Shown here: piece by piece, positions 1-64,000 of the stretch | Layout of the letters: each line of letters begins with the position of its first letter | How positions within the stretch are numbered: position 1 is the stretch's first letter | Assembly (NCBI RefSeq): GCF_003336245.1 | Contig: NZ_QPHM01000001.1 | Coordinates: 1,860,001-1,924,000 of the forward strand | Reading direction: 5' to 3' | DNA from: Haloplanus salinus | GTDB taxonomy: Archaea; Halobacteriota; Halobacteria; Halobacteriales; Haloferacaceae | Length of the DNA: 64,000 nt | Translations under genes and position numbers: made by a program | The notes under the pieces: generated by a model | Told to the model about the DNA's origin: nothing | The model's input: only the letters and a program-made list of their open reading frames with translations | The model's database searches: none

Positions 1-260
1 GCGGAGGCGGAGACGCCGGCGGCGCGCCCCGCGAGGGAACCGTCGTCACGCCCGAAGTCACGCCTCAGCACGTCATCGTCGACGCGAGCGGCGGCGCCGA
101 GGTCGGTGAGACGGTCGAGGTGCGGGCCAACGACGAGTATCTGTTCACCGCGACGGTCGGCCGCGGCGGGGAAATTCAGGTGTCGCGCGGGAGCGCCATC
201 GCGGACGAACTCGAGCGCGCCATCGACGAGAAACGGCGGATTACGGTGTCGCCGACGTAG
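1..260 (+). CDS. C-terminal part of an unidentified protein
   Basis: The reading frame is open from the window edge (codons in phase with base 3) and ends at TAG 258-260, giving about 85 residues. It starts in a Gly/Ala-rich stretch, then has an alternating hydrophobic region (VIVDASGGAEVGETVEVRA) and a charged helix-like segment (DELERAIDEK) before the end VSPT. I do not recognise the family. The Gly-rich linker followed by beta-like sequence suggests a small C-terminal domain on a larger protein whose start lies upstream of the window. It converges on the regulator at 281-559, with 20 nt between the two stop codons. Confidence 0.6.
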   Translation, partial: GGGDAGGAPREGTVVTPEVTPQHVIVDASGGAEVGETVEVRANDEYLFTATVGRGGEIQVSRGSAIADELERAIDEKRRITVSPT

Positions 261-280
261 CGTCGCGGCTCCCGTCGGCG

Positions 281-559
281 TTAGTCACACTCGACACAGG
301 GCGCCTCGGCGTCGCCATCGGCGAGTGCCGTCTCGTCGAGTTGGTAGAGGTTCTGTCGTGCGTCGGCGAAGTAGACGTCCTCGTCGACGACACCGATGTC
401 TTCGAGCCGTTCGAGCGCGTAACGGACCGTCCGAGCCGACAGCATCGACTCCTCGACGATCCCCTTCTGGGTCAGCGACCCGTTGTATTCGAGGACTTTG
501 AAAACCAGTTTCGCGCTCGGCGGAAGGTCGTCGAGACCCTCCTCGTCAGTTCCAGCCAT
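281..559 (-). CDS. Small winged-helix transcriptional regulator (MarR/TrmB-like)
   Basis: This 92-residue protein is almost entirely one winged helix-turn-helix domain. Residues about 12-75 include PSAKLVFKVLEYNGSLTQ, a recognition-helix region SARTVRYALERLEDIG, and a wing VYFADARQNLYQL. The C-terminus ends in CVECD, a CxxC pair too short for a full zinc site unless the protein dimerises. Stand-alone domains of this size are common haloarchaeal DNA-binding regulators. There is no effector domain, so the ligand and targets are unknown. The start is ATG at 557-559. It is transcribed away from the acyl-CoA synthetase gene, so it could regulate that divergent promoter, but nothing in the sequence proves it. 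Confidence 0.85.
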   Translation of the reverse strand: MAGTDEEGLDDLPPSAKLVFKVLEYNGSLTQKGIVEESMLSARTVRYALERLEDIGVVDEDVYFADARQNLYQLDETALADGDAEAPCVECD

Positions 560-693
560 CGTGTTATTCGAACGCGGCCACCGTCATAAAGGTTCACGAC
601 CAGCCACCGCCCTCGCGACCGCTCGATACGCCGCGACGGCGCCGTTCGGCCGCGACGGCCGGCCGCGATATTTTCCTCGACCGACACTCCACG

Positions 694-731
694 CCAATAG
701 TGCCACGACAGTCATGATTAACCACTATTGG
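694..731. promoter_or_regulatory. Inverted repeat flanking the acd core promoter
   Basis: CCAATAGTG (694-702) and CACTATTGG (723-731) form a perfect 9-bp inverted repeat with a 20-nt spacer. The right arm ends 16 bp before the ATG at 748. The AT-rich spacer (GATTAACC, 714-721) sits where a TATA box would lie for a leaderless transcript, so the two arms flank the core promoter. A dimeric regulator bound here could control acd; which regulator is unknown. Confidence 0.5.
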
Positions 732-747
732 TCGCTGTCGTCTCAGT

Positions 748-2844
748 ATGAATACACGAGAACTCGATCCGTTGTTCGATCCGTCGTCGCTGGCCATCGT
801 CGGCGCCAGTCCGGACTCGTGGTACTCGTCGCGGATCACGGAGCACCTCACCGACTACGGCTACGACGGTGATCTCTATCTGGTCAATCCGAACCGCGAG
901 ACGGCGTGGGACCGGCGGTGTTACGACGCGATGTCCGAGCTACCCGAGACGGTCGACCTCGCCGTCGTGGTCGTGCCCCGCGAACACGTCGTCGACGTAG
1001 TACGTGAGGCGGGTGAGGTGGGCGTCCCCGCGGCGCTCGTCATCACGACCGGGTTCAGCGAGGCCGACGAGCGGGGCGCGGAGCTGGAGGCCGAACTCGA
1101 AGCCACCGCCGCGGAGTACGCGATCAGCGTCGCGGGGCCGAACTGCATCGGTATCGCGAACGCGCAGGCGGGGACGGTGTTGACCGGCCTCTGTTCCCGC
1201 GAGCCCGAACCGGGCCACATCGGCCTCGCCAGTCAGTCCGGCGCCCTCTCCTTTGCGACCTTCTTCGAGAACGCGGCGGACGAGGACACGCATTTCTCGC
1301 ACATCGTCTCGACGGGCAACGAGGTGGACCAGAGTCTCGCGGACTACGTGGAGTACATGGCCGCCGACCCCGACGTCGAGGTGATCTGTACGTACATCGA
1401 GGGCGTGACCGAGCCGCGACGGTTCATCGAGGTGGCGCGGGAGACGGTGGCGACGGGGACGCCGGTGCTCGCGGTGAAGGTCGGTAGCTCCGACGTGGCC
1501 CAGGCGGCCGCCGAGTCGCACACGGGGTCGCTCACCGGCAACGACGAGGCGTGGGACGCCGCCTTCGGCCAGGCGGGGATCGAACGCGTCCCAGACGTGC
1601 CGGATCTGACGAGTCGGGCACGGGCGCACGCGGCCTTCGATCCGCCGGACTCGAACCGCGTCTGCGTCGCCTCGACCAGCGGCGGCCTCGCGACCCTCCT
1701 CGCCGACCTCGCGGAGGAGCGCGGCCTCGACCTGCCACGACTGGCCGGCGGGACCGAAGAGGCGCTACTGGAGATGGACGACCTGCTCACCTTCGGCGAA
1801 CTCCACAACCCCGTCGACATCCGCGCCCAGGGGGCGGCGGTGCTCCCCGCCGTCGCCGAGGAACTGTTCACCGACGAGGCGTTCGACGCCTACGTCTTCG
1901 GCATCGGTCTCTCGGCGGTCGACGCGGACGCCGACGCCATCGCCGACCACCTCCTCGACGTCACCGAGATGACCGACGACCCCGTGATCTTCCTGTGGAC
2001 CGGCCGCCGGGAGCCGGCCGACCTCGACGACCCACAGCCGTACGAGCGCGTGCGCGCCGAGTACCCGCTCTTCTACGAACCCTCGAAGGCCATCGACGCC
2101 CTGGCGTCGCTGGTTCGGTTCGACGAAGCGCGGGACCGACTCGTGGGGCGGCCGCCGTTCGAACTCGACGGCCGGACGCCCTCGGATCTGCCGCGCGACG
2201 CCACGCTCACCTGGTCGCGGGCGACGAGCCTCCTCGACGACTACGGGATCGATCTGCCGCGGACCCGCTCTGCCACGTCGAGCGAGGAGGCGGCCCGCTA
2301 CGCCAGTCGGATCGGGACGCCGGTCGTAATGAAGGTGGATTCGCCCGACATCGCCCACCGCAACGAGGTCGGCGCGGTACGGGTCGGCGTCGAGTCGTCC
2401 GCCGAGGCCCAGCGGGCCTACGAGGACATCGTCGCCAACGTCTTCGAGTACGACGACGAGGCGACCATCGAGGGCGTCCTCGTTCAGGAGATGATCGAGG
2501 GCGGCGTGGAGGCGCTGGTCGGCGCGTCCCAGGACCCCAACCTCGGTCCGGTCGTCACCGTCGGCTCCGGCGGGACGCAGGTGGAGGCGCTCCAGGACAC
2601 CACCCACCTCGTCGCGCCGTTCGGCAAGGGCGACGCCTACGGGGCGCTCAATCGGACGGACCTCCCGGCGCGATTCGAACACGAGTTCGGTCACGACGCG
2701 TCGCTGGACAGCCTGGCGAATCTCATCACCAAGGTCGGGAACCTCGTCGCCAGGCGGCGGGAGGTGGCCGAACTCGACCTCAACCCGGTGATGGTGCGCC
2801 CGGAGCGGAGCGTCTGTGTCGACGCGTTCGTCGGGACCGACTGA
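748..2844 (+). CDS. acd: ADP-forming acetate/acyl-CoA synthetase (alpha-beta fusion)
   Basis: This cytosolic enzyme interconverts acyl-CoA + ADP + Pi and the free acid + CoA + ATP; in haloarchaea it makes ATP from acetyl-CoA. The 698 residues carry an N-terminal CoA-binding Rossmann domain (LAIVGASP near 15), two succinyl-CoA-ligase-like domains, and a C-terminal ATP-grasp domain (from about 470, VVMKVDSP ... LVQEMIEGG). The phospho-accepting histidine is His258 in ESHTGSLTG, at the position expected for this family. The alpha and beta parts are fused, as usual in haloarchaea. Acyl substrate preference cannot be read from sequence, so a branched or aromatic acyl paralogue is possible. The promoter carries the inverted repeat at 694-731. 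Confidence 0.93.
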   Translation: MNTRELDPLFDPSSLAIVGASPDSWYSSRITEHLTDYGYDGDLYLVNPNRETAWDRRCYDAMSELPETVDLAVVVVPREHVVDVVREAGEVGVPAALVITTGFSEADERGAELEAELEATAAEYAISVAGPNCIGIANAQAGTVLTGLCSREPEPGHIGLASQSGALSFATFFENAADEDTHFSHIVSTGNEVDQSLADYVEYMAADPDVEVICTYIEGVTEPRRFIEVARETVATGTPVLAVKVGSSDVAQAAAESHTGSLTGNDEAWDAAFGQAGIERVPDVPDLTSRARAHAAFDPPDSNRVCVASTSGGLATLLADLAEERGLDLPRLAGGTEEALLEMDDLLTFGELHNPVDIRAQGAAVLPAVAEELFTDEAFDAYVFGIGLSAVDADADAIADHLLDVTEMTDDPVIFLWTGRREPADLDDPQPYERVRAEYPLFYEPSKAIDALASLVRFDEARDRLVGRPPFELDGRTPSDLPRDATLTWSRATSLLDDYGIDLPRTRSATSSEEAARYASRIGTPVVMKVDSPDIAHRNEVGAVRVGVESSAEAQRAYEDIVANVFEYDDEATIEGVLVQEMIEGGVEALVGASQDPNLGPVVTVGSGGTQVEALQDTTHLVAPFGKGDAYGALNRTDLPARFEHEFGHDASLDSLANLITKVGNLVARRREVAELDLNPVMVRPERSVCVDAFVGTD

Positions 2845-2935
2845 CGCGTCGTCCGCCGGCAGGCCCCGACGAACGGGGCGGACGGGCTGTGAGCGTATCG
2901 AACGCCTTTTGATGCCCGCCGCCGGAACTGCCCGT

Positions 2936-3256
2936 ATGGCTACTGAAACGGAAGCGGGAGCCGGCCTCACGGGGCACGTCCGCGGGGTGACGGTCACCAC
3001 GCTGGCCTGCCTCGGCGGCGTCGTGGCCGCCGTCGCCGCGGGCGCCGTCGTCGGCACCGGGACGGAGGCGGCGTCCGACGTGCGGGCGCTCGCGTTCCTG
3101 GTCGCCGCCGTCGCCGGCCAGTACCCCGTACTCAAGGGAATCGGAGTCGACATCGACGACTTCGGCGCGAAGGACCACCTGTACGTCGGGTTCATGACCT
3201 TCACGCTCTGGTTCATCACCTTCGCCATCATCCTCACCACCGGCGCCTCCCTGTAA
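2936..3256 (+). CDS. EMC6-like small membrane protein
   Basis: The 106-residue protein has three hydrophobic segments: TTLACLGGVVAAVAAGAVV, ALAFLVAAVAGQYPVL, and VGFMTFTLWFITFAIILTT near the C-terminus. A conserved-looking charged loop, GIDVDDFGAKDHLYVG-like (IGVDIDDFGAKDHLYVG), lies between segments 2 and 3. This pattern matches archaeal relatives of EMC6, the small subunit of the eukaryotic ER membrane insertase. I chose ATG 2936 because a CTTTT-type box lies about 30 nt upstream, fitting a leaderless transcript; an in-frame ATG at 2912 would add eight residues. The gene ends two nucleotides before the ABCE1 start, so the two are probably co-transcribed. Confidence 0.82.
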   Translation: MATETEAGAGLTGHVRGVTVTTLACLGGVVAAVAAGAVVGTGTEAASDVRALAFLVAAVAGQYPVLKGIGVDIDDFGAKDHLYVGFMTFTLWFITFAIILTTGASL

Positions 3257-3258
3257 CG

Positions 3259-5088
3259 ATGGCCGACGACAGCATCGCGGTCGTCGACCTCGATCGGTGT
3301 CAACCCGACCGCTGCAACTACGAGTGTGCGAACTTCTGTCCGCCCAACCGCACCGGTGAGGAGTGCATCGTCACGCTGGAGGAGCGCCACGACGACCCCG
3401 ACCTCTACGACGGCGGCCCGAACCAGATCAGCATCTCCGAGGAACTCTGCCTGGGAGAGACCTGCGGTATCTGCGTCGAGAAGTGTCCCTTCGACGCCAT
3501 CGAGATCATCAACCTTCCCTCGGAACTGACCGAGGATCCGGTGCATCGCTACGGCGAGAACGCCTTCTCGCTGTACGGGCTCCCCGTGCCCGAGTCGGGA
3601 ACGGTGACGGGCCTGCTCGGTCCGAACGGCATCGGCAAGTCCACCGCGGTGCACGCCCTCGCCGGTGAACTGATCCCCAACCTCGGACGGTACGACGACG
3701 ACCCCGACTGGGAGACGGTGCTCGACCGCTACCGGGGAACGGCGCTCCAGAACTACCTCGAACGCCTCATGAACGACACGGTGACGGTCGCACGCAAACC
3801 GCAGTACGTCGACCGCATCCCGGATCAGTTCGGGGGGAGGACTCGCGACCTGCTGGAGAGCGTCGACGAGCGTGGCGCGGTCGACGACCTGATCGACCGG
3901 CTTTCGATCCGGCCGGTGATCGACCAGCCCATCGACACGCTGTCCGGCGGCGAACTCCAGCGGGTCGCGCTCGCGGCGACGCTCGCCCGCGACGCCGATT
4001 TCTACTTCCTCGACGAGATCACGCCCTACCTCGACATCGGCCAACGCGTCGCCGCGGCCCGCCTCGTCCGCGAACTCGCCGACGAGGAGGACCGCTCGAT
4101 GCTCGTCGTGGAACACGACCTGGCCGTCCTCGACTTGCTCGCGGACCGCCTCCACGTCGCCTACGGCGAGCCCGGGGCGTACGGCGTCGTCACCGACCCC
4201 AAGTCCGTCCGCAACGGCATCAACGAGTACCTACAGGGGTATCTCGACAACGAGAACATGCGCATCCGCCCGAACGAGATCACGTTCGAGCAGCACGCCC
4301 CCCGCGAATCCGTGACGGGGACGCCGCTGGTCGAGTATCCGAATCTGCGAAAATCCTACGGCGAGGGCGAGTTCTCCCTCGACGTCGAGGGCGGCACCAT
4401 CTACAAGAGCGAGGTGTTGGGCGTGGTCGGGCCGAACGGCATCGGCAAGTCCACCCTCGCGAAGCTGTTCGCGGGGTCGCTCGAACCGGACGCGGGCGAC
4501 CCGGATTTCCGTCTCGATATCGCCTACAAACCGCAGTACATCGAGGTGGACCAGCCGATGCGCGTCGATACCTTCCTCTCCTCGATCACCGACGACTTCG
4601 GCACCTCCTTCTGGAACACGGAAGTCGCCAAGCCGCTCCAGCTAGAGCGGATCATGGAACAGCAGTTGACGGACCTCTCGGGCGGGGAACGCCAGCGGGT
4701 CGCCATCGCGGCCTGCCTGTCGAAAGACGCCGACCTCTACCTGCTGGACGAGCCGTCGGCGCATCTGGACGTCGAACAGCGCGTCCAGGCCACCTCCGCC
4801 ATCCGGCGCTACGCCGAGAACCACGACGCCACGGCGATGGTCATCGACCACGACATCTACATGATCGACTTGCTGGCCGATCGGCTGCTGGTGTTCGACG
4901 GCGAACCCGCCGAGCACGGACACGCCTCGACCCCACAGGACATGCGCTCGGGCATGAACGACTTCCTCGCGGACCTCGACATCACGTTCCGGCGCGACGA
5001 GCGGACGGGGCGACCGCGGATCAACAAGCCCGAGAGCCAGCTCGACCGCGAACAGAAGCGGGCGGGCGAGTACTACTACGCACCCTGA
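3259..5088 (+). CDS. abce1: Ribosome-recycling ATPase ABCE1 (RNase L inhibitor homologue)
   Basis: ABCE1 splits ribosomes after termination. This 609-residue copy is complete. It has an N-terminal ferredoxin-like region with two [4Fe-4S] cysteine clusters (residues about 14-85, including CLGETCGICVEKCPF), and two ABC domains with Walker A motifs GPNGIGKST near 119 and 394. Signature motifs LSGGELQRV and LSGGERQRV precede Walker B glutamates in FLDEITPYLD and LLDEPSAHLD. Both domains look catalytically intact. It starts two nt after the EMC6-like gene and shares its promoter region. The function is well established for the family in archaea. Confidence 0.97.
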   Translation: MADDSIAVVDLDRCQPDRCNYECANFCPPNRTGEECIVTLEERHDDPDLYDGGPNQISISEELCLGETCGICVEKCPFDAIEIINLPSELTEDPVHRYGENAFSLYGLPVPESGTVTGLLGPNGIGKSTAVHALAGELIPNLGRYDDDPDWETVLDRYRGTALQNYLERLMNDTVTVARKPQYVDRIPDQFGGRTRDLLESVDERGAVDDLIDRLSIRPVIDQPIDTLSGGELQRVALAATLARDADFYFLDEITPYLDIGQRVAAARLVRELADEEDRSMLVVEHDLAVLDLLADRLHVAYGEPGAYGVVTDPKSVRNGINEYLQGYLDNENMRIRPNEITFEQHAPRESVTGTPLVEYPNLRKSYGEGEFSLDVEGGTIYKSEVLGVVGPNGIGKSTLAKLFAGSLEPDAGDPDFRLDIAYKPQYIEVDQPMRVDTFLSSITDDFGTSFWNTEVAKPLQLERIMEQQLTDLSGGERQRVAIAACLSKDADLYLLDEPSAHLDVEQRVQATSAIRRYAENHDATAMVIDHDIYMIDLLADRLLVFDGEPAEHGHASTPQDMRSGMNDFLADLDITFRRDERTGRPRINKPESQLDREQKRAGEYYYAP

Positions 5089-5172
5089 CGTGATTCGGCG
5101 GCCCGTCGGCGGTCGTCCGCTCACTGCGCACGACCGATTCACGGTTATGCCGTCCCCGTACCAAACCCCTCT

Positions 5173-5307
5173 ATGGGAGAGACTGCCGACGCCGACATCG
5201 ACACCGACACCGACACCCACGACCTCACCCGACCCCGTTTCCGGGGTTGTGTGATCTGTTACAGCGCCGAGTTGGCCGCGTACGGCGTCCGAAAACTCCG
5301 CCAGTAG
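5173..5307 (+). CDS. Possible 44-residue small protein
   Basis: This short open frame (ATG 5173, TAG 5305-5307) lies between ABCE1 and an amidohydrolase. Its product has an acidic, Asp/Thr-rich start and a compact C-terminal half, RPRFRGCVICYSAELAAYG, with a CVIC pair. The acidic start suits a halophilic protein, and codon third positions are GC-rich like the neighbours. I do not recognise a family. It could be a real microprotein or a chance frame; the only support is composition, a clean start and its place in an otherwise empty gap. Confidence 0.38.
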   Translation: MGETADADIDTDTDTHDLTRPRFRGCVICYSAELAAYGVRKLRQ

Positions 5308-5344
5308 CCCAAAGGTTGACGCGTCCGCCCGCGCCAAGTCGTCC

Positions 5345-6886
5345 ATGACCACCGCCGCCGACCTCCTGTTGACGAACGCGGAGGTCCACACGCTCGCCCG
5401 GCCGGACGAGACCCACGGCGCGGTCGCCGTCCGAGACGGTCGGATCGTCCGCGTCGGCGACGCCTACGACCTCGAGCTTCTGGCCGGCGTCGACACGCGG
5501 GTCGTCGACTGTGACGGACACGTCGTCCTGCCGGGTTTTATCGACGCCCACACTCACTTCGAACTCCTCGGGCGGAGGCTCGTCCACGCGGACCTCTCGG
5601 GGGCCGAGAGCCGGGCGGCGGCGCTCGACCGCCTGCGCGACCGGGCCGACGCCGTCGACGCCGGCGCTCCGGTCGTCGGCTACGGCTACGACGAGAGCGA
5701 GTGGGGGGAGACCGACTACCTCACCCGCGCGGACCTAGACGGCGTCGACGCCGCGGGACCGGTGGTGGCCGTCCGCGAGGACCTCCACGTCGCGTCGCTG
5801 GACTCGACGGCGCTGGAGCGGTGGGACGACGCCCTCCCCGACGCGGGCGTTCGCCGCGAGGGTGGGGAGCCGACGGGCGTCGTCGTCGAGACGGCGGCCG
5901 GCGTCGTCCTCGACGCCCTCGCCCCCGACGCCGATGGGATGGCCGAACTCCTCCGGGCGGCCCAGGCGCACGCCAACGAACGCGGCGTCACCGGCATCCA
6001 CGACATGGTCCGGCGCTCGCCCGCACCGCGGGTGTACCGCGACCTGGCGAGCGACGGCGACCTGACGCTCCGGGTACGGCTCAACTACTGGGCGGACCAC
6101 CTCGACGCCCTCGTCGAGACGGGGCTACGGACGAACCACGGCGACGGCCGCGTCCGCGTCGGGGCGATCAAGACGTTCACCGACGGGAGCCTCGGCGGGC
6201 GGACGGCGAGGCTCTCCGAACCGTACGCCGACGCGCCCGACGAGCGCGGCGAGTGGGCCGTCTCCCCCGCCGAGTTCCGTGACCTGTTCGACAGCGCCGC
6301 GGGCGCGGGGTTTCAGGTAGCCGCTCACGCCATCGGCGACGAGGCGGTCGGGGAAGTCGTCGACGCGTTCGCGTCGCGGGCGGAGTCGCCGGACGCCCGC
6401 CACCGGATCGAACACGCCGAACTGGCGAGCGACGCGGCCATCGACCGGATGGCCGCGATGGGCGTCGTCGCCTCCGTCCAGCCGAACTTCCACCGGTGGG
6501 CCGGCGAGGAGGGTCTGTACGCCGCCCGCCTCGGCGACCGTCGGCCAGAGACGAACCGGCTGCGCCGACTCCACGAGGCCGACGTTCCGCTCGCGTTCGG
6601 GAGCGACGGTATGCCGCTGGACCCGCTTTTCGGCGTCCACCACGCGGTCAACGCCCCGACCGCCGCACAGCGACTCGGCGTGACCGAGGCGCTCCGGGCG
6701 TACACGCTGGGCAGCGCCTACGCGGGCTTCGACGAGGATCGGCTGGGGACGGTAGAACCGGGGAAGCGTGCCGACCTGGTCGTCCTCGACGGCTCGCCGT
6801 GGGAGCGCCCGGAGTCGATCCGCGAGGTCGAGGTGACGCTCACCGTCGTCGGCGGCGACGTGGTGTACGACGGGTCGGACCCTTGA
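5345..6886 (+). CDS. YtcJ-like metal-dependent amidohydrolase
   Basis: This 513-residue protein is an amidohydrolase-superfamily hydrolase of the YtcJ type, which cleave C-N bonds of unknown natural substrates. Visible features are an N-terminal beta sandwich (residues 1-60), then GFIDAHTHFELLG near 68 with the HxH metal motif. Next come the probable bridging region VGAIKTFTDGSLGGR (about 275), the AHAIGDEAV histidine (about 330), HRIEHAEL (about 352), and the catalytic Asp in FGSDGMPLDP (about 420). A C-terminal sheet (KRADLVVLDG) closes the fold. The start is ATG 5345. It runs codirectionally with pyrF 25 nt downstream, but no functional link to pyrimidine synthesis is evident. Confidence 0.85.
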   Translation: MTTAADLLLTNAEVHTLARPDETHGAVAVRDGRIVRVGDAYDLELLAGVDTRVVDCDGHVVLPGFIDAHTHFELLGRRLVHADLSGAESRAAALDRLRDRADAVDAGAPVVGYGYDESEWGETDYLTRADLDGVDAAGPVVAVREDLHVASLDSTALERWDDALPDAGVRREGGEPTGVVVETAAGVVLDALAPDADGMAELLRAAQAHANERGVTGIHDMVRRSPAPRVYRDLASDGDLTLRVRLNYWADHLDALVETGLRTNHGDGRVRVGAIKTFTDGSLGGRTARLSEPYADAPDERGEWAVSPAEFRDLFDSAAGAGFQVAAHAIGDEAVGEVVDAFASRAESPDARHRIEHAELASDAAIDRMAAMGVVASVQPNFHRWAGEEGLYAARLGDRRPETNRLRRLHEADVPLAFGSDGMPLDPLFGVHHAVNAPTAAQRLGVTEALRAYTLGSAYAGFDEDRLGTVEPGKRADLVVLDGSPWERPESIREVEVTLTVVGGDVVYDGSDP

Positions 6887-6911
6887 AGTTCTCGCCCCGA
6901 CCACTCCACCC

Positions 6912-7724
6912 ATGACCGCGTTCTTCGACCGCCTACGCCAGCGCATCGACCGCGTCGACAGCGTCGTCTCCGTCGGGTTGGACGCCGACCCCGACCGCAT
7001 CCCCGACTTCCTCGCCGACCGCGACCTGCCGCGGTGGGCGTTCAACCGCCGACTCATCGACGCCACCCACGAACACGCCGCCTGCTACAAGCCGAACGCG
7101 GCCTTCTACGAGGACGCCGACGGTTGGCGGGCGCTCCGCGAGACGGTCGCCTACGCCCACGGAAAGGACGTCCCCGTCCTGCTGGACGCCAAACGAGCCG
7201 ACATCGGCAACACCTCGCGCCGTTACGCGGCGCTACTCGACACCGCCGACGCCGTCACCGTCACCCCATATATGGGCCGGGACTCGCTCGATCCGTTTCT
7301 CTCCCGCGAGGAGGCCGGCGTGTTCGTCCTCTGTCGCACCTCGAACCCCGGCGGCGCGGACCTGCAGGACCTCGAACTCGCCTCGGGCGAACCGCTCTAC
7401 CGGCGGGTGGCGGCGCTCGCGGATCTGTGGAACGAACACGGCAACGTCGGCCTCGTCGTCGGCGCGACGGCGCCCGAGGAGTTGGAGACACTGCGGGCCG
7501 AGGTGCCCGACATCCCCTTCCTCGTGCCCGGCGTGGGGGCCCAGGGTGGCGACGTCGAGGCGGCCGTCGAGTACGGCCTCGCCGACGGCGTCGGCCTCGT
7601 CAACTCCTCGCGGGGGATTATCTTTTCGGGCGAGGACGCCCCCGGTGACGACGAGTCCGCGTACTTCGGCGCGGCGGGCGAAGCGGCCAAACGCCTGAAG
7701 AAGCGACTCAACCGGTTCCGCTAA
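6912..7724 (+). CDS. pyrF: Orotidine 5'-phosphate decarboxylase
   Basis: PyrF converts OMP to UMP, the last step of de novo UMP synthesis. The 270-residue protein belongs to the long-form (type 2-like) family. The catalytic signature LDAKRADIGNTS at about 91-102 holds the Asp-x-Lys-x-x-Asp network, preceded by CYKPNAAFYE. Phosphate-binding features VPGVGAQGG and VNSSRGIIF appear near 210 and 240. All key residues are present. Start ATG 6912 follows the amidohydrolase by 25 nt. Its stop overlaps the stop of the convergent zinc-finger gene at 7721. Confidence 0.95.
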   Translation: MTAFFDRLRQRIDRVDSVVSVGLDADPDRIPDFLADRDLPRWAFNRRLIDATHEHAACYKPNAAFYEDADGWRALRETVAYAHGKDVPVLLDAKRADIGNTSRRYAALLDTADAVTVTPYMGRDSLDPFLSREEAGVFVLCRTSNPGGADLQDLELASGEPLYRRVAALADLWNEHGNVGLVVGATAPEELETLRAEVPDIPFLVPGVGAQGGDVEAAVEYGLADGVGLVNSSRGIIFSGEDAPGDDESAYFGAAGEAAKRLKKRLNRFR

Positions 7725-7870
7725 CCGTCGCCACGCGCCCGAGCGGCACAGGAGACGCACAACCCCGTCCCGCGGTCGTAATGCTCGGTACAGACGGCCG
7801 CGCCGCAGGCGTCGCAGGTGTGGCTGGCCGTCGCGGACTCGCAGATCTGACAGAGGGTCGTGACGCTCAT
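7721..7870 (-). CDS. Small HIT-type zinc-finger protein
   Basis: The 49-residue protein is a single treble/cross-brace-like finger with the pattern CQIC...CDAC...CTEH...CVSC, giving up to eight metal ligands for two zinc ions. That spacing resembles the HIT-type zinc finger. The ATG at 7868-7870 begins MSVTTLCQIC; upstream in-frame codons would add a basic, low-quality extension, so I reject them. It converges on pyrF and the stops overlap by 3 nt. Its role is unknown; small fingers like this may bind RNA or protein. The 172 nt between it and hsp20 contain no gene that I can support. Confidence 0.72.
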   Translation of the reverse strand: MSVTTLCQICESATASHTCDACGAAVCTEHYDRGTGLCVSCAARARGDG

Positions 7871-8042
7871 ACCGGGGATACGGCGCCGCGTGGCTTCAGA
7901 CTGTGGGCGGTGGGGCGACCCGCGAGTCACCGGACTCGGTGCGACGGGGGCGCCACCAGTGGGTCTGGCGAACGTACCGTCGTCGGCGCCCGGAACCACG
8001 AGAACGGCGGCCACCCGCGTTCGGCGACCACCCCACCCACCC

Positions 8043-8489
8043 TCACTCGATGTCGATGCTGCGCGCGTCCTCGGCCGCCAGCCGTGGGAGCGTGACGGTC
8101 AGGACGCCGTGTTTCATCGTGGCCGTCACGGCGTCCCTGTCGACGTCGTCGGGGAGTCGGATCGAGCGACGCACCGACTCGTGGCGACGTTCCCGTCGCA
8201 GGTACTCCGCTTCGTGTTCCTTCGTGGCCTCCTCCCGCTCGGCCTCGACCTGGAGCGTGTGATCCGTCACCCGAATATCGACGTCGTCACTGTCGAACCC
8301 CGGTAGATCCGCGGTCACGACGAACTCGCCGTCGGTTTCGGCGAGGTCGATGGACATCGATTCCATCCCCGCGCGCCATCCGCCGAAGGGGCCTTCGGCG
8401 TCCCACGCCGGGGTCGCGTCGTCGAACTGGCGACTCATGCGCTCGAACAGGCGTTCCAGTTCCTGGAAAGGGTTACTGCGTGTCGTCAT
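8043..8489 (-). CDS. hsp20: Hsp20/alpha-crystallin small heat-shock protein
   Basis: This 148-residue small chaperone binds unfolded proteins without ATP. The N-terminal arm (1-40) contains FQELERLFERMSRQF. The alpha-crystallin domain runs from about 45 to 148: DLAETDGEFVVTADLPGFD, the RHESVRRSIRLPDDVD strand, and the signature KHGVLTVTLPR. The usual C-terminal IxI anchor is represented by RSIDIE at the extreme end, so oligomer assembly is probably retained. A TATA-like sequence lies about 32-42 nt upstream (8521-8531). Its strand neighbour upstream is the bat-type regulator, which is separately promoted. Confidence 0.94.
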   Translation of the reverse strand: MTTRSNPFQELERLFERMSRQFDDATPAWDAEGPFGGWRAGMESMSIDLAETDGEFVVTADLPGFDSDDVDIRVTDHTLQVEAEREEATKEHEAEYLRRERRHESVRRSIRLPDDVDRDAVTATMKHGVLTVTLPRLAAEDARSIDIE

Positions 8490-8520
8490 GGTCCACGACG
8501 CCGATACGACGACCAGCCGG

Positions 8521-8531
8521 AAAAATTATAC
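8521..8531 (-). promoter_or_regulatory. TATA-like box of hsp20
   Basis: On the minus strand this reads GTATAATTTTT, within an unusually AT-rich 40-nt patch, 32-42 nt before the hsp20 ATG. That spacing predicts a 5' leader of about ten nt. No other AT-rich element lies in the gap. The assignment is by position and composition only. Confidence 0.5.
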
Positions 8532-8594
8532 TTCAGTTATCATTTTTTGGGACAGCGGGTCCCGCGCAGCCGGCGTGGGGCAGTCCGACCCCCG

Positions 8595-9245
8595 TCACCT
8601 CGACGATGACAGCTCTTCGGCGAGAAGCCGCCGCAACCCGCGGCGGATGCGCTGTGACGCCGCCGTATCGGAGACCCCCAGCCGGTCGCCCAGCTCCTTC
8701 AGCGTGATCTCGCGTGGGATGGCGAAGTAGCCGGCCTCGAACGCGGTTCGCAGCGTCTCGTACTGTCGGTCCGAGAGCGCCGCCGAGATGCGGCTACGGT
8801 CACGGCCGTCGGAATCGTGGATGCCGTTTACCTCGAGTGTCACGTCGTGGTCGAGACACTCCTGATAGAAGTCGGACAGCGACACACGGGACGGAAAGCG
8901 GAGTTCGAGATTCCAGATCCCGTCGCGGACGACGCCGTCGACACAGGACGCCTCCACCGCCACGAGCGTCTCGAGAAACGCGTACCGACGATTCGTCCAC
9001 CACACGCGCACTAGCACCGCGTTCTCCACGTGATCGATCACCGCCACCCGCTCGACATCCTCGTCGCGGCGGAGTTTGCGTCGCGCCCGATCCGCCGGCA
9101 GCCCGGTCACCCAGAGGTACGGCACGACGCCCTCACCGAGCGGGACCACGCGCTCGACCCCGATCCGCAACGAGTCGTGATCGTCCAACGTTCGTGCGAG
9201 TTTGAACTCGTCGGCGGGCACCGAGATGTGTGCCATCACGCTCAT
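8595..9245 (-). CDS. Bat-type helix-turn-helix regulator (HTH_10)
   Basis: The 216-residue protein has the haloarchaeal bacterio-opsin-activator architecture. An N-terminal beta-rich sensor-like region (1-150) is followed by a C-terminal HTH_10 domain, with LSDRQYETLRTAFEAGYF at about 155-172 and the helices TLKELGDRLGVSDTAASQRIRRGLRRLL in separate segments. The family activates or represses diverse targets; the ligand here is unknown. The TATA-like TATATACTA lies about 33 nt before the ATG at 9243-9245, so the transcript is probably leaderless. The sequence CTATTGG directly follows that box, echoing the acd promoter arm. Confidence 0.88.
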   Translation of the reverse strand: MSVMAHISVPADEFKLARTLDDHDSLRIGVERVVPLGEGVVPYLWVTGLPADRARRKLRRDEDVERVAVIDHVENAVLVRVWWTNRRYAFLETLVAVEASCVDGVVRDGIWNLELRFPSRVSLSDFYQECLDHDVTLEVNGIHDSDGRDRSRISAALSDRQYETLRTAFEAGYFAIPREITLKELGDRLGVSDTAASQRIRRGLRRLLAEELSSSR

Positions 9246-9484
9246 CTGGCATTACTGTCGTTCTGCCAATAGTATATAGCTTACAGCGTTTACTCGGTCC
9301 ACGACAACGCGCGGGGTTCGCGGACCAGTTCACAGGGGGTTCGAACCGGTGAAGCGGCGGCTTTCACGTTTCGAGGCTGGCGGTCCAAGACCTTGGATGA
9401 ACGACAGATAAATGGGTTGCGTGTCGATGCCCAACGCCTATCGAACGGACGCGAGAACGTATGGTCCCCGAACGGTGATAGCCC

Positions 9485-9631
9485 GTGCCAGTATGCAAGA
9501 ACTGCGAGTGCTTCGTCACGCCGGATTTCGCTCGCGTCTTCGGGAACAACGACGGCGAAGTGTTTCGCTGCGCCGACTGTACGCCCTTCCGGGAACTCGC
9601 GATGGGGGCGAGTGCGGTCCCGAGCCAATGA
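9485..9631 (+). CDS. DUF7563-like zinc microprotein
   Basis: The 48-residue product contains CKNC near the start and CADC near residue 32, separated by TPDFARVFGNNDGEVFR. This is the layout of a small haloarchaeal zinc protein family (C-x2-C, an FARVFG-like core, then C-x2-C). The start must be GTG 9485, because a stop (TAG) lies two codons upstream and no ATG falls before the first cysteines. Its stop overlaps the next start as CAATGA (ATG 9628-9630, TGA 9629-9631), so the two small genes are translationally coupled. Function is unknown; DNA or protein binding is plausible. Confidence 0.72.
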   Translation: MPVCKNCECFVTPDFARVFGNNDGEVFRCADCTPFRELAMGASAVPSQ

Positions 9632-9783
9632 CCGATCACGTCGGATTCACGCTGGGGCGCTGCCCGCACCGTGACGCGCGTGCCTCGAGGCGCTGTCTAC
9701 TCGTCGAGTGCGAGCGCAGCGATCGGGAGTCTCGGCGATGCGTGTCGTGTCCGAACCGTGCGGCGGTGATCACCCCACGATGA
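9628..9783 (+). CDS. Small cysteine-containing protein, DUF7837-like
   Basis: This 51-residue product overlaps the previous gene by 4 nt. It shows LGRCPHRDA, then RCLLVECE, and CVSCPN near the end before VITPR. The layout (CP..DA, LLVE.E, C..C, V.P) resembles small haloarchaeal zinc-ribbon proteins of the DUF7837 type. However, the first expected CxxC pair is incomplete, since CPHR has Arg where a second Cys is usual. It may bind metal with fewer ligands or be decaying. The overlap argues that it is translated together with the upstream zinc microprotein. Confidence 0.55.
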   Translation: MTDHVGFTLGRCPHRDARASRRCLLVECERSDRESRRCVSCPNRAAVITPR

Positions 9784-9830
9784 CTGGTTCCGACGCAGTC
9801 GTCGCCCGACCGATAGCGGAGTTACGATAG

Positions 9831-10397
9831 ATGAATCTAAATCCAACACTCGATCCGGAGGAGTATCGTATGGAACTCTTTTTTCGGTCGCTGGCGCCGC
9901 CGGCGACCCGAGCGGCTCAGGAGACGATCACCGACCGGCTGAAACGGCTGGACGACCGGGGCCACATCCGGGAGTACGAACTTACGGTCTGGGGGAGCTG
10001 CATCCGTCTCGACACGACACCCCGGACGCCGACGGAGGAGGCGCTCCGCGACAAAGTCGACCGATTCCGTCGCTTGGAGCAACGAACCGAGATGTCGCTC
10101 GCGCCGAGTTTCGGCGAACGGGAGATCGACCCCCTCCTCGACGACGCCTACACAGTCTTCCAGACACCGGTGATCGCGCTGGCGGTGTACGCCGATTCGA
10201 ACGTGTGGGGGGTCTTTCCGTGCGAAGTCGACGGGGACCTCGTGACCGTCGACGCGTGCCTCGACGCCTTCCTGCGACGCGAGTCGGCCGTCCCCGCCCG
10301 TGACGCGACGGCCGGGGCCGTTACCACTTCGTCGTCGAGCGTGGCGGACGTCAAGGGAGGCGGCGACGACGAAGGGCGACGCACGGACGAAAAGTAG
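9831..10397 (+). CDS. Haloarchaeal HTH-domain regulator
   Basis: This 188-residue protein has the N-terminal signature MELFFRSLAPP followed by EtITDRLKRLDDRGHIREY and a beta segment with WGSCIRLDT. I recognise this as a haloarchaea-specific HTH-domain family of unassigned regulon. A second compact region (70-150) contains FQTPVIALAVYAD, and the last 45 residues are a Ser/Asp/Gly-rich tail. The longest frame starts at ATG 9831; the family signature begins at the in-frame ATG 9870, which could be the true start. Upstream, the sequence ACCGATAG..AGTTACGATA resembles one arm of the palindromic intergenic element described in the findings. Confidence 0.75.
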   Translation: MNLNPTLDPEEYRMELFFRSLAPPATRAAQETITDRLKRLDDRGHIREYELTVWGSCIRLDTTPRTPTEEALRDKVDRFRRLEQRTEMSLAPSFGEREIDPLLDDAYTVFQTPVIALAVYADSNVWGVFPCEVDGDLVTVDACLDAFLRRESAVPARDATAGAVTTSSSSVADVKGGGDDEGRRTDEK

Positions 10398-10435
10398 TAG
10401 GAAATTTAACAACTGTGCGCGCCGTTTCGTCGATC

Positions 10436-11071
10436 ATGGCCGATCAGCGCGCGGTGACCGTTCCGGTCGACGACGTCCGACTCGACGGCGAACTCGCCGT
10501 CCCCGACGGCGCGTCCGGGCTCGTCGTCTTCGCACACGGCAGCGGAAGCAGCCGGCTGAGCCCGCGTAACAACTTCGTCGCCGAGGTGCTCCGGGCACGC
10601 GGCCTGGGTACGCTCCTGTTCGACCTGCTCACCGAGGCGGAGGATCGGAGGCGCGAAACGCGGTTCGACATCGACCTCCTGACCGAGCGGTTGCTCGGGG
10701 CGACGGCGTGGCTGCGCGACCGGGAGGGGACGACGGGGATGCGTCTCGGCTACTTCGGGGCGAGCACCGGCGCCGCGGCCGCGTTGTGCGCGGCGGCGCG
10801 ACGGGGCGACGACATCGGCGCCGTCGTCTCGCGGGGCGGCCGGGTCGACCTCGCCTCGGAACGGCTTCCGTCGGTCACGGCCCCGACCCTGTTCGTCGTC
10901 GGCGGCGCCGACACGGAGGTACTCGAACTCAACCGCGAGGCGCTGGCGGTACTCACCTGCCCCAACGAGTTGGCGGTGATCGAAGGCGCCGGCCACCTCT
11001 TCGAGCGGGAGGGAGCACTCGAAGAGGTGGCCGACCTCGCCGCGGCGTGGTTCGCGACGCATCTGTCCTGA
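10436..11071 (+). CDS. Alpha/beta-hydrolase (dienelactone-hydrolase-like)
   Basis: This 211-residue cytosolic hydrolase has the alpha/beta fold. It shows an early oxyanion-hole region VVFAHGSGSS (about 29-38), the nucleophile elbow GASTGA (Ser near 112), an acid in VVGGADTEV (about 165), and the catalytic His in GAGHLFE (about 190). The substrate is unknown; relatives hydrolyse small esters or dienelactone-like compounds. Start ATG 10436 removes seven poorly conserved residues present if translation began at the upstream GTG. It converges on rtcA, with 4 nt between the stop codons. Confidence 0.85.
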   Translation: MADQRAVTVPVDDVRLDGELAVPDGASGLVVFAHGSGSSRLSPRNNFVAEVLRARGLGTLLFDLLTEAEDRRRETRFDIDLLTERLLGATAWLRDREGTTGMRLGYFGASTGAAAALCAAARRGDDIGAVVSRGGRVDLASERLPSVTAPTLFVVGGADTEVLELNREALAVLTCPNELAVIEGAGHLFEREGALEEVADLAAAWFATHLS

Positions 11072-11075
11072 CCGA

Positions 11076-12098
11076 TCACCGCAGCGCCGTCGCTTCCACG
11101 ATGCGCGTTCCGTCCGCTCGCCGCTCGTCCTCGACGTCGCTCCCGAATCGGGCGAGGAGGTCCAAGTTCGTCCGGACGTGGTCGGTGAGCGACGGAATCC
11201 GGAGGCGGCCGCCGGCGAGCGCGAGGACGATCAGTAGCTGGTCGGCCATGAACGGGTCGACCGCCGCGTCCGTGGCGTGGACCGCCCTGAACTCCCGGAC
11301 GGCGTCCCCGGCGACGACCTCGGATGGCCGTCCCCGCTCCCCGAGCGCATCGACGCCGACGAGACCCTCCTCGTAGAGGCCACGGAGGAGGAGCGACGAC
11401 CCCGGCGAGTCCGACTCGACGTACGCGACGCGCCTGACGTCGGCCGGGAGACCCGCCGCCGCGAGTTCCTCGCGGGCGCTCTCTGCCTGCCGGTCCGCTA
11501 CCTCCCCGTCGGCGAGCGACTCGGCGGCTTTCGAGTAAATTTCGACCCGTTCGAGGTCGCCGCGCCGGTCGAGGTCCAGCGGCGAGAGCGACGACGGCGC
11601 CGCCCGCAGGGTCGCCTCGCCGCCGCCGGCGGGGTAAAAGCCCGTCCGCTGCAGGTCGATGGCGGCTTCGATCCCACAGTCCGCGAGCAACGGGAGCTTC
11701 ACCAGCCGGTGGTACGCCATCGTCGGCGCCCACTTCACGTCCGTACCGCCGGTGGCAGTGAGTTGCAGCGGCTCGTCGCCGGTCACCGCGACCGGGAGGA
11801 CGGCGTCGAACAGGAGCGTGACGCTCCCGGCCGTGCCGATATCGGCGTCCAGCGACGTGCGACGCTCGTCCCCGGGGCGGAAGGTCAGCACGTCGGCACC
11901 GAGTTCGGCGCCCTCGACGGTGGCGTCACAGCAGTCCGCGACGACCCGAACGGCGGCGAGATGCTGGGGTTTGAGGCCGGGGTCCGGGCGGGAACCACGG
12001 ACGTCCTCGATTCGAAACGGCGTGTCGGTGATCGCCGCGAGGCTCAGCGCCGTCCGGAGTAGTTGACCGCCGCCTTCGGTGCCGTCGACGGTGAGCAT
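11076..12098 (-). CDS. rtcA: RNA 3'-terminal phosphate cyclase
   Basis: RtcA converts an RNA 3'-phosphate to a 2',3'-cyclic phosphate using ATP through a covalent His-AMP. The 340-residue protein begins LTVDGTEGGGQLLRTALSL, the signature N-terminus of the family. It carries GLKPQHLAAV, GTDVKWAPTMAY, and GFYPAGGGEA (about 155). The expected catalytic-histidine region near the end is VDPFMADQLLIVLALAGG, and TDHVRTNLDLL may supply the histidine; I cannot settle this by eye. I chose ATG 12098 because the extra upstream residues are basic and unlike the family. It may act in RNA repair or tRNA processing. Confidence 0.92.
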   Translation of the reverse strand: MLTVDGTEGGGQLLRTALSLAAITDTPFRIEDVRGSRPDPGLKPQHLAAVRVVADCCDATVEGAELGADVLTFRPGDERRTSLDADIGTAGSVTLLFDAVLPVAVTGDEPLQLTATGGTDVKWAPTMAYHRLVKLPLLADCGIEAAIDLQRTGFYPAGGGEATLRAAPSSLSPLDLDRRGDLERVEIYSKAAESLADGEVADRQAESAREELAAAGLPADVRRVAYVESDSPGSSLLLRGLYEEGLVGVDALGERGRPSEVVAGDAVREFRAVHATDAAVDPFMADQLLIVLALAGGRLRIPSLTDHVRTNLDLLARFGSDVEDERRADGTRIVEATALR

Positions 12099-12238
12099 CG
12101 GTTCGGGTTCCCTTCGGTGGCGGGGCACGAAGCTGTTTGGTCGTCACCTCGCCGTGCGTCCGCTCGCGGCTCCGGCCGCCGCCCGGCTCCCCGGTACTCT
12201 TTTGAGACCTCGGCAGATAGTATTACTGAGATTACATT

Positions 12239-12847
12239 ATGCGCTCCAGACGGGAGTTCCTGCGGGCGACGACGGCGGCGGGCGTCGTGGTCGCTGCAGC
12301 CGGACCGAGCACGGCACAGGAGGGACGGCGCCACACGGTCGACATGACGGACCAACTGGTGTTCGATCCGGACTCGCTCACCATCTCGCCGGGCGACACC
12401 GTCGTCTGGGAGAACGTGGGTGCCATCGGTCACTCGGTCACGGCGTACGAGGAGGACATCCCGGCCGAGGCCGACTACTTCGCGTCCGGGGGGTTCGACT
12501 CCGAGGGCGCGGCCCGCTCCGGCTACGCCGTCGGCGATCCGGAGAGCGGCGACGTCGCCGGCGGCCAGTCGTTCGAGCATACGTTCGAGGTGGAGGGTGT
12601 CTACGAGTACTTCTGCGTGCCCCACGAGGCCGTGGGGATGCTCGCGAGCCTCGAAGTCACCGCGGAGGGGGCTGGTGGTGGCGACGGCGACGGCGACGGC
12701 GATGGCGGCGGCGGTGGCCGGCCGGTTCCCACCGTTCCGGACGTGGCGAAGAGCATCGCCCTAGCGGCGGCCAGTACGCTCCTCGGCGTCGCGACCCTCG
12801 CGTACGTCTTCCTGAAGTACGGTGGCGCGTACGGCGAGGACGGATAA
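12239..12847 (+). CDS. Halocyanin-like blue-copper protein, membrane anchored
   Basis: This 202-residue exported cupredoxin probably carries electrons at the outer face of the membrane. A twin-arginine signal (RSRREFLRATTAAG) is followed by a plastocyanin-like domain (about 30-145). Copper ligands are visible: His in IGHSVTA, then Cys, His and Met in YFCVPHEAVGM. A Gly/Asp linker (GGGDGDGDGDG) leads to a C-terminal hydrophobic segment (SIALAAASTLLGVATLAYVFL) that should anchor it. A TATA-like run and AT-rich DNA immediately precede ATG 12239. The partner oxidase is not adjacent; the nearest redox protein is the Rieske protein at 41-42 kb. Confidence 0.9.
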   Translation: MRSRREFLRATTAAGVVVAAAGPSTAQEGRRHTVDMTDQLVFDPDSLTISPGDTVVWENVGAIGHSVTAYEEDIPAEADYFASGGFDSEGAARSGYAVGDPESGDVAGGQSFEHTFEVEGVYEYFCVPHEAVGMLASLEVTAEGAGGGDGDGDGDGGGGGRPVPTVPDVAKSIALAAASTLLGVATLAYVFLKYGGAYGEDG

Positions 12848-12899
12848 GGCGACGGGGGTCGAGCGGGACGCTTACAACCGTGGGCTACTCACACGCAGT

Positions 12900-13388
12900 G
12901 TGGACCGGGATCGACTCGTGCTCGGCCTCGCGGCAGTGTTCGCCGGCCTCACGGTCGTACTCGTAGTGCTCGCGTTCGTCAGACAGCTGTTCCTGCTCTT
13001 TATCGCGCTCCCGTTCGCGGCGACGACGTACCTGATGTGGCACCACGCGACGGGACGGATCGAGGACCGCGCCCGCAGAGAGGCGCGGGCGAGTCGCGCG
13101 ACGGCCGGACGACGGGGGCGGCGCGCCCCCGGCGGGTTCGGCGCGGCGGCCCGGGGCGCGGCGTCCGGCGCCCGCGTGGGGGGGCGTCGGCGGGAGGCCC
13201 CCACCGCCGACGCCGGCCCGAGTCGGCGTGAGGCCTACGAGACGTTGGGGCTCGACACCGATGCGGGCGAGGACGAGATACGGCGGGCCTACCGGGCGAA
13301 GGTGAAGGAGGTCCACCCGGACGCCGAGGGGGGCGACGAGGACGCGTTCAAGCGGGTGAACCGCGCCTACGAACGCCTCCGCGAGTAG
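12900..13388 (+). CDS. Membrane-anchored J-domain protein
   Basis: The 162-residue product has one or two N-terminal hydrophobic segments (LVLGLAAVFAGLTVVLVVLA and LFLLFIALPFAATTYL), a basic Arg/Gly/Ala-rich linker (70-110), and a C-terminal J domain. The J domain contains REAYETLGLDTDAGEDEIRRAY in two parts and the diagnostic HPD in KEVHPDAEGG. It therefore probably recruits DnaK to the membrane. I prefer the GTG at 12900 because a TTACAA box lies about 28 nt before it and the upstream 26 codons are unlike the family. Starting at ATG 12822 would overlap the halocyanin gene by 26 nt. Confidence 0.85.
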   Translation: MDRDRLVLGLAAVFAGLTVVLVVLAFVRQLFLLFIALPFAATTYLMWHHATGRIEDRARREARASRATAGRRGRRAPGGFGAAARGAASGARVGGRRREAPTADAGPSRREAYETLGLDTDAGEDEIRRAYRAKVKEVHPDAEGGDEDAFKRVNRAYERLRE

Positions 13389-13453
13389 CGTCGTGTGGGA
13401 AACGTACCCATACGACGGAAAGCGTTTTGCCGAGTCACCGCTTACCACGCTCC

Positions 13454-15058
13454 ATGACCGCCGATCGGGCCTTGCTGGAACGGGCCCTAGAGCGCGGCGA
13501 GGAGGAGGGTGGCCCAATCGAGTTCAAGGAACGCCTCTCCCGCGAGGTCCACCTCGCCGACGGCCGGATGGAGAGCCTGGCGGCGCAGTTGCGCCATCGC
13601 GTCCTCTCGGGTGACGGCGAGGCGACGTACGTGGTCGGCGTCACTGACGACGGCCACGTTGCCGGCATCCGCCCGCCCGACTTCTCCGAATCGATGGACG
13701 TGCTCTCCCTGCTCGCCGAGGAGGCGGGCGCCCACATCGAGGACGTGGAGACGTGGGGCGTCGGCGGTGAGGACGAAAGCGGACTGGTCGGCGTCGCTAC
13801 GATCAGGGAGGGAGCCATTCTCGACACCGACGACTCCCACATCGTCGTCGGCACGGCGGGTCACGTCGACCACGGCAAGAGCACGCTCGTCGGCACGCTG
13901 GTGACCGGCCAGGCCGACGACGGCCAGGGCGGGACGCGCTCGTATCTCGACGTCCAGCCCCACGAAGTCGAACGCGGCCTCTCGGCGGACCTCTCCTATG
14001 CGGTGTACGGCTTCGACGAGTCGGGCCCGGTGCGGATGGACAACCCGCACCGGAAATCGGATCGCGCCCGCGTCGTCGAGGAGGCCGACCGGCTGGTCTC
14101 CTTCGTCGACACCGTCGGCCACGAGCCGTGGCTCCGGACGACCATCAGGGGGCTGGTCGGGCAGAAACTCGACTACGGCCTGCTGACCGTCGCGGCCGAC
14201 GACGGTCCCACGAAGACCACGCGGGAACACCTGGGCATCCTGCTGGCGACGGAACTGCCGACGATGGTCGCCATCACGAAGACGGACGTGGTGAGCGAGG
14301 AGCGGGTCCACGAGGTCGAACGCGCGGTCGAACGCCTCCTGCGGGACGTAGAGGAGACGCCGCTCCGGATCGAGCGCCACGGCGTGGCCGCGGCGGCCGA
14401 GGAGATCGGCGACGTGGTGCCCATCCTGAAAACCAGCGCCGTCACCGGGACGGGACTGGACGCCCTCGACGACCTGTTCGAGCGTCTCCCCAAGACCAAC
14501 GGCGGCGACGGCGACTTCCGGATGTACATCGACCGCACGTACTCGGTCACCGGCGTCGGCGCCGTCGCCTCCGGAACCGTCAACTCCGGGACCGTCGAGG
14601 CGGGGGACGACCTCCTCCTCGGCCCGATGCCCGACGGCGACTTCCGCGAGGTGGAAGTGCGTTCCATCGAGATGCACTACCACCGCGTCGACCGCGCGGA
14701 GGCGGGGCGAATCGTCGGCATCGCGCTCAAAGGCGTCGCGGAGGCGGAGATCGAACGTGGCATGGTCCTCCTCCCGGCGGACGCCGACCCCACGCCCGTC
14801 CGCGAGTTCGAGGCCGAGGTGGTCGTCCTCAGCCATCCTACCCGCATCGGGACGGGGTACGAACCCGTCGTCCACCTCGAAACGATCAGCGAAGCGGCCG
14901 TCTTCCGCCCCGAGGGCGGGCACCTCCTCCCCGGTGACCGCGGGGTCGCCACGGTCGAGTTCAAGTTCCGCCCCTACCTGATCGAGGAAGGCCAGCGGTT
15001 CGTCTTCCGCGAAGGCCGGAGCAAGGGCGTCGGCACCGTCACCGATACCGACCCGTAA
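13454..15058 (+). CDS. GTPBP1/2-like translational GTPase
   Basis: The 534-residue protein has an N-terminal domain of about 130 residues unique to this group, then a translation-factor-type G domain. Visible are G1 GHVDHGKST (near 140), G3 DTVGHEPW (near 222), and G4 ITKTD (near 276). Two beta-barrel domains follow (YSVTGVGAVASGTV, then FRPYLIEEGQRFVFREG). This is the archaeal counterpart of eukaryotic GTPBP1/2, linked to ribosome or mRNA quality control; the archaeal role is not defined. Start ATG 13454 lies after a TTTTGCC box. A 184-nt gap to dppF contains nothing I can support. Confidence 0.9.
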   Translation: MTADRALLERALERGEEEGGPIEFKERLSREVHLADGRMESLAAQLRHRVLSGDGEATYVVGVTDDGHVAGIRPPDFSESMDVLSLLAEEAGAHIEDVETWGVGGEDESGLVGVATIREGAILDTDDSHIVVGTAGHVDHGKSTLVGTLVTGQADDGQGGTRSYLDVQPHEVERGLSADLSYAVYGFDESGPVRMDNPHRKSDRARVVEEADRLVSFVDTVGHEPWLRTTIRGLVGQKLDYGLLTVAADDGPTKTTREHLGILLATELPTMVAITKTDVVSEERVHEVERAVERLLRDVEETPLRIERHGVAAAAEEIGDVVPILKTSAVTGTGLDALDDLFERLPKTNGGDGDFRMYIDRTYSVTGVGAVASGTVNSGTVEAGDDLLLGPMPDGDFREVEVRSIEMHYHRVDRAEAGRIVGIALKGVAEAEIERGMVLLPADADPTPVREFEAEVVVLSHPTRIGTGYEPVVHLETISEAAVFRPEGGHLLPGDRGVATVEFKFRPYLIEEGQRFVFREGRSKGVGTVTDTDP

Positions 15059-15242
15059 CGGATGCGACGACCCCGCGGCGTGCCGCCGGACGGCCGACGC
15101 GACGGCGACGTGTCCGGTCGTCTTTCTCAGTTCGTCCCGACGGCCCGGTCACCGGCCTCCCGGTGTCGCCTCCGCCGATGGACGACCGGATCGAGCGGTT
15201 GCGACCGCAGGCGCGGGAGCGCGGCCGGGGCGCCGATGGGTC

Positions 15243-16349
15243 TTAGTCCCCGCTGGACTCTTGGATGACCTCGCGCTCGGCCCGCGACGGCGGCGTGTGG
15301 GCCGCCCGCTCGGCCTCGCTCCGGTCGAGCCAGTGGCAGGCGGCCTCGTGGCCGGTGTCGCCCTCGACGGACTGAAGTGTCGGCGTCCGCCCGGAACAGG
15401 AGCCGTCGATGAACTCCGGACACCGGGGGTGGAACCGGCAACCGCTGGGCGGGGTCGTCGCGCTCGGCGGTTCGCCGCCGAGGGACTGCCGACCGCTTCG
15501 CTGCCCACCCTCGACCTGCGGGATGGCTTCGAGTAACGCCCGCGTGTACGGGTGTTTGGGGTTCTCGAAGATGTCCGCAACCGTTCCGCGCTCGACGATT
15601 TCGCCGGCGTACATCACCGCGACGCGGTCACACACCTGCCGGACGACGTTGAGGTCGTGCGAGATCAGCAGGTACGAAAGCTCGAACTCCCGTTGCAGGC
15701 GGTCGATGAGGTTCAAAATCTGTGCCTGCAGGGTCACGTCGAGTGCCGAGACGGGTTCGTCGAAGACGACGAGGTCGGGTTCCGTCACCAGCGCCCGACA
15801 GAGGCCGACCCGTTGGCGCTGCCCGCCGGAGAGTTCGTGGGGGTAGGCGTCGAGCTGTGAGCGCCCGAGTCCCACCTCCTCGAACAGGTCGGCGACGCGG
15901 TCCCACTTCGCTTCCCCGTCGGCGATGTCGTGGACCGTGAGCGGGCGGGCGACGCTCTCGCCGACCGTCTTGCGCGGGTTGAGCGACGACATCGGGTCCT
16001 GGAAGACGTACTGGACCCGGCGTCGGATGGAGCGAAGCTCCCGCCCGGAGTGGGTCTCGATGTGCTCGCCGTCGAACGTGATGCTGCCGTCGGTGGGTTC
16101 GTACAACCGTGAGACGGTGCGGCCGAGCGTGCTCTTGCCCGACCCGGACTCGCCGACGATGCCGACCGTCTCGCCGGCGCGGACGGTCAGGTCGACGCCG
16201 TCGACGGCGCGGACGACTTGGCTCTCGCCGAACAGGCGGTCGAACAGTCCTTCCGCGAGGGGGAAGTGTTTCTTCACGTTCGTGGCTTTCAGGAGTTCGC
16301 GTGGCGGTCCGTCGGCATCGGGATCGGTCGTCGTGTCGGTCGTGCTCAT
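15243..16349 (-). CDS. dppF: Peptide/oligopeptide ABC transporter ATPase (DppF/OppF-like)
   Basis: This 368-residue cytosolic ATPase powers peptide import. It has Walker [10 protein letters not shown] (near 70), signature LSGGQRQRV (about 170), Walker [13 protein letters not shown], and an H-loop SHDLNVV. The C-terminal oligopeptide/dipeptide extension contains [13 protein letters not shown] (about 310), cysteines typical of the Fe-S or zinc-like tail of this subfamily. ATG 16349 overlaps the dppD stop by 4 nt (ATGA). It is the last gene of the five-gene operon. Peptide specificity cannot be read from sequence. Confidence 0.94.
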
Positions 16350-17473
16350 CCGTCGGTCACCTCGGTCGCAGGGGTTCTGTCGGCCGCGTCGGTCGCTTCG
16401 CCGTTCGCCGTTGCGCCCGTCTCCCACGTCACCTCGCCGGGCTCGTCGCCCTCGGTGTAGAGGTGACAGCGCGCGACGTGGCCCTCGCCGCCGTCGACGA
16501 CGTGCTCGGGCAGCGGGTCGGAGCAGGCGTCGAACGCCGCCGGACAGCGGTCACGGAACGGACAGCCGGCCGGGCGCTCGGTCGGCTCCGGCGCCGATCC
16601 CGGAATCGTCGCCAACGGACCGTCCTCGGACGGTGCTCCCTCGGGGATGCTCCGGAGCAAGCCCTTCGTGTACGGGTGCGCGGGATTTTCGAACAGCCCC
16701 TCGGTCGTCCCGCGCTCCATCACCGACCCGGAGTACATGACGGTCACGTGGTCACAGGTCTCGGCGACGACGCCGAGGTCGTGGGTGATCAGCAGGATGG
16801 CGACGTCGAACTCGTCACAGAGGCGCCGGAGTTCGTCGAGGATGCCGGCCTCGACGGTCACGTCGAGCGCGGTGGTGGGTTCGTCGGCGACGATGAGCGA
16901 GGGATCGCCGCCGAGCGCCGAGGCGATCATCACCCGCTGGCGCTGGCCGCCGGAGAGCTGGTGGGGGTAGGACGTCGCGATCTCCTCGGGGTCGGGGATC
17001 CCGACCGTCTCCAACAGGTCGACCGCACGACGCCACGACGGCGCCGACTCGTTCGTCCCCGTGACGTATTTGCGCCGGAGTTCGCTCAGGAGGCCGGCGG
17101 ATTCGTCGACGTCGCCGTGGTGTCTGACAACCTCGGCGATCTGTTCGCCGACGGTCATCACGGGGTTGAGCGCCGACAGGGCGTCTTGAAACACCATGGC
17201 GATCTCGTCGCCACGGATCCGTCGCATCTCGGCTTCGGATTTGGCGTAGAGGTCCTCGCCACGGTAGTCGAAGCGGTCCGCGGACACCTCGGCGCCGTCG
17301 AGCAACCGCATGATCGAGCGGGCGGTGACGCTTTTGCCGGACCCGGACTCGCCGACGAGGCCGTGGATCTCCCCCTGCTCGACCCGGAGGTCGACGCCGT
17401 CGACGGCGGGCACGTCCGGGCCGTCCTCGACGGGGAAGGTAACCGCGAGATCCTCGACGTCGAGGAGCGTCAC
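16346..17473 (-). CDS. dppD: Peptide/oligopeptide ABC transporter ATPase (DppD/OppD-like)
   Basis: The 375-residue partner of DppF has Walker [10 protein letters not shown] (near 39), signature LSGGQRQRV (near 160), Walker [14 protein letters not shown]-loop THDLGVV, and the cysteine-bearing tail [13 protein letters not shown] near 320. It starts with GTG 17473, inside a GTGA overlap with the dppC stop. An alternative long frame upstream lies inside dppC and is not used. An Ala/Thr/Glu-rich tail ends the protein. DppD and DppF are expected to form a heterodimer under the two permeases. Confidence 0.94.
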
Positions 17474-18366
17474 GGCGCCCCCTCCTCCCCGCGGACGTCG
17501 AAGGCGTCGCGGAGCGCGTCGCCGAAGAGGTTGATGCCGAGCACCGTGATGACGATGGCGATGCCGGGGATGATCGAGATCCACCACGCCTGACCGATGA
17601 GGCTCCGTCCCTGGCCGAGCAGCGCCCCCCACGTCGGCGTGGTCGGCTTGACGCCGATACCGAGGAAGGAGAGCGTGCTCTCGGCGAGTATCGCGCGGGC
17701 GACGAGGACGGTGAACTGAACGATCAAGGGAGCCACCGCGTTCGGCAGCACCTCCTCGGTCATGATCTCTACGTCCCCGAGACCGATGTTTTTGGCCGCG
17801 AGGACGAACTCCTCCTCGCGGATCGACAGGACTTCGCCGCGCGCGAGGCGGGCGAAGTCGTCGATGTACGCGAAGGCGATGGCGACGACGACGTTCCAGA
17901 CGCCCTGGCCGAACACCGCGACGAGCATGATGGCCACGAGGAGCCAAGGGAACGCCCAAAGGACGTCGACGAAGCGCATCAGTGCGTCGTCGACCCAGCC
18001 GCCGAAGTAGCCGGCGACGACGCCGAGGGACACCCCGACGACGGCGCCGATGGTGACGGCCCCGAGGCTCACGCCGAGGCTGACGCGCGCGCCGTACATC
18101 AGCCGCGAGAGCAGGTCGCGCCCGAAGGAGTCGGTGCCGAGGGGGTGCGCACTCGACAGCGACGGCGCCTGCATGATGGCGTACTCCTGAGCCATCGGGT
18201 CGTAGGGCGCGAGTTCGGGGGCGAAGACGGCCGCGAGGACGAACAGGACCACCGTCGCCAGCCCGAAGGTGGCCTTGTAGTCGCCGGCGACCGTCTCGCG
18301 CAGGCGGGCGAACCGATCGAGGCGGACGCCGAGGAACGTGTCGGCGTCGCCGTAGTCCGTGCTCAT
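17470..18366 (-). CDS. dppC: Peptide ABC transporter permease (DppC-like)
   Basis: This 298-residue inner-membrane permease has an N-terminal cytosolic stretch, about six hydrophobic helices (FGLATVVLFVLAAVFA first), and the coupling EAA-type loop near 200 (ARLARGEVLSIREEEFVLAA, then AKNIGLGD). An N-terminal OppC-like region contains HPLGTDSFGRD near 75, diagnostic for the subfamily. ATG 18366 overlaps dppB by 4 nt. It should pair with DppB to form the channel for peptides delivered by DppA. Confidence 0.94.
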   Translation of the reverse strand: MSTDYGDADTFLGVRLDRFARLRETVAGDYKATFGLATVVLFVLAAVFAPELAPYDPMAQEYAIMQAPSLSSAHPLGTDSFGRDLLSRLMYGARVSLGVSLGAVTIGAVVGVSLGVVAGYFGGWVDDALMRFVDVLWAFPWLLVAIMLVAVFGQGVWNVVVAIAFAYIDDFARLARGEVLSIREEEFVLAAKNIGLGDVEIMTEEVLPNAVAPLIVQFTVLVARAILAESTLSFLGIGVKPTTPTWGALLGQGRSLIGQAWWISIIPGIAIVITVLGINLFGDALRDAFDVRGEEGAP

Positions 18367-19322
18367 GCTCCCCCTCCGTACTTGACCTTCGGGTTGATCG
18401 ACATGTAGAGCAGGTCGACGACGAGGTTCATGAACACGAAGATGATCGAGATGACGATCACCGACCCTTGGACGATGGGGAAGTCCTGGCGCTCGATGGA
18501 GCGGATGAGCAGACGGCCGAAGCCCTGCACCCCGAACACCATCTCGACGGCGACGATGCCGCCCAGTAGGAGCGCAAAGAGGATGCCGGCGACGGTCACG
18601 ACGGGCATGAGCGCGTTCTGCAGCCCGTGTTTGAACAGGACCAAGCGTGGCGGCAGCCCCTTCGCGCGGGCGGTCTGCATGTAATCCTCGCTCAGTACTT
18701 CGAGCATCGACGACCGGGTCATCCGGGTGATGATGCCGGCGTACGGCAGCCCCACGGCCGTCGCGGGCAGGATGACGTGTGAGAGCCAGGGGACGACGCC
18801 CTCGCTGATCGACGCGTAGCCGAACGAAGGGATGACGGGGATGGCCGTGCCCACCGTCAGCAGGAGGACGATACCGATCCAAAAGGAGGGCATACTGATG
18901 CCGAGGAAGGCGACGCCGGTTGCGACGTAGTCCTCCCACTGGTCGCGGCGCGTGGCGCTGACGACGCCCGCGGGGATGGCGATCAGGATGGCGATGGTGA
19001 TGCCGACGAGGCCGATGCTCAGCGTCGGTTCGGCGGCGTTGACGATACTCGTCACCACCGACTGCCCGGTGTAGATGGAGTCACCGAGGTCACCACGGGC
19101 CAGATCCGCCATCCACCGGTAGTACTGGACGTGGATCGGCTGGTCGAGGCCGAGTTCGGCGCGAACGGCGGCCAGCTCGTCGGGTTCGGCGTTGCCACCG
19201 AGGACCAGCCGCGCCGGGTCGCCCGGCACCGAGCGGACGGCGACGAACACCGCCGTCGCCACTACGTAGACGACCCCGATTGCCTGGAGCGTTCGCTTTG
19301 CCACGTACCGTTTGATGCCCAT
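18363..19322 (-). CDS. dppB: Peptide ABC transporter permease (DppB-like)
   Basis: The 319-residue permease begins with the family N-terminus RYVAKRTLQAIGVVYVVATAV. It has the periplasmic-side loop with PGDPARLVLGG, and the EAA-type loop MLEVLSEDYMQTARAKGL near 210. Six hydrophobic helices are visible, ending with VVDLLYMSINPKVKYGGG. Its ATG directly abuts the dppA stop (TAG then ATG), so translation is likely coupled. It is complete and undamaged. Confidence 0.94.
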   Translation of the reverse strand: MGIKRYVAKRTLQAIGVVYVVATAVFVAVRSVPGDPARLVLGGNAEPDELAAVRAELGLDQPIHVQYYRWMADLARGDLGDSIYTGQSVVTSIVNAAEPTLSIGLVGITIAILIAIPAGVVSATRRDQWEDYVATGVAFLGISMPSFWIGIVLLLTVGTAIPVIPSFGYASISEGVVPWLSHVILPATAVGLPYAGIITRMTRSSMLEVLSEDYMQTARAKGLPPRLVLFKHGLQNALMPVVTVAGILFALLLGGIVAVEMVFGVQGFGRLLIRSIERQDFPIVQGSVIVISIIFVFMNLVVDLLYMSINPKVKYGGGA

Positions 19323-21083
19323 CTATTCGAGGGAAGCCATGTGGAAGTTGCTCAGCCCCGCCTGGTTCCCGACGCCGGTCAGGTCGGACGTACTCGCCTT
19401 CGGAATGAGCGGGAACGTCGTCATCGCCCACCCCGCGTCTTCGAGGAAGGCTTCCTCCGCCTGCCGCATGATTTCGGCCCGTTCGTCGAAGTCCGACGTG
19501 CCGTAGTCTTGTTCGAGTAGTTCGTCGAACTCGGGGTTGTTGTAGAGGTTCGCCTGCCACGCGCCGGCGGAGCCCCCCTCCGTGGGCGTCTTCAGCTGCT
19601 TCCACATCGTCATCCACGGGTCGATGTCGACGTAGCCGTCGTACATCACGAGCGCGTTCTCGTAGCTGTAGAGGTTGTCCCAGTACGCAGAGGACTGCTG
19701 GACGTTGAGTTCCACCTCGATGCCGACCTGGGAGAGCATCTCTTGCACGACGGTCATCCGACGCTCGTCACCCGGGACGCCGAGCAGGGTGAGGGACATC
19801 CGGGGGTCGCCGGTGTAGCCGGCCTCGTCGAGGAGCGCCTGGGCCTGCTCGGGATCGTAGTACTGCCCCGGATCGGGCTCCTCCTCGTGGAGCCACGAGA
19901 TGGCCGGGTTGAAGAGGGAATGAGCCGGCTCGGCGTAGCCGAAGAACGCACGCTCGACGAGCGCCTCGCGGTCGATGGCCATGGCGATGGCCTGGCGGAC
20001 CCGGGCGTCCGTCGTCGGGAGGTCCTGGTCCGACCACTTGTCCGTGATCTGAGCGCTTCCGCTGGCGAACTGGGCGAAGTCGACCTCGCTCGGGTTGCTG
20101 GCGAGGGGCGCGATGCAGAACCACGCCCCCGGGTTCGTTCCGACGACGTTCAGTCCGCTCATCGATTCGGCCTGTCCCGCGTTCTCGGCCGGGATGCTGA
20201 TCGAGTAGTCGATCTCGCCGCCGCGGATCGCCGTCCACATCGTCGACGGTTCCGGAATCAGGTTGACCCGAATCGAGTCGAGGTAGGGGAGGGCGTTCCC
20301 GTCGCCGTCGGTGCCGAAGTAGCCGTCGTGGGCTTCCAGCTGTAGGTATTCGCCCGACTCCCGTTCGGTGAGTTCGAACGCCCCGCTCCCGACGGGCATG
20401 CGGTTGTACTCGTCGGGGTTCGCTTGGGCTTCCTCGGCGTGGACGATGGTGCCGGCTCGGCCCGGCCCCCGGGTCAGGAACGAGATGAACGGCCCGACCG
20501 TCTCCGAGAGGCTGATCCGGAGGGTCGTCTCGTCCTCGGCGGTGATGCTCTCGACCGACGACACCTTGCTGACGTGTGGCGAGTCGTCGAGGCTCATCAG
20601 CCGCTCGAACGACGCCTTCACGGCCTCGGCGTCGAGCGGGTCGCCGTTGTGGAACGTCGCCCCCTCCTTCAGGTCGAACACGTACGTCGAACTGTCGGGG
20701 AGCGTCCAGTCGCTGGCTAGGTCGCCGACGATGGAGCCGTCGGACCCGATCTTCACCAGCCCGCTGTAGATGTTGGACTGGAGGTAGATCTCCTGGCCCT
20801 TGTCGACGTAGTGCGGGTCGAGATACTCGATCTGGTCGATGTTCCAGCCGGCGGTGATCGATCCGCCGCTGGAGCCGCTGGACTCCATCGAATCGTCCTC
20901 GGTCTCCGTACTGCCACCGTCGCCGCCGTCGCCGCCACCGCCGCCGTCGCCACCGTCACCGCCGCCGCTCGAATCACCGCCGCCGCTACACCCCGCGAGG
21001 CCGGTGAGGCCGCCCGCTGCAAGCAGTTTCGTCGCCGTCCGCCGGTCGATCCGTGGCCCTTCGAGGTCCGATTTGTCGAACAT
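19323..21083 (-). CDS. dppA: Peptide-binding lipoprotein of ABC transporter (DppA-like, SBP family 5)
   Basis: The 586-residue extracellular binding protein has an N-terminal signal with RIDRRTATKLLAAGG and a lipobox LAGC, followed by a long Gly/Asp linker (about 35-70) typical of haloarchaeal lipoproteins. The mature part is the SBP family 5 fold: LDPHYVDKGQEIYLQ, WTLPDSSTYVFDLKEGATFH near 130, and VRQAIAMAIDREALVE near 365. It delivers peptides or related solutes to DppBCDF. As the first gene of the operon its expression probably comes from the AT-rich region upstream, which has a 14-bp palindrome at 21193-21206. Confidence 0.94.
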   Translation of the reverse strand: MFDKSDLEGPRIDRRTATKLLAAGGLTGLAGCSGGGDSSGGGDGGDGGGGGDGGDGGSTETEDDSMESSGSSGGSITAGWNIDQIEYLDPHYVDKGQEIYLQSNIYSGLVKIGSDGSIVGDLASDWTLPDSSTYVFDLKEGATFHNGDPLDAEAVKASFERLMSLDDSPHVSKVSSVESITAEDETTLRISLSETVGPFISFLTRGPGRAGTIVHAEEAQANPDEYNRMPVGSGAFELTERESGEYLQLEAHDGYFGTDGDGNALPYLDSIRVNLIPEPSTMWTAIRGGEIDYSISIPAENAGQAESMSGLNVVGTNPGAWFCIAPLASNPSEVDFAQFASGSAQITDKWSDQDLPTTDARVRQAIAMAIDREALVERAFFGYAEPAHSLFNPAISWLHEEEPDPGQYYDPEQAQALLDEAGYTGDPRMSLTLLGVPGDERRMTVVQEMLSQVGIEVELNVQQSSAYWDNLYSYENALVMYDGYVDIDPWMTMWKQLKTPTEGGSAGAWQANLYNNPEFDELLEQDYGTSDFDERAEIMRQAEEAFLEDAGWAMTTFPLIPKASTSDLTGVGNQAGLSNFHMASLE

Positions 21084-21493
21084 TGGTCGTCAGTTAGCTC
21101 CGATATCCACAGTCAATTCTGTCAGTCCAAACCTGTTCTCCGACTTCTCCGACTGATTGTCTTCAGTCACGCTAATTACCGCTCAGTATATCCAGATATA
21201 TATCTGTTTGGCATTGATTGTTCAACATTCGGCTAGGAAATTGGGTGTCTACTAGGATATTAATCTCGTTTTAGGAGGGATGTCCGCCAACAGCCGATAG
21301 TAGATGACAAAGACCGCGGTGTCCGGCTCCGACATGTACGTCCAGTCGATCAGGACGGCCCTCCGATGGACGTAGCAAGCGTGTAAGCGGGAGTCCCAGC
21401 CGACCCTCACGCTCGCCGACGACGTGGGCCGCGCCCGCCCGGACGTCGCGGTGTCGGCCCCGGACGGCGAGGGCGGCTTCGTGCTCGAGGAAA
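21084..21493. other. Intergenic region upstream of dppA, no confident gene
   Basis: This 410-nt stretch is much more AT-rich than its surroundings from 21100 to 21290 and should hold the dppA promoter. No frame gives a convincing product. A minus-strand frame ending at 21252 has only 27 residues after its ATG. From about 21393 to 21490 the plus strand reads like coding sequence (LTLADDVGRARPDVAVSAPD) but has no start codon, which may be a gene remnant. Confidence 0.5.
21193..21206. promoter_or_regulatory. 14-bp palindrome upstream of dppA
   Basis: CAGATATATATCTG is a perfect palindrome, 110 nt before the dppA ATG. Its centre TATATA could be a TATA box in either direction, and the symmetry fits a dimeric regulator. 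A second AT-rich element (CAGTATATCC) lies just to its left. Confidence 0.45.
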
Positions 21494-21667
21494 CTACCGC
21501 ATCCGATCCAGACCGACGGCCGACGAGCGGTCGACGGTCAGCCACTCCGTCGCCATCTCCGGCGTCCCCGGAGAAAAGATAGTCACCTCCGACGGGGACG
21601 CCGGATCGTCGTAGAGACACTCCAGTTCGAACTCCGGGGCCTGCCGGAGCGTCGCGTCCGCCGTCAC
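21494..21667 (-). CDS. Small protein resembling DUF7511
   Basis: The 57-residue product starts at GTG 21667 and ends WLTVDRSSAVGLDRMR. The core FELECLYDDPASPSEVTIFS, followed by a TEWLT..D..S.V.LD.MR ending, matches a small haloarchaea-specific family of unknown function. The start overlaps the upstream stop (GTGA), so it is translated with the zinc-ribbon gene at 21664-21810. There is no signal or membrane segment. I am confident that the C-terminus is real because of the family-like ending, less so of the exact start. Confidence 0.62.
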   Translation of the reverse strand: MTADATLRQAPEFELECLYDDPASPSEVTIFSPGTPEMATEWLTVDRSSAVGLDRMR

Positions 21668-21810
21668 CGGCCCCCCCGACAGCCACCGCACAGCCGCCGG
21701 CCGTCTTCCGCCCGACCCGAGACGCGCATCCCGCAGCGGACACACTGGACCCGGGTGCGTACGTACTCCGTGTGCGACGCGACCGCCGATCCGTCGTCGT
21801 GTTCTACCAT
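21664..21810 (-). CDS. Zinc-ribbon microprotein upstream of DUF7511-like gene
   Basis: This 48-residue frame (ATG 21810, TGA 21664-21666) encodes CVRCGM and LCGGC, two CxxC pairs 15 residues apart, in a basic context. A TATA-like stretch (ATAAATATATG, around 21834-21844) lies 24-34 nt upstream, as expected for a leaderless transcript, and a perfect inverted repeat lies just beyond it. The overlap with the DUF7511-like gene supports it as a real gene. No function can be assigned. Confidence 0.55.
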   Translation of the reverse strand: MVEHDDGSAVASHTEYVRTRVQCVRCGMRVSGRAEDGRRLCGGCRGGR

Positions 21811-21833
21811 ACGTGACCATACGACCAAGAAGG

Positions 21834-21860
21834 CATATATTTATCGGTGTTTCTAACACC
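21834..21860 (-). promoter_or_regulatory. TATA box with adjacent inverted repeat
   Basis: On the minus strand GATAAATATATGCC ends about 24 nt before ATG 21810. Immediately upstream, GGTGTT-TCT-AACACC (21846-21860) is a perfect 6-bp-arm inverted repeat placed where an activator or repressor would touch the BRE/TATA region. CCAATAG follows on its far side. Confidence 0.5.
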
Positions 21861-21999
21861 AATAGCGCATATTAGTTTCTAAATATAGGCTATTCTGCGC
21901 CATCGGCGGCAGTACGTCCACACGACTGTGGGTTTCCCGTGCAGTCGGGCGGGTCACCACCGCCCGACCGTTTTTGGCCGTCCAGTCCTACGTGTGTCC

Positions 22000-22314
22000 A
22001 TGGCAGACATCGATCCCGGCACGCTCCTGCCGAACGACCGGATGCGCCAACAGGCACTCGACGGCGACGTGACACAGATCCACCGCGGGCAGCAGTACGC
22101 CGACGAAGGCGACATCTTCAGCATCGACGGGGCGACGTTCGAAGTCGTCGAGGTGGCCGGCCGGACCCTCGGCGACATGACCGACGCCGACGCGCAGGCC
22201 GAAGGCGCTCGCGACTTGGCGCACTACAAGCAGATCCTGGAGCGCGCCCACGACAACTTCGAGTGGGACGACACCTCCGAAATCGTCAAACACCGGTTCG
22301 AGCGGCAGGACTGA
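22000..22314 (+). CDS. ASCH/PUA-like domain protein
   Basis: The 104-residue protein contains a small beta-barrel: VTQIHRGQQYADEGDIFSID, then TFEVVEVAGRTLGDMTDADA, and an HYKQILERAH helix. This order, with a GD.F.I.G..F.V..V.. core, resembles ASCH/PUA-like domains that bind RNA or modified nucleosides. Start ATG 22000 lies after a TTTTTGG run. The stop codon TGA (22312-22314) is the first base triplet of palindromic element copy E. Confidence 0.68.
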   Translation: MADIDPGTLLPNDRMRQQALDGDVTQIHRGQQYADEGDIFSIDGATFEVVEVAGRTLGDMTDADAQAEGARDLAHYKQILERAHDNFEWDDTSEIVKHRFERQD

Positions 22315-22394
22315 AACGGCCCGTCGTGGCCGTTGCCGGTGGGTCGCCGAATCGTCTCGGCAACCCACCGGTTCCACCGCACGGTGACCCGTCC
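22312..22394. repeat. Palindromic intergenic element, copy E
   Basis: Beginning at the stop codon TGAAACGG of the preceding gene, this 83-nt stretch has inner arms CCGGTGGGTCGCCGA (22336-22350) and TCGGCAACCCACCGG (22357-22371) that pair with one mismatch. The 36-nt core aligns without gaps to copy B at 29 of 36 positions. The right end ACGGTGACCCGT resembles ACGATAATCCGT of copy B. Confidence 0.65.
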
Positions 22395-22495
22395 GAGGCG
22401 GGCCGCCTCCGTCCCCGAAGCGAGCGCCGCCCGTCGAGCGGTAGCCCCGTGGCTACAGCCCAAGACTCACGTCCGCCGACAGCGCTCCGTCGGTT

Positions 22496-23119
22496 ATGGA
22501 GCACGTAACCGAGACGAACGCCCTGGAGGTGCGCTGGTTCGGGTCCGGAACGCCGCCGCCGGCCCTGGACGAGTGGCTCGCGAGGTGGGGCACGACGGAC
22601 ACTGCGACTCGAACCGACCTGTACGTCGCACCGCCCGTACCGTCCTCGAACCTGAAACTCCGGGGTGGCGGCGACGCCATCGAACTGAAGCGCCGGCTCG
22701 GTCCCCCGGAGCGGCGCGCGTTCGGCCCCGACGTGATCGGGTCCGTCGAGCAGTGGTACAAGTGGCGGTTTCCGCTGGCGCGGGCGCCGCCGACCTCGAC
22801 CGGCGACGCGACCGGGTTGTGGACTCCCGTGACGAAAACGCGAACCCTCCGGACGTTCGACGACGGGTCCGGCGACGCACTCGCCCACGTCGAGGTGAGC
22901 GAGCTAACCGCGCCGGCGACGGCGTGGACCTGCTGTCTGGAGGTGTCCGGACCGCCGGCGGAGACGGCGGCCGCGTTCGACACGCTCGCCGACGACCTGT
23001 TCGGCGACGACTTTCCGGTCGCACTCGCGGCCGACCGGTCGTTCGGTTACGCGGAGTGGCTCCGGCGGGTCGCGGAGACGGAGCCGACGGCGGACGTTCT
23101 AGTGCCGTCGCAGCGGTGA
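22496..23119 (+). CDS. Conserved-looking protein of unknown function, possibly CYTH-like
   Basis: I do not recognise this 207-residue protein with certainty. It has strands rich in basic/acidic alternation: DLYVAPPVPSSNLKLRGG, AIELKRRLG, VEQWYKWRFPL, and VTKTRTLRTF. Alternating E/K and K/R strands of this kind are seen in CYTH/triphosphate-tunnel folds, which bind polyphosphate compounds, but the classical ExExK start is not evident. Codon use matches the neighbours. It stands alone between element copy E and a histidine kinase pseudogene. Confidence 0.6.
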   Translation: MEHVTETNALEVRWFGSGTPPPALDEWLARWGTTDTATRTDLYVAPPVPSSNLKLRGGGDAIELKRRLGPPERRAFGPDVIGSVEQWYKWRFPLARAPPTSTGDATGLWTPVTKTRTLRTFDDGSGDALAHVEVSELTAPATAWTCCLEVSGPPAETAAAFDTLADDLFGDDFPVALAADRSFGYAEWLRRVAETEPTADVLVPSQR

Positions 23120-23162
23120 TCGCTCGCGCGGACGCATCGGCGTCCCCCTATCGCCACTCCGG

Positions 23163-23947
23163 CTAGTGACGCGGCAGCACGAGGGTGACGGTCGTTCCGC
23201 GACCCTCGTTTTCGGCGATCGTCATTCCGCCACCGAGCCGCGTCACGAGCCAGTCCAGCGTCCACAGCCCGACGCCGGTCCCGTCGAAGAGGGGCGTCTC
23301 CTCCCCCTCCCTGATCACCGCCCGTTCCCACTCTGGCATGCCGGGGCCGTCGTCCGTGACGGTGATGCGCACCCGTTCGTCCCCGTCGTGGACGGCGAGC
23401 CGAACCGTCGGCGACGGTCGGTCGGGTGTTCGAGCGCGTTCTCCAGCGGAATCCCGACGAGCAGCCGGATCGATCGGCCAGCGCGGCGAGGCGCCCCGAC
23501 GCGTCCTCGATGCGGTCCGCTCTCGCCGGTGTCTCTTCGACCGAAAACGCCGACGCCTCGTCGATCAGTGCCTGTAACCGCCGGATTTCGGGCTCCGATT
23601 CGTCGGTTCCCTGTGCCAACTCCGCTACCGCCGTCGTCGTCTCGCTTCCGTCCCGAAGTCCGGCGGCGGTGTCGAGACGATCCAGCTGCCCCCGTATCCG
23701 TTCCGCGTTGCCAGCGACGACGTTCAGTTTGTTCCGGAGGTCGTGTCTGAGAATCCGGTTTACGACGCTGAGCCGCTGCCTCGCTTCCCTCTCCGACCAC
23801 GTCGACGACGGGTATCGGCTACACGACGAACCGGGGATCGGCATCCGCCGCCCGCTCGACCGTCAGGTCCGTCGGGTTCCGGTACCGCGAGCCTCGGGGT
23901 TCGAAGGGGCGGCCGACTTCCTGCCGGTCGTCGGCCGCCCCTCTCAC
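23163..23947 (-). pseudogene. Decayed histidine kinase
   Basis: Pieces of a haloarchaeal PAS/histidine-kinase lie in different frames. From upstream: a PAS-end-like segment (NPTDLTVERAADADPRFVV) ending in TAG at 23819-23821. Next comes the dimerisation/phospho-acceptor helix LSVVNRILRHDLRNKLNVV (His in ILRHDL). After a frame change near 23475, IRLLVGIPLENALEHP (N box) appears, and a second change near 23425 gives ITVTDDGPGMP, GTGVGLWTLDWL and a normal end LVLPRH. The second change fits loss of one C from a CCCC run. About 20 residues before the N box seem deleted. No frame gives a working kinase. Confidence 0.8.
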
Positions 23948-24287
23948 AAGTCAAGGGGATGGGGAATCAGAGGCAAAGGGGTTACACACAGACGAACACG
24001 CACTATCCAATTCCCCACGAGTGGGTCCGGCGCGGACGTACACATGCCCTTCCCTCGTTCCCGGTTCCTTGGAATCCTGGACCGACTCGCCGTACTTCTG
24101 CGGCTCTTTAGATACCGGGCCAGCCGCCCCGGCGCGTCACGTCCGCTCTCCTCACCGTCGGTACCGGTCACGGGAGCGTCGATTATCTCGACGTATCGGC
24201 GTCGCTACCGGACTACGACCCCCGTGGAAAACTGAATGGGACTGCCGTGGTTCCGTTTCGCGTCACCACGTCGTCCAAACAGCAGCA
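23948..24287. other. Non-coding stretch between pseudogene and tRNA-Pro
   Basis: I see no gene in these 340 nt on either strand. Frames are short and strongly basic. The region probably contains decayed DNA upstream of the histidine kinase remnant and the 3' flank of the tRNA. No direct repeat of the tRNA 3' end was noticed. Confidence 0.5.
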
Positions 24288-24358
24288 TGGGACCGCCGTG
24301 ATTCGAACACGGGTCCAACGCACCCCATGCGCAGAGGATACCACTACCCCACGGTCCC
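24288..24358 (-). tRNA. tRNA-Pro (anticodon GGG)
   Basis: The minus strand folds as a 71-nt tRNA: acceptor GGGACCG/CGGTCCC, D arm with AGTGGTA, anticodon arm GCGC-ATGGGGT-GCGT, T arm CCGTG-TTCGAAT-CACGG, discriminator A. The anticodon is GGG, reading CCC/CCU proline codons. No CCA is encoded and there is no intron. In my fold the outermost anticodon-stem pair (27-43) is a U-U mismatch. It lies 47 nt downstream of cbf5, in the same direction. Confidence 0.95.
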
Positions 24359-24405
24359 GCGTTTCGAGCGAGGGCGGTGTCCGGGTTAAGCGTGTCGTTT
24401 CGCGA

Positions 24406-25278
24406 TCAAACGAGCACCCGCTCCAACTCGACGACGACGCCCTCGTCGGCCTCCGGATCGCCAACCAGTCGCCCGAGACAGACCGCCGAGCCGTTCGGCG
24501 TGACGCAGGCGACGAGAGCGTCGTCGCCGGCCGGCTCCGCGTCGATCACCCCCGGCGCGTACACCGGCGCCCCCGTCGCCACCTGTTCGGCGGCACTGGG
24601 CGCAATCGTCACCGCCGGCAGCCCTTCCAGCACCCGCTCCGCCGGGGCGACGATCGCTCGAATCGGTCCCTCGTCGCCCTCGTCGGCGAACGCGAGGGCG
24701 TCGGCGAGGTCGTGGAGGGTGACGAGGTCGCGGTCGTCGAAGGGGTCGGTCGCGGTCCGGCGGAGCGCGCCCATGTGGGCGCCAACGCCGAGCGCGAGGC
24801 CGAGGTCGTGACAGAGCTTGCGGACGTAGGTGCCGCTCGCACACTCGATTCGGAGGAGGACCCGTCGGTCGCGGGTTTCCAGCACGTCGAGGTCGTGGAT
24901 CGTCCGGGTGCGGAGGCGGCGGGCGACGGCGCTCTTGCGCGGCGGTTTCTGGTAGATCTCGCCCTCGAATTCGGCGACGGTCGCGTCGAGGTCGGCCGGT
25001 GGCCGCCCGTGGCATTCGAGGACGGCGACGTACTCCTTGTGACCCTCCAGAAAGACCGGGGCGAGCCGGGTGGCGTCGCCGAGGGTCGTGGGGAGACACC
25101 CCGTCACCTTCGGGTCGAGGGTGCCGGCGTGGGCGGCGCGGTCGACGCCCGCGAGGTCGCGCACCCAGCCGGCGACTTGATGAGCGGAGGGGCCGGGGGG
25201 TTTGTCGAGGTTGACGACGCCGAAGTTCAGGAGGGCGTCGAGGTCACGCCCTTCGGGTGGGTCGCGGAGGGTCGTCAC
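24406..25278 (-). CDS. cbf5: tRNA/rRNA pseudouridine synthase Cbf5 (TruB family)
   Basis: Cbf5 is the catalytic subunit of H/ACA-guided pseudouridylation and can also make tRNA Psi55. The 290-residue protein opens with [20 protein letters not shown], then the catalytic Asp in [11 protein letters not shown] near 63. It also has [22 protein letters not shown] and ASGTYVRKL, and a C-terminal PUA domain (from about 210, APVYAPGVI). GTG 25278 overlaps the cmk stop (GTGA), the only start that fits. The neighbours cmk, DUF106 and adk are a common archaeal arrangement. Confidence 0.95.
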
Positions 25279-25865
25279 GAGTCGACGCGCAGGCCGTCGA
25301 GGTCGACCCCCTCGATGGCGTAGCCACCCTCGTCCCCCGCCGGCACGTAGCCCTCGACGGCCGTCGTGAGGATGGTGAGGACGGCGGGTGCGGTCCACCG
25401 TGCGGTGTTCACCACCAGATCGTAGATGGAGAGGTCGTCGATGGGGATGTCGTAGTAGTCGGCGTAGCGTTTTCGCTCGCTTCGCTCGCGCCGGAGGGTC
25501 TCCGCGCGGGCCCGCTCGACCGGCTTCGCCTCGCGGTCGGCGATGCGGGCGGCGCGCACGTCGACGGGGGCGTCGAGCCAGAGGCGGAAGTCGGCGTCCG
25601 GGGCGAGCCAGCCGGCGAGCCGCGATTCGAGGACGACGCCGTCGCGGTCGCGGGCGATCTCGTACAGGCGCCGGTCGAGATCACGGTCGATCCCCTCGTC
25701 TTCCTCGGCGAGTTCGTTGAATTCGACGGGCGTGTAGCCCCGTTCGGCGGCGAGGTCGCGGAAGATGTCGCCGCCGCTGACGTGGTCCAGATCGAGCGCC
25801 TCCGCGAGACCGGCGGCAGTGGTGCTCTTCCCACTGCCCGCCGGGCCGGACACGGTGAGTAACAT
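25275..25865 (-). CDS. cmk: Cytidylate kinase (archaeal type)
   Basis: Cmk phosphorylates CMP/dCMP with ATP. The 196-residue protein starts [14 protein letters not shown] with the P-loop at about 7-15, then [16 protein letters not shown] and the short archaeal lid with [18 protein letters not shown] (about 130-147). An [11 protein letters not shown] segment completes the NMP-binding side. All expected motifs are intact. It starts 44 nt downstream of the DUF106 gene and overlaps cbf5 by 4 nt. Confidence 0.94.
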
Positions 25866-25909
25866 ACCGGGACTGATGGCGGCGGGCTAAAAGAGCGTGT
25901 TCACTTCGG

Positions 25910-26827
25910 TCAGGTGCCGGTCGGGCTGATGTTGATGTTCAAGCCCTTCCGGATGACCTGCGTGAAGCCCATCGAGCAGAGGAAGTACCAGACGATCCAC
26001 ACCTGAACCGGGCCGAGCACCGGATCGGTCCACGCCTTCTCGCCCGCGAAGGGGAGCACCAGCGGTTCGAGGTCGAAGATGGGCGTCGCGTTCGCCCCGA
26101 TACCGACCCCCCAGTACATCCACAGGAAGACGGGGATGGTGAGGAACATGATCCACACCATCGGGCGGAACTGCTCTTTGAACATCCCCATCTGGTCGCC
26201 CATGGCGTCCATCTGCTCGTCCTGGATGCGGTCGAGTGCCTCGTCGTCGCCCCGCTCTTTGGCCGCCTTGCGTTTCTCCTGGATCTCCTGCATCTTCTCC
26301 TGGTACTCGCCCATCTTCTCGGAGTCCATCAGATTCGCCTGCAGGATGGTGGAGTACAGCCCCGTCACGACCGCGAGGATCATCACGACGGCGTAGAAGG
26401 GCAGTTGCGCGTTCAGCGGGCCGAGGAACACGTTCATCGCGTTGCCGATGACGTTCCGCATCGGTGCCCACGAGTAGCCGGCGAAGAGCGCGAGGCTGAA
26501 CACCGCCGCGCCCTTGTCCCACATCGACCACGAGGAGCCCTCGTCGTCGTCGCTCGACGTGGACGTCGACCCGGCCGTCGTCTCCGCCTCACCGTTTCCG
26601 AGGGCGTTTCGCGTCGCCTCGGCGTCGGCCAGGCGGAACCCGGCATCGCCGTCGACCAACACGCCCGTCTCGATGAGGCGGCCCCACTGCCCGCTGGATA
26701 AGTCCTCGCGAACGTCGACCCACTTGACCTCGCCGTCGTCCGCGCGGTCGAGGACCGTCCGGACGACGTCTTCCATCGCCGCGTCTTCTGAGACGAGGTC
26801 CCGCACCTTCTGCTCGATCCGTGCCAT
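25910..26827 (-). CDS. DUF106 membrane protein (YidC/EMC3-like insertase)
   Basis: This 305-residue protein belongs to the archaeal DUF106 branch of the YidC/Oxa1/EMC3/GET1 superfamily, which inserts membrane proteins. A soluble N-terminal region (1-95, with a winged-helix-like start) is followed by AVFSLALFAGYSW, a membrane segment FYAVVMILAVVTGLYSTIL, and a charged coiled-coil (EKMGEYQEKMQEIQEKRKAA). Two more membrane segments follow (VWIMFLTIPVFLWMYWGVG and VWIVWYFLCSMGF). The three-helix core with a cytosolic coiled coil is diagnostic. Its placement between adk and cmk is conserved across archaea. An EMC6-like protein is encoded at 2.9 kb. Confidence 0.9.
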   Translation of the reverse strand: MARIEQKVRDLVSEDAAMEDVVRTVLDRADDGEVKWVDVREDLSSGQWGRLIETGVLVDGDAGFRLADAEATRNALGNGEAETTAGSTSTSSDDDEGSSWSMWDKGAAVFSLALFAGYSWAPMRNVIGNAMNVFLGPLNAQLPFYAVVMILAVVTGLYSTILQANLMDSEKMGEYQEKMQEIQEKRKAAKERGDDEALDRIQDEQMDAMGDQMGMFKEQFRPMVWIMFLTIPVFLWMYWGVGIGANATPIFDLEPLVLPFAGEKAWTDPVLGPVQVWIVWYFLCSMGFTQVIRKGLNINISPTGT

Positions 26828-26946
26828 TGCCCATCAGTAGCCACCCGGCGGTTAAGAAGGTTTTACTCTGGCTCGCACCGGTCGCCGCCGTCGGAACCGG
26901 CGGACGCGACGCTGTCGACGCCGACGGGTGCGTGCGACGGCGCCGC

Positions 26947-27594
26947 CTACGTCGCCGCGTCGACTTCCTCGTGGATCGCCTCGAACACCTCGTCCGGCGT
27001 CCCCTCGCCGTCGACTTCGACGAGGACGCCCTCGTCGCGGTAGTGTTCGACGACGGGCGCCGTGTTCTCCTCGTAAACGCGCAGGCGCTCGCGGACGGTG
27101 TCTTCCGTGTCGTCGTCGCGCTGGATCAGGTCCCCACCGCACTCGTCGCAGACGCCCTCGGTCTCGGGTGGACTGAACTCGACGTGGTAGTTGGCGCCAC
27201 AGTCGTCACAGACCCGGCGGCCGGTGAGCCGATCGACGAGTTCCACCTCGCTCACGTCGAGGAAGACGACGGCGTCGAGGTCGGTGATCTCCGAGAGATA
27301 CTCGGCCTGATCGAGGTTGCGGGGGTAGCCGTCGAGGACGTAGCCGTCCGCCTCCTGTAGGGCGGTCTTGACGATCTCGTTCACCACCGCGTCGGGGACG
27401 AGTTCGCCGGCCTCCATGTACGCCCGCGGCGTGTCGTACTCGGTGTCCATGTGGCCGATGTCCATGTCCTTGTTCGCGCGGAGCGCGTCACCCGTCGTCA
27501 CGTGCTCGATGTCGAACGCCTCGGCGAGACGCTTGCTCTGCGTTCCTTTACCCGCTCCCGGTGCGCCGAGCAACAACACATGAGGTTCGCTCAT
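26947..27594 (-). CDS. adk: Adenylate kinase (zinc-lid type)
   Basis: Adk interconverts ATP + AMP and two ADP. The 215-residue protein has P-loop [10 protein letters not shown] near 10, the AMP-binding GDALRA, and [13 protein letters not shown] near 88. It also has a long lid with four cysteines ([11 protein letters not shown] and [10 protein letters not shown], about 128-165), which should bind zinc. A TATA-like sequence (TTTATACT on the minus strand, around 27616-27624) lies 23-30 nt before ATG 27594, predicting a leaderless transcript. It is followed by DUF106, cmk and cbf5 in the same direction. Confidence 0.96.
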
Positions 27595-27730
27595 GTAGGA
27601 CTCTCTCCCCGCCGAGTATAAATTAGTGAAGGAACGCCCGCGACGTTGACGGGGTCGGAGCGTCGAGTCGTTCCGGCTACGTCGGGGTCCCGACGTTACC
27701 AGACGACGCTCGGCAGACGCCCGCCCCGGT

Positions 27731-28984
27731 TCACGCCAGTTCGTGTACCTTCTCGACGACGGCCGCGGCGTACTCGCTCGTCGCGAGCTTGGTGCCGCCC
27801 TCGATCTGTCGGTGGAGGTCGTAGGTGACTTGTCCCGAGGAGATGGTCTCCTCGACGGCGTCGCGAACGAGGTCGGCCGCGTCCTCCCAGCCGAGCTGTT
27901 CGAGCATGATCCGGCCGGAGAGGATCATCGCCGTCGGGTTGACCTTGTCCTCGCCCGCGTACTTCGGCGCGGAGCCGTGGACGGGTTCGGCGAGGCACGC
28001 GCCCTCGCCGAGGTTCGCGCCGGGCGCGATGCCGAGGCCGCCGATCTGTGCGCCCGCGGCGTCCGAGAGGTAGTCGCCGTTGAGGTTCGGCATCGCCAGC
28101 ACGTCGTACTGCTCGGTCCGGGTGAGCAGCTGCTGGAGCATGTTGTCGGCGATGCGGTCCTTGACGACGACGGTTCCCTCGGGCGCCTCTCCGTCGTACT
28201 CGTCCCAGAGCTCGTCTTCCGTGATGACCTCGTCGCCGTACTCCTCCTCGGCGAGTTCGTAGCCCCAGTCGCGGAAGGCCGCTTCGGTGAACTTCATGAT
28301 GTTACCCTTGTGGACGAGCGTCACCGAGCCACGGTCGTTGCGGAGGGCGTAGTCGATGGCCTGCCGGATGAGGCGCTTGCTCCCGAACTCCGAGATGGGC
28401 TTGATCCCGATGCCGACCGGGCCGTCGTGGATGGTGTCTGCGAAGCCCATCTCCTCCTCGACGAACTCGCGGACGCGTTCGGCGTCGTCGGTACCGGCCT
28501 CCCACTCGATGCCGGCGTACACGTCCTCGGTGTTCTCCCGGAAGTTCACCATGTCCATCTTCTCTGGATGCGTGACGGGGGAGGGGACGCCGTCGAGGTG
28601 GTACGTCGGCCGCATGTTCGCGTAGAGGTCGAGTTTCTTGCGGAGGGCGACGTTTAGCGACCGGAAGCCGCTCCCGACGGGCGTCGTCAGCGGCCCCTTG
28701 ATCGCCACGCGGTGTTCGCGGATGGCCTCGACCGTCTCTTCGGGCAGGTTCTCGTCGTAGCGTTCCCGTGCCGACTCGCCGGCGTAGAGCCGCATCCAGT
28801 TGATCGAGCGACCGGTCGCTTCCGCGGCGGTCTCCAGTACCTGCTGAGCGGCCGGGCTTACGTCTTTCCCGATGCCGTCGCCGTAGATGATCGGGATGAT
28901 CGGATTCGACGGGACGTCGAGTTCGCCGTCCTCGTCGACGGTGATCCGTTCGCCGTCGGGCACCTCGACTCTGTCGTAGCTCAT
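27731..28984 (-). CDS. icd: Isocitrate dehydrogenase (NADP-type)
   Basis: Icd oxidatively decarboxylates isocitrate to 2-oxoglutarate in the TCA cycle. The 417-residue protein, near the family length, has [14 protein letters not shown] near 30, substrate-binding [20 protein letters not shown], and the catalytic Tyr/Lys region DVYAGIEW and [11 protein letters not shown]. The metal aspartates lie in [17 protein letters not shown], and the cofactor loop in GSAPKYAG. I chose ATG 28984 because it gives the usual haloarchaeal N-terminus. In-frame ATGs at 29008 and 29035 add residues without family support. A hairpin (ACGTCGGG-GT-CCCGACGT, 27679-27696) lies 35 nt beyond the stop. Confidence 0.95.
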
Positions 28985-29068
28985 ATCGTCGGCGAGTTCG
29001 CCGACCATCGTGAAAGACCTGCCGTTATCCGGCACGAGGCTTATTCCACTCGCCGTCTACCGGTCGGT

Positions 29069-29926
29069 ATGCGCATCATCGTCCACGGCGGTGCGGGGTC
29101 GGGCGCGAGCCTCGGCGGACCGACGGCCGACCGGCAGGCCGTCCTCGACGCCGCCGCGAGCGACGGGGCGGCCGCGGACACCCCCCTCGACGCCGTCGAG
29201 ACGGCGCTCCGTCGGCTGGAGGGTGACGAGCGGTTCAACGCCGGCCGCGGCGGCGCCGTCCAGTCCGACGGCGTCGTTCGCGTCGACGCGGGGCTGATGA
29301 CGAGCGACCGGACCGTCGGCGCCGTCGCGAACGTCCCCGGCGTCGAGGCGGCCGTCGCTGCCGCACGCGTCGTCGCCGCGGAGACGCCCCACGTCTGCGT
29401 CGTCGGCGAACACGCGGCCGAACTCGCGGCCGACTTCGGCGTCGAAACCGGCGTCGACCTGATGACGGAACGGACCCGCGAGCGGTTCGCGGACGCCAAC
29501 CCGCCAGCGGGGTCCCCGGCGGCACACCTCGACTGGCTCCGGGAGCGGTTCGGCGGCCACGACACCGTCGGCGCCGTGGCCGGGAACGGGGAGCGGTTCG
29601 CCGCCGCTACCTCCACCGCCGGTCGGTGGTTCGCGCTCGCCGGCCGCGTCGGCGACGTGCCACAGGTCGGCTCCGGCTTCTCCTGCACGCCTGCGGGTGG
29701 GGCCAGCGCGACGGGTGCCGGCGAGGACATCGCGCGCGTCACCCTCGCCCGACGTGCGGTGGACGCCCTCGCGGACGGCGCCTCGGCCGACCGGGCCGCG
29801 ACGCTCGCGATCGAAGCATTCGAGGAGCTAACCGGGTCGACGGCGGGGGTGATCGTCTGCGGACCGGCGGGGGTCGGCGCGGCGAAAAACAGCGAGTCGA
29901 TGCAGGTGGCCGCCGCGAAACGTTAG
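29069..29926 (+). CDS. Type 2 L-asparaginase / isoaspartyl aminopeptidase (Ntn hydrolase)
   Basis: This 285-residue proenzyme is expected to cleave itself before a threonine and then hydrolyse asparagine or beta-aspartyl peptides. The N-terminus MRIIVHGGAGSGA and RFNAGRGGAVQSDG are signatures. The likely nucleophile is the Thr in HDTVGAVA near 168. The following chain has STAGRWFALAGRVGD with the oxyanion/substrate region and GEDIARV. The order fits the family. ATG 29069 lies 84 nt from the divergent icd start. Its stop overlaps the stop of the phosphatase gene by 3 nt. Confidence 0.88.
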   Translation: MRIIVHGGAGSGASLGGPTADRQAVLDAAASDGAAADTPLDAVETALRRLEGDERFNAGRGGAVQSDGVVRVDAGLMTSDRTVGAVANVPGVEAAVAAARVVAAETPHVCVVGEHAAELAADFGVETGVDLMTERTRERFADANPPAGSPAAHLDWLRERFGGHDTVGAVAGNGERFAAATSTAGRWFALAGRVGDVPQVGSGFSCTPAGGASATGAGEDIARVTLARRAVDALADGASADRAATLAIEAFEELTGSTAGVIVCGPAGVGAAKNSESMQVAAAKR

Positions 29927-30639
29927 TCGGCCGTGACGGTTCGGCGCGGCGTGACGAACTTCCGGGCCGGGCGCTCTTGGATCGTCCGGTCGGGCGTAAC
30001 GCTCACGAAGCGGTCGCCGCGGACGTCGTAAGCGGTGAGTGTGCCGCCGTACACACAGCCGGTGTCGAGACCGACGGCGTTCCGGCGGACCACGGGGTCT
30101 TCGAGCGGCGTGTGGCCGAAGAAGACGCGGCGGTCCCCGTCGTACTCGTCGTACCAGAACGGGGGTTCGTAGCTCCCGTCGCCGAGTTCGCGGATGGTCT
30201 CGAAGTCGTCGACGGTGTGTTCGACGATGGACTTCCGCGGGTCGACGCCGGCGTGGACGACGAGTGCGTCGTCCCAGTGGACGGCGACGGGGAGGTCGGC
30301 GATCCACTGCCGGTCCTCGTCGTCGAGTTCGGCGAGCGACTTCTCGCCGCGCAGGAGCTTCTCTTCGTTGTTGCCGCGGACCGTCACGAAGTTGGGCCGG
30401 GAGCGCACGAAGTCGACCACGCCGGCGCTGTCCGGTCCCTTGCGAACGAGGTCGCCGACGAAGACGACGAGGTCGTCCTCGCTGGGATCGAGGCGCTCGA
30501 CCAGCCGTTCCAACTCCTGCAGGCAGCCGTGGACGTCGCCGACGACGTAGATGTCGTCCCACGCGTCGACGTCGATCCGTCGGTGCTCGTCGCCGAGGGC
30601 GAGGTCGAGGCTGGCGTCGAGCGCGTCGGTCCGAATCAT
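29923..30639 (-). CDS. Calcineurin-type metallophosphatase (ApaH/PrpE-like)
   Basis: The 238-residue enzyme carries the two-metal phosphoesterase motifs in order: GDVHGCLQEL (near 34), FVGDLVRKGPDS (near 60), VRGNNEEKLL (near 88), VVHAGVDPRK (near 133), and FGHTPLED (near 175). This set resembles serine/threonine phosphatases and ApaH-type nucleotide hydrolases; the real substrate is open. I selected ATG 30639 because the 19 codons upstream lie in the AT-rich promoter zone. A TATA-like stretch (CTTTATGTAG) lies about 30-40 nt before it. Confidence 0.88.
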   Translation of the reverse strand: MIRTDALDASLDLALGDEHRRIDVDAWDDIYVVGDVHGCLQELERLVERLDPSEDDLVVFVGDLVRKGPDSAGVVDFVRSRPNFVTVRGNNEEKLLRGEKSLAELDDEDRQWIADLPVAVHWDDALVVHAGVDPRKSIVEHTVDDFETIRELGDGSYEPPFWYDEYDGDRRVFFGHTPLEDPVVRRNAVGLDTGCVYGGTLTAYDVRGDRFVSVTPDRTIQERPARKFVTPRRTVTAD

Positions 30640-30833
30640 CGTGTACCCGCAACATGCCCGTCTCCCTACATAAAGCGCGCTAATTGGTCCCTCCATGTCT
30701 ATATAGCACGTACCCCGCCCGTCGGCACCCTCGTTCGCGGGGGTCGCCGGCGCGTCCCGCCGACTACCGGCCCCGAGTTACGGCGGTCCGTCGATGCCGC
30801 AACCTCTTTCCCCGGCTCACGCCAATGACGCCC

Positions 30834-31724
30834 ATGAGCGTAGGACCCCTCGACGAGGCAACCGTCGAGAAGTATCGCCAGGCTGGCGAGGCGTTGCGGA
30901 CCGTCCTCGACGAGGCGGCCGAGATGATCGAACCGGGCGTGGCTCACCTCGACGTCGCCGAACACGCCGAGACGCGGATCGACGAACTCGCCGACGGCGC
31001 TGCCTTCCCCGTCAACATCAGTGTCGACGAGGAGGCCAGTCACTCCACTCCCGCACGCGACGACGAGACGACCTTCGGCGAGGAGATGATCTGTCTCGAC
31101 GTGGGCGTCCACGTCGACGGCTACATCGCCGACGCCGCGACGACGGTCGACCTCTCGGACAACCCCGAGATGGTCGAGGCCGCCGAGGAAGCCCTCGACG
31201 TGGCCGTCGACGCCGTCGGTCCCGGCGTCGACACCGGAACGATTGGCGCCGAAATCGAGGACGTGATCCGCGGATACGGCTACACCCCCGTCCTCAACCT
31301 CTCCGGGCACGGCGTCGAGCAGTGGGACGCCCACACGGGGCCGTCGGTCCCCAACCGCGGCGTCGACCACGGGGCGGAGCTCCGGGTCGGCGACGTGATC
31401 GCCATCGAGCCGTTCGTCACCGACGGCCGCGGCAAGGTGAGCGAGGGGAGCAGGGAGGAGATTTACGGGTTGGAACGGGAGCGCTCGGTCCGCAACCGAC
31501 AGGCACGACAGGTGCTCGAACAGGTCACCGAGGAGTACCGGACGCTGCCGTTCGCCGCGCGGTGGCTCGACGTGCCGCGCGCGGAGATGGCACTCCGGCG
31601 GCTCAAACAACAGGACGTGATCCACGGCTACCCCGTACTGAAAGAGGAGGAGGGACGACTGGTGAGTCAGGCCGAACACACCGTCATCGTCACCGAAGAC
31701 GGCTGCGAGATTACGACGGCGTAG
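30834..31724 (+). CDS. map: Methionine aminopeptidase (type II)
   Basis: Map removes the initiator methionine from nascent proteins. The 296-residue protein belongs to the archaeal/eukaryotic type II group: VNISVDEEASHSTPA holds the substrate His. Metal ligands are visible in LDVGVHVDGYIADAATTVD, GHGVEQWDAH, and EPFVTDG. The type II insertion SVRNRQARQVLEQV to RLKQQDVIHGYPVL is present, and the final Glu is in the SQAEHTVIV region. ATG 30834 and ATG 30825 are both possible starts; the shorter product is given. A palindromic element follows 13 nt after the stop. Confidence 0.94.
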   Translation: MSVGPLDEATVEKYRQAGEALRTVLDEAAEMIEPGVAHLDVAEHAETRIDELADGAAFPVNISVDEEASHSTPARDDETTFGEEMICLDVGVHVDGYIADAATTVDLSDNPEMVEAAEEALDVAVDAVGPGVDTGTIGAEIEDVIRGYGYTPVLNLSGHGVEQWDAHTGPSVPNRGVDHGAELRVGDVIAIEPFVTDGRGKVSEGSREEIYGLERERSVRNRQARQVLEQVTEEYRTLPFAARWLDVPRAEMALRRLKQQDVIHGYPVLKEEEGRLVSQAEHTVIVTEDGCEITTA

Positions 31725-31737
31725 CCTGGGAGCGTCG

Positions 31738-31820
31738 TAGTGATTCTCGTAAGTCATTGTCGATGGTTCGCCGGAGCGGGTCGGCGAACCACCGATAGAC
31801 AGTTACGATAAACGGTATCA
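31738..31820. repeat. Palindromic intergenic element, copy A
   Basis: The inner arms are TGGTTCGCCG (31764-31773) and CGGCGAACCA (31782-31791). The right arm continues CCGATAGACAGTTACGATA and ends GGTATCA, whose TCA is the complement of the stop codon of the DUF7835-like gene. Its right half matches copy B over more than 50 nt with only the loop and a few bases changed. It lies in the convergent gap between map and the zinc protein. Confidence 0.85.
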
Positions 31821-32018
31821 GGCGTCGTTCATCCGCTGGATCGATTCCGCCTCACACTCGGCACAGACCGCGACCCGGTACGGCTCGCGCGAGAACGCCG
31901 CGTTCGCCGAGGCGGGGTTCTCCGTTCGAATCTCGACGCGGACCGAGTGCCTAGTTTCCCGCCCGCAGTCGGGACACAGTTCGAGGTTGGCGTCTGGGTT
32001 GGGTCGCTTCGCCTTCAT
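31818..32018 (-). CDS. Zinc beta-ribbon protein resembling DUF7835
   Basis: The 66-residue protein has a basic start, then LCPDCGRETRHSV (first CxxC near 15) and VAVCAECEAESIQRMNDA (second CxxC near 50) enclosing a beta stretch. This is a single zinc ribbon of a small haloarchaeal family with no known role. I start at ATG 32018; the frame could begin nine bases earlier. The stop codon overlaps the right end of palindromic element copy A. Upstream, three tandem 10-bp TTAAC repeats sit 43 nt before the ATG. Confidence 0.8.
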   Translation of the reverse strand: MKAKRPNPDANLELCPDCGRETRHSVRVEIRTENPASANAAFSREPYRVAVCAECEAESIQRMNDA

Positions 32019-32060
32019 CGCGCCCACGTATCGGTGCCGTCGGCATAAGCCCGGCAGTCA

Positions 32061-32093
32061 GTTAACCCGGATTAACCCCGGTTAACTCCGGTT
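32061..32093. repeat. Tandem 10-bp TTAAC repeats in a divergent promoter
   Basis: The units GTTAACCCGG, ATTAACCCCG and GTTAACTCCG follow without spacing, with a partial fourth (GTT). Exactly 10-bp periodicity puts each TTAAC on the same face of the helix. The array lies between the divergent starts at 32018 and 32188, so it may be a cooperative operator. Confidence 0.65.
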
Positions 32094-32187
32094 CGAGCGG
32101 GTTCTCACGGCTGAGAACGGTCGTTCGTCAGCCGCCCGTCAGACGCGCCGGCCAACAGTATAAACGGCTGGGCGTCCCGGCGACGGT

Positions 32188-32745
32188 ATGGACCGACTGT
32201 TCGCACCGTGGCGCATCGAGTGGGTGACCCGCGACGGCGGGGGCGTCGACGGTTGTCCGTTCTGTGTGCTCCCCGACCGCGACGACGATCGGTCCAGCCG
32301 CATCGTCGCCCGGAGCGCGCACGCGTTCGTCATCCTGAACAACTACCCCTACAACCCCGGCCACGCCATGGTGATCCCCGACGCCCACGAGGGCGACTAC
32401 CGGGCGTTCGACGACGACGTCCTCTTGGACCACGCCCGGCTCAAAGGGCGGACCTTCGACGCGATGGACGCCGCGTTCGACCCGGACGGCTACAACGTCG
32501 GCCTCAACCTCGGCGGGAGCGCCGCCGGCGGCTCCATCGACGACCACCTCCACACCCACGTGGTTCCGCGGTGGACCGGCGACACCAACTTCATGCCCGT
32601 CGTCTCGGACACGAAAGTGATCGTCGAAGCCGTCGACGAGACGTACGCCCACCTCCGCGACGCCTTCGCCGCTCAACCGGGCGCGACGGTCACCGACGAC
32701 GACCGGGCCGTCGCGCTCACCCTCGACGGATCGGCGAGCGAGTGA
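32188..32745 (+). CDS. HIT-family hydrolase (Ap4A/AMP-conjugate type)
   Basis: The 185-residue protein has CPFCVLP near 23 (zinc site with later His), VILNNYPYNPGHAMVIP near 48-64, LNLGGSAAGGSIDDH near 110, and the histidine triad HLHTHVVPRW near 124. These match the FHIT-like Ap4A hydrolase/phosphorylase branch found in archaea. All three triad histidines are present. It starts at ATG 32188 after a TATAAACGG box about 28 nt upstream, so it is likely leaderless. The tandem TTAAC array lies 95 nt upstream. Confidence 0.93.
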   Translation: MDRLFAPWRIEWVTRDGGGVDGCPFCVLPDRDDDRSSRIVARSAHAFVILNNYPYNPGHAMVIPDAHEGDYRAFDDDVLLDHARLKGRTFDAMDAAFDPDGYNVGLNLGGSAAGGSIDDHLHTHVVPRWTGDTNFMPVVSDTKVIVEAVDETYAHLRDAFAAQPGATVTDDDRAVALTLDGSASE

Positions 32746-32835
32746 GCCGACCGACCGGAATTTAGACTCAATCAAAAACTGCCTTCTACGCGCCTAATGA
32801 CACCGTTTATGTGGGTTTAGCCCGTTTGTAATGGT

Positions 32836-33753
32836 ATGAGCGGGGATCGGAGTTCGTTCCTCAAGGCGTCGTGGGTCAACGTCGTCTCGAACGTCGTGAA
32901 AATCGTCGTCGAGGGCACCCTCGGCGTCACCTTCGGCAGCCTTGCGCTCATGGCCGACGCCGCCCACTCGGTCGCCGACCTCCTCGCCAGCGCCGTCGTC
33001 CTCGTCTGGGGACGGTTCGTCTACGACGACCCCGACGCCTCTCACCCGCACGGCCACGACCGGTTCGAACCCCTCGCGGCCCTCTTCGTCGGCGGCGTCC
33101 TCGTCCTCCTCGGCCTGCAACTCCTCTACGACTCCAGTCACGCCCTCCTCGATGGCCCGAGCGCCGAGTATAGCTCCGTCCTCGTCGCCGGCCTCCTCGT
33201 CGCCCTCGTCGTCCGCTACGCCTGTTACTGGTACACCGTCGCGGTCAACCGCGAGGTGGGGTCGCCGAGCCTCCGCGCCCTCGCCGCCGACAGCAAGAAC
33301 GATATCTACACCACCCTCGCCGTCTTCGTCGGCGTCGCCGGCATGGCGCTCGGCTACCCCATCTTCGACCCACTGGCCGGCGGCGCGGTGAGCCTCCTCG
33401 TCATCTACCAAGGAGTCGATGTCTCGCGGGAGAACATCCGCTATCTCTCCGACGGCGCGCCGCCCGCCGAGGAACGTGACCGGATCGAGGACGCCATTCG
33501 CTCGCACCCGAAGGTTCGCGGCCTCCACGACTTCGTCGCCTACTACTCCGGCCACGTCATCGAGGTGGAGTTCCACGCCGAGGTGGACGGTGACCTCTCC
33601 CTAGCCGAGGCCCACGACGTCGAGACCGAACTCCGGGAACGGGTCCGCGCCGTCGAACCCGTCTCGGACGTCCACGTCCACCTCGACCCGGCCGGCCTGG
33701 GCGAGTGGAAAGAGGCCGCCGAGCGGTCGTCGGCGTCGACGACGCCGCGCTAA
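32836..33753 (+). CDS. Cation diffusion facilitator (zinc/metal efflux)
   Basis: This 305-residue transporter should export divalent metal in exchange for protons. It has about six membrane helices and a C-terminal cytosolic domain (from about 205). Helix 2 carries MADAAHSVADLL with the HxxxD metal pair, and helix 5 LAADSKNDIYTT with a second site where many relatives have HxxxD, so specificity may differ from zinc. The loop ASHPHGHDRFEPLA contains histidines that may gate entry. The end of the domain has VHVHLDPAG. It converges on the PadR gene with overlapping stops. Confidence 0.92.
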   Translation: MSGDRSSFLKASWVNVVSNVVKIVVEGTLGVTFGSLALMADAAHSVADLLASAVVLVWGRFVYDDPDASHPHGHDRFEPLAALFVGGVLVLLGLQLLYDSSHALLDGPSAEYSSVLVAGLLVALVVRYACYWYTVAVNREVGSPSLRALAADSKNDIYTTLAVFVGVAGMALGYPIFDPLAGGAVSLLVIYQGVDVSRENIRYLSDGAPPAEERDRIEDAIRSHPKVRGLHDFVAYYSGHVIEVEFHAEVDGDLSLAEAHDVETELRERVRAVEPVSDVHVHLDPAGLGEWKEAAERSSASTTPR

Positions 33754-34031
33754 CCGTCCAGTCGGTCCCGAACCCACGCGTAGTGATCGCGAAGCGCTCG
33801 TTCCCCCGCCACGGTGAGTTCGTACCGGTCGTGGAGCCCGTCGACCGTCTTCTCCAGATGCCCCGCGTCCGTCAGCGCGTCCAGCACGCCGTAGAACGTC
33901 TTCGGGTCGATCCGGTCGTCGTACCGCGACTCCACGGCGGCCTTACACTCTTGGGCCGTCGGCTCGCCCTCGCTCGCGACCACGACGCAGACGTCCCGCC
34001 GGAGGCCGCTTCGGAGCCACTTTCCGCTCAT
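33750..34031 (-). CDS. PadR-family transcriptional regulator
   Basis: The 93-residue protein is a winged helix with a short C-terminal dimer helix. Visible are CVVVASEGEPTAQECKAAVE, then YGVLDALTDAGHLEKTVDG with the recognition helix and wing, and ERALRDHYAWVRDRL. Such short PadR proteins are common haloarchaeal repressors. ATG 34031 is selected because the earlier in-frame codons lie inside the upstream gene region and are basic. It is 19 nt downstream of the methylthiotransferase gene's stop. The target is unknown; the convergent metal exporter is one candidate. Confidence 0.85.
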   Translation of the reverse strand: MSGKWLRSGLRRDVCVVVASEGEPTAQECKAAVESRYDDRIDPKTFYGVLDALTDAGHLEKTVDGLHDRYELTVAGERALRDHYAWVRDRLDG

Positions 34032-34050
34032 CGGCGTGTCCCTCCCACCG

Positions 34051-35307
34051 TCACACCGGTTCGCCGAAGGCGTACATCGTCTCGTGACCCGTGATTTCGA
34101 CCTCGAAGAAGTCGCCCGGTTCGATCCCACGTTCGGCGGCACGCGTGACGATCACCTGCCGGTAGGCGCCGTCGCGACACTTCACGGACTCACCCGTGCC
34201 CGGCCGCACCGCGAGCACCTCCCGACGCTCGCCGACCATCGACCCGTGCGCTTCGCCGACGACCTCGCGTTTCAGCTCCGACATCGCCTTCGAGCGCTCC
34301 TTCTTGAGCGTCCCGCCCAGTCCCTTCATCTCGGCCGCATCGGTTCCCGGCCGCTTCGAAAAGCGCGTGACGTTGATCTTCTCCGGGCGAACGCGTTCGA
34401 GAAGCGCCATGCTCGCCTCGTGGTCCGCGTCCGTCTCGGTCGGGAAGCCGACGATGAAATCCGTCGAGAGCGTCCAGCGGTCGAGGTGGTCGTCGAACGT
34501 CTCGACCACCTCCAGAAACTCCTCGACGCGATGCTGGCGGCGCATGTCGGCGAGTACGTCGTTCGACCCCGACTGCACCGGTGCGTGCAGGAAGTTGTAG
34601 AGCTTCTCGTTTTCGGCGAACGTCTCGGCGAGTTCCTCGCGGACGCCGTGGACGCCCTTCGGGTTCGCCATGCCGACGCGCACCCGGAAGTCGCCCTCGA
34701 TGGCACAGATCCGGCCGAGGAGTTCGGGCAGGAGGCTCTCGCCTTGGTTGCGGTCCCACCCGTAGACGCCGGTGTCCTGTCCCGTGATCCGAATCTCCGT
34801 CGCGCCGGCGTGGACGAGCGCCCGCGCTTTCCGTACGTTCTCCTCGACCGGCGGCGAGTCGAGCCGCCCCGTCGCGCGCTTGGTGATGCAGTACGAACAG
34901 TCGCTCATACAGCCGCGGGCGATGGGGAGGATGCCGATGGCGCCGTCCAGCATCGGCTCGGCGTCGGGCGTGGTGGTCGGACACTCGCCGTTCAGCGCTG
35001 CCTCGGGCACTTCGTCCCAGTGAACTACCTCGGCGTCGATGCCCGCCTCGGCGAACGCCTCGCCCTGTGCCAGCGCCATACAGCCCGTGACCACGAGGTC
35101 ACCCGTCTCTTCTCGCAGCTCTTCGGCCCGTCGGAGCATGTTGCGCTCCGTCTTCTCGACGACCGTACAGGTGTTGAGGATGGCCACGTCGGCGTCCGCG
35201 GGGCCGTCGGCGGGGTAATGCCCCCCGTCACGGAGCCGTTGCTCTATCGCTTTGCTCTCGCCGCGGTTGGCCGTACACCCGTACGTCTCGATGTGATACC
35301 GGGCCAT
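34051..35307 (-). CDS. tRNA t6A37 methylthiotransferase (archaeal e-MtaB/CDKAL1 type)
   Basis: This 418-residue radical-SAM enzyme adds a methylthio group to t6A37 of tRNAs. The N-terminal UPF0004 domain has YGCTANRGES, NTCTVVEKTE and VTGCMALAQG, whose three cysteines hold the auxiliary [4Fe-4S] cluster. The radical-SAM CxxxCxxC is in RGCMSDCSYC near 135. A TRAM-like domain closes the protein (from about 360, GDFFEVEITGHETMYAFGEP). All six cluster cysteines are present. ATG 35307 is the only good start. It is followed by PadR in the same direction. Confidence 0.94.
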   Translation of the reverse strand: MARYHIETYGCTANRGESKAIEQRLRDGGHYPADGPADADVAILNTCTVVEKTERNMLRRAEELREETGDLVVTGCMALAQGEAFAEAGIDAEVVHWDEVPEAALNGECPTTTPDAEPMLDGAIGILPIARGCMSDCSYCITKRATGRLDSPPVEENVRKARALVHAGATEIRITGQDTGVYGWDRNQGESLLPELLGRICAIEGDFRVRVGMANPKGVHGVREELAETFAENEKLYNFLHAPVQSGSNDVLADMRRQHRVEEFLEVVETFDDHLDRWTLSTDFIVGFPTETDADHEASMALLERVRPEKINVTRFSKRPGTDAAEMKGLGGTLKKERSKAMSELKREVVGEAHGSMVGERREVLAVRPGTGESVKCRDGAYRQVIVTRAAERGIEPGDFFEVEITGHETMYAFGEPV

Positions 35308-35367
35308 TCGGTTACTGCAAATTTACACGCGCGCGAAGAAAAACGGAGCGGTCCGCCGACGCGGCGC

Positions 35368-36000
35368 CTACCCATCGAACCCCTCGACGATGTCGACGCC
35401 CGACGACGCGCCGACCCGAACGGCACCCGCGTCCAGCATCGCCCGCGCTACCTCGTAGCTCCCGATACCGCCGCTCGCTTTCACCGGCAGATACTCCGCG
35501 AGTAGCCTCACGTCTTCGACGGTGGCGGGCCCGGCGAACCCCGTCCCCGTCTTCAGGTAGTCGGCGTCGGCGTCGACGGCCGCCTCCGCCACCCGTCGCT
35601 TCTCCGCCTCCGTCAGCAGCGACGCCTCGACGATGACCTTCACCGGCACCGGCACGGCCGCGACGAGTTCGGAGAGTTCGTCGATGGCCGCCCCTAGCTC
35701 GCCGGCCCTGATCCGACCCACGTTCACCACCACGTCGAGTTCGTCGGCGCCGTCCTCCCACGCCGTGACTGCCTCCTGCCGTTTCACCGCGGGGTCGTGC
35801 TGTCCGTGGGGGAAGCCGACGACGGTCATCACGGTCACGTCCGGCGCCTCCCCGACGACTTCCGCCACGTAGCAGGGGGGAACGCAGGCGTTCATGCCGT
35901 GCTCGGCCGCCGCCGCGACGACGCGCCGGGCGTCGGCCGGCGTCGTCTCCGGTCCGAGGACGGTGTGGTCGATACACGCGGCGAAGTCGGCTCGGTCCAT
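35368..36000 (-). CDS. deoC: 2-deoxyribose-5-phosphate aldolase
   Basis: DeoC cleaves deoxyribose 5-phosphate to glyceraldehyde 3-phosphate and acetaldehyde in nucleoside salvage. The 210-residue protein has [19 protein letters not shown] near the start, then [10 protein letters not shown] near 92. The Schiff-base lysine is in [12 protein letters not shown] near 122, and the second lysine in LKTGTGF near 150 and VKASGGIG near 175. I take ATG 36000; a GTG at 36009 is also in frame. The TATA-like TTACAGTAAA about 20-30 nt upstream lies inside palindromic element copy B. Uridine phosphorylase (udp) is nearby at 37.3 kb, in line with a nucleoside-salvage role. Confidence 0.93.
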
Positions 36001-36009
36001 GTCATTCAC

Positions 36010-36095
36010 TCGGACGGTTTACTGTAAGTCAGTACCGGTGGTTCGCCGGATCATCCGGGCGAACCACCGGTACACAGTTACGATAATCCGTATCC
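36010..36095. repeat. Palindromic intergenic element, copy B
   Basis: Perfect 16-bp arms GTACCGGTGGTTCGCC (36032-36047) and GGCGAACCACCGGTAC (36058-36073) continue inward as CCGGAT-C-ATCCGG, so almost the whole core is base-paired. Outer arms read ACGGTTTACTGTAAGTCA on the left and ACAGTTACGATAATCCG on the right. This copy lies between divergent starts (deoC and a DUF63 gene) and contains the presumed deoC TATA region. Confidence 0.87.
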
Positions 36096-36142
36096 CGCCC
36101 TCGGAGCGTAAGGCTTTCCCGCCGACTCCCCGCGCATGAAGC

Positions 36143-36952
36143 ATGGCCGTGCTTCCCGCGGGCTTCGCGCTCCCGCCGCTGCCCTACCTGCTCGCCCTCC
36201 TTGCCGCCCTCGGCGCCGTCGGCGCTCTCCTCGTCCGCCAGCGGCCGCCGGTCACCGACGACATCGTCCTCGCGCTCGCGCCGTGGATGGTCCTCGGCTC
36301 CGCCTTCCACGTCCTCTACGTCCTGGAGTCCCTCCCGCCCGCCGTGCGACCGCTGGCCGGCACCCCCGCCGTCTACCTCTCCGTCGCCGCCGTCGCCGGG
36401 GCGACGTGGCTCGGGTCCGCAACCCTGGCGAGCGGCGAGACGCCCCGCCTCCTGGGCGGCGTCGGCCTCGTCGCGCTCGTCCCCGTCGTCGCCGCCGTCG
36501 TCGGCGTCGGCGTCGGCCGCCGGTCGCTCCGCCTCCGTCCCCCGCTCGCCATCCTCCTCCTCTCCGCCGTCGCCGCCGCGGCGACGTGGGCGCTCCTCCG
36601 CCGGCGCTCCCCGGACGTGGCCCTGACCGGCCGCGTCGGTGCCCTCGCCGTCGCCGGCCACGCCCTCGACGGCGTCTCCACCGCCGTCGGCATCGACCTC
36701 CTCGGCTTCGGCGAGCGCACCCCGCTCTCCGCGCTCATCATCGAGTTCGCGGCGTCGCTTCCCACCGCCTCACTGATCGGAAGCGGGTGGCTGTTCGTCC
36801 TCGTGAAACTCGTCGTCGCCGCGGTGGTGGTCGCCGCGCTGACCGACATGGTCCGTGAGGAACCGACACAGGGGCGGCTCCTGCTCGGGTTCGTCGCCGC
36901 GGTGGGGCTGGGGCCGGGCGCGCACAACGTCCTGCTGTTCGCCGTCGCCTAA
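36143..36952 (+). CDS. DUF63 integral membrane protein
   Basis: The 269-residue protein has about seven or eight hydrophobic segments, beginning PPLPYLLALLAALGAVGALLV. A recognisable motif GHALDGVSTAVGIDLLGFGE near 175, in two parts, is typical of the archaeal DUF63 family. Two polar/charged stretches (PAVRPLAGTPAVY and RRRSPDVALTGRVG) separate helices. The function of DUF63 is unknown; some members have been linked to nucleoside or deoxyribose metabolism only by neighbourhood, as here with deoC and udp. ATG 36143 follows copy B by about 47 nt. Confidence 0.85.
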   Translation: MAVLPAGFALPPLPYLLALLAALGAVGALLVRQRPPVTDDIVLALAPWMVLGSAFHVLYVLESLPPAVRPLAGTPAVYLSVAAVAGATWLGSATLASGETPRLLGGVGLVALVPVVAAVVGVGVGRRSLRLRPPLAILLLSAVAAAATWALLRRRSPDVALTGRVGALAVAGHALDGVSTAVGIDLLGFGERTPLSALIIEFAASLPTASLIGSGWLFVLVKLVVAAVVVAALTDMVREEPTQGRLLLGFVAAVGLGPGAHNVLLFAVA

Positions 36953-37352
36953 CGCGTGAGACGTCGGAGCCGGTAGCGGGGGTCCGACCCCTCGTACGCG
37001 CCATCCCGACGCCGGGGTCCCCGACGCGCGTCCCTCCCCCTGCGTGACCCGCAGTACCGACCGCGGCTGCCCGGACGGGCCGTCCTCGGAGAGCCGGGCG
37101 CCGACGACCTTCGCCCGGATGCCCTTCCGCGTCCGGCGGGCGCCCCCCGGTCGAGAGCGTCAGCGCGCCGGCGCCCGCGGCCGCCGATCACCGAATCCAT
37201 CCCACCCGACTGGCACTCGACTCCGCCGTGTAACTGTACGGCCCTCCCACGCGGACGACGCCCGGAGGCGGTCCCGGACGGTCACCGAATTTCGTTCCGC
37301 CTCCGTCCCGCCAGCCGGGACTGTTTTGGCCCCAGCGCGGCGTGGAACTACT
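36953..37352. other. Gap of 400 nt without a supported gene
   Basis: All frames here are short and arginine-rich, unlike haloarchaeal proteins. On the minus strand a segment in one frame (RKGIRAKVVGARLSEDGP) has a plausible coding look but lacks a start and is followed by poor sequence, so a degraded gene is possible. The last 60 nt should contain the udp promoter (CTGTTTTGGCC box). Confidence 0.5.
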
Positions 37353-38087
37353 GTGACACTCCAACCGCACCTGCGGGTCGACGAGGGCGACGTACGTGAT
37401 CTGGCGCTGTTGCCCGGCGACCCGGGACGCGTCGAGCGTATCGCGGCGCAGTGTGACCGGGCCGAGCAACTCGCGTCCAACCGCGAGTACCACCTCGTCG
37501 ACGCCGCGTACGACGGCGTCCCGCTCACGATCTGTTCGACGGGCGTCGGCTCCCCCTCCGCGGCCATCGCGCTCGAAGAACTCGCGGCCGTCGGCGTCGA
37601 GACGGTCATCCGACCGGGGACGACCGGCGCGCTCCAGGCCGGGATCGAGATCGGTGACATGGTGGTCGCCACCGCCGCCGCGAAGGAGGAAGGGACGACC
37701 AAACGCTACGAGCGCGTGGAGTATCCGGCCGCCGCCGACTTCGGCGTCGTCCGAGCGCTCGTCGACGCGAGCGAGGCGAACGACGAGGCCGTCCACGTCG
37801 GGTCGGTCGTCACCGACGACGCGTTCTACGCCGAGACCGAGGAGTACGTCGCCGACTGGGAGGACGCGGGGCTGCTCGCGGTGGAGATGGAGGCGGCCGC
37901 GCTCTTCACCCTCGCCCGACGGAAGGGGCTGCGGGCCGGCGCCATCTGCACCGTCGACGGCAACCTCGTCGAGGGGACGCAGAAGGGAACGGGCGACACC
38001 ACCGAGGGCGAACTCCCGCCGAAGGCCCGCGACAACGTCGAGCGGATGATCGGGCTCGCGCTCGACGCCGCGGCGACGCTCGCGTAG
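37353..38087 (+). CDS. udp: Uridine phosphorylase / nucleoside phosphorylase
   Basis: This 244-residue phosphorylase cleaves uridine (or another nucleoside) with phosphate. It shows ALLPGDPGRVERIA near 24 (phosphate-binding), ICSTGVGSPSAAIALEELA near 65, RPGTTGALQAGIEIGDMVV near 87, and the ribose-binding EMEAAALFTLARRKGL near 178. The start is GTG 37353 (VTLQPHLRV...), matching the family N-terminus; longer frames are basic and unsupported. With deoC it could feed pyrimidine salvage. It ends one nucleotide before the HPP-USP gene. Confidence 0.92.
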   Translation: MTLQPHLRVDEGDVRDLALLPGDPGRVERIAAQCDRAEQLASNREYHLVDAAYDGVPLTICSTGVGSPSAAIALEELAAVGVETVIRPGTTGALQAGIEIGDMVVATAAAKEEGTTKRYERVEYPAAADFGVVRALVDASEANDEAVHVGSVVTDDAFYAETEEYVADWEDAGLLAVEMEAAALFTLARRKGLRAGAICTVDGNLVEGTQKGTGDTTEGELPPKARDNVERMIGLALDAAATLA

Positions 38088-38088
38088 G

Positions 38089-39477
38089 ATGCTCGAGGAG
38101 GTGCTCGCCCGGCTGGTCGCCGTCGCCCGTCGTCTCCGCCGGTTCGAGCGACGCGAACTCGCCGCCTTCGGCCGCTGGCTCCAGCACACCGGCAACCTCC
38201 TCCATCTGACGGTGCTGGTGGCGGTGCCCCTGCTCATCGCCGTCGTCACCTTCGTCTCGAACGCGCTCGCCGAACTCTCCTTTCTCCTCTTTCCCCCACT
38301 CGCCTCCGGCGCGTACACGCTCTTCTCCGACCCCGAGGGCCGGTACGCTTCGCCCCGAAAGTTCGTCGCCGGCCTCGTCGTCGGTGCGCTGTGTGGGTGG
38401 GCCGCCCTCGGCCTCTCGGCGCCCCTGCTCCCCGGCACCGCCGTCGTCTCCCCCGCGAGCGCTGCCCTCTCCATCTTCCTCACCGGCGCTGCGACGTGGC
38501 TGCTCGACGTGGAGGAGCCGGCGGCGTTCTCGACGGCCCTGCTCGTCCTCGTCACCGACGACGCGTCGCCCGAGGCGTACGTCACGAGCGTCGCCGTCTT
38601 CGGCGCGCTCGTCGCTCTCGTCTTCTCCGTCTGGCGCGACCGCTTCTACGAGCGTCGGGCGCAGTACCTCTACGACACCGCCCGGGGCGACGACCACGTC
38701 CTCGTCCCGATGCGTGGCGACGGCGACCGGGCGGCGACGACGGCGCTGTTCGGCGCGACGCTCGCCGCTGCCCACGAGGCCGGGAAGGTCGTCCTGTTGG
38801 GGCTGCTGGATGGGGACGGCGGAGCCGACGAGGAGCCGACCCTCGACGACGCCGCGTCCGACACCGCGGCCCGACTCGAGGACACCGCCCGCCGAGTCCG
38901 CACTCGCGCGGGCGTCCCCTGTGACGTCGTCGTCGCGCGCGGGTCGGCGGTGCCGACGACGGTGGAGACGGCGACGAACACGAACTGTGACCTCGTGGTC
39001 ACGCCGTACGAGGAAGCACACGGCCTGTTGTCGCCGTACGTCCGCGGCATCTTCGACAGCCGGTTCGACGCCGTCGCGTTCCGGTCGACGGCGGGCCGTC
39101 AGCGCTGGCGACGAATCCTCGTGACGGTGGCTCGCCCCGGCGACACCGCCCACGCGATGCTCGACTTCGCGGCGCGACTGGCCGGGCGGAGCGGAACCGT
39201 GAGCGTCTGTACCTGTATCGACGCCGAGGTGGAGCGTCGGAGCGCCGAGTCGCGACTGGCTAACCTCGCCGAGACGGTGGAGGTGAACGTGGAGACGCGA
39301 GTGGCCCGGAGCGACATCACCGATTTCATCGGCGCCAACGCCGATGCGTACGACCTGTTGATCGTCGGCTCCTCCGGCGACCGGTCGCGCGCCTCTCGGT
39401 TCGTCTCGCCCCCCACTTTCGAACGGTTACACGACGTGGCGTGCGACGTTGCCGTGGTGGATCGCGGACGGCCCTAA
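38089..39477 (+). CDS. HPP-family membrane protein fused to two universal-stress-like domains
   Basis: The 462-residue protein has an N-terminal HPP-like membrane region (30-185, five or six helices, with LSFLLFPPLASGAYTLFSDP and YASPRKFVAGLVVGALCGW). Two cytosolic UspA-like domains follow (about 200-330 and 340-462), the second with a nucleotide-binding-like ending LLIVGSSGDRSRASRF. HPP proteins include a nitrite transporter of plastids and bacteria; the substrate here is unknown. USP domains may sense ATP and gate the membrane part. ATG 38089 follows udp by one nt. Confidence 0.85.
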   Translation: MLEEVLARLVAVARRLRRFERRELAAFGRWLQHTGNLLHLTVLVAVPLLIAVVTFVSNALAELSFLLFPPLASGAYTLFSDPEGRYASPRKFVAGLVVGALCGWAALGLSAPLLPGTAVVSPASAALSIFLTGAATWLLDVEEPAAFSTALLVLVTDDASPEAYVTSVAVFGALVALVFSVWRDRFYERRAQYLYDTARGDDHVLVPMRGDGDRAATTALFGATLAAAHEAGKVVLLGLLDGDGGADEEPTLDDAASDTAARLEDTARRVRTRAGVPCDVVVARGSAVPTTVETATNTNCDLVVTPYEEAHGLLSPYVRGIFDSRFDAVAFRSTAGRQRWRRILVTVARPGDTAHAMLDFAARLAGRSGTVSVCTCIDAEVERRSAESRLANLAETVEVNVETRVARSDITDFIGANADAYDLLIVGSSGDRSRASRFVSPPTFERLHDVACDVAVVDRGRP

Positions 39478-40631
39478 CTCCCGTCGAGCAACCGATCCGC
39501 GACCGCTTCGGTATCGACGTCCCGGCCCCCGAGCGCCGACTCGACGAGGAGGTGCCCGCCGATGCTCGCGGGGCTGATGACCGTGTCCGCGCCGGCGCGG
39601 CGCAGTTTGTCCACGTTCTCACGGTGGGTCGCCGCCGCGACGACGTGTGCGTCGGGCGCGAGGTGGCGAACCGTCAGGATGGCGAGCGCGTCCGCCGCGT
39701 CGTCGTTCGTCGCGGCGACGACGGCGCGGGCCTCGGCGACGTGGACTCGCTGGAGCGTCGCCTCGTCGCTCGTGTCGCCGGTGAGCGTGTCGACGCCGCG
39801 CTCGCTCAGTCGCTGGGCCACGTCGCCGTCCGGGACGACGACGAGAAAGGGTGCTTTGTCGTTCAGTTCCTGGATGATCGCCTCGGTCAGGTCGCCGTAA
39901 CCGAGCACGAGGACGTGATCGTCGAGCAAGTCGAGTTCCGATTGTGTCATTTTTCCGAGTGCCTTGACGAGTCGGGCTTCGATGGCGGGGGTGAGCAGGA
40001 CACCGAGGGCGATGGCGAAACTCGCCGTGCCGACGACGAGCGCCGAGATGCCGAACAGCCGCGCCACCGCCGTCCGGGGCGTGATGTCGCCGTAGCCGAC
40101 GGTACTGGAGGTGACGACGGCGAAGTAGACGGCGTCGACGAGCGTGGCGATACCGCCGAACTCCTCGCGGAGGGCGTACGCGCCGGTCGTGATGTAGACC
40201 TGTGAGCCGGCGAGTGCGAGCAGGGCGGCCAACTGCGTCGCAGAGATGTCGACCGAGCGGTCGAACCGTCGTCGGTTGAGCGCCACCGCGGGCAGCGCGA
40301 CCACCGACAGCACCACCAGGGGTATCGAGGTTTCGCTCGCCTGCACCAGCCCCTGTCCGGCCGAGACGACGAGCAGGCAGAGCGTCGAGTACCAGGCGGC
40401 GCGCAGCCCTCGCCGGAGGCCGAGTGCGCTCCCGAGCAACAGGAAGCCGGTGAGCGTGCCGGTGAACCCCGCGGTGGCACGCGCCACCGGCGGGACGAAG
40501 GGGACGAGCGGCCGCCCCGTCGGCGACCCCATGTGGACGATGCCCGTCACCATCGAGAGCGTGCCGGTAAGGAGCGTCAGCCCAACCGCCGCACGGACCC
40601 CGAGAAACCGGTCACTCCGACTCGCGGCCAT
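39474..40631 (-). CDS. Potassium channel with RCK (TrkA-N) domain
   Basis: This 385-residue channel has several N-terminal helices, then a pore helix and selectivity filter SSTVGYGDITPRT near 195, an inner helix, and a cytosolic RCK domain. The RCK Rossmann motif is VLGYGDLTEAII near 258, and the second half has TLTGDTSDEATLQRVHV. It should be a ligand-gated K+ channel, important for K+ homeostasis in a salt-in cell. ATG 40631 is chosen; ATG 40658 would add nine residues. The stop overlaps that of the convergent HPP-USP gene by 4 nt. Confidence 0.92.
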   Translation of the reverse strand: MAASRSDRFLGVRAAVGLTLLTGTLSMVTGIVHMGSPTGRPLVPFVPPVARATAGFTGTLTGFLLLGSALGLRRGLRAAWYSTLCLLVVSAGQGLVQASETSIPLVVLSVVALPAVALNRRRFDRSVDISATQLAALLALAGSQVYITTGAYALREEFGGIATLVDAVYFAVVTSSTVGYGDITPRTAVARLFGISALVVGTASFAIALGVLLTPAIEARLVKALGKMTQSELDLLDDHVLVLGYGDLTEAIIQELNDKAPFLVVVPDGDVAQRLSERGVDTLTGDTSDEATLQRVHVAEARAVVAATNDDAADALAILTVRHLAPDAHVVAAATHRENVDKLRRAGADTVISPASIGGHLLVESALGGRDVDTEAVADRLLDGS

Positions 40632-40707
40632 GGCTACGCACTCGCGGACGGGAGTCATAAAGGGCTCGTCCCGGCAGCGGTTCACGCCTCGGTATCGTGG
40701 GCCGGTT

Positions 40708-41037
40708 ATGACCTCCGTTCCGGTCGAAGTGCTATTCGGCCCCTATCTCGGCGTTCCGACGGGTATCGTCCCGGCGCTGGTGGCGTGGGCGCTCGGCTTC
40801 GCGTCCAAACACGTCACCGGCGTCACGGTGCCCGCGTTCGGCGTCGGCGCGGCCGCCGCCCCAGTCGGCCGCCTCGTCGGCGACCGCCTCGCGACCGACG
40901 TGTTCGCCGTCGTCGGCGCGGACGGGAGCGTGGACGGTCTGCCGGACGACCGGACCCTCGCCGGCGACGCGGTGTACGTCGTCGCCCGCCCCGAGACGTA
41001 CCGTCGCCTCGACGCGCGGAGTCGGTCGGCAGCGTAG
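40708..41037 (+). CDS. Hypothetical protein, hydrophobic N-terminus with RCK-C-like end
   Basis: I do not recognise this 109-residue product with confidence. It has a hydrophobic stretch (GIVPALVAWALGFASKH), a glycine-rich section (VPAFGVGAAAAPVGRLVG), and a C-terminal beta unit with DVFAVVGADGSVDGLPDDRTLAGDAVYVVARPE, in which a T-L-x-x-G-D-x-V motif resembles TrkA-C (RCK-C) domains. It lies divergent from the K+ channel gene, which makes a link to that channel possible. It is followed by SAMP1 at a spacing of 38 nt. Confidence 0.6.
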   Translation: MTSVPVEVLFGPYLGVPTGIVPALVAWALGFASKHVTGVTVPAFGVGAAAAPVGRLVGDRLATDVFAVVGADGSVDGLPDDRTLAGDAVYVVARPETYRRLDARSRSAA

Positions 41038-41075
41038 ACGCAACCCCTTTGACCGACGGGGCGCGAGGTGTACCC

Positions 41076-41357
41076 ATGCAGTGGAAGTTGTTCGCTGACC
41101 TCGCGGAGGTGGCCGGCGACCGGGAGATCCGTGTCGACGTCGATCCCGGCGCGACGGTGAGCGACGCCCTCGACGAACTGTTCGACGTCCGACCGGCCCT
41201 CCAGGGGCGTGTCCTCGACGACGCGGGGAACGTGGCCGACCACATCAACGTCCTCCGCAACGGGGAGAACGTGCGCTCGGCCGACGGTCTGGAGACGACG
41301 CTCGAAGCCGGCGACGAACTGGCGTTGTTCCCGCCGGTCAGTGGCGGGCGGCAGTAA
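41076..41357 (+). CDS. SAMP1/MoaD-like ubiquitin-like protein with extended C-terminus
   Basis: The 93-residue beta-grasp protein aligns with haloarchaeal SAMP1: MQWKLFADLAEVAGDREI at the start and ADHINVLRNGENVR in the middle. The expected tail ELALFPPVSGG is followed by two extra residues, Arg-Gln, before TAA. SAMP1 and MoaD use a C-terminal Gly-Gly for adenylation and for thiocarboxylate or isopeptide formation. The extra RQ would block this unless a protease trims it. It could serve molybdopterin synthesis, protein modification, or both. ATG 41076. Confidence 0.9.
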   Translation: MQWKLFADLAEVAGDREIRVDVDPGATVSDALDELFDVRPALQGRVLDDAGNVADHINVLRNGENVRSADGLETTLEAGDELALFPPVSGGRQ

Positions 41358-41364
41358 GGATTCG

Positions 41365-42201
41365 TTAGTCGGGCCGCGGCCGGGCGACGAACAGCGTCTG
41401 GACGAGGCTGAACGGGTCGTAGATCGACTGGTGACACTGGCAGTAGACGCCGTCCGCGTTCCCGAATCGGGCGGCGTCCGCGGACTGTTTGTACCCCGGC
41501 ACACAGCAGAAGTGGGTACACTTGTTGAGCCACGCGATGAAGCCCTGGTCGGTACTCGCCTGGAGCCACTCGTTGTCCTGTGCGGCCTCCTCGATGCGCG
41601 TACTCCGGAGGAGCTGAATCGGGACGACGTCGTCGGCGTCTTCGGAGCGCCATCGGCCGCTCGCGGGCTTGCCGGTGCCCGCGGTGCCGATGCCGTTGCC
41701 CCACTCTTCGTAGTCGCTGAAGTCGTCGACGTGGAAGCGGTCGCCCTCCTCCTTGCTGTTGGACTGCCAGTCGTAGGCGGGGTTCGATCCGGTGCGGAAG
41801 TAGTTGTCGCTCTCGTAGCTGGGCTGGATGCCCGCGTACCCCTCGACGCCGCAGTACTGGAACCACTCGGAGGAGTACGTGGAACCGCCGAGGTCCATCT
41901 CGGCGACCTGGACCTGTCGGCCGCCCTGGGTGACGGTCTCGACGTCCGGCCAGACGCCCTTGATATACCCCTCGGAGTCGATCTCGATGGGGATCTGGGG
42001 CATCCCGCGGGGCGCCGGCCCGTCGGTGTTCTCGATCGCCCACGCCTGGGTGCTCCCGCCACCGGCACCGGGCGAAGCAGTTGCGCTGTTGACGGTGACC
42101 GTCCCGAGGGCGCCCACGCCGGCGAGCGCCGAGCCACCGACGACGCCCTTGACGAACCGCCGTCGGCCGCTCTCTTCGGGATATTTGTCGTCCGCGCTCA
42201 T
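41365..42201 (-). CDS. Twin-arginine-exported Rieske iron-sulfur protein
   Basis: The 278-residue protein has a Tat signal (GRRRFVKGVVGGSALAG, 12-28) and a large central domain. The Rieske motifs at the C-terminus are KCTHFCCVPGYK (first Cys-His pair) and YCQCHQSIYDPF (second pair); CTHFCC has an additional Cys next to the usual disulfide position. The whole protein is longer than a minimal bc1 Rieske subunit. It should transfer electrons at the outer membrane face, but no cytochrome b gene is adjacent. The CTTTTTACTAC stretch 25-35 nt upstream is its likely promoter. Confidence 0.88.
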   Translation of the reverse strand: MSADDKYPEESGRRRFVKGVVGGSALAGVGALGTVTVNSATASPGAGGGSTQAWAIENTDGPAPRGMPQIPIEIDSEGYIKGVWPDVETVTQGGRQVQVAEMDLGGSTYSSEWFQYCGVEGYAGIQPSYESDNYFRTGSNPAYDWQSNSKEEGDRFHVDDFSDYEEWGNGIGTAGTGKPASGRWRSEDADDVVPIQLLRSTRIEEAAQDNEWLQASTDQGFIAWLNKCTHFCCVPGYKQSADAARFGNADGVYCQCHQSIYDPFSLVQTLFVARPRPD

Positions 42202-42274
42202 GTACGAATATTATCGCGGGTAGTAAAAAGCATGACGAAGTGCCCGGCTTCGGGCCGTGAATCGTCGCCCACGC

Positions 42275-42295
42275 GACTCGCACCGACCCGTATCA
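42275..42295. repeat. Partial palindromic-element end, copy G
   Basis: These 21 nt (GACTCGCACCGACCCGTATCA) match the outer right end of copy C at 17 positions, all differences being transitions. As in copy C the terminal TCA is the complement of the stop codon of the adjacent minus-strand gene. The rest of the element is not clearly preserved; GCCCG-AAGC-CGGGC nearby forms only a short hairpin. Confidence 0.4.
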
Positions 42296-43084
42296 TTTCC
42301 ACGGTGCGTTCGGGAAGTCGACGATCCGTCTCTCCTCCTCGATGCCGTCGATCCGGGCGACGTCCTCGTCGTCCAACTCCACGTCGAGCGCGCGGTAGTT
42401 CTCGCGGATGTGCGCCGGCGTCCCAGCTTTCGGGATCGGGACAGCCCCCTTGGCGAGCACCCACGCGAGCGACACCTGTGCGGGCGTCGCGTCGTGTTTT
42501 GCCGCCACGTCGCGAATCTCGGGCACGTCCGCGACGGCGTTGCGCGCGATGGGCGCGTACGCCACCAGCCGGTAGCCGTGGCGGTCGGCGTGGTCGCGGA
42601 GTGCCTCCTGCTGGAGCAGGGGGTGGAGTTCGACCTGGTGGGCCAGCGGCGGTTCGCCGAGGTGATCGATGGCCTCGTCGAGCTGTGCCGGCGTGAAGTT
42701 GCTGAGGCCGAGCCCGTCGGTCAGCCCCGCCTCGCGCGCCTCGACCAGCGCCGCGAGCGTCTCCTCCGGGTCGTACGTGCCCATCGGCCAGTGGACGTAG
42801 AGGAGGTCGAGGGCGTCGACGCCGAGCAGGTCGACCCGCTCGCGCGCGCTCTCCATGAAGTCGTCGCGTGCGAGGCGGTCGCGCCACGCCTTCGACGCGA
42901 GGAAGACGTCCGCGCGGTCGACGTCGCTCGCGGCGATACCCTCGCCGACGGCGGCCTCGTTCTCGTAGTATTCGGCGGTGTCGACGTGGCGATAGCCCGT
43001 CTCCAGCGCGGTCCGGACGGCGCTTGCACACGCCGCCGGGTCCGTCAACCGGTACGTGCCGAAGCCGAGTCGTGGAACGTCCAT
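42293..43084 (-). CDS. Aldo/keto reductase
   Basis: This 263-residue NADPH-dependent oxidoreductase has the AKR barrel with the catalytic tetrad: Asp and Tyr in [11 protein letters not shown] (near 36-46), Lys in FLASKAWRD (near 66), and His in LYVHWPMG (near 96). Cofactor binding is indicated by [15 protein letters not shown] near 222. Substrate cannot be inferred. I chose ATG 43084, since the upstream residues are basic. The stop codon overlaps the palindromic-element end, copy G. It is upstream of and codirectional with the Rieske gene, 91 nt apart. Confidence 0.93.
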
Positions 43085-43203
43085 ACCGGGTCGACGGTGG
43101 CTATGGACTCGAAGCCTGCGGTTCGCGTCCCGTCGCGTGCGATCCGACCACACGCCGACCGCCCAGGCGAAACGATTTTGATGCGCGCTCGCGCAGGGTC
43201 GTT

Positions 43204-44850
43204 ATGCCGACCGAACCCGAGACAGGGTACGACCCGGAGCTGGGTCGGAAGTTCGTTTTCGTAACGGGGGGTGTCATGTCCGGGCTCGGCAAGGGGATCA
43301 CGGCCGCGAGCACCGGTCGCCTCCTGTCGAACGCGGGCTTCGACGTGACTGCGGTAAAGATCGATCCCTACCTCAACGTGGACGCGGGGACAATGAACCC
43401 CTACCAGCACGGGGAGGTGTACGTGTTGAAAGACGGGGGTGAGGTCGACCTCGACCTCGGCAACTACGAGCGCTTCCTCGGAACGGACATGACGTTCGAC
43501 CACAACGTCACGACGGGGAAGACGTACAAACACGTCATCGAGAAGGAGCGGGCGGGCGACTACCTGGGCAATACGGTCCAGATCATCCCCCACATCACCG
43601 ACGACATCAAGCGACGCATCCGCGAGGCCGCCGAAGGGACCGACGTGTGTCTCATCGAAGTCGGCGGCACCGTCGGCGACATCGAGGGGATGCCATACCT
43701 CGAAGCACTCCGCCAGTTCTCCCACGAGGAGGACGACGAGGACGTACTCTTCGCGCACGTGACGCTCGTCCCGTACTCCAAGAACGGCGAACAGAAGACC
43801 AAACCGACCCAGCACAGCGTGAAGGAACTGCGCTCCATCGGCCTCCAGCCGGACGTGTTGGTCGGCCGGTGCGAGGACCGCCTCGATCCCGACACCAAAG
43901 AGAAGATCGCGCTCTTCTGTGACGTGCCCACGGACGCCGTCTTCTCTAACCCCGACGTGGAGGATATCTACCACGTCCCTCTGATGGTCGAGGACGAGGG
44001 GCTGGACGAGTACGTGATGGAGCGGCTGCATATCGCGGACGAGGCGCTCCCGAAATCGGAGCGCGACAGCCAGTGGCGCGAACTCGTCACCCGGGAGCGA
44101 ACGGGCGAGATCGACGTGGCGCTCGTCGGCAAGTACGCCCTCGAAGACGCGTACATGTCCATCCACGAGGCGCTGAAACACGCGGGGATCCACGCCGAGG
44201 TCGAGGTGAACGTCCTCTGGGTCGACGCCGACGAGATGCGCGACCACCACACCGAACGCCTCCGCGAGGCGGACGCGGTGGTCGTCCCCGGCGGGTTCGG
44301 CTCCCGCGGCGCCGAGGGGAAGATCGAGGCGATCCGCTACGCCCGCGAGAACGACGTGCCCTTCCTCGGTCTCTGTCTCGGCTTCCAGATGGCCGTCGTC
44401 GAGTACGCGCGGAACGCCCTCGGACTGGACGGCGCTCACTCCGCCGAAATCGACGAGGAGACGCCGTACCCCGTGATCGACCTCCTGCCCGAACAGTACG
44501 ACCTGGAGGATCTCGGCGGGACGATGCGACTCGGCGCCCACGAGACCGAGATTCGGCCGGGAACGCTCGCCCACGAGGTGTACGGCGACGACTCGTGTAC
44601 GGAGCGCCACCGCCACCGGTACGAGGTCAACCCGGAATACATCGACGACCTCGAAGCCGGTAGCCTCACCTTCTCCGGGCGCGCGGGCAACCGTATGGAG
44701 ATCGTCGAACTCGACGACCACCCGTACTTCCTCGGGACGCAGTTCCACCCCGAGTTCCGGTCCCGTCCCGACCGCGCGAGTCCGCCGTTCGTCGGCTTCG
44801 TCGAAGCGACGCTCGAACGGGTCGGCGCCGGACGGGAGGTGGAGGTCTGA
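43204..44850 (+). CDS. pyrG: CTP synthase
   Basis: PyrG makes CTP from UTP with glutamine and ATP. The 548-residue enzyme has the synthase domain starting [17 protein letters not shown], then [20 protein letters not shown] and [20 protein letters not shown] class-I glutamine amidotransferase domain follows from about 290 with the catalytic Cys in [19 protein letters not shown] and His/Glu in FHPEFRSRP. Complete. ATG 43204 lies after a TTTTGATGC box. Its stop overlaps the guaA(B) start by one nt (TGATGG), making an operon. Confidence 0.97.
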
Positions 44851-45767
44851 TGGTCGATACCGAGAGCTTCGTCGACGAGGCCACCGCCGAAATCGCCGAC
44901 GCGATCGGCGAGGAGAACGCCATCATCGCCCTCTCGGGCGGGGTCGACTCCTCGGTCGCGGCCGCGCTCGCCTACCGCGCCATCGGCGACCAGCTCACCC
45001 CCGTCTACGTCGACACCGGACTGATGCGCAAAGGCGAGACCGAGGGCATCCGGGAGACGTTCGCCTTCATGGATAGCCTCCGCATCGTCGACGCCAAGGA
45101 CCGCTTCCTCGACGCCCTCGACGGCGTCACCGACCCCGAGGAGAAGCGCCACGTCATCGGCGAGTCGTTCATCCGGGAGTTCGAACGCGAGGCGCGTGAA
45201 GCCGACGCCGACTACCTCGTCCAGGGGACCATCTACCCCGACCGCATCGAGAGCGAGGGGAACATCAAATCCCACCACAACGTCGGCGGCCTCCCCGACG
45301 TGGTCGACTTCGAGGGCATCGTCGAACCCGTCCGCGACCTCTACAAGGACGAGGTGCGGCAGGTGGCGCGGGCGCTGGACCTAGAGGACGTGGTCTCCGA
45401 GCGGATGCCCTTCCCTGGCCCCGGTCTCGCCGTGCGCATCCTCGGCGAGGTGACCGAGGAGAAACTGGACGTGGCGCGCGAGGCGTGTCACGTCGTCGAG
45501 GAGGAGGTCGAGGAACACGATCCCTGGCAGGCCTTCGCGGCCGTCATCGGCAAGGCGACGGGCGTGAAAGGCGACAACCGGGTCCACGGCTGGGTCGTCT
45601 CGGTCCGCTCCGTCGAGAGCCGCGACGGCATGACCGCCCGTGCCCAGGACCTTCCCTGGGAGACGCTCCAGCGCATCCAGAGCCGCATCACGGGCGAGAA
45701 CGACGACGTCGCGCGGGTCGTCTACGACGTGACGCACAAACCGCCCGCGACCATCGAGTACGAGTGA
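44850..45767 (+). CDS. guaAB: GMP synthase ATP-PPase subunit (archaeal split form)
   Basis: This 305-residue subunit adenylates XMP and accepts ammonia to form GMP; in archaea the glutaminase subunit is a separate gene, not in this window. The PP-loop is [16 protein letters not shown] near 28. Family motifs [27 protein letters not shown] and a C-terminal dimerisation domain ending [10 protein letters not shown] are all present. It follows pyrG with a one-base overlap and overlaps the DUF7126 gene (GTGA). Together these suggest coordinated CTP and GMP synthesis. Confidence 0.96.
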
Positions 45768-46084
45768 CCCGAGCCATCCTCGCCGGCCCGGACCGGGACG
45801 GCCTCGGCGCCGCCTTGGAGGTGCAAGGGCTCGACGTGACGCGTGTCGAGGGCATCCTCACCGCGTCGGTCCTCGACGGCGCCGGCGTCGCCGACGCCGA
45901 CCTGTTCGTCCTCACGGACCTCGACGAGGCGACGGCCATCCCGGTGGTCAAGGACCGGAACCCCGACGCTCGGGTCGTCGTCTACAGCCACGACTCGTTG
46001 CCGAACTTCGCGCGCGGGCAGGCCGACCTCGCCATGGATCCCGACCTGTTCGGGGTCGACATGGTGGCCGAAGAACTGGCCTGA
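45764..46084 (+). CDS. DUF7126-like protein in the pyrG-guaA operon
   Basis: The 106-residue product starts at GTG 45764, inside the guaA stop, and reads [15 protein letters not shown] with a glycine turn. Next come [25 protein letters not shown] and [23 protein letters not shown]. The alternating beta/alpha pattern resembles a small Rossmann-like or receiver-like domain. I recognise it as a haloarchaeal family sometimes annotated with CTP synthetase purely by location. A role in regulating nucleotide synthesis is an inference from the operon. Confidence 0.78.
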
Positions 46085-46150
46085 GTCGCGGTCGTCGTCC
46101 GACTGCTCCCGAAGCCGCACCGTTAAGACGCCGCCGACCAAGCCTTCGGT

Positions 46151-46474
46151 ATGACGCTCGACGTACTGGAGACGCTCGACCCGGACGACGAGGAGGTCCT
46201 GACGGCCGAGCTGGTCGTCAGCGACGACGTGCTGGTGAAGGCGTTCGCGCTGGGGCCGGGCGCCGAACTGCGCCCGCACGAACACGGCGACAGCACGAAC
46301 GTCTTTCACGTGTTGGACGGGACGGTGACGGTGATCCAGGGGGAGGCCGAGGAGGCTATCGCGGCGCCCGGCGTCGTCCCCAACGACCGCGGCGTCGTCC
46401 ACGGCGCCCGCAACGACACCGACGACGTGGTCGTCTTCACTGCGAGCCTCTGTCCGATGCCGGGTTCGGGCTGA
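46151..46474 (+). CDS. Cupin-domain protein
   Basis: The 107-residue protein is one cupin barrel. Motif 1 is ELRPHEHGDSTNVFHVLDG (His-x-His, near 42), and motif 2 is PNDRGVVHGARND (near 78, with the metal-binding His). Such single-domain cupins can be dioxygenases, isomerases or binding proteins, so no activity is assigned. It ends 7 nt before the RFAP-synthase-like gene and probably shares its transcript. Confidence 0.88.
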   Translation: MTLDVLETLDPDDEEVLTAELVVSDDVLVKAFALGPGAELRPHEHGDSTNVFHVLDGTVTVIQGEAEEAIAAPGVVPNDRGVVHGARNDTDDVVVFTASLCPMPGSG

Positions 46475-46481
46475 GCGAGGC

Positions 46482-47468
46482 ATGACCCGCGCTAGCGTCA
46501 CGGGGTACGCGCGGCTCCACTTCGGCTTCTGCAACCTGAGCCTCGCGCGCGAACGACTCTACGGGAGTGTGGGCGTCGGTCTCGACCGCCCGTCGATTCG
46601 CGTTACGGCGACGCCGGCCGCCGACGTACGCTGTGCGCATCCGACGGTCCGCGAGTACGCAGCACGATCCGTCGACCTGCTCGACGTCTCCGGCGCCGAC
46701 CTGACCGTCGAAAGCGAGTTCCCCCGGCACGTGGGGCTCGGGAGCGGGACGCAGTTCGCGCTCGCGACGCTCGTCGCCGTCGCGCGGGCACACGACGAGA
46801 CGGTCGACGCCCGCGAGGCGGCGCCGGAGCTGGGGCGCGGCGGGCGCTCGGGCATCGGCGTCGCCACCTTCGACGACGGCGGGTTCGTCCTCGACGCCGG
46901 CCACCCGACCACCCGGTTCACCACCGACCGCCCGGCGCTCGGCCGGTGGTCGGTGCCGCCGGTAGCGGCCCGGCATCCGATCCCCGACGACTGGCGGTTC
47001 CTGGTCGTCGTTCCCGACGCCTCTGCGGGACCGAGCGGCGACGACGAGGATCGCAGCATGCGTTCGGCGGTCGAGTCGGCGTCGCCGTCGCAGAGCGACC
47101 GACTGGCGGGGGTGATCGCCCGCCGGGTTCTACCGGCGATCACGGAGGGGTCGGCCGAGCGCTTCGGCGCCGCCGTCGCCGACGTCGGCCGGCTCAACGG
47201 GACGTGGTACGCCGACGAACAGGGCGGCGTCTACCGGCCGCCGGCGGGTGAACTCGTCGCGGCGCTCGACGACTCGCCCACCGTCTACGGCGCGGGACAG
47301 TCGTCGTGGGGGCCGGCAGTGTACGGCGTGACCGACGCCGAGCGAGCGGCCGCGGCGCGGGAGGCGGGCCGCGCCGCCCTCGACGCGGCGGGCGTCGACG
47401 GGCGGGTGCTCGTCGCCGAGGGTCGAAACCGAGGGGCGTCGGTCGATGCCGAGCGCCGCAACGACTAA
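46482..47468 (+). CDS. Beta-ribofuranosylaminobenzene 5'-phosphate synthase-like GHMP protein
   Basis: The 328-residue protein belongs to the GHMP-kinase fold. The start ARLHFGFCNLSLA and the glycine motif PRHVGLGSGTQFALA are followed by GRGGRSGIGVATF near 126 and a C-terminal GAGQSSWGPAVYGV. In methanogens this enzyme joins 4-aminobenzoate and PRPP in methanopterin synthesis. Haloarchaea are thought to use tetrahydrofolate-type cofactors, so the product here may be a modified folate or an uncharacterised pterin. All GHMP motifs look intact. ATG 46482 follows the cupin gene by 7 nt. Confidence 0.85.
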   Translation: MTRASVTGYARLHFGFCNLSLARERLYGSVGVGLDRPSIRVTATPAADVRCAHPTVREYAARSVDLLDVSGADLTVESEFPRHVGLGSGTQFALATLVAVARAHDETVDAREAAPELGRGGRSGIGVATFDDGGFVLDAGHPTTRFTTDRPALGRWSVPPVAARHPIPDDWRFLVVVPDASAGPSGDDEDRSMRSAVESASPSQSDRLAGVIARRVLPAITEGSAERFGAAVADVGRLNGTWYADEQGGVYRPPAGELVAALDDSPTVYGAGQSSWGPAVYGVTDAERAAAAREAGRAALDAAGVDGRVLVAEGRNRGASVDAERRND

Positions 47469-47492
47469 CCGACGGTCGACCGTAGGTCGTTC

Positions 47493-48329
47493 ATGGCCCG
47501 GATTCCGTTCGGCATCGCTCGTCTCGACTCGATCGTCGACGGTGGTGCGCCGCCGGGGAGCGTCGTCCTCCTGAGCGGCGAGGCCGGGGCGGGCGCTCGC
47601 GAGTTCGTCCACACCAGCGCCGCGATGAACGGGCTCTACTACGGCGACAGCGACGCGTTCGAGCTCCACTACGGCGACCTGGCCGCGGCCTCCGCGCCGC
47701 CGGACGAGGTACACTACGTCTCCTTCACCGCCAGTCGCGACCAACTCGAACGCGAAATGGCCTACACCATGGAGACGGAGCTGGTGCGGACGGCCGTCGA
47801 CCACGTCCACTTCCGGGACCTCTCGCCGGAATACTTCCAGCTGAGTCCGATCCCCCGCGAGTGGTACGCGGGCGAGACGCGGACGGTGCGGGACTTGGCG
47901 ACCGAGGAGCGCCGGGAGAGCGCGCTCGGAGCGCTCGCCGACTATCTCGGCGCACACGCCGCGGGCAATCTCGTCGTCGTCGACTCCATCACCGACCTCG
48001 TCGCCGCCGTCAGCGACGAGATGACCTGGAGCGACATCGCGCTCCTGATGAAGGGCATTCAGAAGGCGGCGTACGACTGGGGTGGGCTGATCCTCCTGTT
48101 GGTACACGACGAGACGCTGGGGCCGACGGAGCTCGGCCACCTGATGGACGCCGCCTCGGGCACCCTCCAGTTCGAGTGGGAGAGCGGCGGCTCGAAGCGC
48201 GCCCGGACGATGTTCGTCAAGGAGTTCCAGGGCGTCCTCTCCAGGCTCGAAGCGGAGAACATCATCCGCTTCGAGACGGAGGTCCACGAGGGCGGCTTCG
48301 ACGTGAGCGGCGTCCGGAAGATCAGATGA
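47493..48329 (+). CDS. RAD55/KaiC-like RecA-fold protein with altered Walker A
   Basis: The 278-residue protein has the RecA/KaiC-like layout used by haloarchaeal RAD55-type proteins. It shows FGIARLDSIVDGGAPPGSVV, a P-loop-like segment SGEAGAGAREF near 30, Walker B LVVVDSITDL near 157, and an LLLVHDETLG motif near 200. The P-loop lacks the invariant Lys: GAGARE instead of GxGKT/S. It may therefore bind nucleotide weakly or not hydrolyse it, and could act as a scaffold or regulator. The start is ATG 47493, 24 nt after the RFAP-like gene. Confidence 0.86.
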   Translation: MARIPFGIARLDSIVDGGAPPGSVVLLSGEAGAGAREFVHTSAAMNGLYYGDSDAFELHYGDLAAASAPPDEVHYVSFTASRDQLEREMAYTMETELVRTAVDHVHFRDLSPEYFQLSPIPREWYAGETRTVRDLATEERRESALGALADYLGAHAAGNLVVVDSITDLVAAVSDEMTWSDIALLMKGIQKAAYDWGGLILLLVHDETLGPTELGHLMDAASGTLQFEWESGGSKRARTMFVKEFQGVLSRLEAENIIRFETEVHEGGFDVSGVRKIR

Positions 48330-48379
48330 GATAATCGGTCGACCAATACTTATGGCGTCGGCGGCAAGTCGCCTACAGC

Positions 48380-49180
48380 ATGGCAGGCGAGCAGTCAGCG
48401 GCCTTCCCGGCCGAGTTGCGCGACTGGGTTGAGCGGAAGGCGGCCGAACGGGACGCGGAGCCGGAGACGATTCTCGCCCGTGCCGCGGCGCTCTACCGAC
48501 TGCTCGAGGCCGACGCCCACGCCACCGACCCGGACGCCCTCGACGAGTTCGAGTCGCTGGTCGACCGCGTCGATGCGGTCGAGGACGACCTCGATCACAA
48601 GATCGACGACGTCCGCGACCGCGTCGTCCAGATCAAACGCGAGACCGACGCCAAGGCGTCACGGGAGCACGGGCATCCGGACCTCGAAGACCGCGTCGAC
48701 GAGGCCGTCCGCGCCGCCGCGGACGCCGAATCGAGCGTCGACGCCCTCACCGACCGCCTCGACCGCGGGTTCGAGAACTACGAGGAGATCCTCGAGTACC
48801 TCACCGACGTAACCGACGAGTTGGACGACTCCGTCGAGACGCTGACCGGCGCGGTGGTCGACCTCCGAGCCGAGGTTCGGCGCGTCACCGCCGCCGAACA
48901 CGACCGGCGGGCGGTCGACGACCTCCGGACGGCGGCGAACCGTCACGGCGAGCGGACGGCGACCTGTGCCGACTGTTCGGCGACGATCGATCTGGGCCTT
49001 CTCGCCCGTCCCAACTGCCCGCACTGCGAGGTGACGTTCGTCGAGTTCGACCCCCCGACCGGCTTTTTCGGGAGCGCGACGCTCCGGACCGGCGACCGCC
49101 CGGCGCTAACCGACGGCCCGGACGACGCGGCCGACGACTTGGCCGCGGCGTTCGACGCCGAGGGGGACACCGATGACTGA
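48380..49180 (+). CDS. Coiled-coil protein with RHH-like start and zinc ribbon end
   Basis: Three parts are visible in these 266 residues. An N-terminal ribbon-helix-helix-like segment (SAAFPAELRDWVERKAAERD) comes first. A long acidic coiled coil (60-180, with LVDRVDAVEDDLDHKIDDV heptads) follows. Last is a zinc ribbon with CADCSA and CPHCEV near 205-225. I know no named function; DNA binding with dimerisation by the coil is plausible. A TATA-like AATACTTATGG lies about 28 nt before ATG 48380. The gene overlaps the next by 8 nt, and the pair may act together. Confidence 0.78.
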   Translation: MAGEQSAAFPAELRDWVERKAAERDAEPETILARAAALYRLLEADAHATDPDALDEFESLVDRVDAVEDDLDHKIDDVRDRVVQIKRETDAKASREHGHPDLEDRVDEAVRAAADAESSVDALTDRLDRGFENYEEILEYLTDVTDELDDSVETLTGAVVDLRAEVRRVTAAEHDRRAVDDLRTAANRHGERTATCADCSATIDLGLLARPNCPHCEVTFVEFDPPTGFFGSATLRTGDRPALTDGPDDAADDLAAAFDAEGDTDD

Positions 49181-49619
49181 CGAGCAGGCGGACGAGCCTG
49201 ACGACGACGAGCCTGACGACGACGCGCCCCTCGGCGAACTCGCGCGCGAGGTGCGCGCCCGCCGCGAGGCCAACGAGTCGGGCGCCGACGGGGGCGACCT
49301 GCCGGACGGCGACCTCTTCGAGCCGGTCGAGGTCGACCGCGTGGACGACGAGGCCGTCTGGGAGTCGTTCGCCGAGGGGGACGCGGGGCCCGAAGCGGGC
49401 GTCGGCCTCGGGGCCGAGGCCGAAGCGGCCGCCGAGCCGGACGAACACGTCGTCCCGAAACGCGACTTCTGCCAGCGGTGTCCGTATTTCGCCGAACCGC
49501 CGGAGACGGCCTGTACCCACGAGGGGACGACAATCGTCGAGGTGGTCGACGCCGACAGCTTCCGCGTCCGGAACTGCCCCGTCGTCGAGGACGAAGCCGA
49601 CGCGTCCCGGTACGGCTGA
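49173..49619 (+). CDS. Acidic protein with C-terminal four-cysteine motif
   Basis: The 148-residue product has a very acidic, disordered-looking N-terminal two thirds, containing LGELAREVRARREANE and the WESFAEGD motif. A compact C-terminal module FCQRCPYFAEPPETACTHEG..VRNCPVV follows. Four cysteines (Cx2C, C, C) probably bind zinc. The end is in a haloarchaeal family without assigned function. It overlaps the preceding coiled-coil gene by 8 nt (ATGACTGA), which indicates translational coupling, and precedes TFS by 52 nt. Confidence 0.74.
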   Translation: MTDEQADEPDDDEPDDDAPLGELAREVRARREANESGADGGDLPDGDLFEPVEVDRVDDEAVWESFAEGDAGPEAGVGLGAEAEAAAEPDEHVVPKRDFCQRCPYFAEPPETACTHEGTTIVEVVDADSFRVRNCPVVEDEADASRYG

Positions 49620-49671
49620 CCACAGCCGTCACCCGAGCCACCTTTACGAGTCGGCCCGCTACCCCGTCGGT

Positions 49672-49995
49672 ATGCAGTTCTGCGACGACTGTGGGTCGAT
49701 GATGCACGCCCGTGACGGCGAGATGATCTGTACGTCCTGTGGAACGACCGCCGACCGCGACGAGGAACGCGCCGCCGAGTTCGTCTCCACCGAGGCCCAG
49801 AGCGACGACGACGTCATCGAGACGGAGGAGGGGGCGAACTTCGAGGGGAAACCCACGGCGACGGACGTGACCTGCGAGCAGTGCGGGCACGGCGAAGCGT
49901 GGTACACGATCAAGCAGACCGGGGCGGCCGACGAACCGCCGACGCGATTTTTCAAATGTAAAGAGTGTGGCTATCGGTGGCGAGAGTACAACTGA
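49672..49995 (+). CDS. tfs: Transcription factor S (TFIIS-like RNA cleavage factor)
   Basis: TFS rescues backtracked RNA polymerase by stimulating transcript cleavage. The 107-residue protein has an N-terminal zinc ribbon (MQFCDDCGSMMHA with CTSCGT) and a C-terminal ribbon with CEQCGHGEAWY and CKECGYRW. The catalytic acidic pair is in the loop TGAADEPPTRFF. Both ribbons are complete, so it should be active. ATG 49672 comes after CTTTACGAG, a TATA-like box. It may share transcription with the upstream zinc protein. Confidence 0.95.
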   Translation: MQFCDDCGSMMHARDGEMICTSCGTTADRDEERAAEFVSTEAQSDDDVIETEEGANFEGKPTATDVTCEQCGHGEAWYTIKQTGAADEPPTRFFKCKECGYRWREYN

Positions 49996-50073
49996 CCGCC
50001 GCATCGGTTGACGGGCGTCACGATACTATCATTCAGCCGATCGATATATACGGCTGCGGACAAATGTAGAGCT

Positions 50074-50316
50074 ATGAGCGAAACATCCGACGGCGAAGCG
50101 AACGCACTGGCGGACGAACTCGAATCGAGCGGTCTCGGGCCGGCGGCGCTCTCGGCCATCGGCTCCGTCGCCCTCGCACTGTACTACTACTACGTCAAGG
50201 GTGACGAACAGCGGGGCCAGTTCATCGGCCTGTGGCCGGCGACCATCCTCGGGATGGCTTCCTACCTCAAGATCTCGCGGATGGAGCGGGATGCGGGGAA
50301 CGGCGACGAGGAGTAA
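50074..50316 (+). CDS. Small membrane protein of unknown function
   Basis: The 80-residue protein has an acidic start (SETSDGEANALADELES), a hydrophobic segment AALSAIGSVALALYYYYV, a charged loop KGDEQRGQF, and a second segment GLWPATILGMASYL. Two membrane helices with an acidic N-terminus inside the cell are expected. I do not recognise a named family. The TATA-like CGATATATACGG lies about 28 nt upstream of ATG 50074, predicting a leaderless transcript. It converges on a lipoprotein gene. Confidence 0.72.
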   Translation: MSETSDGEANALADELESSGLGPAALSAIGSVALALYYYYVKGDEQRGQFIGLWPATILGMASYLKISRMERDAGNGDEE

Positions 50317-50318
50317 CG

Positions 50319-50849
50319 CTACTGACAGGCGCGGCCGTCCATCGGCTCCCGTTCGGGTCCCTGTCGGACGGCCGTCGTCGCCCCCGTCGCCACGTTCACG
50401 AGTATCACCCGCCCGCCGTAGCCGTGCGTCCGGTCGTGGCCCCGGACGACGACGCAGGTCGTGCCGTCCGGCACGCTGACCGTCGCCGACCGCGTGAACT
50501 CGCGGGTTCCGTGGGGATGGGCGAGGTCACGCCGACCCAGGCGCTCGCCGTCGAGCGTCTCGACCTGCCACCAGTTCGCGTACCCCTCCTCGCCGTCGTC
50601 GTCGTGGTGGAGCGTCACGTCGAAACGGTGGCCGCCTGCTGCCGGTTCGACAGCTACGGCGACGACGTTGGCCTCGCGGAGGTCCAGTTCGTCGGCGGCG
50701 GTCCCGGTTTCGCCGGTCGTCGCCGACGTCACCGACGTCGTGTCGGCGTCATCAGCCGACGGCTCGGCCGGACTCGTACAGCCCGCGAGACCGGCTCCGG
50801 CTGCCGTCACGAGGAGCATCAACCGCCGGCGCGTGTAGCGTGACAGCAC
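50319..50849 (-). CDS. Tat-type lipoprotein of unknown function
   Basis: The 176-residue protein begins at GTG 50849 with RYTRRRLMLLVTAAGAGLAGC, a twin-arginine signal and lipobox, then a Ser/Thr/Asp-rich spacer. The mature domain has beta features: NVVAVAVEPAAGGHRFDVTL, WQVETLDGERLGRRDLAH, and CVVVRGHDRTHGYGG. It ends with Cys-Gln, and a disulfide with CVVV is possible. It should be an outer-face lipoprotein. No family is assigned. A TTG nine codons upstream gives a longer, less likely start. Confidence 0.78.
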   Translation of the reverse strand: MLSRYTRRRLMLLVTAAGAGLAGCTSPAEPSADDADTTSVTSATTGETGTAADELDLREANVVAVAVEPAAGGHRFDVTLHHDDDGEEGYANWWQVETLDGERLGRRDLAHPHGTREFTRSATVSVPDGTTCVVVRGHDRTHGYGGRVILVNVATGATTAVRQGPEREPMDGRACQ

Positions 50850-50897
50850 GCGTCCATCTACGCTCTCGACCGACAAAAATCGTCGCGCTCGACCGGG

Positions 50898-51494
50898 TCA
50901 CAGCACGCCGTCGACGAACGCGGCCACCCGGTCGGCCACCGTCGCTTCCTGCCCCACGAAGAAGTGGTCGGCGGCGAACGTCTCGACGGTCGCGCCGTGG
51001 TCGGTGGCCTCGGCAGCGACCGCCTCGGCGTCGACGGTCGTCTCCCGCGTCCCGTAGCCGACCCACAGGGGCGCGTCGACGGCCGCGACGGCGGCCGCTA
51101 CGTCGGTCCCGTCGTCGAGGTGGGCGACGGGCGAGAGGGCGGCGACGGCGTCGACGGGCGTCCCCGCCGCGGTCACGAGGGTGACGCCGCCGCCGAAGCT
51201 GTAGCCGAAACAGGCGACGCGGTCGTACCGCTCCGTCGCCCACGCGCAGGCGTTCGCGGCGTCGGTCCGCTCGCCCCGGCCCCCGTCCCACGGGCCGTAA
51301 TCGAATCGCAGGCAGTCGATCCGGTCGGGGAGCGCGTCGCTCACGGCGGTCAGGCGTCCGTCGTGGCGCGTCCCGCCGTGTCGGGGGTGTGGTGGGCAGG
51401 CGACGACGACGGCGTCGGCCGGGCCGTCGGCGTCGAGGCTCGCCCGCACGTCGCGGCCACCGGGCACGGTCAGGCGTTCGGTCGACACAGCCAC
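50898..51494 (-). CDS. Alpha/beta-hydrolase (dienelactone-hydrolase-like)
   Basis: The 198-residue hydrolase has an oxyanion-hole region VVACPPHPRHGGTRHDGRL near 29-47, the nucleophile elbow GYSFGGGVTL (Ser near 98), an acid in VGYGTRETTVDA (near 148), and His in FAADHFFVGQ near 178. It resembles haloarchaeal CocE/DLH-type hydrolases. The start is GTG 51494, with a second GTG two codons on. It is 48 nt from the lipoprotein gene in the same direction. The substrate is unknown. Confidence 0.83.
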   Translation of the reverse strand: MAVSTERLTVPGGRDVRASLDADGPADAVVVACPPHPRHGGTRHDGRLTAVSDALPDRIDCLRFDYGPWDGGRGERTDAANACAWATERYDRVACFGYSFGGGVTLVTAAGTPVDAVAALSPVAHLDDGTDVAAAVAAVDAPLWVGYGTRETTVDAEAVAAEATDHGATVETFAADHFFVGQEATVADRVAAFVDGVL

Positions 51495-51571
51495 ACGTAC
51501 GCCCGACGGGCGTACAATCCTGTCGCTCCGCGGCGGGTGAGATTTTAAGGCTCGCGCCCGAACGGGGGGAT

Positions 51572-52363
51572 ATGGGAATACTCTCGCGGGCCTCCTACGT
51601 CGTCCGGTCGAAGGTCAACGCCCTCCTGAATCGGGCCGAGGACCCGACGGAGACGCTCGATTACTCCTACGAGCGGATGCGAGACGAGCTGCAGGAAGTC
51701 AAACAGGGCATCGCCGACTTGACGACCCAGAAGAAGCGCCTGGAGATCCAGAAGCGACGGCTCGAAGAGAACGTCGACAAACACAACGAGCAGGCACGGG
51801 AGGCGGTGCAGCAGGACCGCGACGACCTGGCGCGGCGGGCGCTGGAGAAAAAAAAGGAGAAGATGAGCCAGATCGAGGACATCGAGGGACAGATCGCCGA
51901 CCTCCAGTCCACGCAGGACGATCTGGTGGAGAAGAAAAACGAGCTTCAGCGCCGGATCGATGAGTTCCGGACGAAAAAGGAGACCATGAAGGCTCGCTAC
52001 GAGGCGGCGGAGGCGTCGACCCGCGTCTCGGAAGCGATGAGCGGCGTCGGCGACGAGATGAGCGACGTGAGTCGGGCGCTGGAACGTGCCGAGGAGCGCA
52101 CGGACGACATGGAGGCCCGCGCGGCCGCGATGGACGAACTCCAGGAGTCGGGTGCGTTCGAGGACGCCCTCTCGGACGAGGACGCGATCGACCGCCAACT
52201 CGAGGCCGGTCGGACCGAAAGCGAGGTGGACGCGGAACTGGAGACGCTGAAAACCGAGATGGGAGCGGGGGGCGGCGAGCCGACGGACGCGCCCGCTGAC
52301 GACGACGTCGAGGCCGAACTCGACGAGTTGCGGGCCGAGGAAGACGACGAGGAGTCGGCCTGA
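51572..52363 (+). CDS. pspA: PspA/IM30 (ESCRT-III-like) membrane-repair protein
   Basis: The 263-residue protein starts MGILSRASYVVRSKVNALLN, the amphipathic helix of the family. It continues as a long coiled coil (30-190) with KKRLEIQKRRLEENVDKHN and KKKEKMSQIEDIEGQIADLQ. An acidic, disordered tail follows. PspA/Vipp1 proteins polymerise on stressed membranes. A GATTTTAAGG box lies 22-31 nt before ATG 51572. The stop overlaps the GCS2-type ligase start by one nt (TGATGG), so both are probably made together. Confidence 0.94.
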   Translation: MGILSRASYVVRSKVNALLNRAEDPTETLDYSYERMRDELQEVKQGIADLTTQKKRLEIQKRRLEENVDKHNEQAREAVQQDRDDLARRALEKKKEKMSQIEDIEGQIADLQSTQDDLVEKKNELQRRIDEFRTKKETMKARYEAAEASTRVSEAMSGVGDEMSDVSRALERAEERTDDMEARAAAMDELQESGAFEDALSDEDAIDRQLEAGRTESEVDAELETLKTEMGAGGGEPTDAPADDDVEAELDELRAEEDDEESA

Positions 52364-53889
52364 TGGGCGAGACGCCGACCCTCGTCGCCGCAGTCGAGCG
52401 CTCGACCGACTCCGACGTTCGTGCGGAGTTCGACCGCCGGGTCCGCGAGCAAGCCGACCGAATCCGCGACGACATCCGATCCGGCCGGCTGGACACGGAC
52501 GAGTTCGCGGTCGGGATGGAACTGGAGGCGTACGCCGTCGACGACGCGGGCCGTCTCGCCCCCATCCCGGAACGCGTCTTCGAGCGCGGCGGCTGTGCGA
52601 AGGAACTCGGCGTCCACAACTTGGAGGTCAACTCCGCGGCGACGGTGTTCGACGCGGCCGGCGTGGCCGAGCAAGCGGACCGCATCGGCGCGAGCGTCGA
52701 CGCCGCGGTCGACGCCCTCGACGACGAGGGCCTCGCGCCGGTCCTCGACGCGATGTGGACGATTCCTCCCGCGGCGGGCACCGACGCCTACCTCGGGGCG
52801 GTCGAGGAGCGGGACGGCGTGACCGTCGCGGCGAACATGCGCCACCACCCGCGTTACGTCGCCCTCGACAACGAGATTCTGGCGCGAAGCGGCGGGGAGA
52901 TCTCGCTCGATGTCCCCGGCGTCCGCCTCGGCTACCCGACCATCCTGGCCGAGTCGTTGGCCACATCGATCCAGCCGCACCTCCAGATACCGTCGGCCGA
53001 ACGCTTCCCCGCGTACTTCAACGCCGCCCTGCGGACGACGGGCCCCGTTCTCGCGCTATCGAGCAACTCTCCCTTTCTCCCCGCGGACTGTTACGACGAC
53101 GACCCCGACGTGATCCCGGCGACGCCACACGAACTCCGAATCCACGTCTTCGAGAAGAGCATCAACGCGGGGGCGCCACGCGACGAGGGCAAGGTCCGCT
53201 TCCCGTCCGATCTGGCGGCCGCGACGGACGTGGTCGACCGCGTCGTCGCCGACGAGACGTACGCGCCGGTCCTCGTCGACGACGCGGCCGACGACGCCAG
53301 CCCCTACCGCGCGACGCTGCCGGAGTACGACCACAAGCGGGGCGTCCACTGGCGGTGGGTGCGGGGCGTGATCGGCGGCCAACCGGTCGGCACCGAGACC
53401 GACGGCGCGTCGCTTCGCATCGAATACCGCCCGCTCCCGACCCAGCCGACCGTCCGCGACACCGTCTCGCTGCAGGTCCTCGTCGTCGGCCTCCTCCGGG
53501 GTCTCGTCGACGCCGATCACCCGGTCACCGACCTGCCGTGGACGGCTGCCCGCGACTGCTTCTACGACGCGGTCGACCGTGGCCCGGACGCGGACCTCGC
53601 GTGGGTGACCGCGGACGGCGACCGAACCAACGACCCAGAACTCGTCTACGACGAGGTGTTCGCGTTCGCCCGGCGCGGCCTCCGCGACGCCGGCCTCGAC
53701 GACGACGCCATCGACGTGCATCTCGGCCCGATCGAACGCCGACGCGACGGCACCGTGCCGAGCGCGTGGAAGAAAGCCCGCGTCCGCGAAGCCGTCGACG
53801 ACGGCGCCACCCTACCCGCGGCCATCGAGGCGATGCAGCGGGACTACATCGAGCGCGCGGGCGGGGAGACGGTCTTCGCCGACTGGTAG
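52363..53889 (+). CDS. GCS2-type carboxylate-amine ligase
   Basis: The 508-residue protein has the glutamate-cysteine ligase 2 fold: FAVGMELEAYAVDDAG near 50, LEVNSAATVF, the HPRYVALDNEI region, and the characteristic SIQPHLQIPSAERFPAYFN and ALSSNSPFLPADCY. It is longer than the short GCS2 ligases, with an extra C-terminal domain from about 370. Gamma-glutamylcysteine synthesis is possible, since haloarchaea use that thiol, but other amine acceptors are equally possible. It follows pspA with a one-base overlap, an unusual pairing. Confidence 0.82.
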   Translation: MGETPTLVAAVERSTDSDVRAEFDRRVREQADRIRDDIRSGRLDTDEFAVGMELEAYAVDDAGRLAPIPERVFERGGCAKELGVHNLEVNSAATVFDAAGVAEQADRIGASVDAAVDALDDEGLAPVLDAMWTIPPAAGTDAYLGAVEERDGVTVAANMRHHPRYVALDNEILARSGGEISLDVPGVRLGYPTILAESLATSIQPHLQIPSAERFPAYFNAALRTTGPVLALSSNSPFLPADCYDDDPDVIPATPHELRIHVFEKSINAGAPRDEGKVRFPSDLAAATDVVDRVVADETYAPVLVDDAADDASPYRATLPEYDHKRGVHWRWVRGVIGGQPVGTETDGASLRIEYRPLPTQPTVRDTVSLQVLVVGLLRGLVDADHPVTDLPWTAARDCFYDAVDRGPDADLAWVTADGDRTNDPELVYDEVFAFARRGLRDAGLDDDAIDVHLGPIERRRDGTVPSAWKKARVREAVDDGATLPAAIEAMQRDYIERAGGETVFADW

Positions 53890-53997
53890 CCGCCCCGGTC
53901 AGTTATCGGCCGGCCCGTTCCCGTCGCTCGGGGTCCCCGTCGCCGCCGACGAGCCGGGGTTCGCGGCTACGACGCGGTCGGCGCGCCACGCGCTCGC

Positions 53998-55035
53998 TTA
54001 GCCGCCTTCTATGGGCCGTACGCCCGTCCCCGGCCGATCCGGGACGGCCAAGCTCCCGCCCGCGTACGTCGGCCCCTCGTACGCGTCCTCGGCGAGCAGA
54101 AGCGCGCCGTCGAGGTCGACGTAGTCCACGAGGGGCGCGAGGTGACAGGCGGCGGCGATGGAGGCGGTCGACTCCACCATACAGCCGAGCATCACCTCCA
54201 GTCCCTGTGCCCGGGCGGCGTGGACCATCCGGATCGCCTCGCGGACGCCGCCACACTTCATGAGTTTCAGGTTCACGATGGCCGCCCGGCCGGCCACCGC
54301 GGGCACGTCGGGCAGGGCCACACAGGACTCGTCGGCGGCGACGGGGAGGGCGCCTCGCTCGTGGACCCGCTTCAGCCCCGCGGGGTCCTCCGCAGGGACG
54401 GGTTGCTCGACGAACTCGACGCCGAGGTCGGCCAGCCACTCGCTTTTCGCTATCGCTTCGCCCGGCCGCCACGCCTCGTTGGCGTCGACGCGAATCGTCG
54501 CGTCGGGGGCCGCCCCCCGCACCGCCTCCATCCGTTCCCGGTCCCGACCGGTACCGAGTTTCACCTTCAGGATGGAGTAGCCGTCGTCGACGGCGTCGGC
54601 CGCCTTTTCGGCCATCGCCCCCGGGTCGTCGATGGCCACCGTGTAGGAGGTGGTCGGTGCCCGGCCGGCATCGAGGCCGAGGTAGCGATAGAGGGGAACG
54701 CCGAGACGGCGGGTCGCCACGTCGTGGACCGCGATGCTCACCGCGGCGCGAGCGGCGGGGTTGTCGCGGACGACGTCCCGGAGGCGCCGCTCGATGGCGT
54801 CGAGCGCGAGGGGGTCGTCGACCGCCTCGACGGCGTCGAGGAGGGCGGGCAGCACCGCACAGACGGTGTCGAGCGTCTCGCCGTAGCGGGGGTCCGGCGC
54901 GGCGGCGCCGACGCCCGTCTGTCCGGCCTCGTCGCTGACGCGGACGACGGCAGTCTCGACCGCCGTCTTGGACCCGCGGGAGATGGTGAAGTCGCCGTCG
55001 ACGGGGAGGGTCAGGCGCTCGAACTCGGCGTTCAT
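53998..55035 (-). CDS. dgcA: Enolase-superfamily racemase/epimerase, DgcA-like
   Basis: The 345-residue protein has the dipeptide-epimerase layout. The capping domain is 1-120. The barrel has the acid/base lysine in ILKVKLGTG near 158, then metal ligands in IRVDANEAW (near 186), FVEQPVPAED (near 216) and VAADESCV (near 240), and the opposite lysine in LKLMKCGG near 264. The family is usually called L-Ala-D/L-Glu epimerase. Because it is coupled by ATGA to a DUF1611 gene, I prefer an N-acetyl-D-glutamate racemase role (DgcA). That role is an inference from known DgcN-DgcA pairs. Confidence 0.85.
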   Translation of the reverse strand: MNAEFERLTLPVDGDFTISRGSKTAVETAVVRVSDEAGQTGVGAAAPDPRYGETLDTVCAVLPALLDAVEAVDDPLALDAIERRLRDVVRDNPAARAAVSIAVHDVATRRLGVPLYRYLGLDAGRAPTTSYTVAIDDPGAMAEKAADAVDDGYSILKVKLGTGRDRERMEAVRGAAPDATIRVDANEAWRPGEAIAKSEWLADLGVEFVEQPVPAEDPAGLKRVHERGALPVAADESCVALPDVPAVAGRAAIVNLKLMKCGGVREAIRMVHAARAQGLEVMLGCMVESTASIAAACHLAPLVDYVDLDGALLLAEDAYEGPTYAGGSLAVPDRPGTGVRPIEGG

Positions 55036-56078
55036 AACAGGGCGTCCAGAATCTCGTCCGCGCCGAAGCGGATCGGGTCGGTCGCCGGGGCGTCGATGGC
55101 CGTGGCGTACTCCTCGACGGCCGCGCGGGCCGCCTCGTCGTCGTCGAACGACCGCGTATCGAGGGTCCCCGCGGCCACGGCCGCCGGCGCGACCGGGGCC
55201 GCGAGCGACTCGTAGAGGTCGACGTACTCCTCGATTGGCGGGATGGCGGCGTCCTCGTAACCGTGGATGGCCTCGCGGCCGGCGCTGTGTGTCATGACGA
55301 GGGCGTCGGGCATCGCGCCGTGGAGCAGGCTACAGGTGACGCCGGAGTAGGCGGGGTGGACGATGGTGCCCTGTCCCTCGACGAAGAGCACGTCGTGCGT
55401 TTCGGCGGCGTCGAGGAGCATGCGCTCGACGGCGCCGGCGGCGAAGTCGGCGACGACGCGGTCGACCGGCACTCCCCACCCGGCGATCATGATTCCGGTC
55501 TGGCCGGTGGGGACGAAGCCGGCGTCGATCCCCCGCTCCTGCGCCGCGGCGACGAGTTCGAGCGTCGACGTCATCTTCCCCGTCGAGCAGTCGGTGCCGA
55601 CGGTCAGGACCACGTCGGCGTCTGCGTCGCGGGCGCGCCCCTCGCTCACGGTCAGATCGTCGGGCGGCCGGCGCACGTCGATCAGGTCGACGCCGTGGTC
55701 GGCGGCGAGGGCCGCGAACGCCTCGTCGTCGCCGAGGAAGTAGTGGAGGCCGGCGACCACGTCACAGCCGGCCTCGATGGCGGTGCGCACGTCGTCGCGC
55801 CACGACTCGTCGAAGCCGCCGCCGATGGGGGCGATGCCGATCAGGAGGGCGTCGGGGTCGGCGCCGGCATCGAGGGCGTCGGCCATGCTTCCGACGATGG
55901 GGGCGTCGGCCACGTCGGGCACGTGGTCGGCGACGGCCTCGCCGGCGCGCGCCCGGTCGAGCACCGCCGTCACGTCGTAGTCGGCGTATCGGAGGACGCC
56001 GACGGCCGTCTTCGCCCGGTCGGGGAACCGTTCGTGGGCGAGGACGACAACCGAGTCGTCCGGATCGAGTGAGACCAT
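55032..56078 (-). CDS. dgcN: DUF1611 P-loop protein, DgcN-like (putative D-glutamate N-acetyltransferase)
   Basis: The 348-residue protein has the DUF1611 architecture. An N-terminal Rossmann-like domain (DALLIGIAPIGGGFDESWR near 80) is followed by a P-loop-like domain with VGTDCSTGKMTSTLELVAAA near 165. Family motifs VPTGQTGIMIAGWGVPVDRV, VEGQGTIVHPAYSGVT and LVMTHSAGREAIHGYE come after. In bacteria DgcN acetylates D-glutamate and DgcA racemises the product. Here both are present, overlapping. Element copy C lies 46 nt upstream of ATG 56078 and could affect transcription. Confidence 0.85.
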   Translation of the reverse strand: MVSLDPDDSVVVLAHERFPDRAKTAVGVLRYADYDVTAVLDRARAGEAVADHVPDVADAPIVGSMADALDAGADPDALLIGIAPIGGGFDESWRDDVRTAIEAGCDVVAGLHYFLGDDEAFAALAADHGVDLIDVRRPPDDLTVSEGRARDADADVVLTVGTDCSTGKMTSTLELVAAAQERGIDAGFVPTGQTGIMIAGWGVPVDRVVADFAAGAVERMLLDAAETHDVLFVEGQGTIVHPAYSGVTCSLLHGAMPDALVMTHSAGREAIHGYEDAAIPPIEEYVDLYESLAAPVAPAAVAAGTLDTRSFDDDEAARAAVEEYATAIDAPATDPIRFGADEILDALL

Positions 56079-56123
56079 GCGTACGCTGACGCCGGTGAGC
56101 CGAATTAAGCTCTCGCTTTTCTC

Positions 56124-56207
56124 ATACGGATTAGTGTACCTGTGGACCGGTGGTTCGCCGGACCACCTCGGCGAACCACCGGTACTGACTCACACTAATC
56201 CGTATCA
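56124..56207. repeat. Palindromic intergenic element, copy C
   Basis: This is the best preserved copy. Outer arms ATACGGATTAGTGT (56124-56137) and ACACTAATCCGTAT (56192-56205) pair perfectly over 14 bp. Inner arms ACCGGTGGTTCGCCG (56146-56160) and CGGCGAACCACCGGT (56169-56183) pair over 15 bp. The right end continues TCA (56205-56207), complement of the stop codon of the quinone reductase gene. It lies between that gene and dgcN, both on the minus strand. Confidence 0.9.
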
Positions 56208-57176
56208 CGCCACCTCGAGGACGACTTTCCCGCGCGATCCGCTCGACATGACGTGACGTTGCGCCTCGGCCGCCCGTTCGAGGGGGTACGTCGCCTCGAT
56301 TTCGACGTCGAACCGGCCGTCGGCCAGTCGCGGGCCGACCCGTTCGAGGATCGGCACCTGGTCGTCGCGCGAGGCCATGATCGACATAAAGCGCAGGTCG
56401 GCGTCGGTGATCTTGCCGGTCATCGACGCCCCGGGATCGATTTCGATCGGGGCCTCCTCGCCGAGGACCACGATCCGGCCGCCGCGGGCGAGGACGTCGA
56501 GGTCGGTCGCGACGTTGGCCGCCGCGTGGGTCTCCAAAACGACGTCGACGTCGCCGCCGGCGGCCGTCCGGATGCGGTCGGCGACGTCGTCGGCGCCGTA
56601 GTCGACGACGGCGTCGGCCCCGAGGCCACGGACGAACGCCTCGTCGCCGCTCGCCGTCGCGACGACGGTGGCGCCCGCCCGGGCAGCGATCTGGACGGCC
56701 GCGTGACCGACACCGCCCGTTCCGCCCTGGATCACGCAGGCGTCGCCGATGTCGAGTTCGCCCCGGTCGATCAGCCCGCGCCACGCCGTCGCGAAGGCCA
56801 TCGCGGCCGCCGCACCCTCGGCGAATGACACCCCCTCGGGGAGGGTCGCGAGTGACTCGGCCGGCGCGGCGACGTACTCGGCGTACGTCCCGGGTTCGAA
56901 CAGCCCCAGCCCCGTGGCGAACACGCGGTCGCCGGCCGCGACCCCTTCGACGCCGTCCCCGACCGCCTCGACGACGCCGGCCATGTCCGCGCCGCCGACG
57001 TGTGGCAGGCCGCCCGCGGGTTCGACGCCCCCCTCACGGACGTACGTGTCGATGGGGTTGACGCTCGCAGCGTGGATCCGGACGAGCACCTCGCCCGGTC
57101 CCGCCTCCGGCGTCGGCACGTCGTCTAGGGTCAGTACGTCCGCGTCTCCGTGGTCGTGATATCTGATCGCTTTCAT
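56205..57176 (-). CDS. NADPH:quinone reductase-like MDR oxidoreductase
   Basis: The 323-residue protein is a zinc-free medium-chain dehydrogenase. It shows GPGEVLVRIHAASVNPIDTYV near 28-48, GGADMAGVVEAVGDGVEG near 60, the cofactor motif IQGGTGGVGHAAVQIAARAG near 140, and YPLERAAEAQRHVMSSGSRG near the end. NADPH specificity is typical. The substrate is unknown (quinones or enones). Its ATG overlaps the cupin stop by 4 nt (ATGA). The stop codon is part of element copy C. Confidence 0.92.
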   Translation of the reverse strand: MKAIRYHDHGDADVLTLDDVPTPEAGPGEVLVRIHAASVNPIDTYVREGGVEPAGGLPHVGGADMAGVVEAVGDGVEGVAAGDRVFATGLGLFEPGTYAEYVAAPAESLATLPEGVSFAEGAAAAMAFATAWRGLIDRGELDIGDACVIQGGTGGVGHAAVQIAARAGATVVATASGDEAFVRGLGADAVVDYGADDVADRIRTAAGGDVDVVLETHAAANVATDLDVLARGGRIVVLGEEAPIEIDPGASMTGKITDADLRFMSIMASRDDQVPILERVGPRLADGRFDVEIEATYPLERAAEAQRHVMSSGSRGKVVLEVA

Positions 57177-57622
57177 CGTCGGGTGTCGTCGTCGATTCGC
57201 TCCGCCGCCGGCGACGGGTCGCCGTAGCGTCGAGCGAGCAGTTCCGCCGCGGGCGTCACCTGCTGTACCGGATATCGTCCCTCCGGAGGGCTACCGATGG
57301 CGACGAGCTTACACGGCTCGTCGAAGGGGTTATGAAGCAGGTGTTCGACCCCGGCCTCGAAGTTGATCACGTCGTCGGTGTCCAGCGTGAAGCCGCCGTC
57401 CTCGACTTCGACCCGGCACTGCCCCTCGACCACGTAGAACAGCTCCGCTTGCGATTCGTGGTAGTGGTAGCCGTTCTGTGACAGCGGGTCGCCGGGGTCG
57501 AGGACGGCGACGTTGAGGTTGTACGCGTCGATACCGAGCGCCGGCGAGAGCTCCCACCGCCGTCCGGGCTTCTCGGGGTTCGTCTCGAACTCGTCCAGCG
57601 CGCCGTGGTGGTAGCCTGTCAT
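57173..57622 (-). CDS. Cupin-domain protein
   Basis: The 149-residue protein has a single cupin barrel: motif 1 GYHYHESQAELFYVVEG near 50-67, and motif 2 VINFEAGVEHLLHNP near 85. It resembles sugar-isomerase or oxidoreductase-associated cupins. Two histidines and one glutamate in motif 1 and a histidine in motif 2 can hold a metal. It is the first gene of a pair with the quinone reductase. No enzymatic activity is proposed. Confidence 0.88.
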   Translation of the reverse strand: MTGYHHGALDEFETNPEKPGRRWELSPALGIDAYNLNVAVLDPGDPLSQNGYHYHESQAELFYVVEGQCRVEVEDGGFTLDTDDVINFEAGVEHLLHNPFDEPCKLVAIGSPPEGRYPVQQVTPAAELLARRYGDPSPAAERIDDDTRR

Positions 57623-57685
57623 GTGAATCGGGCCGTCTCCCCCGACGACCCGGAGGGACTTATACTGTCCATCGTGGGTCGGTGC

Positions 57686-57745
57686 CGCCGATTCACCGGA
57701 GCGGGGTGGCGGACGAGCGGCGAACAGCTACGATCGTCATCGTCA
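57686..57745. repeat. Palindromic intergenic element, degenerate copy D
   Basis: This 60-nt stretch aligns without gaps to 31761-31820 of copy A at about two thirds of positions. The loop region matches almost completely (CACCGGAGCGGG against CGCCGGAGCGGG), as does the outer motif (ACAGCTACGAT against ACAGTTACGAT). The terminal TCA is the complement of the malK-like stop codon. The left arm is strongly degraded. Confidence 0.55.
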
Positions 57746-58921
57746 GTCGTCGGTGGCGGTCCGGCCGGAGACGCCGCTCGACTCCGGTGGCGTCTCGCCC
57801 GTCCGCGCGATGGTCGAGCCGGACTCCCCATCGAAGACGTAGCCCCGGTGGCGGTCGAGTTCGATGCCGACCCGAACGCCCTCGGACAGCCCTTCGATCG
57901 ACTCCTCGACGACGCGAATCTCGCCGATGGGTGAACCGACGTAACAGAGGCTGTTCTCGCCCATCGGCTCCACGAGGTCGAGTTCGGCGTCGAAGTCGCC
58001 GGCGCCTGCGCCGACGACGCTGAGCGCCTGCGGGCGGAACCCGACTTCCACCGCGTCCGAACTCCGCTCGTCGATGCCGGATCTGGCCTTGCGTTCGGCC
58101 TCCGAGGCGTCGTCACGCACGTCGAGGGATACGGACTGGTCCCCGAGGTCGGCGGTGACCGTCGCACCGTCGGTCTCGCCGTCCCACATGTTCATCTCCG
58201 GCATCCCGACGAAGGAGGCGACGAAGCGGTTGTTCGGCTCGCGGTACACCTCGTTCGGCGTGCCGTACTGCTCGATCTCGCCGTCGCTCATCACTGCGAT
58301 CCAGTCGGAGAGCATCATCGCTTCCTCCTGGCTATGGGTGACGTAGATGACCGTCTGCCCGGTCTCCTCGACGACGCGTTTCAGCTCCTTTCGCATCCGC
58401 ACCTTCAGCTTCTCGTCGAGCCCCGTCATCGGCTCGTCCATCAGGAACGCGCGCGGTTCCCTGACGATGGCGCGGGCGATGGCGATGCGCTGGCGCTGCC
58501 CCCCCGAGAGTTCCGCGGGATACTTTTCGACGAGTTCCTCGACTTCGAGGGTCGCGGCCACTTCGCGGGCCCGCTCGTAGCGCTCCCCTTTCGGAACGCC
58601 CCGCACTTTCAGCGGGTAGGCGATGTTGTCGATACACTGCATGTGTGGGTAGAGCGCGATCTCCTGGAACACCATGCTGATGTCGCGCTCCTGTGCCAGC
58701 CGATCCGACACTTCGTCCTCGTCGTAGTAGATGTTCCCCCCGGTCTGGTTCTCGAGGCCGGCGATGCAGCGAAGCGTCGTACTCTTGCCACAGCCGGAGG
58801 GGCCGAGCAGGGTCAGAAAGTCCCCGTCCGGAACCGTCAGGGTCGAGCCCTCGACTGCGACTTCTTTGCCCCTCGGTACGTCGTAGACTTTCCGCAGGTT
58901 CTCGATGCGTATCTCAGACAT
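57743..58921 (-). CDS. Sugar-type ABC transporter ATPase (UgpC/MalK family)
   Basis: The 392-residue ATPase has Walker A LGPSGCGKSTTL near 40, Q-loop, signature [16 protein letters not shown] near 140, Walker B AFLMDEPMTGLD, H-loop YVTHSQEEAM, and a C-terminal TOBE-type domain (from about 240) that binds regulators in MalK relatives. It is the last gene of a four-gene operon. Polyol, maltose or glycerophosphate uptake cannot be told apart here. Copy D overlaps its stop codon. Confidence 0.93.
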   Translation of the reverse strand: MSEIRIENLRKVYDVPRGKEVAVEGSTLTVPDGDFLTLLGPSGCGKSTTLRCIAGLENQTGGNIYYDEDEVSDRLAQERDISMVFQEIALYPHMQCIDNIAYPLKVRGVPKGERYERAREVAATLEVEELVEKYPAELSGGQRQRIAIARAIVREPRAFLMDEPMTGLDEKLKVRMRKELKRVVEETGQTVIYVTHSQEEAMMLSDWIAVMSDGEIEQYGTPNEVYREPNNRFVASFVGMPEMNMWDGETDGATVTADLGDQSVSLDVRDDASEAERKARSGIDERSSDAVEVGFRPQALSVVGAGAGDFDAELDLVEPMGENSLCYVGSPIGEIRVVEESIEGLSEGVRVGIELDRHRGYVFDGESGSTIARTGETPPESSGVSGRTATDD

Positions 58922-58969
58922 GGTCGCTCACCTCGTGTGGTCGGCCGACGATCCGGCGGGGGGTCCTGC

Positions 58970-59866
58970 TCATCCGAGACCACCCACGCTGAAGCCGCGA
59001 AGCAGGTAGCTCTGCAGGAAGTACACGAGCAGGAACGCGGGCAGCGCCATCATCACCGAGGCGCTCATGATGAGGCCCCAGTTGACGGCCTGCTGTTCGA
59101 TGAACCCGAGCATCCCGATGGGGAGTGTCTTCATCGACTCCTGAGTGAGCAGGAGGTTCGCGAACGTGAAGTCGCTCCACGAGATGGCAAACGAGAAAAT
59201 CGAGACGGCGATGATCCCCGGCAGCGCCATCGGGATGGCCACGTCGCGCATCGCTCGGAGGCGACTCGCGCCGTAGATCCAGGCGCTCTCCTCGTAGCTG
59301 ATCGGCACCGTCTGGAAGAACTTCCACATCAGCCAGATGTCGAAAGGGAGCGCGTGGGCGCTGTGAGCGAGGATGATCCCCGGGTAGCTGTTCAGCAGCT
59401 GCAGGTCCCGCCAGATCATGAACATCGGCAGGGCGAGCAGGAGCGGCGGGAACATGTAGGAGAACAGCACCGACTGCGCGAGCCGTTTCTTGCCCGGGAA
59501 GCTGAACCGGGTCAGCGAGTAGCCCGCGAGCGTCGCCGAGACGACGCTGATGACCATCGTCCCCAGCGCGGCGACGATGCTGTTCAGGTAGAACCGCGCG
59601 AACGAGGTTTCCGTGAACAGCCCCGCGAAGTTCCCGAGCGTCGGGCTCCGTGGGACGAACAGGAACGTGTTCGAGAACAGCTCCAGTTCGGGCTGGATCG
59701 ACGCCTTCAGCATGACGTACGTCGGGAACCCGACGACGATCACCGTCGCCCCAACCAGGAACCTGAACAGCCACGTGCTCAGGCGTCGCTGCGTGGCGTG
59801 GGGGACGTTGCGGACGTAGTAGTCGATGAGGCGCTCGATCGGCGATTTGGACGTGGAGTAGCTCAT
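58970..59866 (-). CDS. Sugar-type ABC transporter permease (MalG-like)
   Basis: The 298-residue permease has six hydrophobic helices. The first is FRFLVGATVIVVGFPTYVML. The EAA-type coupling loop is near 200 (EESAWIYGASRLRAMRDVAIP, in two parts). It ends in LLVYFLQSYLLRGFSVGGLG, typical of MalG-like proteins. Its ATG overlaps the upstream permease stop by 4 nt (ATGA). Together with the next permease it forms the membrane channel of the transporter. Confidence 0.92.
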   Translation of the reverse strand: MSYSTSKSPIERLIDYYVRNVPHATQRRLSTWLFRFLVGATVIVVGFPTYVMLKASIQPELELFSNTFLFVPRSPTLGNFAGLFTETSFARFYLNSIVAALGTMVISVVSATLAGYSLTRFSFPGKKRLAQSVLFSYMFPPLLLALPMFMIWRDLQLLNSYPGIILAHSAHALPFDIWLMWKFFQTVPISYEESAWIYGASRLRAMRDVAIPMALPGIIAVSIFSFAISWSDFTFANLLLTQESMKTLPIGMLGFIEQQAVNWGLIMSASVMMALPAFLLVYFLQSYLLRGFSVGGLG

Positions 59867-60825
59867 TCGACACGGACCTCCTGTTCGGGGTTGAACTTAC
59901 CGAAGTAGACGACGGCCCCGACGACGAGGGTCAGGAACAGCGTCGAGGCGATGGCCAGCGACTCCCCGAGTTGCCACTGGTTGAACGCCACGCGGTACGC
60001 GTACACCGGCAGCGTCGTCGTCGCCTGACTGGGGCCGCCCCGTGTCATGATCCAGATGATGTCGAACTTGTTGAACATCCAGATGCCGCGGAGCAGCACC
60101 ACGAGGATTATCATCCCCTTCAGATTGGGGAGCGTGATGTCACGGAAGCGCTGCCAGGCGTTGGCGCCGTTGACCCGCGCGGCGTCGTAGTAGCCCGACG
60201 GAATGGCCTCTAGTCGAGCGAGTGACATCATCACGACGAAGATCGACCACTTCCAACTCGCCGCGGTGATGAGCGCGTACATCGCGATGTCGGTGTTGCC
60301 GAGGAAGTTGATCGCGCTGTCGATGATCCCGAAGCGCATCGCCAGCAGGTTGATGACGCCGTAGTTCGGGTTCATCATCCACTGGAACACGAGCCCAACG
60401 ACGATGACGGGAATGAGGTAGGGGAGCAACACGACAGCTCTGGCGAGGGCGTTCCCTCGGAACGAGCGCTGGAGGATGAGCGCGAAGACGATTCCGAGGA
60501 TCCCTTGGACCGACACGGAGCCGAAGCCGAAGATCACTGACTTGACCACCGCGGACCAGTAGAAGCCGTCCTCGAGGAAGATGTGTCGGTAGTTCCCGAC
60601 CGCCGCCCACTCCCACACCGGATTGAAGGCGTTGATGGAGAAGAGACTCCCCGCCAGCGCCCACACGATGGGGAAGACGGCGATGAACAGGAACAGGAGC
60701 ATGACCGGCGAGAGGCTTCCATATCCGAGGAACGTCTCGTTCTCCAGCAGGTCGCTGAACCGGTCACGCAGCGTCGACTCTTCGGCCGGCGCCTCGACAC
60801 TGCTCGTCGGCGTGGCCTCGCCCAT
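59863..60825 (-). CDS. Sugar-type ABC transporter permease (MalF/UgpA-like)
   Basis: The 320-residue permease has a charged N-terminus, then PVMLLFLFIAVFPIVWALAG. Six helices follow, with the EAA-like loop LEAIPSGYYDAARVNGANAW near 215, and a C-terminal helix ending VGAVVYFGKF. The EAA loop matches MalF/UgpA-type proteins. It follows the binding protein gene with a 32-nt spacer. No frameshift or truncation is seen. Confidence 0.92.
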   Translation of the reverse strand: MGEATPTSSVEAPAEESTLRDRFSDLLENETFLGYGSLSPVMLLFLFIAVFPIVWALAGSLFSINAFNPVWEWAAVGNYRHIFLEDGFYWSAVVKSVIFGFGSVSVQGILGIVFALILQRSFRGNALARAVVLLPYLIPVIVVGLVFQWMMNPNYGVINLLAMRFGIIDSAINFLGNTDIAMYALITAASWKWSIFVVMMSLARLEAIPSGYYDAARVNGANAWQRFRDITLPNLKGMIILVVLLRGIWMFNKFDIIWIMTRGGPSQATTTLPVYAYRVAFNQWQLGESLAIASTLFLTLVVGAVVYFGKFNPEQEVRVE

Positions 60826-60857
60826 CTACGCCCACCTCCCTGAACTCTTTCGGATCA

Positions 60858-62273
60858 TCACTGTTCGAAGTTGGCCATGACCTCTCGGGAGCGGTCCCCG
60901 GCCTGATCGATCGCCTCGTCGATGCTCATGTCCCCGTGCAGGTAGTTGAACAGCATGTTGCCGAACGTCGACTCGGAGAACACCGGCGAGGCCAGCGCGT
61001 TGTTGGGGTCCGTCTCGCCCACGAGCGTCTTCGCGGTTTCGACCATCTTCACCACGTCCTCGATGCGGATGTGGTCGTTCGGCCGCACCCACGTGTCGAT
61101 GAACTCGTTGTCGAGGAACTCCTCGTCGTCGACGGCCGCTGGGAACGGCGGCAGGTTGTGTAGCGGCGCGATGTGCAGCAGTTCGTACAGCGGCTCGGGC
61201 CGGGACATGAACTGTACGAACTCCCGAGCGCCCTCCTTGTTGTCCGCAGCGTCGAACATGACCCAGCCCTCCGAGAAAGCCTGGTGGCTCTGCTCCGCGT
61301 TCGACGGCGGATGCATGAGGCCGGTATCCTCGGCGACGGCCTCGTTGTTCGACACCGCTTGCTGGAGCGGCCGCGCGCCGAAGTACTTCACTTCGTTCAC
61401 CTGTTCGGACCAGTACGACTCGATCTGTGGGCCGTAGCCGTAGCCCGACCCATCGACGGAAACGTCGTTGAGCTGGCCGATGTACTCCATGACCTCTTTG
61501 GTGAGTTCGCGGTTCTCCCCCTGGTCCATCACGATTTCGACAGTGTCGTCGTTGCGCTCGAAGATCCGACCACCGTTCTGGAACATGTGGTCGATGTAGT
61601 ACTCGGTGGCCATCAGGGTCTGTCCGGCCGGGACGCAGGTCCCACGGCGTTCGCCGACGCCATCGGTCGCCTGGACGCCCTCCAAGAACTCGTCCCACGT
61701 CGGTTCGCGCGGCGTCATGCCGGCTTCCTCTTCCCACGTACTCACGCGGTACCAGTCCATCGTCATGTTGACCCAGATGGGCACGACGTATTGGTTGCCC
61801 TGTAATTCGAAGAGGAAGTCCTCGTTGAAGTCGTAGCCGTACAGCTCTTCCATCCAACTCGCCTGGTCGCTCAGGTCCGCGAGCACGCCCTGGAGTGCCA
61901 GCCCGCCACCTTTCTCCGGTGCCGTCGTCGTCAGCTCCGGCGGGTCACCGGCCTGCAGCAGCCGCGAGATGCGAGCCGACTGACTCGATCCGACGCCGAC
62001 GAACTCCAGTCGGACGCCGTAGCCAGTCTCCTCGCTGAACCGCTCCGCCCACTTCTGGTAGTACTGTTTGAACGCGGAACTGTTCTCCGCGGAGAGGAAG
62101 TGGACTTCTCCCTTGTCGCCAGAAATCGTTCGCTCTTCGCCGGCGGACGTTCCGCCGCCGCCGTCACCGCCACCGCCACCGCCACCGCTGCCACCCGAAC
62201 AACCGGCCAAGGTGGTCGTTGCCGCTGCCGCTACCCCTGCTCGCTTGAGAAACCGCCGTCGATTCTCATCCAT
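60858..62273 (-). CDS. Sugar-type ABC transporter binding lipoprotein
   Basis: The 471-residue extracellular protein has a Tat-type signal DENRRRFLKRAGVAAAATT, lipobox LAGC, and a Gly/Asp linker. Its mature part resembles family 1 solute-binding proteins: YYQKWAERFSEETGYGVRLE, VGSSQSARISRLLQAGDPPE, GWVMFDAADNKEGAREFV. ATG 62273 is chosen over an upstream start because it sits directly before the signal. It leads the operon, with two permeases and an ATPase following. The solute may be a sugar, polyol or glycerophosphodiester. Confidence 0.93.
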   Translation of the reverse strand: MDENRRRFLKRAGVAAAATTTLAGCSGGSGGGGGGGDGGGGTSAGEERTISGDKGEVHFLSAENSSAFKQYYQKWAERFSEETGYGVRLEFVGVGSSQSARISRLLQAGDPPELTTTAPEKGGGLALQGVLADLSDQASWMEELYGYDFNEDFLFELQGNQYVVPIWVNMTMDWYRVSTWEEEAGMTPREPTWDEFLEGVQATDGVGERRGTCVPAGQTLMATEYYIDHMFQNGGRIFERNDDTVEIVMDQGENRELTKEVMEYIGQLNDVSVDGSGYGYGPQIESYWSEQVNEVKYFGARPLQQAVSNNEAVAEDTGLMHPPSNAEQSHQAFSEGWVMFDAADNKEGAREFVQFMSRPEPLYELLHIAPLHNLPPFPAAVDDEEFLDNEFIDTWVRPNDHIRIEDVVKMVETAKTLVGETDPNNALASPVFSESTFGNMLFNYLHGDMSIDEAIDQAGDRSREVMANFEQ

Positions 62274-62402
62274 GGCATTACACCACATTCGTCATGTTAT
62301 TACCTGACATATAAACATTTAGTTTGATTGGATATTCGAGACGGCCGTCCGCGGCCGAGGCGTTCCCCCGCGTTTATGCGCCGCTCGTTCCTACGTGGCG
62401 GT

Positions 62403-62882
62403 ATGGCTGTCTACCAACGGCGGACGCGGGTCGCCGCGCCGCTTCCCGAGGTGTGGGAGTTCCACTCCCGCGTGCGCGGGCTGGAGGCGTTGACCCCCGG
62501 ATGGATGAACCTCCGCGTCGAGTCCGTCACCGGTCCGGACGGCGACCCCGACCCCGGGATTCTGGAGGCTGGTTCGCGCATCGACGCGTCGATGCGGCCG
62601 TTCGGCGTCGGCCCTCGCCAGCGGTGGACCTCGGTCATCACCGCGCGCGAACGCGAGGACGGGTCCGCGTACTTCCGCGACGAGATGGAGGGCGGCCCGT
62701 TCCGCCGCTGGGAGCACACCCACCGTTTTTTCGCCGACGGCTCGGAGACGGTCGTCGACGACCGCGTGGTCTACGCTCTGCCGTTCGGGGCGGTGGGCGA
62801 GGCAGCGAGTCGACTCGCCCGGGTCGGCTTCGAACCGATGTTCCGCTACCGACACCGGCGGACCCGCGCGCTGCTGGAGTGA
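62403..62882 (+). CDS. SRPBCC (START-like) domain protein
   Basis: The 159-residue protein has a helix-grip fold: VYQRRTRVAAPLPEVWEFHS, WMNLRVESVTGPDGD, RIDASMRPFGVGPRQRW, and HRFFADGSETVVDDRVVYALPFG. A final helix follows. Members of this group bind hydrophobic ligands or act as cyclases; the ligand is unknown. ATG 62403 follows the GTTTATG box by about 30 nt and avoids an unsupported N-terminal extension. It faces away from the sugar transporter operon. Confidence 0.87.
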   Translation: MAVYQRRTRVAAPLPEVWEFHSRVRGLEALTPGWMNLRVESVTGPDGDPDPGILEAGSRIDASMRPFGVGPRQRWTSVITAREREDGSAYFRDEMEGGPFRRWEHTHRFFADGSETVVDDRVVYALPFGAVGEAASRLARVGFEPMFRYRHRRTRALLE

Positions 62883-63002
62883 GCCTTCGACAGCGGTGCG
62901 TGTAACTGTGTCCCGGCGTGCCGCCGCCCGTACTCGGCAACACGCCGGCGGTGGCCTCGGCTTCCAACAATCACTATGAGGACGGCGCCCCAACCGCCAT
63001 CC

Positions 63003-63407
63003 ATGGACGTGGACGTCGTCGACATGGATCACGTCGCGCTCCGCGTGAGCGACATCGACCGTGCCCTCGAATTCTATCACGACCTGCTGGGTATGTCGGT
63101 TCGTGACCGTGGGCGATTCGAGGCCGACGAGGTACCGTACGTCGCCGTCGTCGCTGGCGGTCGCCACCTCCATCTCGTCCCGAGCGACGACGACGTCGAC
63201 GTTGGCGGGGAACACGTCTGTCTCCTCCTCCGCTCCGACGGCACGGGGACCCGTGCGGAACTCGATGCCCTCCTCGACGAACTTCGGGACGCCGGCGTCG
63301 AGGTCGAAGCCGGAGAGCCACACGAGCGCTACGGCGCCTACGGCCGCGATTGGGCCGCGTACGTGCGCGACCCCGACGGGCGACGTGTCGAACTCAAACT
63401 GCACTGA
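63003..63407 (+). CDS. VOC-family (glyoxalase-like) protein
   Basis: The 134-residue protein has two beta-alpha-beta-beta-beta units: MDHVALRVSDIDRALEFYHDLLG, HLHLVPSDDDVDVGGEHVCL, and VRDPDGRRVELKLH. The metal-ligand His in DHVALRV and Glu in RRVELKL are present, so a metal centre is possible. Relatives include glyoxalases, dioxygenases and fosfomycin-resistance enzymes; the substrate is unknown. ATG 63003 removes a basic extension. Confidence 0.9.
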   Translation: MDVDVVDMDHVALRVSDIDRALEFYHDLLGMSVRDRGRFEADEVPYVAVVAGGRHLHLVPSDDDVDVGGEHVCLLLRSDGTGTRAELDALLDELRDAGVEVEAGEPHERYGAYGRDWAAYVRDPDGRRVELKLH

Positions 63408-63447
63408 CTGGGGAGTCGCGACCCCACGCCGTCGTCCCGGCCACCGC

Positions 63448-64000
63448 TCACCCGTCGACACGGTGGTCGGCGGCGGTGAGGTAGATTCCGGCGAGGACGA
63501 CGGCCCCTCCGAGAAGGGTGCCGACGCTCGGCGTCTCGGCCAAGAGCAGCACCGCTAGGACCGCGCTCCCGATAGGTTCGCCGAGCAGCGAGACGCTCAC
63601 GACGTGAGATTCGACGTGACCGAGTGCCCAGTTGATGACGGTGTGACCGAACACGCCGGGACCGAGCGCCATGCCCGCAAAGAGGAGCCACTCGTGACGT
63701 GGATACGTGAAGAGGACGGTCCCGCGCCCGACGGCAGCGATAAGCAACACCAGCGCACAGACGGTGTAGACGACCGTCACGTACGGGAGGACGCCGAGCC
63801 GCCGCCGGAGCGAACGGCCGGCGAGGTAGTAGCCCGCGACGGCGACGGCAGCGACGAGCGCGAGTAAGTTGCCGTACTGCGTACCGACGGCGGCGCCCGT
63901 CGCCGCGACGGCCGGATCGACCGCCGCCCGGATCGACGGCGCGAACGACAGGCCGACCATCCCGAGCATCGCGAGGGCGATCCCCAACGCACCCCGCCGA
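63448..64000 (-). CDS. EamA/DMT-family transporter, 3' part
   Basis: The frame runs off the right edge of the window, so the N-terminal half is missing. The visible 183 residues contain about five hydrophobic segments: GIALAMLGMVGLSFA, LALVAAVAVAGYYLA, VTVVYTVCALVLLIAAV, WLLFAGMALGPGVFGHTVI and VLLLAETPSVGTLLGGAVVLAGIYL. The last two, with GHVESHVVSVSLLGEPIGS, are typical of the second EamA repeat. It probably exports a metabolite. The stop is TGA? no: the frame ends with the reverse complement of TCA at 63448-63450, that is TGA. Confidence 0.88.
   Translation of the reverse strand, partial: RRGALGIALAMLGMVGLSFAPSIRAAVDPAVAATGAAVGTQYGNLLALVAAVAVAGYYLAGRSLRRRLGVLPYVTVVYTVCALVLLIAAVGRGTVLFTYPRHEWLLFAGMALGPGVFGHTVINWALGHVESHVVSVSLLGEPIGSAVLAVLLLAETPSVGTLLGGAVVLAGIYLTAADHRVDG

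Follow-up and report, generated by a model that had tools for sequence, protein, structure and literature searches.

A conserved DUF1611 and enolase-superfamily gene pair of Haloplanus salinus resembles DgcN-DgcA and may serve D-glutamate salvage

The closest described counterparts of the locus reported here are the dgcN-dgcA operons of bacteria, which have been described as encoding a D-glutamate N-acetyltransferase of the DUF1611 family (DgcN) and an N-acetyl-D-glutamate racemase of the enolase superfamily (DgcA). A second described group, the L-Ala-D/L-Glu epimerases, also belongs to the enolase superfamily and acts on dipeptides. Our finding is already known in kind, as a DgcN-DgcA pair has been reported for halophilic archaea, to go by the title of Yu et al. 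2023 (cited in PMC12363236). That title, together with the near-universal presence of the pair in Halobacteria described below, removes the novelty that an earlier note on this DNA had implied for an intact copy in a haloarchaeon. What the present analysis adds is the class-wide joint retention and loss of the two genes, the position of both proteins outside the bacterial clades, such that transfer of the annotation is not automatic, and the observation that the NCBI DgcA model fails to tell the racemase from a dipeptide epimerase.

The pair lies in a window of 64,000 nt, the whole stretch of H. salinus DNA that was analysed, and is read from the minus strand with the DUF1611 gene first and the enolase-superfamily gene second. 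Its features are as follows.

55032-56078, minus strand: DUF1611 protein, DgcN-like (putative D-glutamate N-acetyltransferase), 348 aa (ORF; Pfam PF17396 and PF07755; NCBIfam DgcN)
55572-55598, minus strand: P-loop-like motif GTDCSTGKM, residues 161-169 (translation; alignment)
55494-55508, minus strand: TGQTG motif, residues 191-195, also in DgcN (alignments)
55368-55379, minus strand: EGQG motif, residues 234-237, also in DgcN (alignments)
55032-55035, minus strand: 4-nt overlap ATGA, comprising the DUF1611 stop and the enolase start (sequence, coding strand)
53998-55035, minus strand: enolase-superfamily racemase/epimerase, DgcA- and L-Ala-D/L-Glu-epimerase-like, 345 aa (ORF; Pfam; NCBIfam DgcA; model)
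54559-54567, minus strand: KxK catalytic lysines K157 and K159 (invariant in 45 haloarchaeal rows)
54331-54486, minus strand: span of the metal-ligand triad D184, E210 and D235 (invariant in 45 rows)
54256-54258, minus strand: second catalytic lysine K260 (invariant in 45 rows)
54109-54117, minus strand: DxD motif, D307 and D309, in bacterial DgcA and dipeptide epimerases alike (alignment; 45 rows)

Both reading frames and their 4-nt overlap are thus as the earlier note had described them. Just upstream of the DUF1611 gene is an imperfect palindrome (56125-56204) with 36-nt arms that are 83 % complementary. More than 20 sites in the genome carry full or partial relatives of it, which suggests a small palindromic repeat element, possibly inserted into the promoter region here. 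On the other side, a plus-strand ORF of 508 aa (52363-53889) is convergent with the enolase gene and has homologous ORFs in 11 of 80 haloarchaeal loci; it gave no Pfam match and no PDB sequence match, and its presumed resemblance to glutamate-cysteine ligase-type enzymes is an impression of ours that no test result supports.

The closest named relatives of the two proteins come from other Haloplanus species (84 % and 79 % identity), and the pair extends across the class. Among 294 Halobacteria genomes, a match to the DgcN model was found in 268, none of them over the curated cut-off, and a strong match to this enolase in 266. Both genes were present in 266 genomes and neither in 26; the DUF1611 gene stood alone in two (G021 and G161), the first of which retains it intact without an enolase gene after it, and the enolase gene stood alone in none. 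The co-occurrence has a Fisher p of 3e-35, a value that makes no correction for relatedness, although the 26 absences are spread over several genera. Genomes of Halobacteria thus retain or lose the two genes jointly, the pair is present in about nine out of ten haloarchaea, and the H. salinus copy is an ordinary one. The genes dgcN and dgcA are themselves said, in the abstract of the 2023 report, to be widespread in Halobacteria. Elsewhere in the same phylum, a relative was seen in two genomes of one family, and the pair in one of these. At the level of the locus, the enolase gene lies directly downstream of DUF1611 in 79 of the 80 haloarchaeal loci retrieved, and 51 of those 79 share the same 4-nt overlap, so the pairing is far beyond chance.

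The DUF1611 protein carries both domains of its family (DUF1611_N, 109 bits; DUF1611, 261 bits; both over the Pfam cut-off), and has the motifs GTDCSxGKM, TGQTGI and EGQG in common with annotated DgcN. Its best named NCBIfam match is DgcN (NF041892), at 267.6 bits against a cut-off of 480. The P-loop-like and metal-ligand motifs are all present, as the earlier note stated: G161, T162, D163, C164, G167, K168 and M169 are invariant in a 49-row haloarchaeal alignment, as are TGQT and EGQG, and the metal ligands of the enolase are equally constant. One nuance is that the P-loop-like motif closes with Met, at the position that is Ser or Thr in standard Walker A motifs. The structure model (pLDDT 86.2, with two short weak stretches) matched the fold of 2obn best (TM 0.85), followed by 2g0t (0.78) and, as the third distinct fold, the solved DgcN 7xrj (0.69), which also matches the protein in sequence at 2.4e-52.

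The enolase-superfamily protein is likewise complete, with both Pfam domains over the cut-off (MR_MLE_N, 30.5 bits; MR_MLE_C, 145 bits) and with K157, K159, D184, E210, D235, K257, K260, R20, D307 and D309 invariant in a 45-row haloarchaeal alignment. R20 is also found in the aligned DgcA and YcjG sequences, at a position that we take, from AEE structures, to be the side-chain arginine site of glutamate-specific epimerases. DgcA (NF042940) is the best named NCBIfam match, at 261.2 bits against a cut-off of 400, and the dipeptide epimerase models NF011708 (225 against 343) and NF041118 (151 against 500) were not reached either. The structure model (pLDDT 95.9) found its best fold match in the Bacteroides dipeptide epimerase BT1313, solved with L-Ala-D-Glu (3iji, TM 0.93). 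The predicted folds support the family of the two proteins, and have no bearing on substrate.

Phylogeny sets the haloarchaeal proteins apart. In the DUF1611 tree they form a clade (100/98) separate from the bacterial DgcN clade (100/100), which also takes in sphingomonad DUF1611 genes located near dipeptide epimerases. Further off lie the DUF1611 type that adjoins PLP racemases and a second type from haloarchaea. In the enolase tree, DgcA, YcjG and sphingomonad dipeptide epimerases are intermixed in one clade (100/99), and the haloarchaeal sequences form a clade of their own outside it (98/97). The bacterial sequences in both trees come from plasmids and the PDB only and include several long branches, among them the insecurely placed 2obn and 2g0t, which leaves the deep order unsure; that the haloarchaeal proteins group apart from the bacterial ones is well supported in both trees.

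A Pseudoalteromonas pair annotated dgcN-dgcA, beside the regulator dgcR, served as a control and barely passes both curated cut-offs (493 and 402 bits). An Enterobacter YcjG annotated as an L-Ala-D/L-Glu epimerase (L117:1468-2433) likewise clears the DgcA cut-off, at 430 bits, a higher score than that of the Pseudoalteromonas DgcA. As YcjG passes too, the DgcA model alone cannot settle activity and was rejected as a decider. The DxD motif was rejected as a dipeptide-epimerase marker, because bacterial DgcA also carries it. N-acetyl-glutamate racemases and dipeptide epimerases are inseparable by sequence or fold, and it is the tight coupling to DUF1611 that favours the racemase.

These results bear on the identity proposed in the earlier note. 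The best named models, the catalytic motifs and the joint retention and loss of the genes uphold its comparison with DgcN-DgcA, and a pair that works like DgcN-DgcA is plausible; neither protein reached the equivalog cut-offs or fell within the bacterial clades, so that, by the tests run here, they would not count as DgcN and DgcA proper. The note had itself named a position of the DUF1611 protein in a non-DgcN clade as evidence against its reading, and taken literally this is where the protein falls, even though the haloarchaeal clade, while distinct from bacterial DgcN, ranks among the groups closest to it. Its suggestion of D-glutamate catabolism is reasonable as a claim about how the pair works.

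On balance, we consider it fairly probable that the pair is a two-gene operon for D-glutamate salvage of the DgcN-DgcA kind, and the strongest argument for such reactions is the tight enolase-DUF1611 coupling combined with the shared motifs. The DUF1611 protein would most likely N-acetylate D-glutamate with acetyl-CoA. In the enolase, following the mechanism of the superfamily, paired lysines over a metal ion would remove and return the alpha proton, and the presumed substrate would be interconverted between N-acetyl-D-glutamate and N-acetyl-L-glutamate. L-glutamate would then be freed by another enzyme, a deacylase that may plausibly be among the M20 enzymes of the genome. The genome has eight M20 matches, of the ArgE/DapE family, of amidohydrolase types and one of LysW type, and none of the eight was assigned to N-acetylglutamate; those other than the LysW-type enzyme are candidate deacylases for this last step. 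A search for members of the Asp/Glu racemase family gave no match in the genome. The LysW-type enzyme is a [LysW]-lysine hydrolase by score (512 bits against a cut-off of 363), which agrees with the arginine synthesis via a carrier protein that has been described in Haloferax (PMC8305020). With this strong hydrolase, and with no match to ArgJ in the genome, arginine synthesis offers no explanation for a step that makes N-acetylglutamate.

The haloarchaeal loci, in which genes were called crudely, showed no transporter, regulator or deacylase conserved beside the pair, and no LysR-type dgcR was found among the window neighbours scanned with Pfam (51.4-53.9 and 56.2-58.9 kb). Two neighbours were considered and dropped as clues: in many loci PspA/IM30 is encoded close to the pair, apparently as a matter of chromosomal synteny, and an NhaC-type transporter, near one haloarchaeal pair and the Pseudoalteromonas operon, occurs in only 3 of 80 loci.

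Among the alternatives, an unlikely one is that the enolase is an L-Ala-D/L-Glu epimerase working on bacterial cell-wall peptides, with the DUF1611 protein acting on D-glutamate or another product of them. The best fold matches are indeed dipeptide epimerases solved with L-Ala-D-Glu (3iji and 3ijq), a paralogous haloarchaeal DUF1611-epimerase pair keeps company with NlpC/P60, D-Ala-D-Ala carboxypeptidase and oligopeptide ABC genes, and sphingomonad DUF1611 genes occur with a dipeptide epimerase and serine hydrolases. The retained DxD motif, which would also fit, is not discriminating given its presence in bacterial DgcA; moreover, the common pair has no peptidase or peptide transporter conserved beside it, and the DgcA model outscores both epimerase models.

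It is about as improbable, in our view, that the haloarchaeal pair is a functionally distinct housekeeping branch, held by some 90 % of Halobacteria, with a substrate or purpose unlike that of a DgcN-DgcA system feeding on external D-glutamate. Somewhat more doubtful is the related proposal of the same chemistry with another substrate (D-aspartate or D-glutamine) or another purpose, namely housekeeping repair of internally formed D-glutamate rather than feeding on bacterial remains. Presence in 268 of 294 genomes exceeds what one would expect of a scavenging niche, and the deep, separate clades of both proteins point the same way, whereas the invariance of R20 and its presence in DgcA and YcjG argue against a change of substrate. 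That the two genes are chance neighbours with unrelated roles can be dismissed, as nothing was found in its favour and the adjacency, the common overlap and the 26 joint absences all oppose it.

Other DUF1611 genes have other company. A second, divergent haloarchaeal pair of DUF1611 and dipeptide epimerase genes is found on plasmids and, in four genomes that were inspected, makes up the second copy (L096:6875-16828; L114:1-7829; L115:4456-7817; L116:2863-7817; L138-L141). The carboxypeptidase beside it in Halorussus halophilus, where the NlpC/P60 and oligopeptide ABC genes also lie, is of the S13 family, and in Haladaptatus caseinilyticus the divergent pair occurs with an annotated D-aminoacylase. 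This cluster looks like peptidoglycan-peptide salvage in archaea, and is less ordinary than the common pair. In Ruegeria and Vibrio, the DUF1611 gene overlaps a gene of the PLP-dependent alanine/ornithine racemase family instead of an enolase-type gene (L099:4611-6928; L100:4602-6940; L111:2605-4889). N-acetylated amino acids would be unlikely substrates for a PLP racemase, and the DUF1611 protein of these bacteria may thus serve a different function.

Returning to D-glutamate salvage, the reading that we prefer, its consequence if true is that most haloarchaea, which make no peptidoglycan themselves, could, in brines, channel D-glutamate that stems from bacterial cell walls or polymers back into ordinary metabolism. 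Set against known systems, the haloarchaeal DUF1611 protein resembles 2obn (Anabaena) and 2g0t (Thermotoga) over the full length of the fold, and for these two proteins we know of no function. The enolase has the fold and all the catalytic residues of the L-Ala-D/L-Glu epimerases (E. coli YcjG, 1jpd; BT1313), but is only 36-38 % identical to them and is partnered with DUF1611 rather than with murein peptide genes. It shares with DgcA the KxK lysines, the D/E/D metal ligands, the second lysine, R20, DxD and a position directly 3′ of a DUF1611 gene, and differs in its score (261 bits against 400), in lying outside the clade that unites DgcA with the E. coli-type epimerase, and in that no dgcR was seen adjoining. 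The DUF1611 protein differs from DgcN in its longer N-terminal domain, its score (267 bits against 480), its separate clade and a model nearer to 2obn than to 7xrj, whereas the DUF1611 fold, the three motifs and the place as first gene before an enolase-superfamily racemase are common to both, and the gene order is identical to that of the annotated dgcN-dgcA operons.
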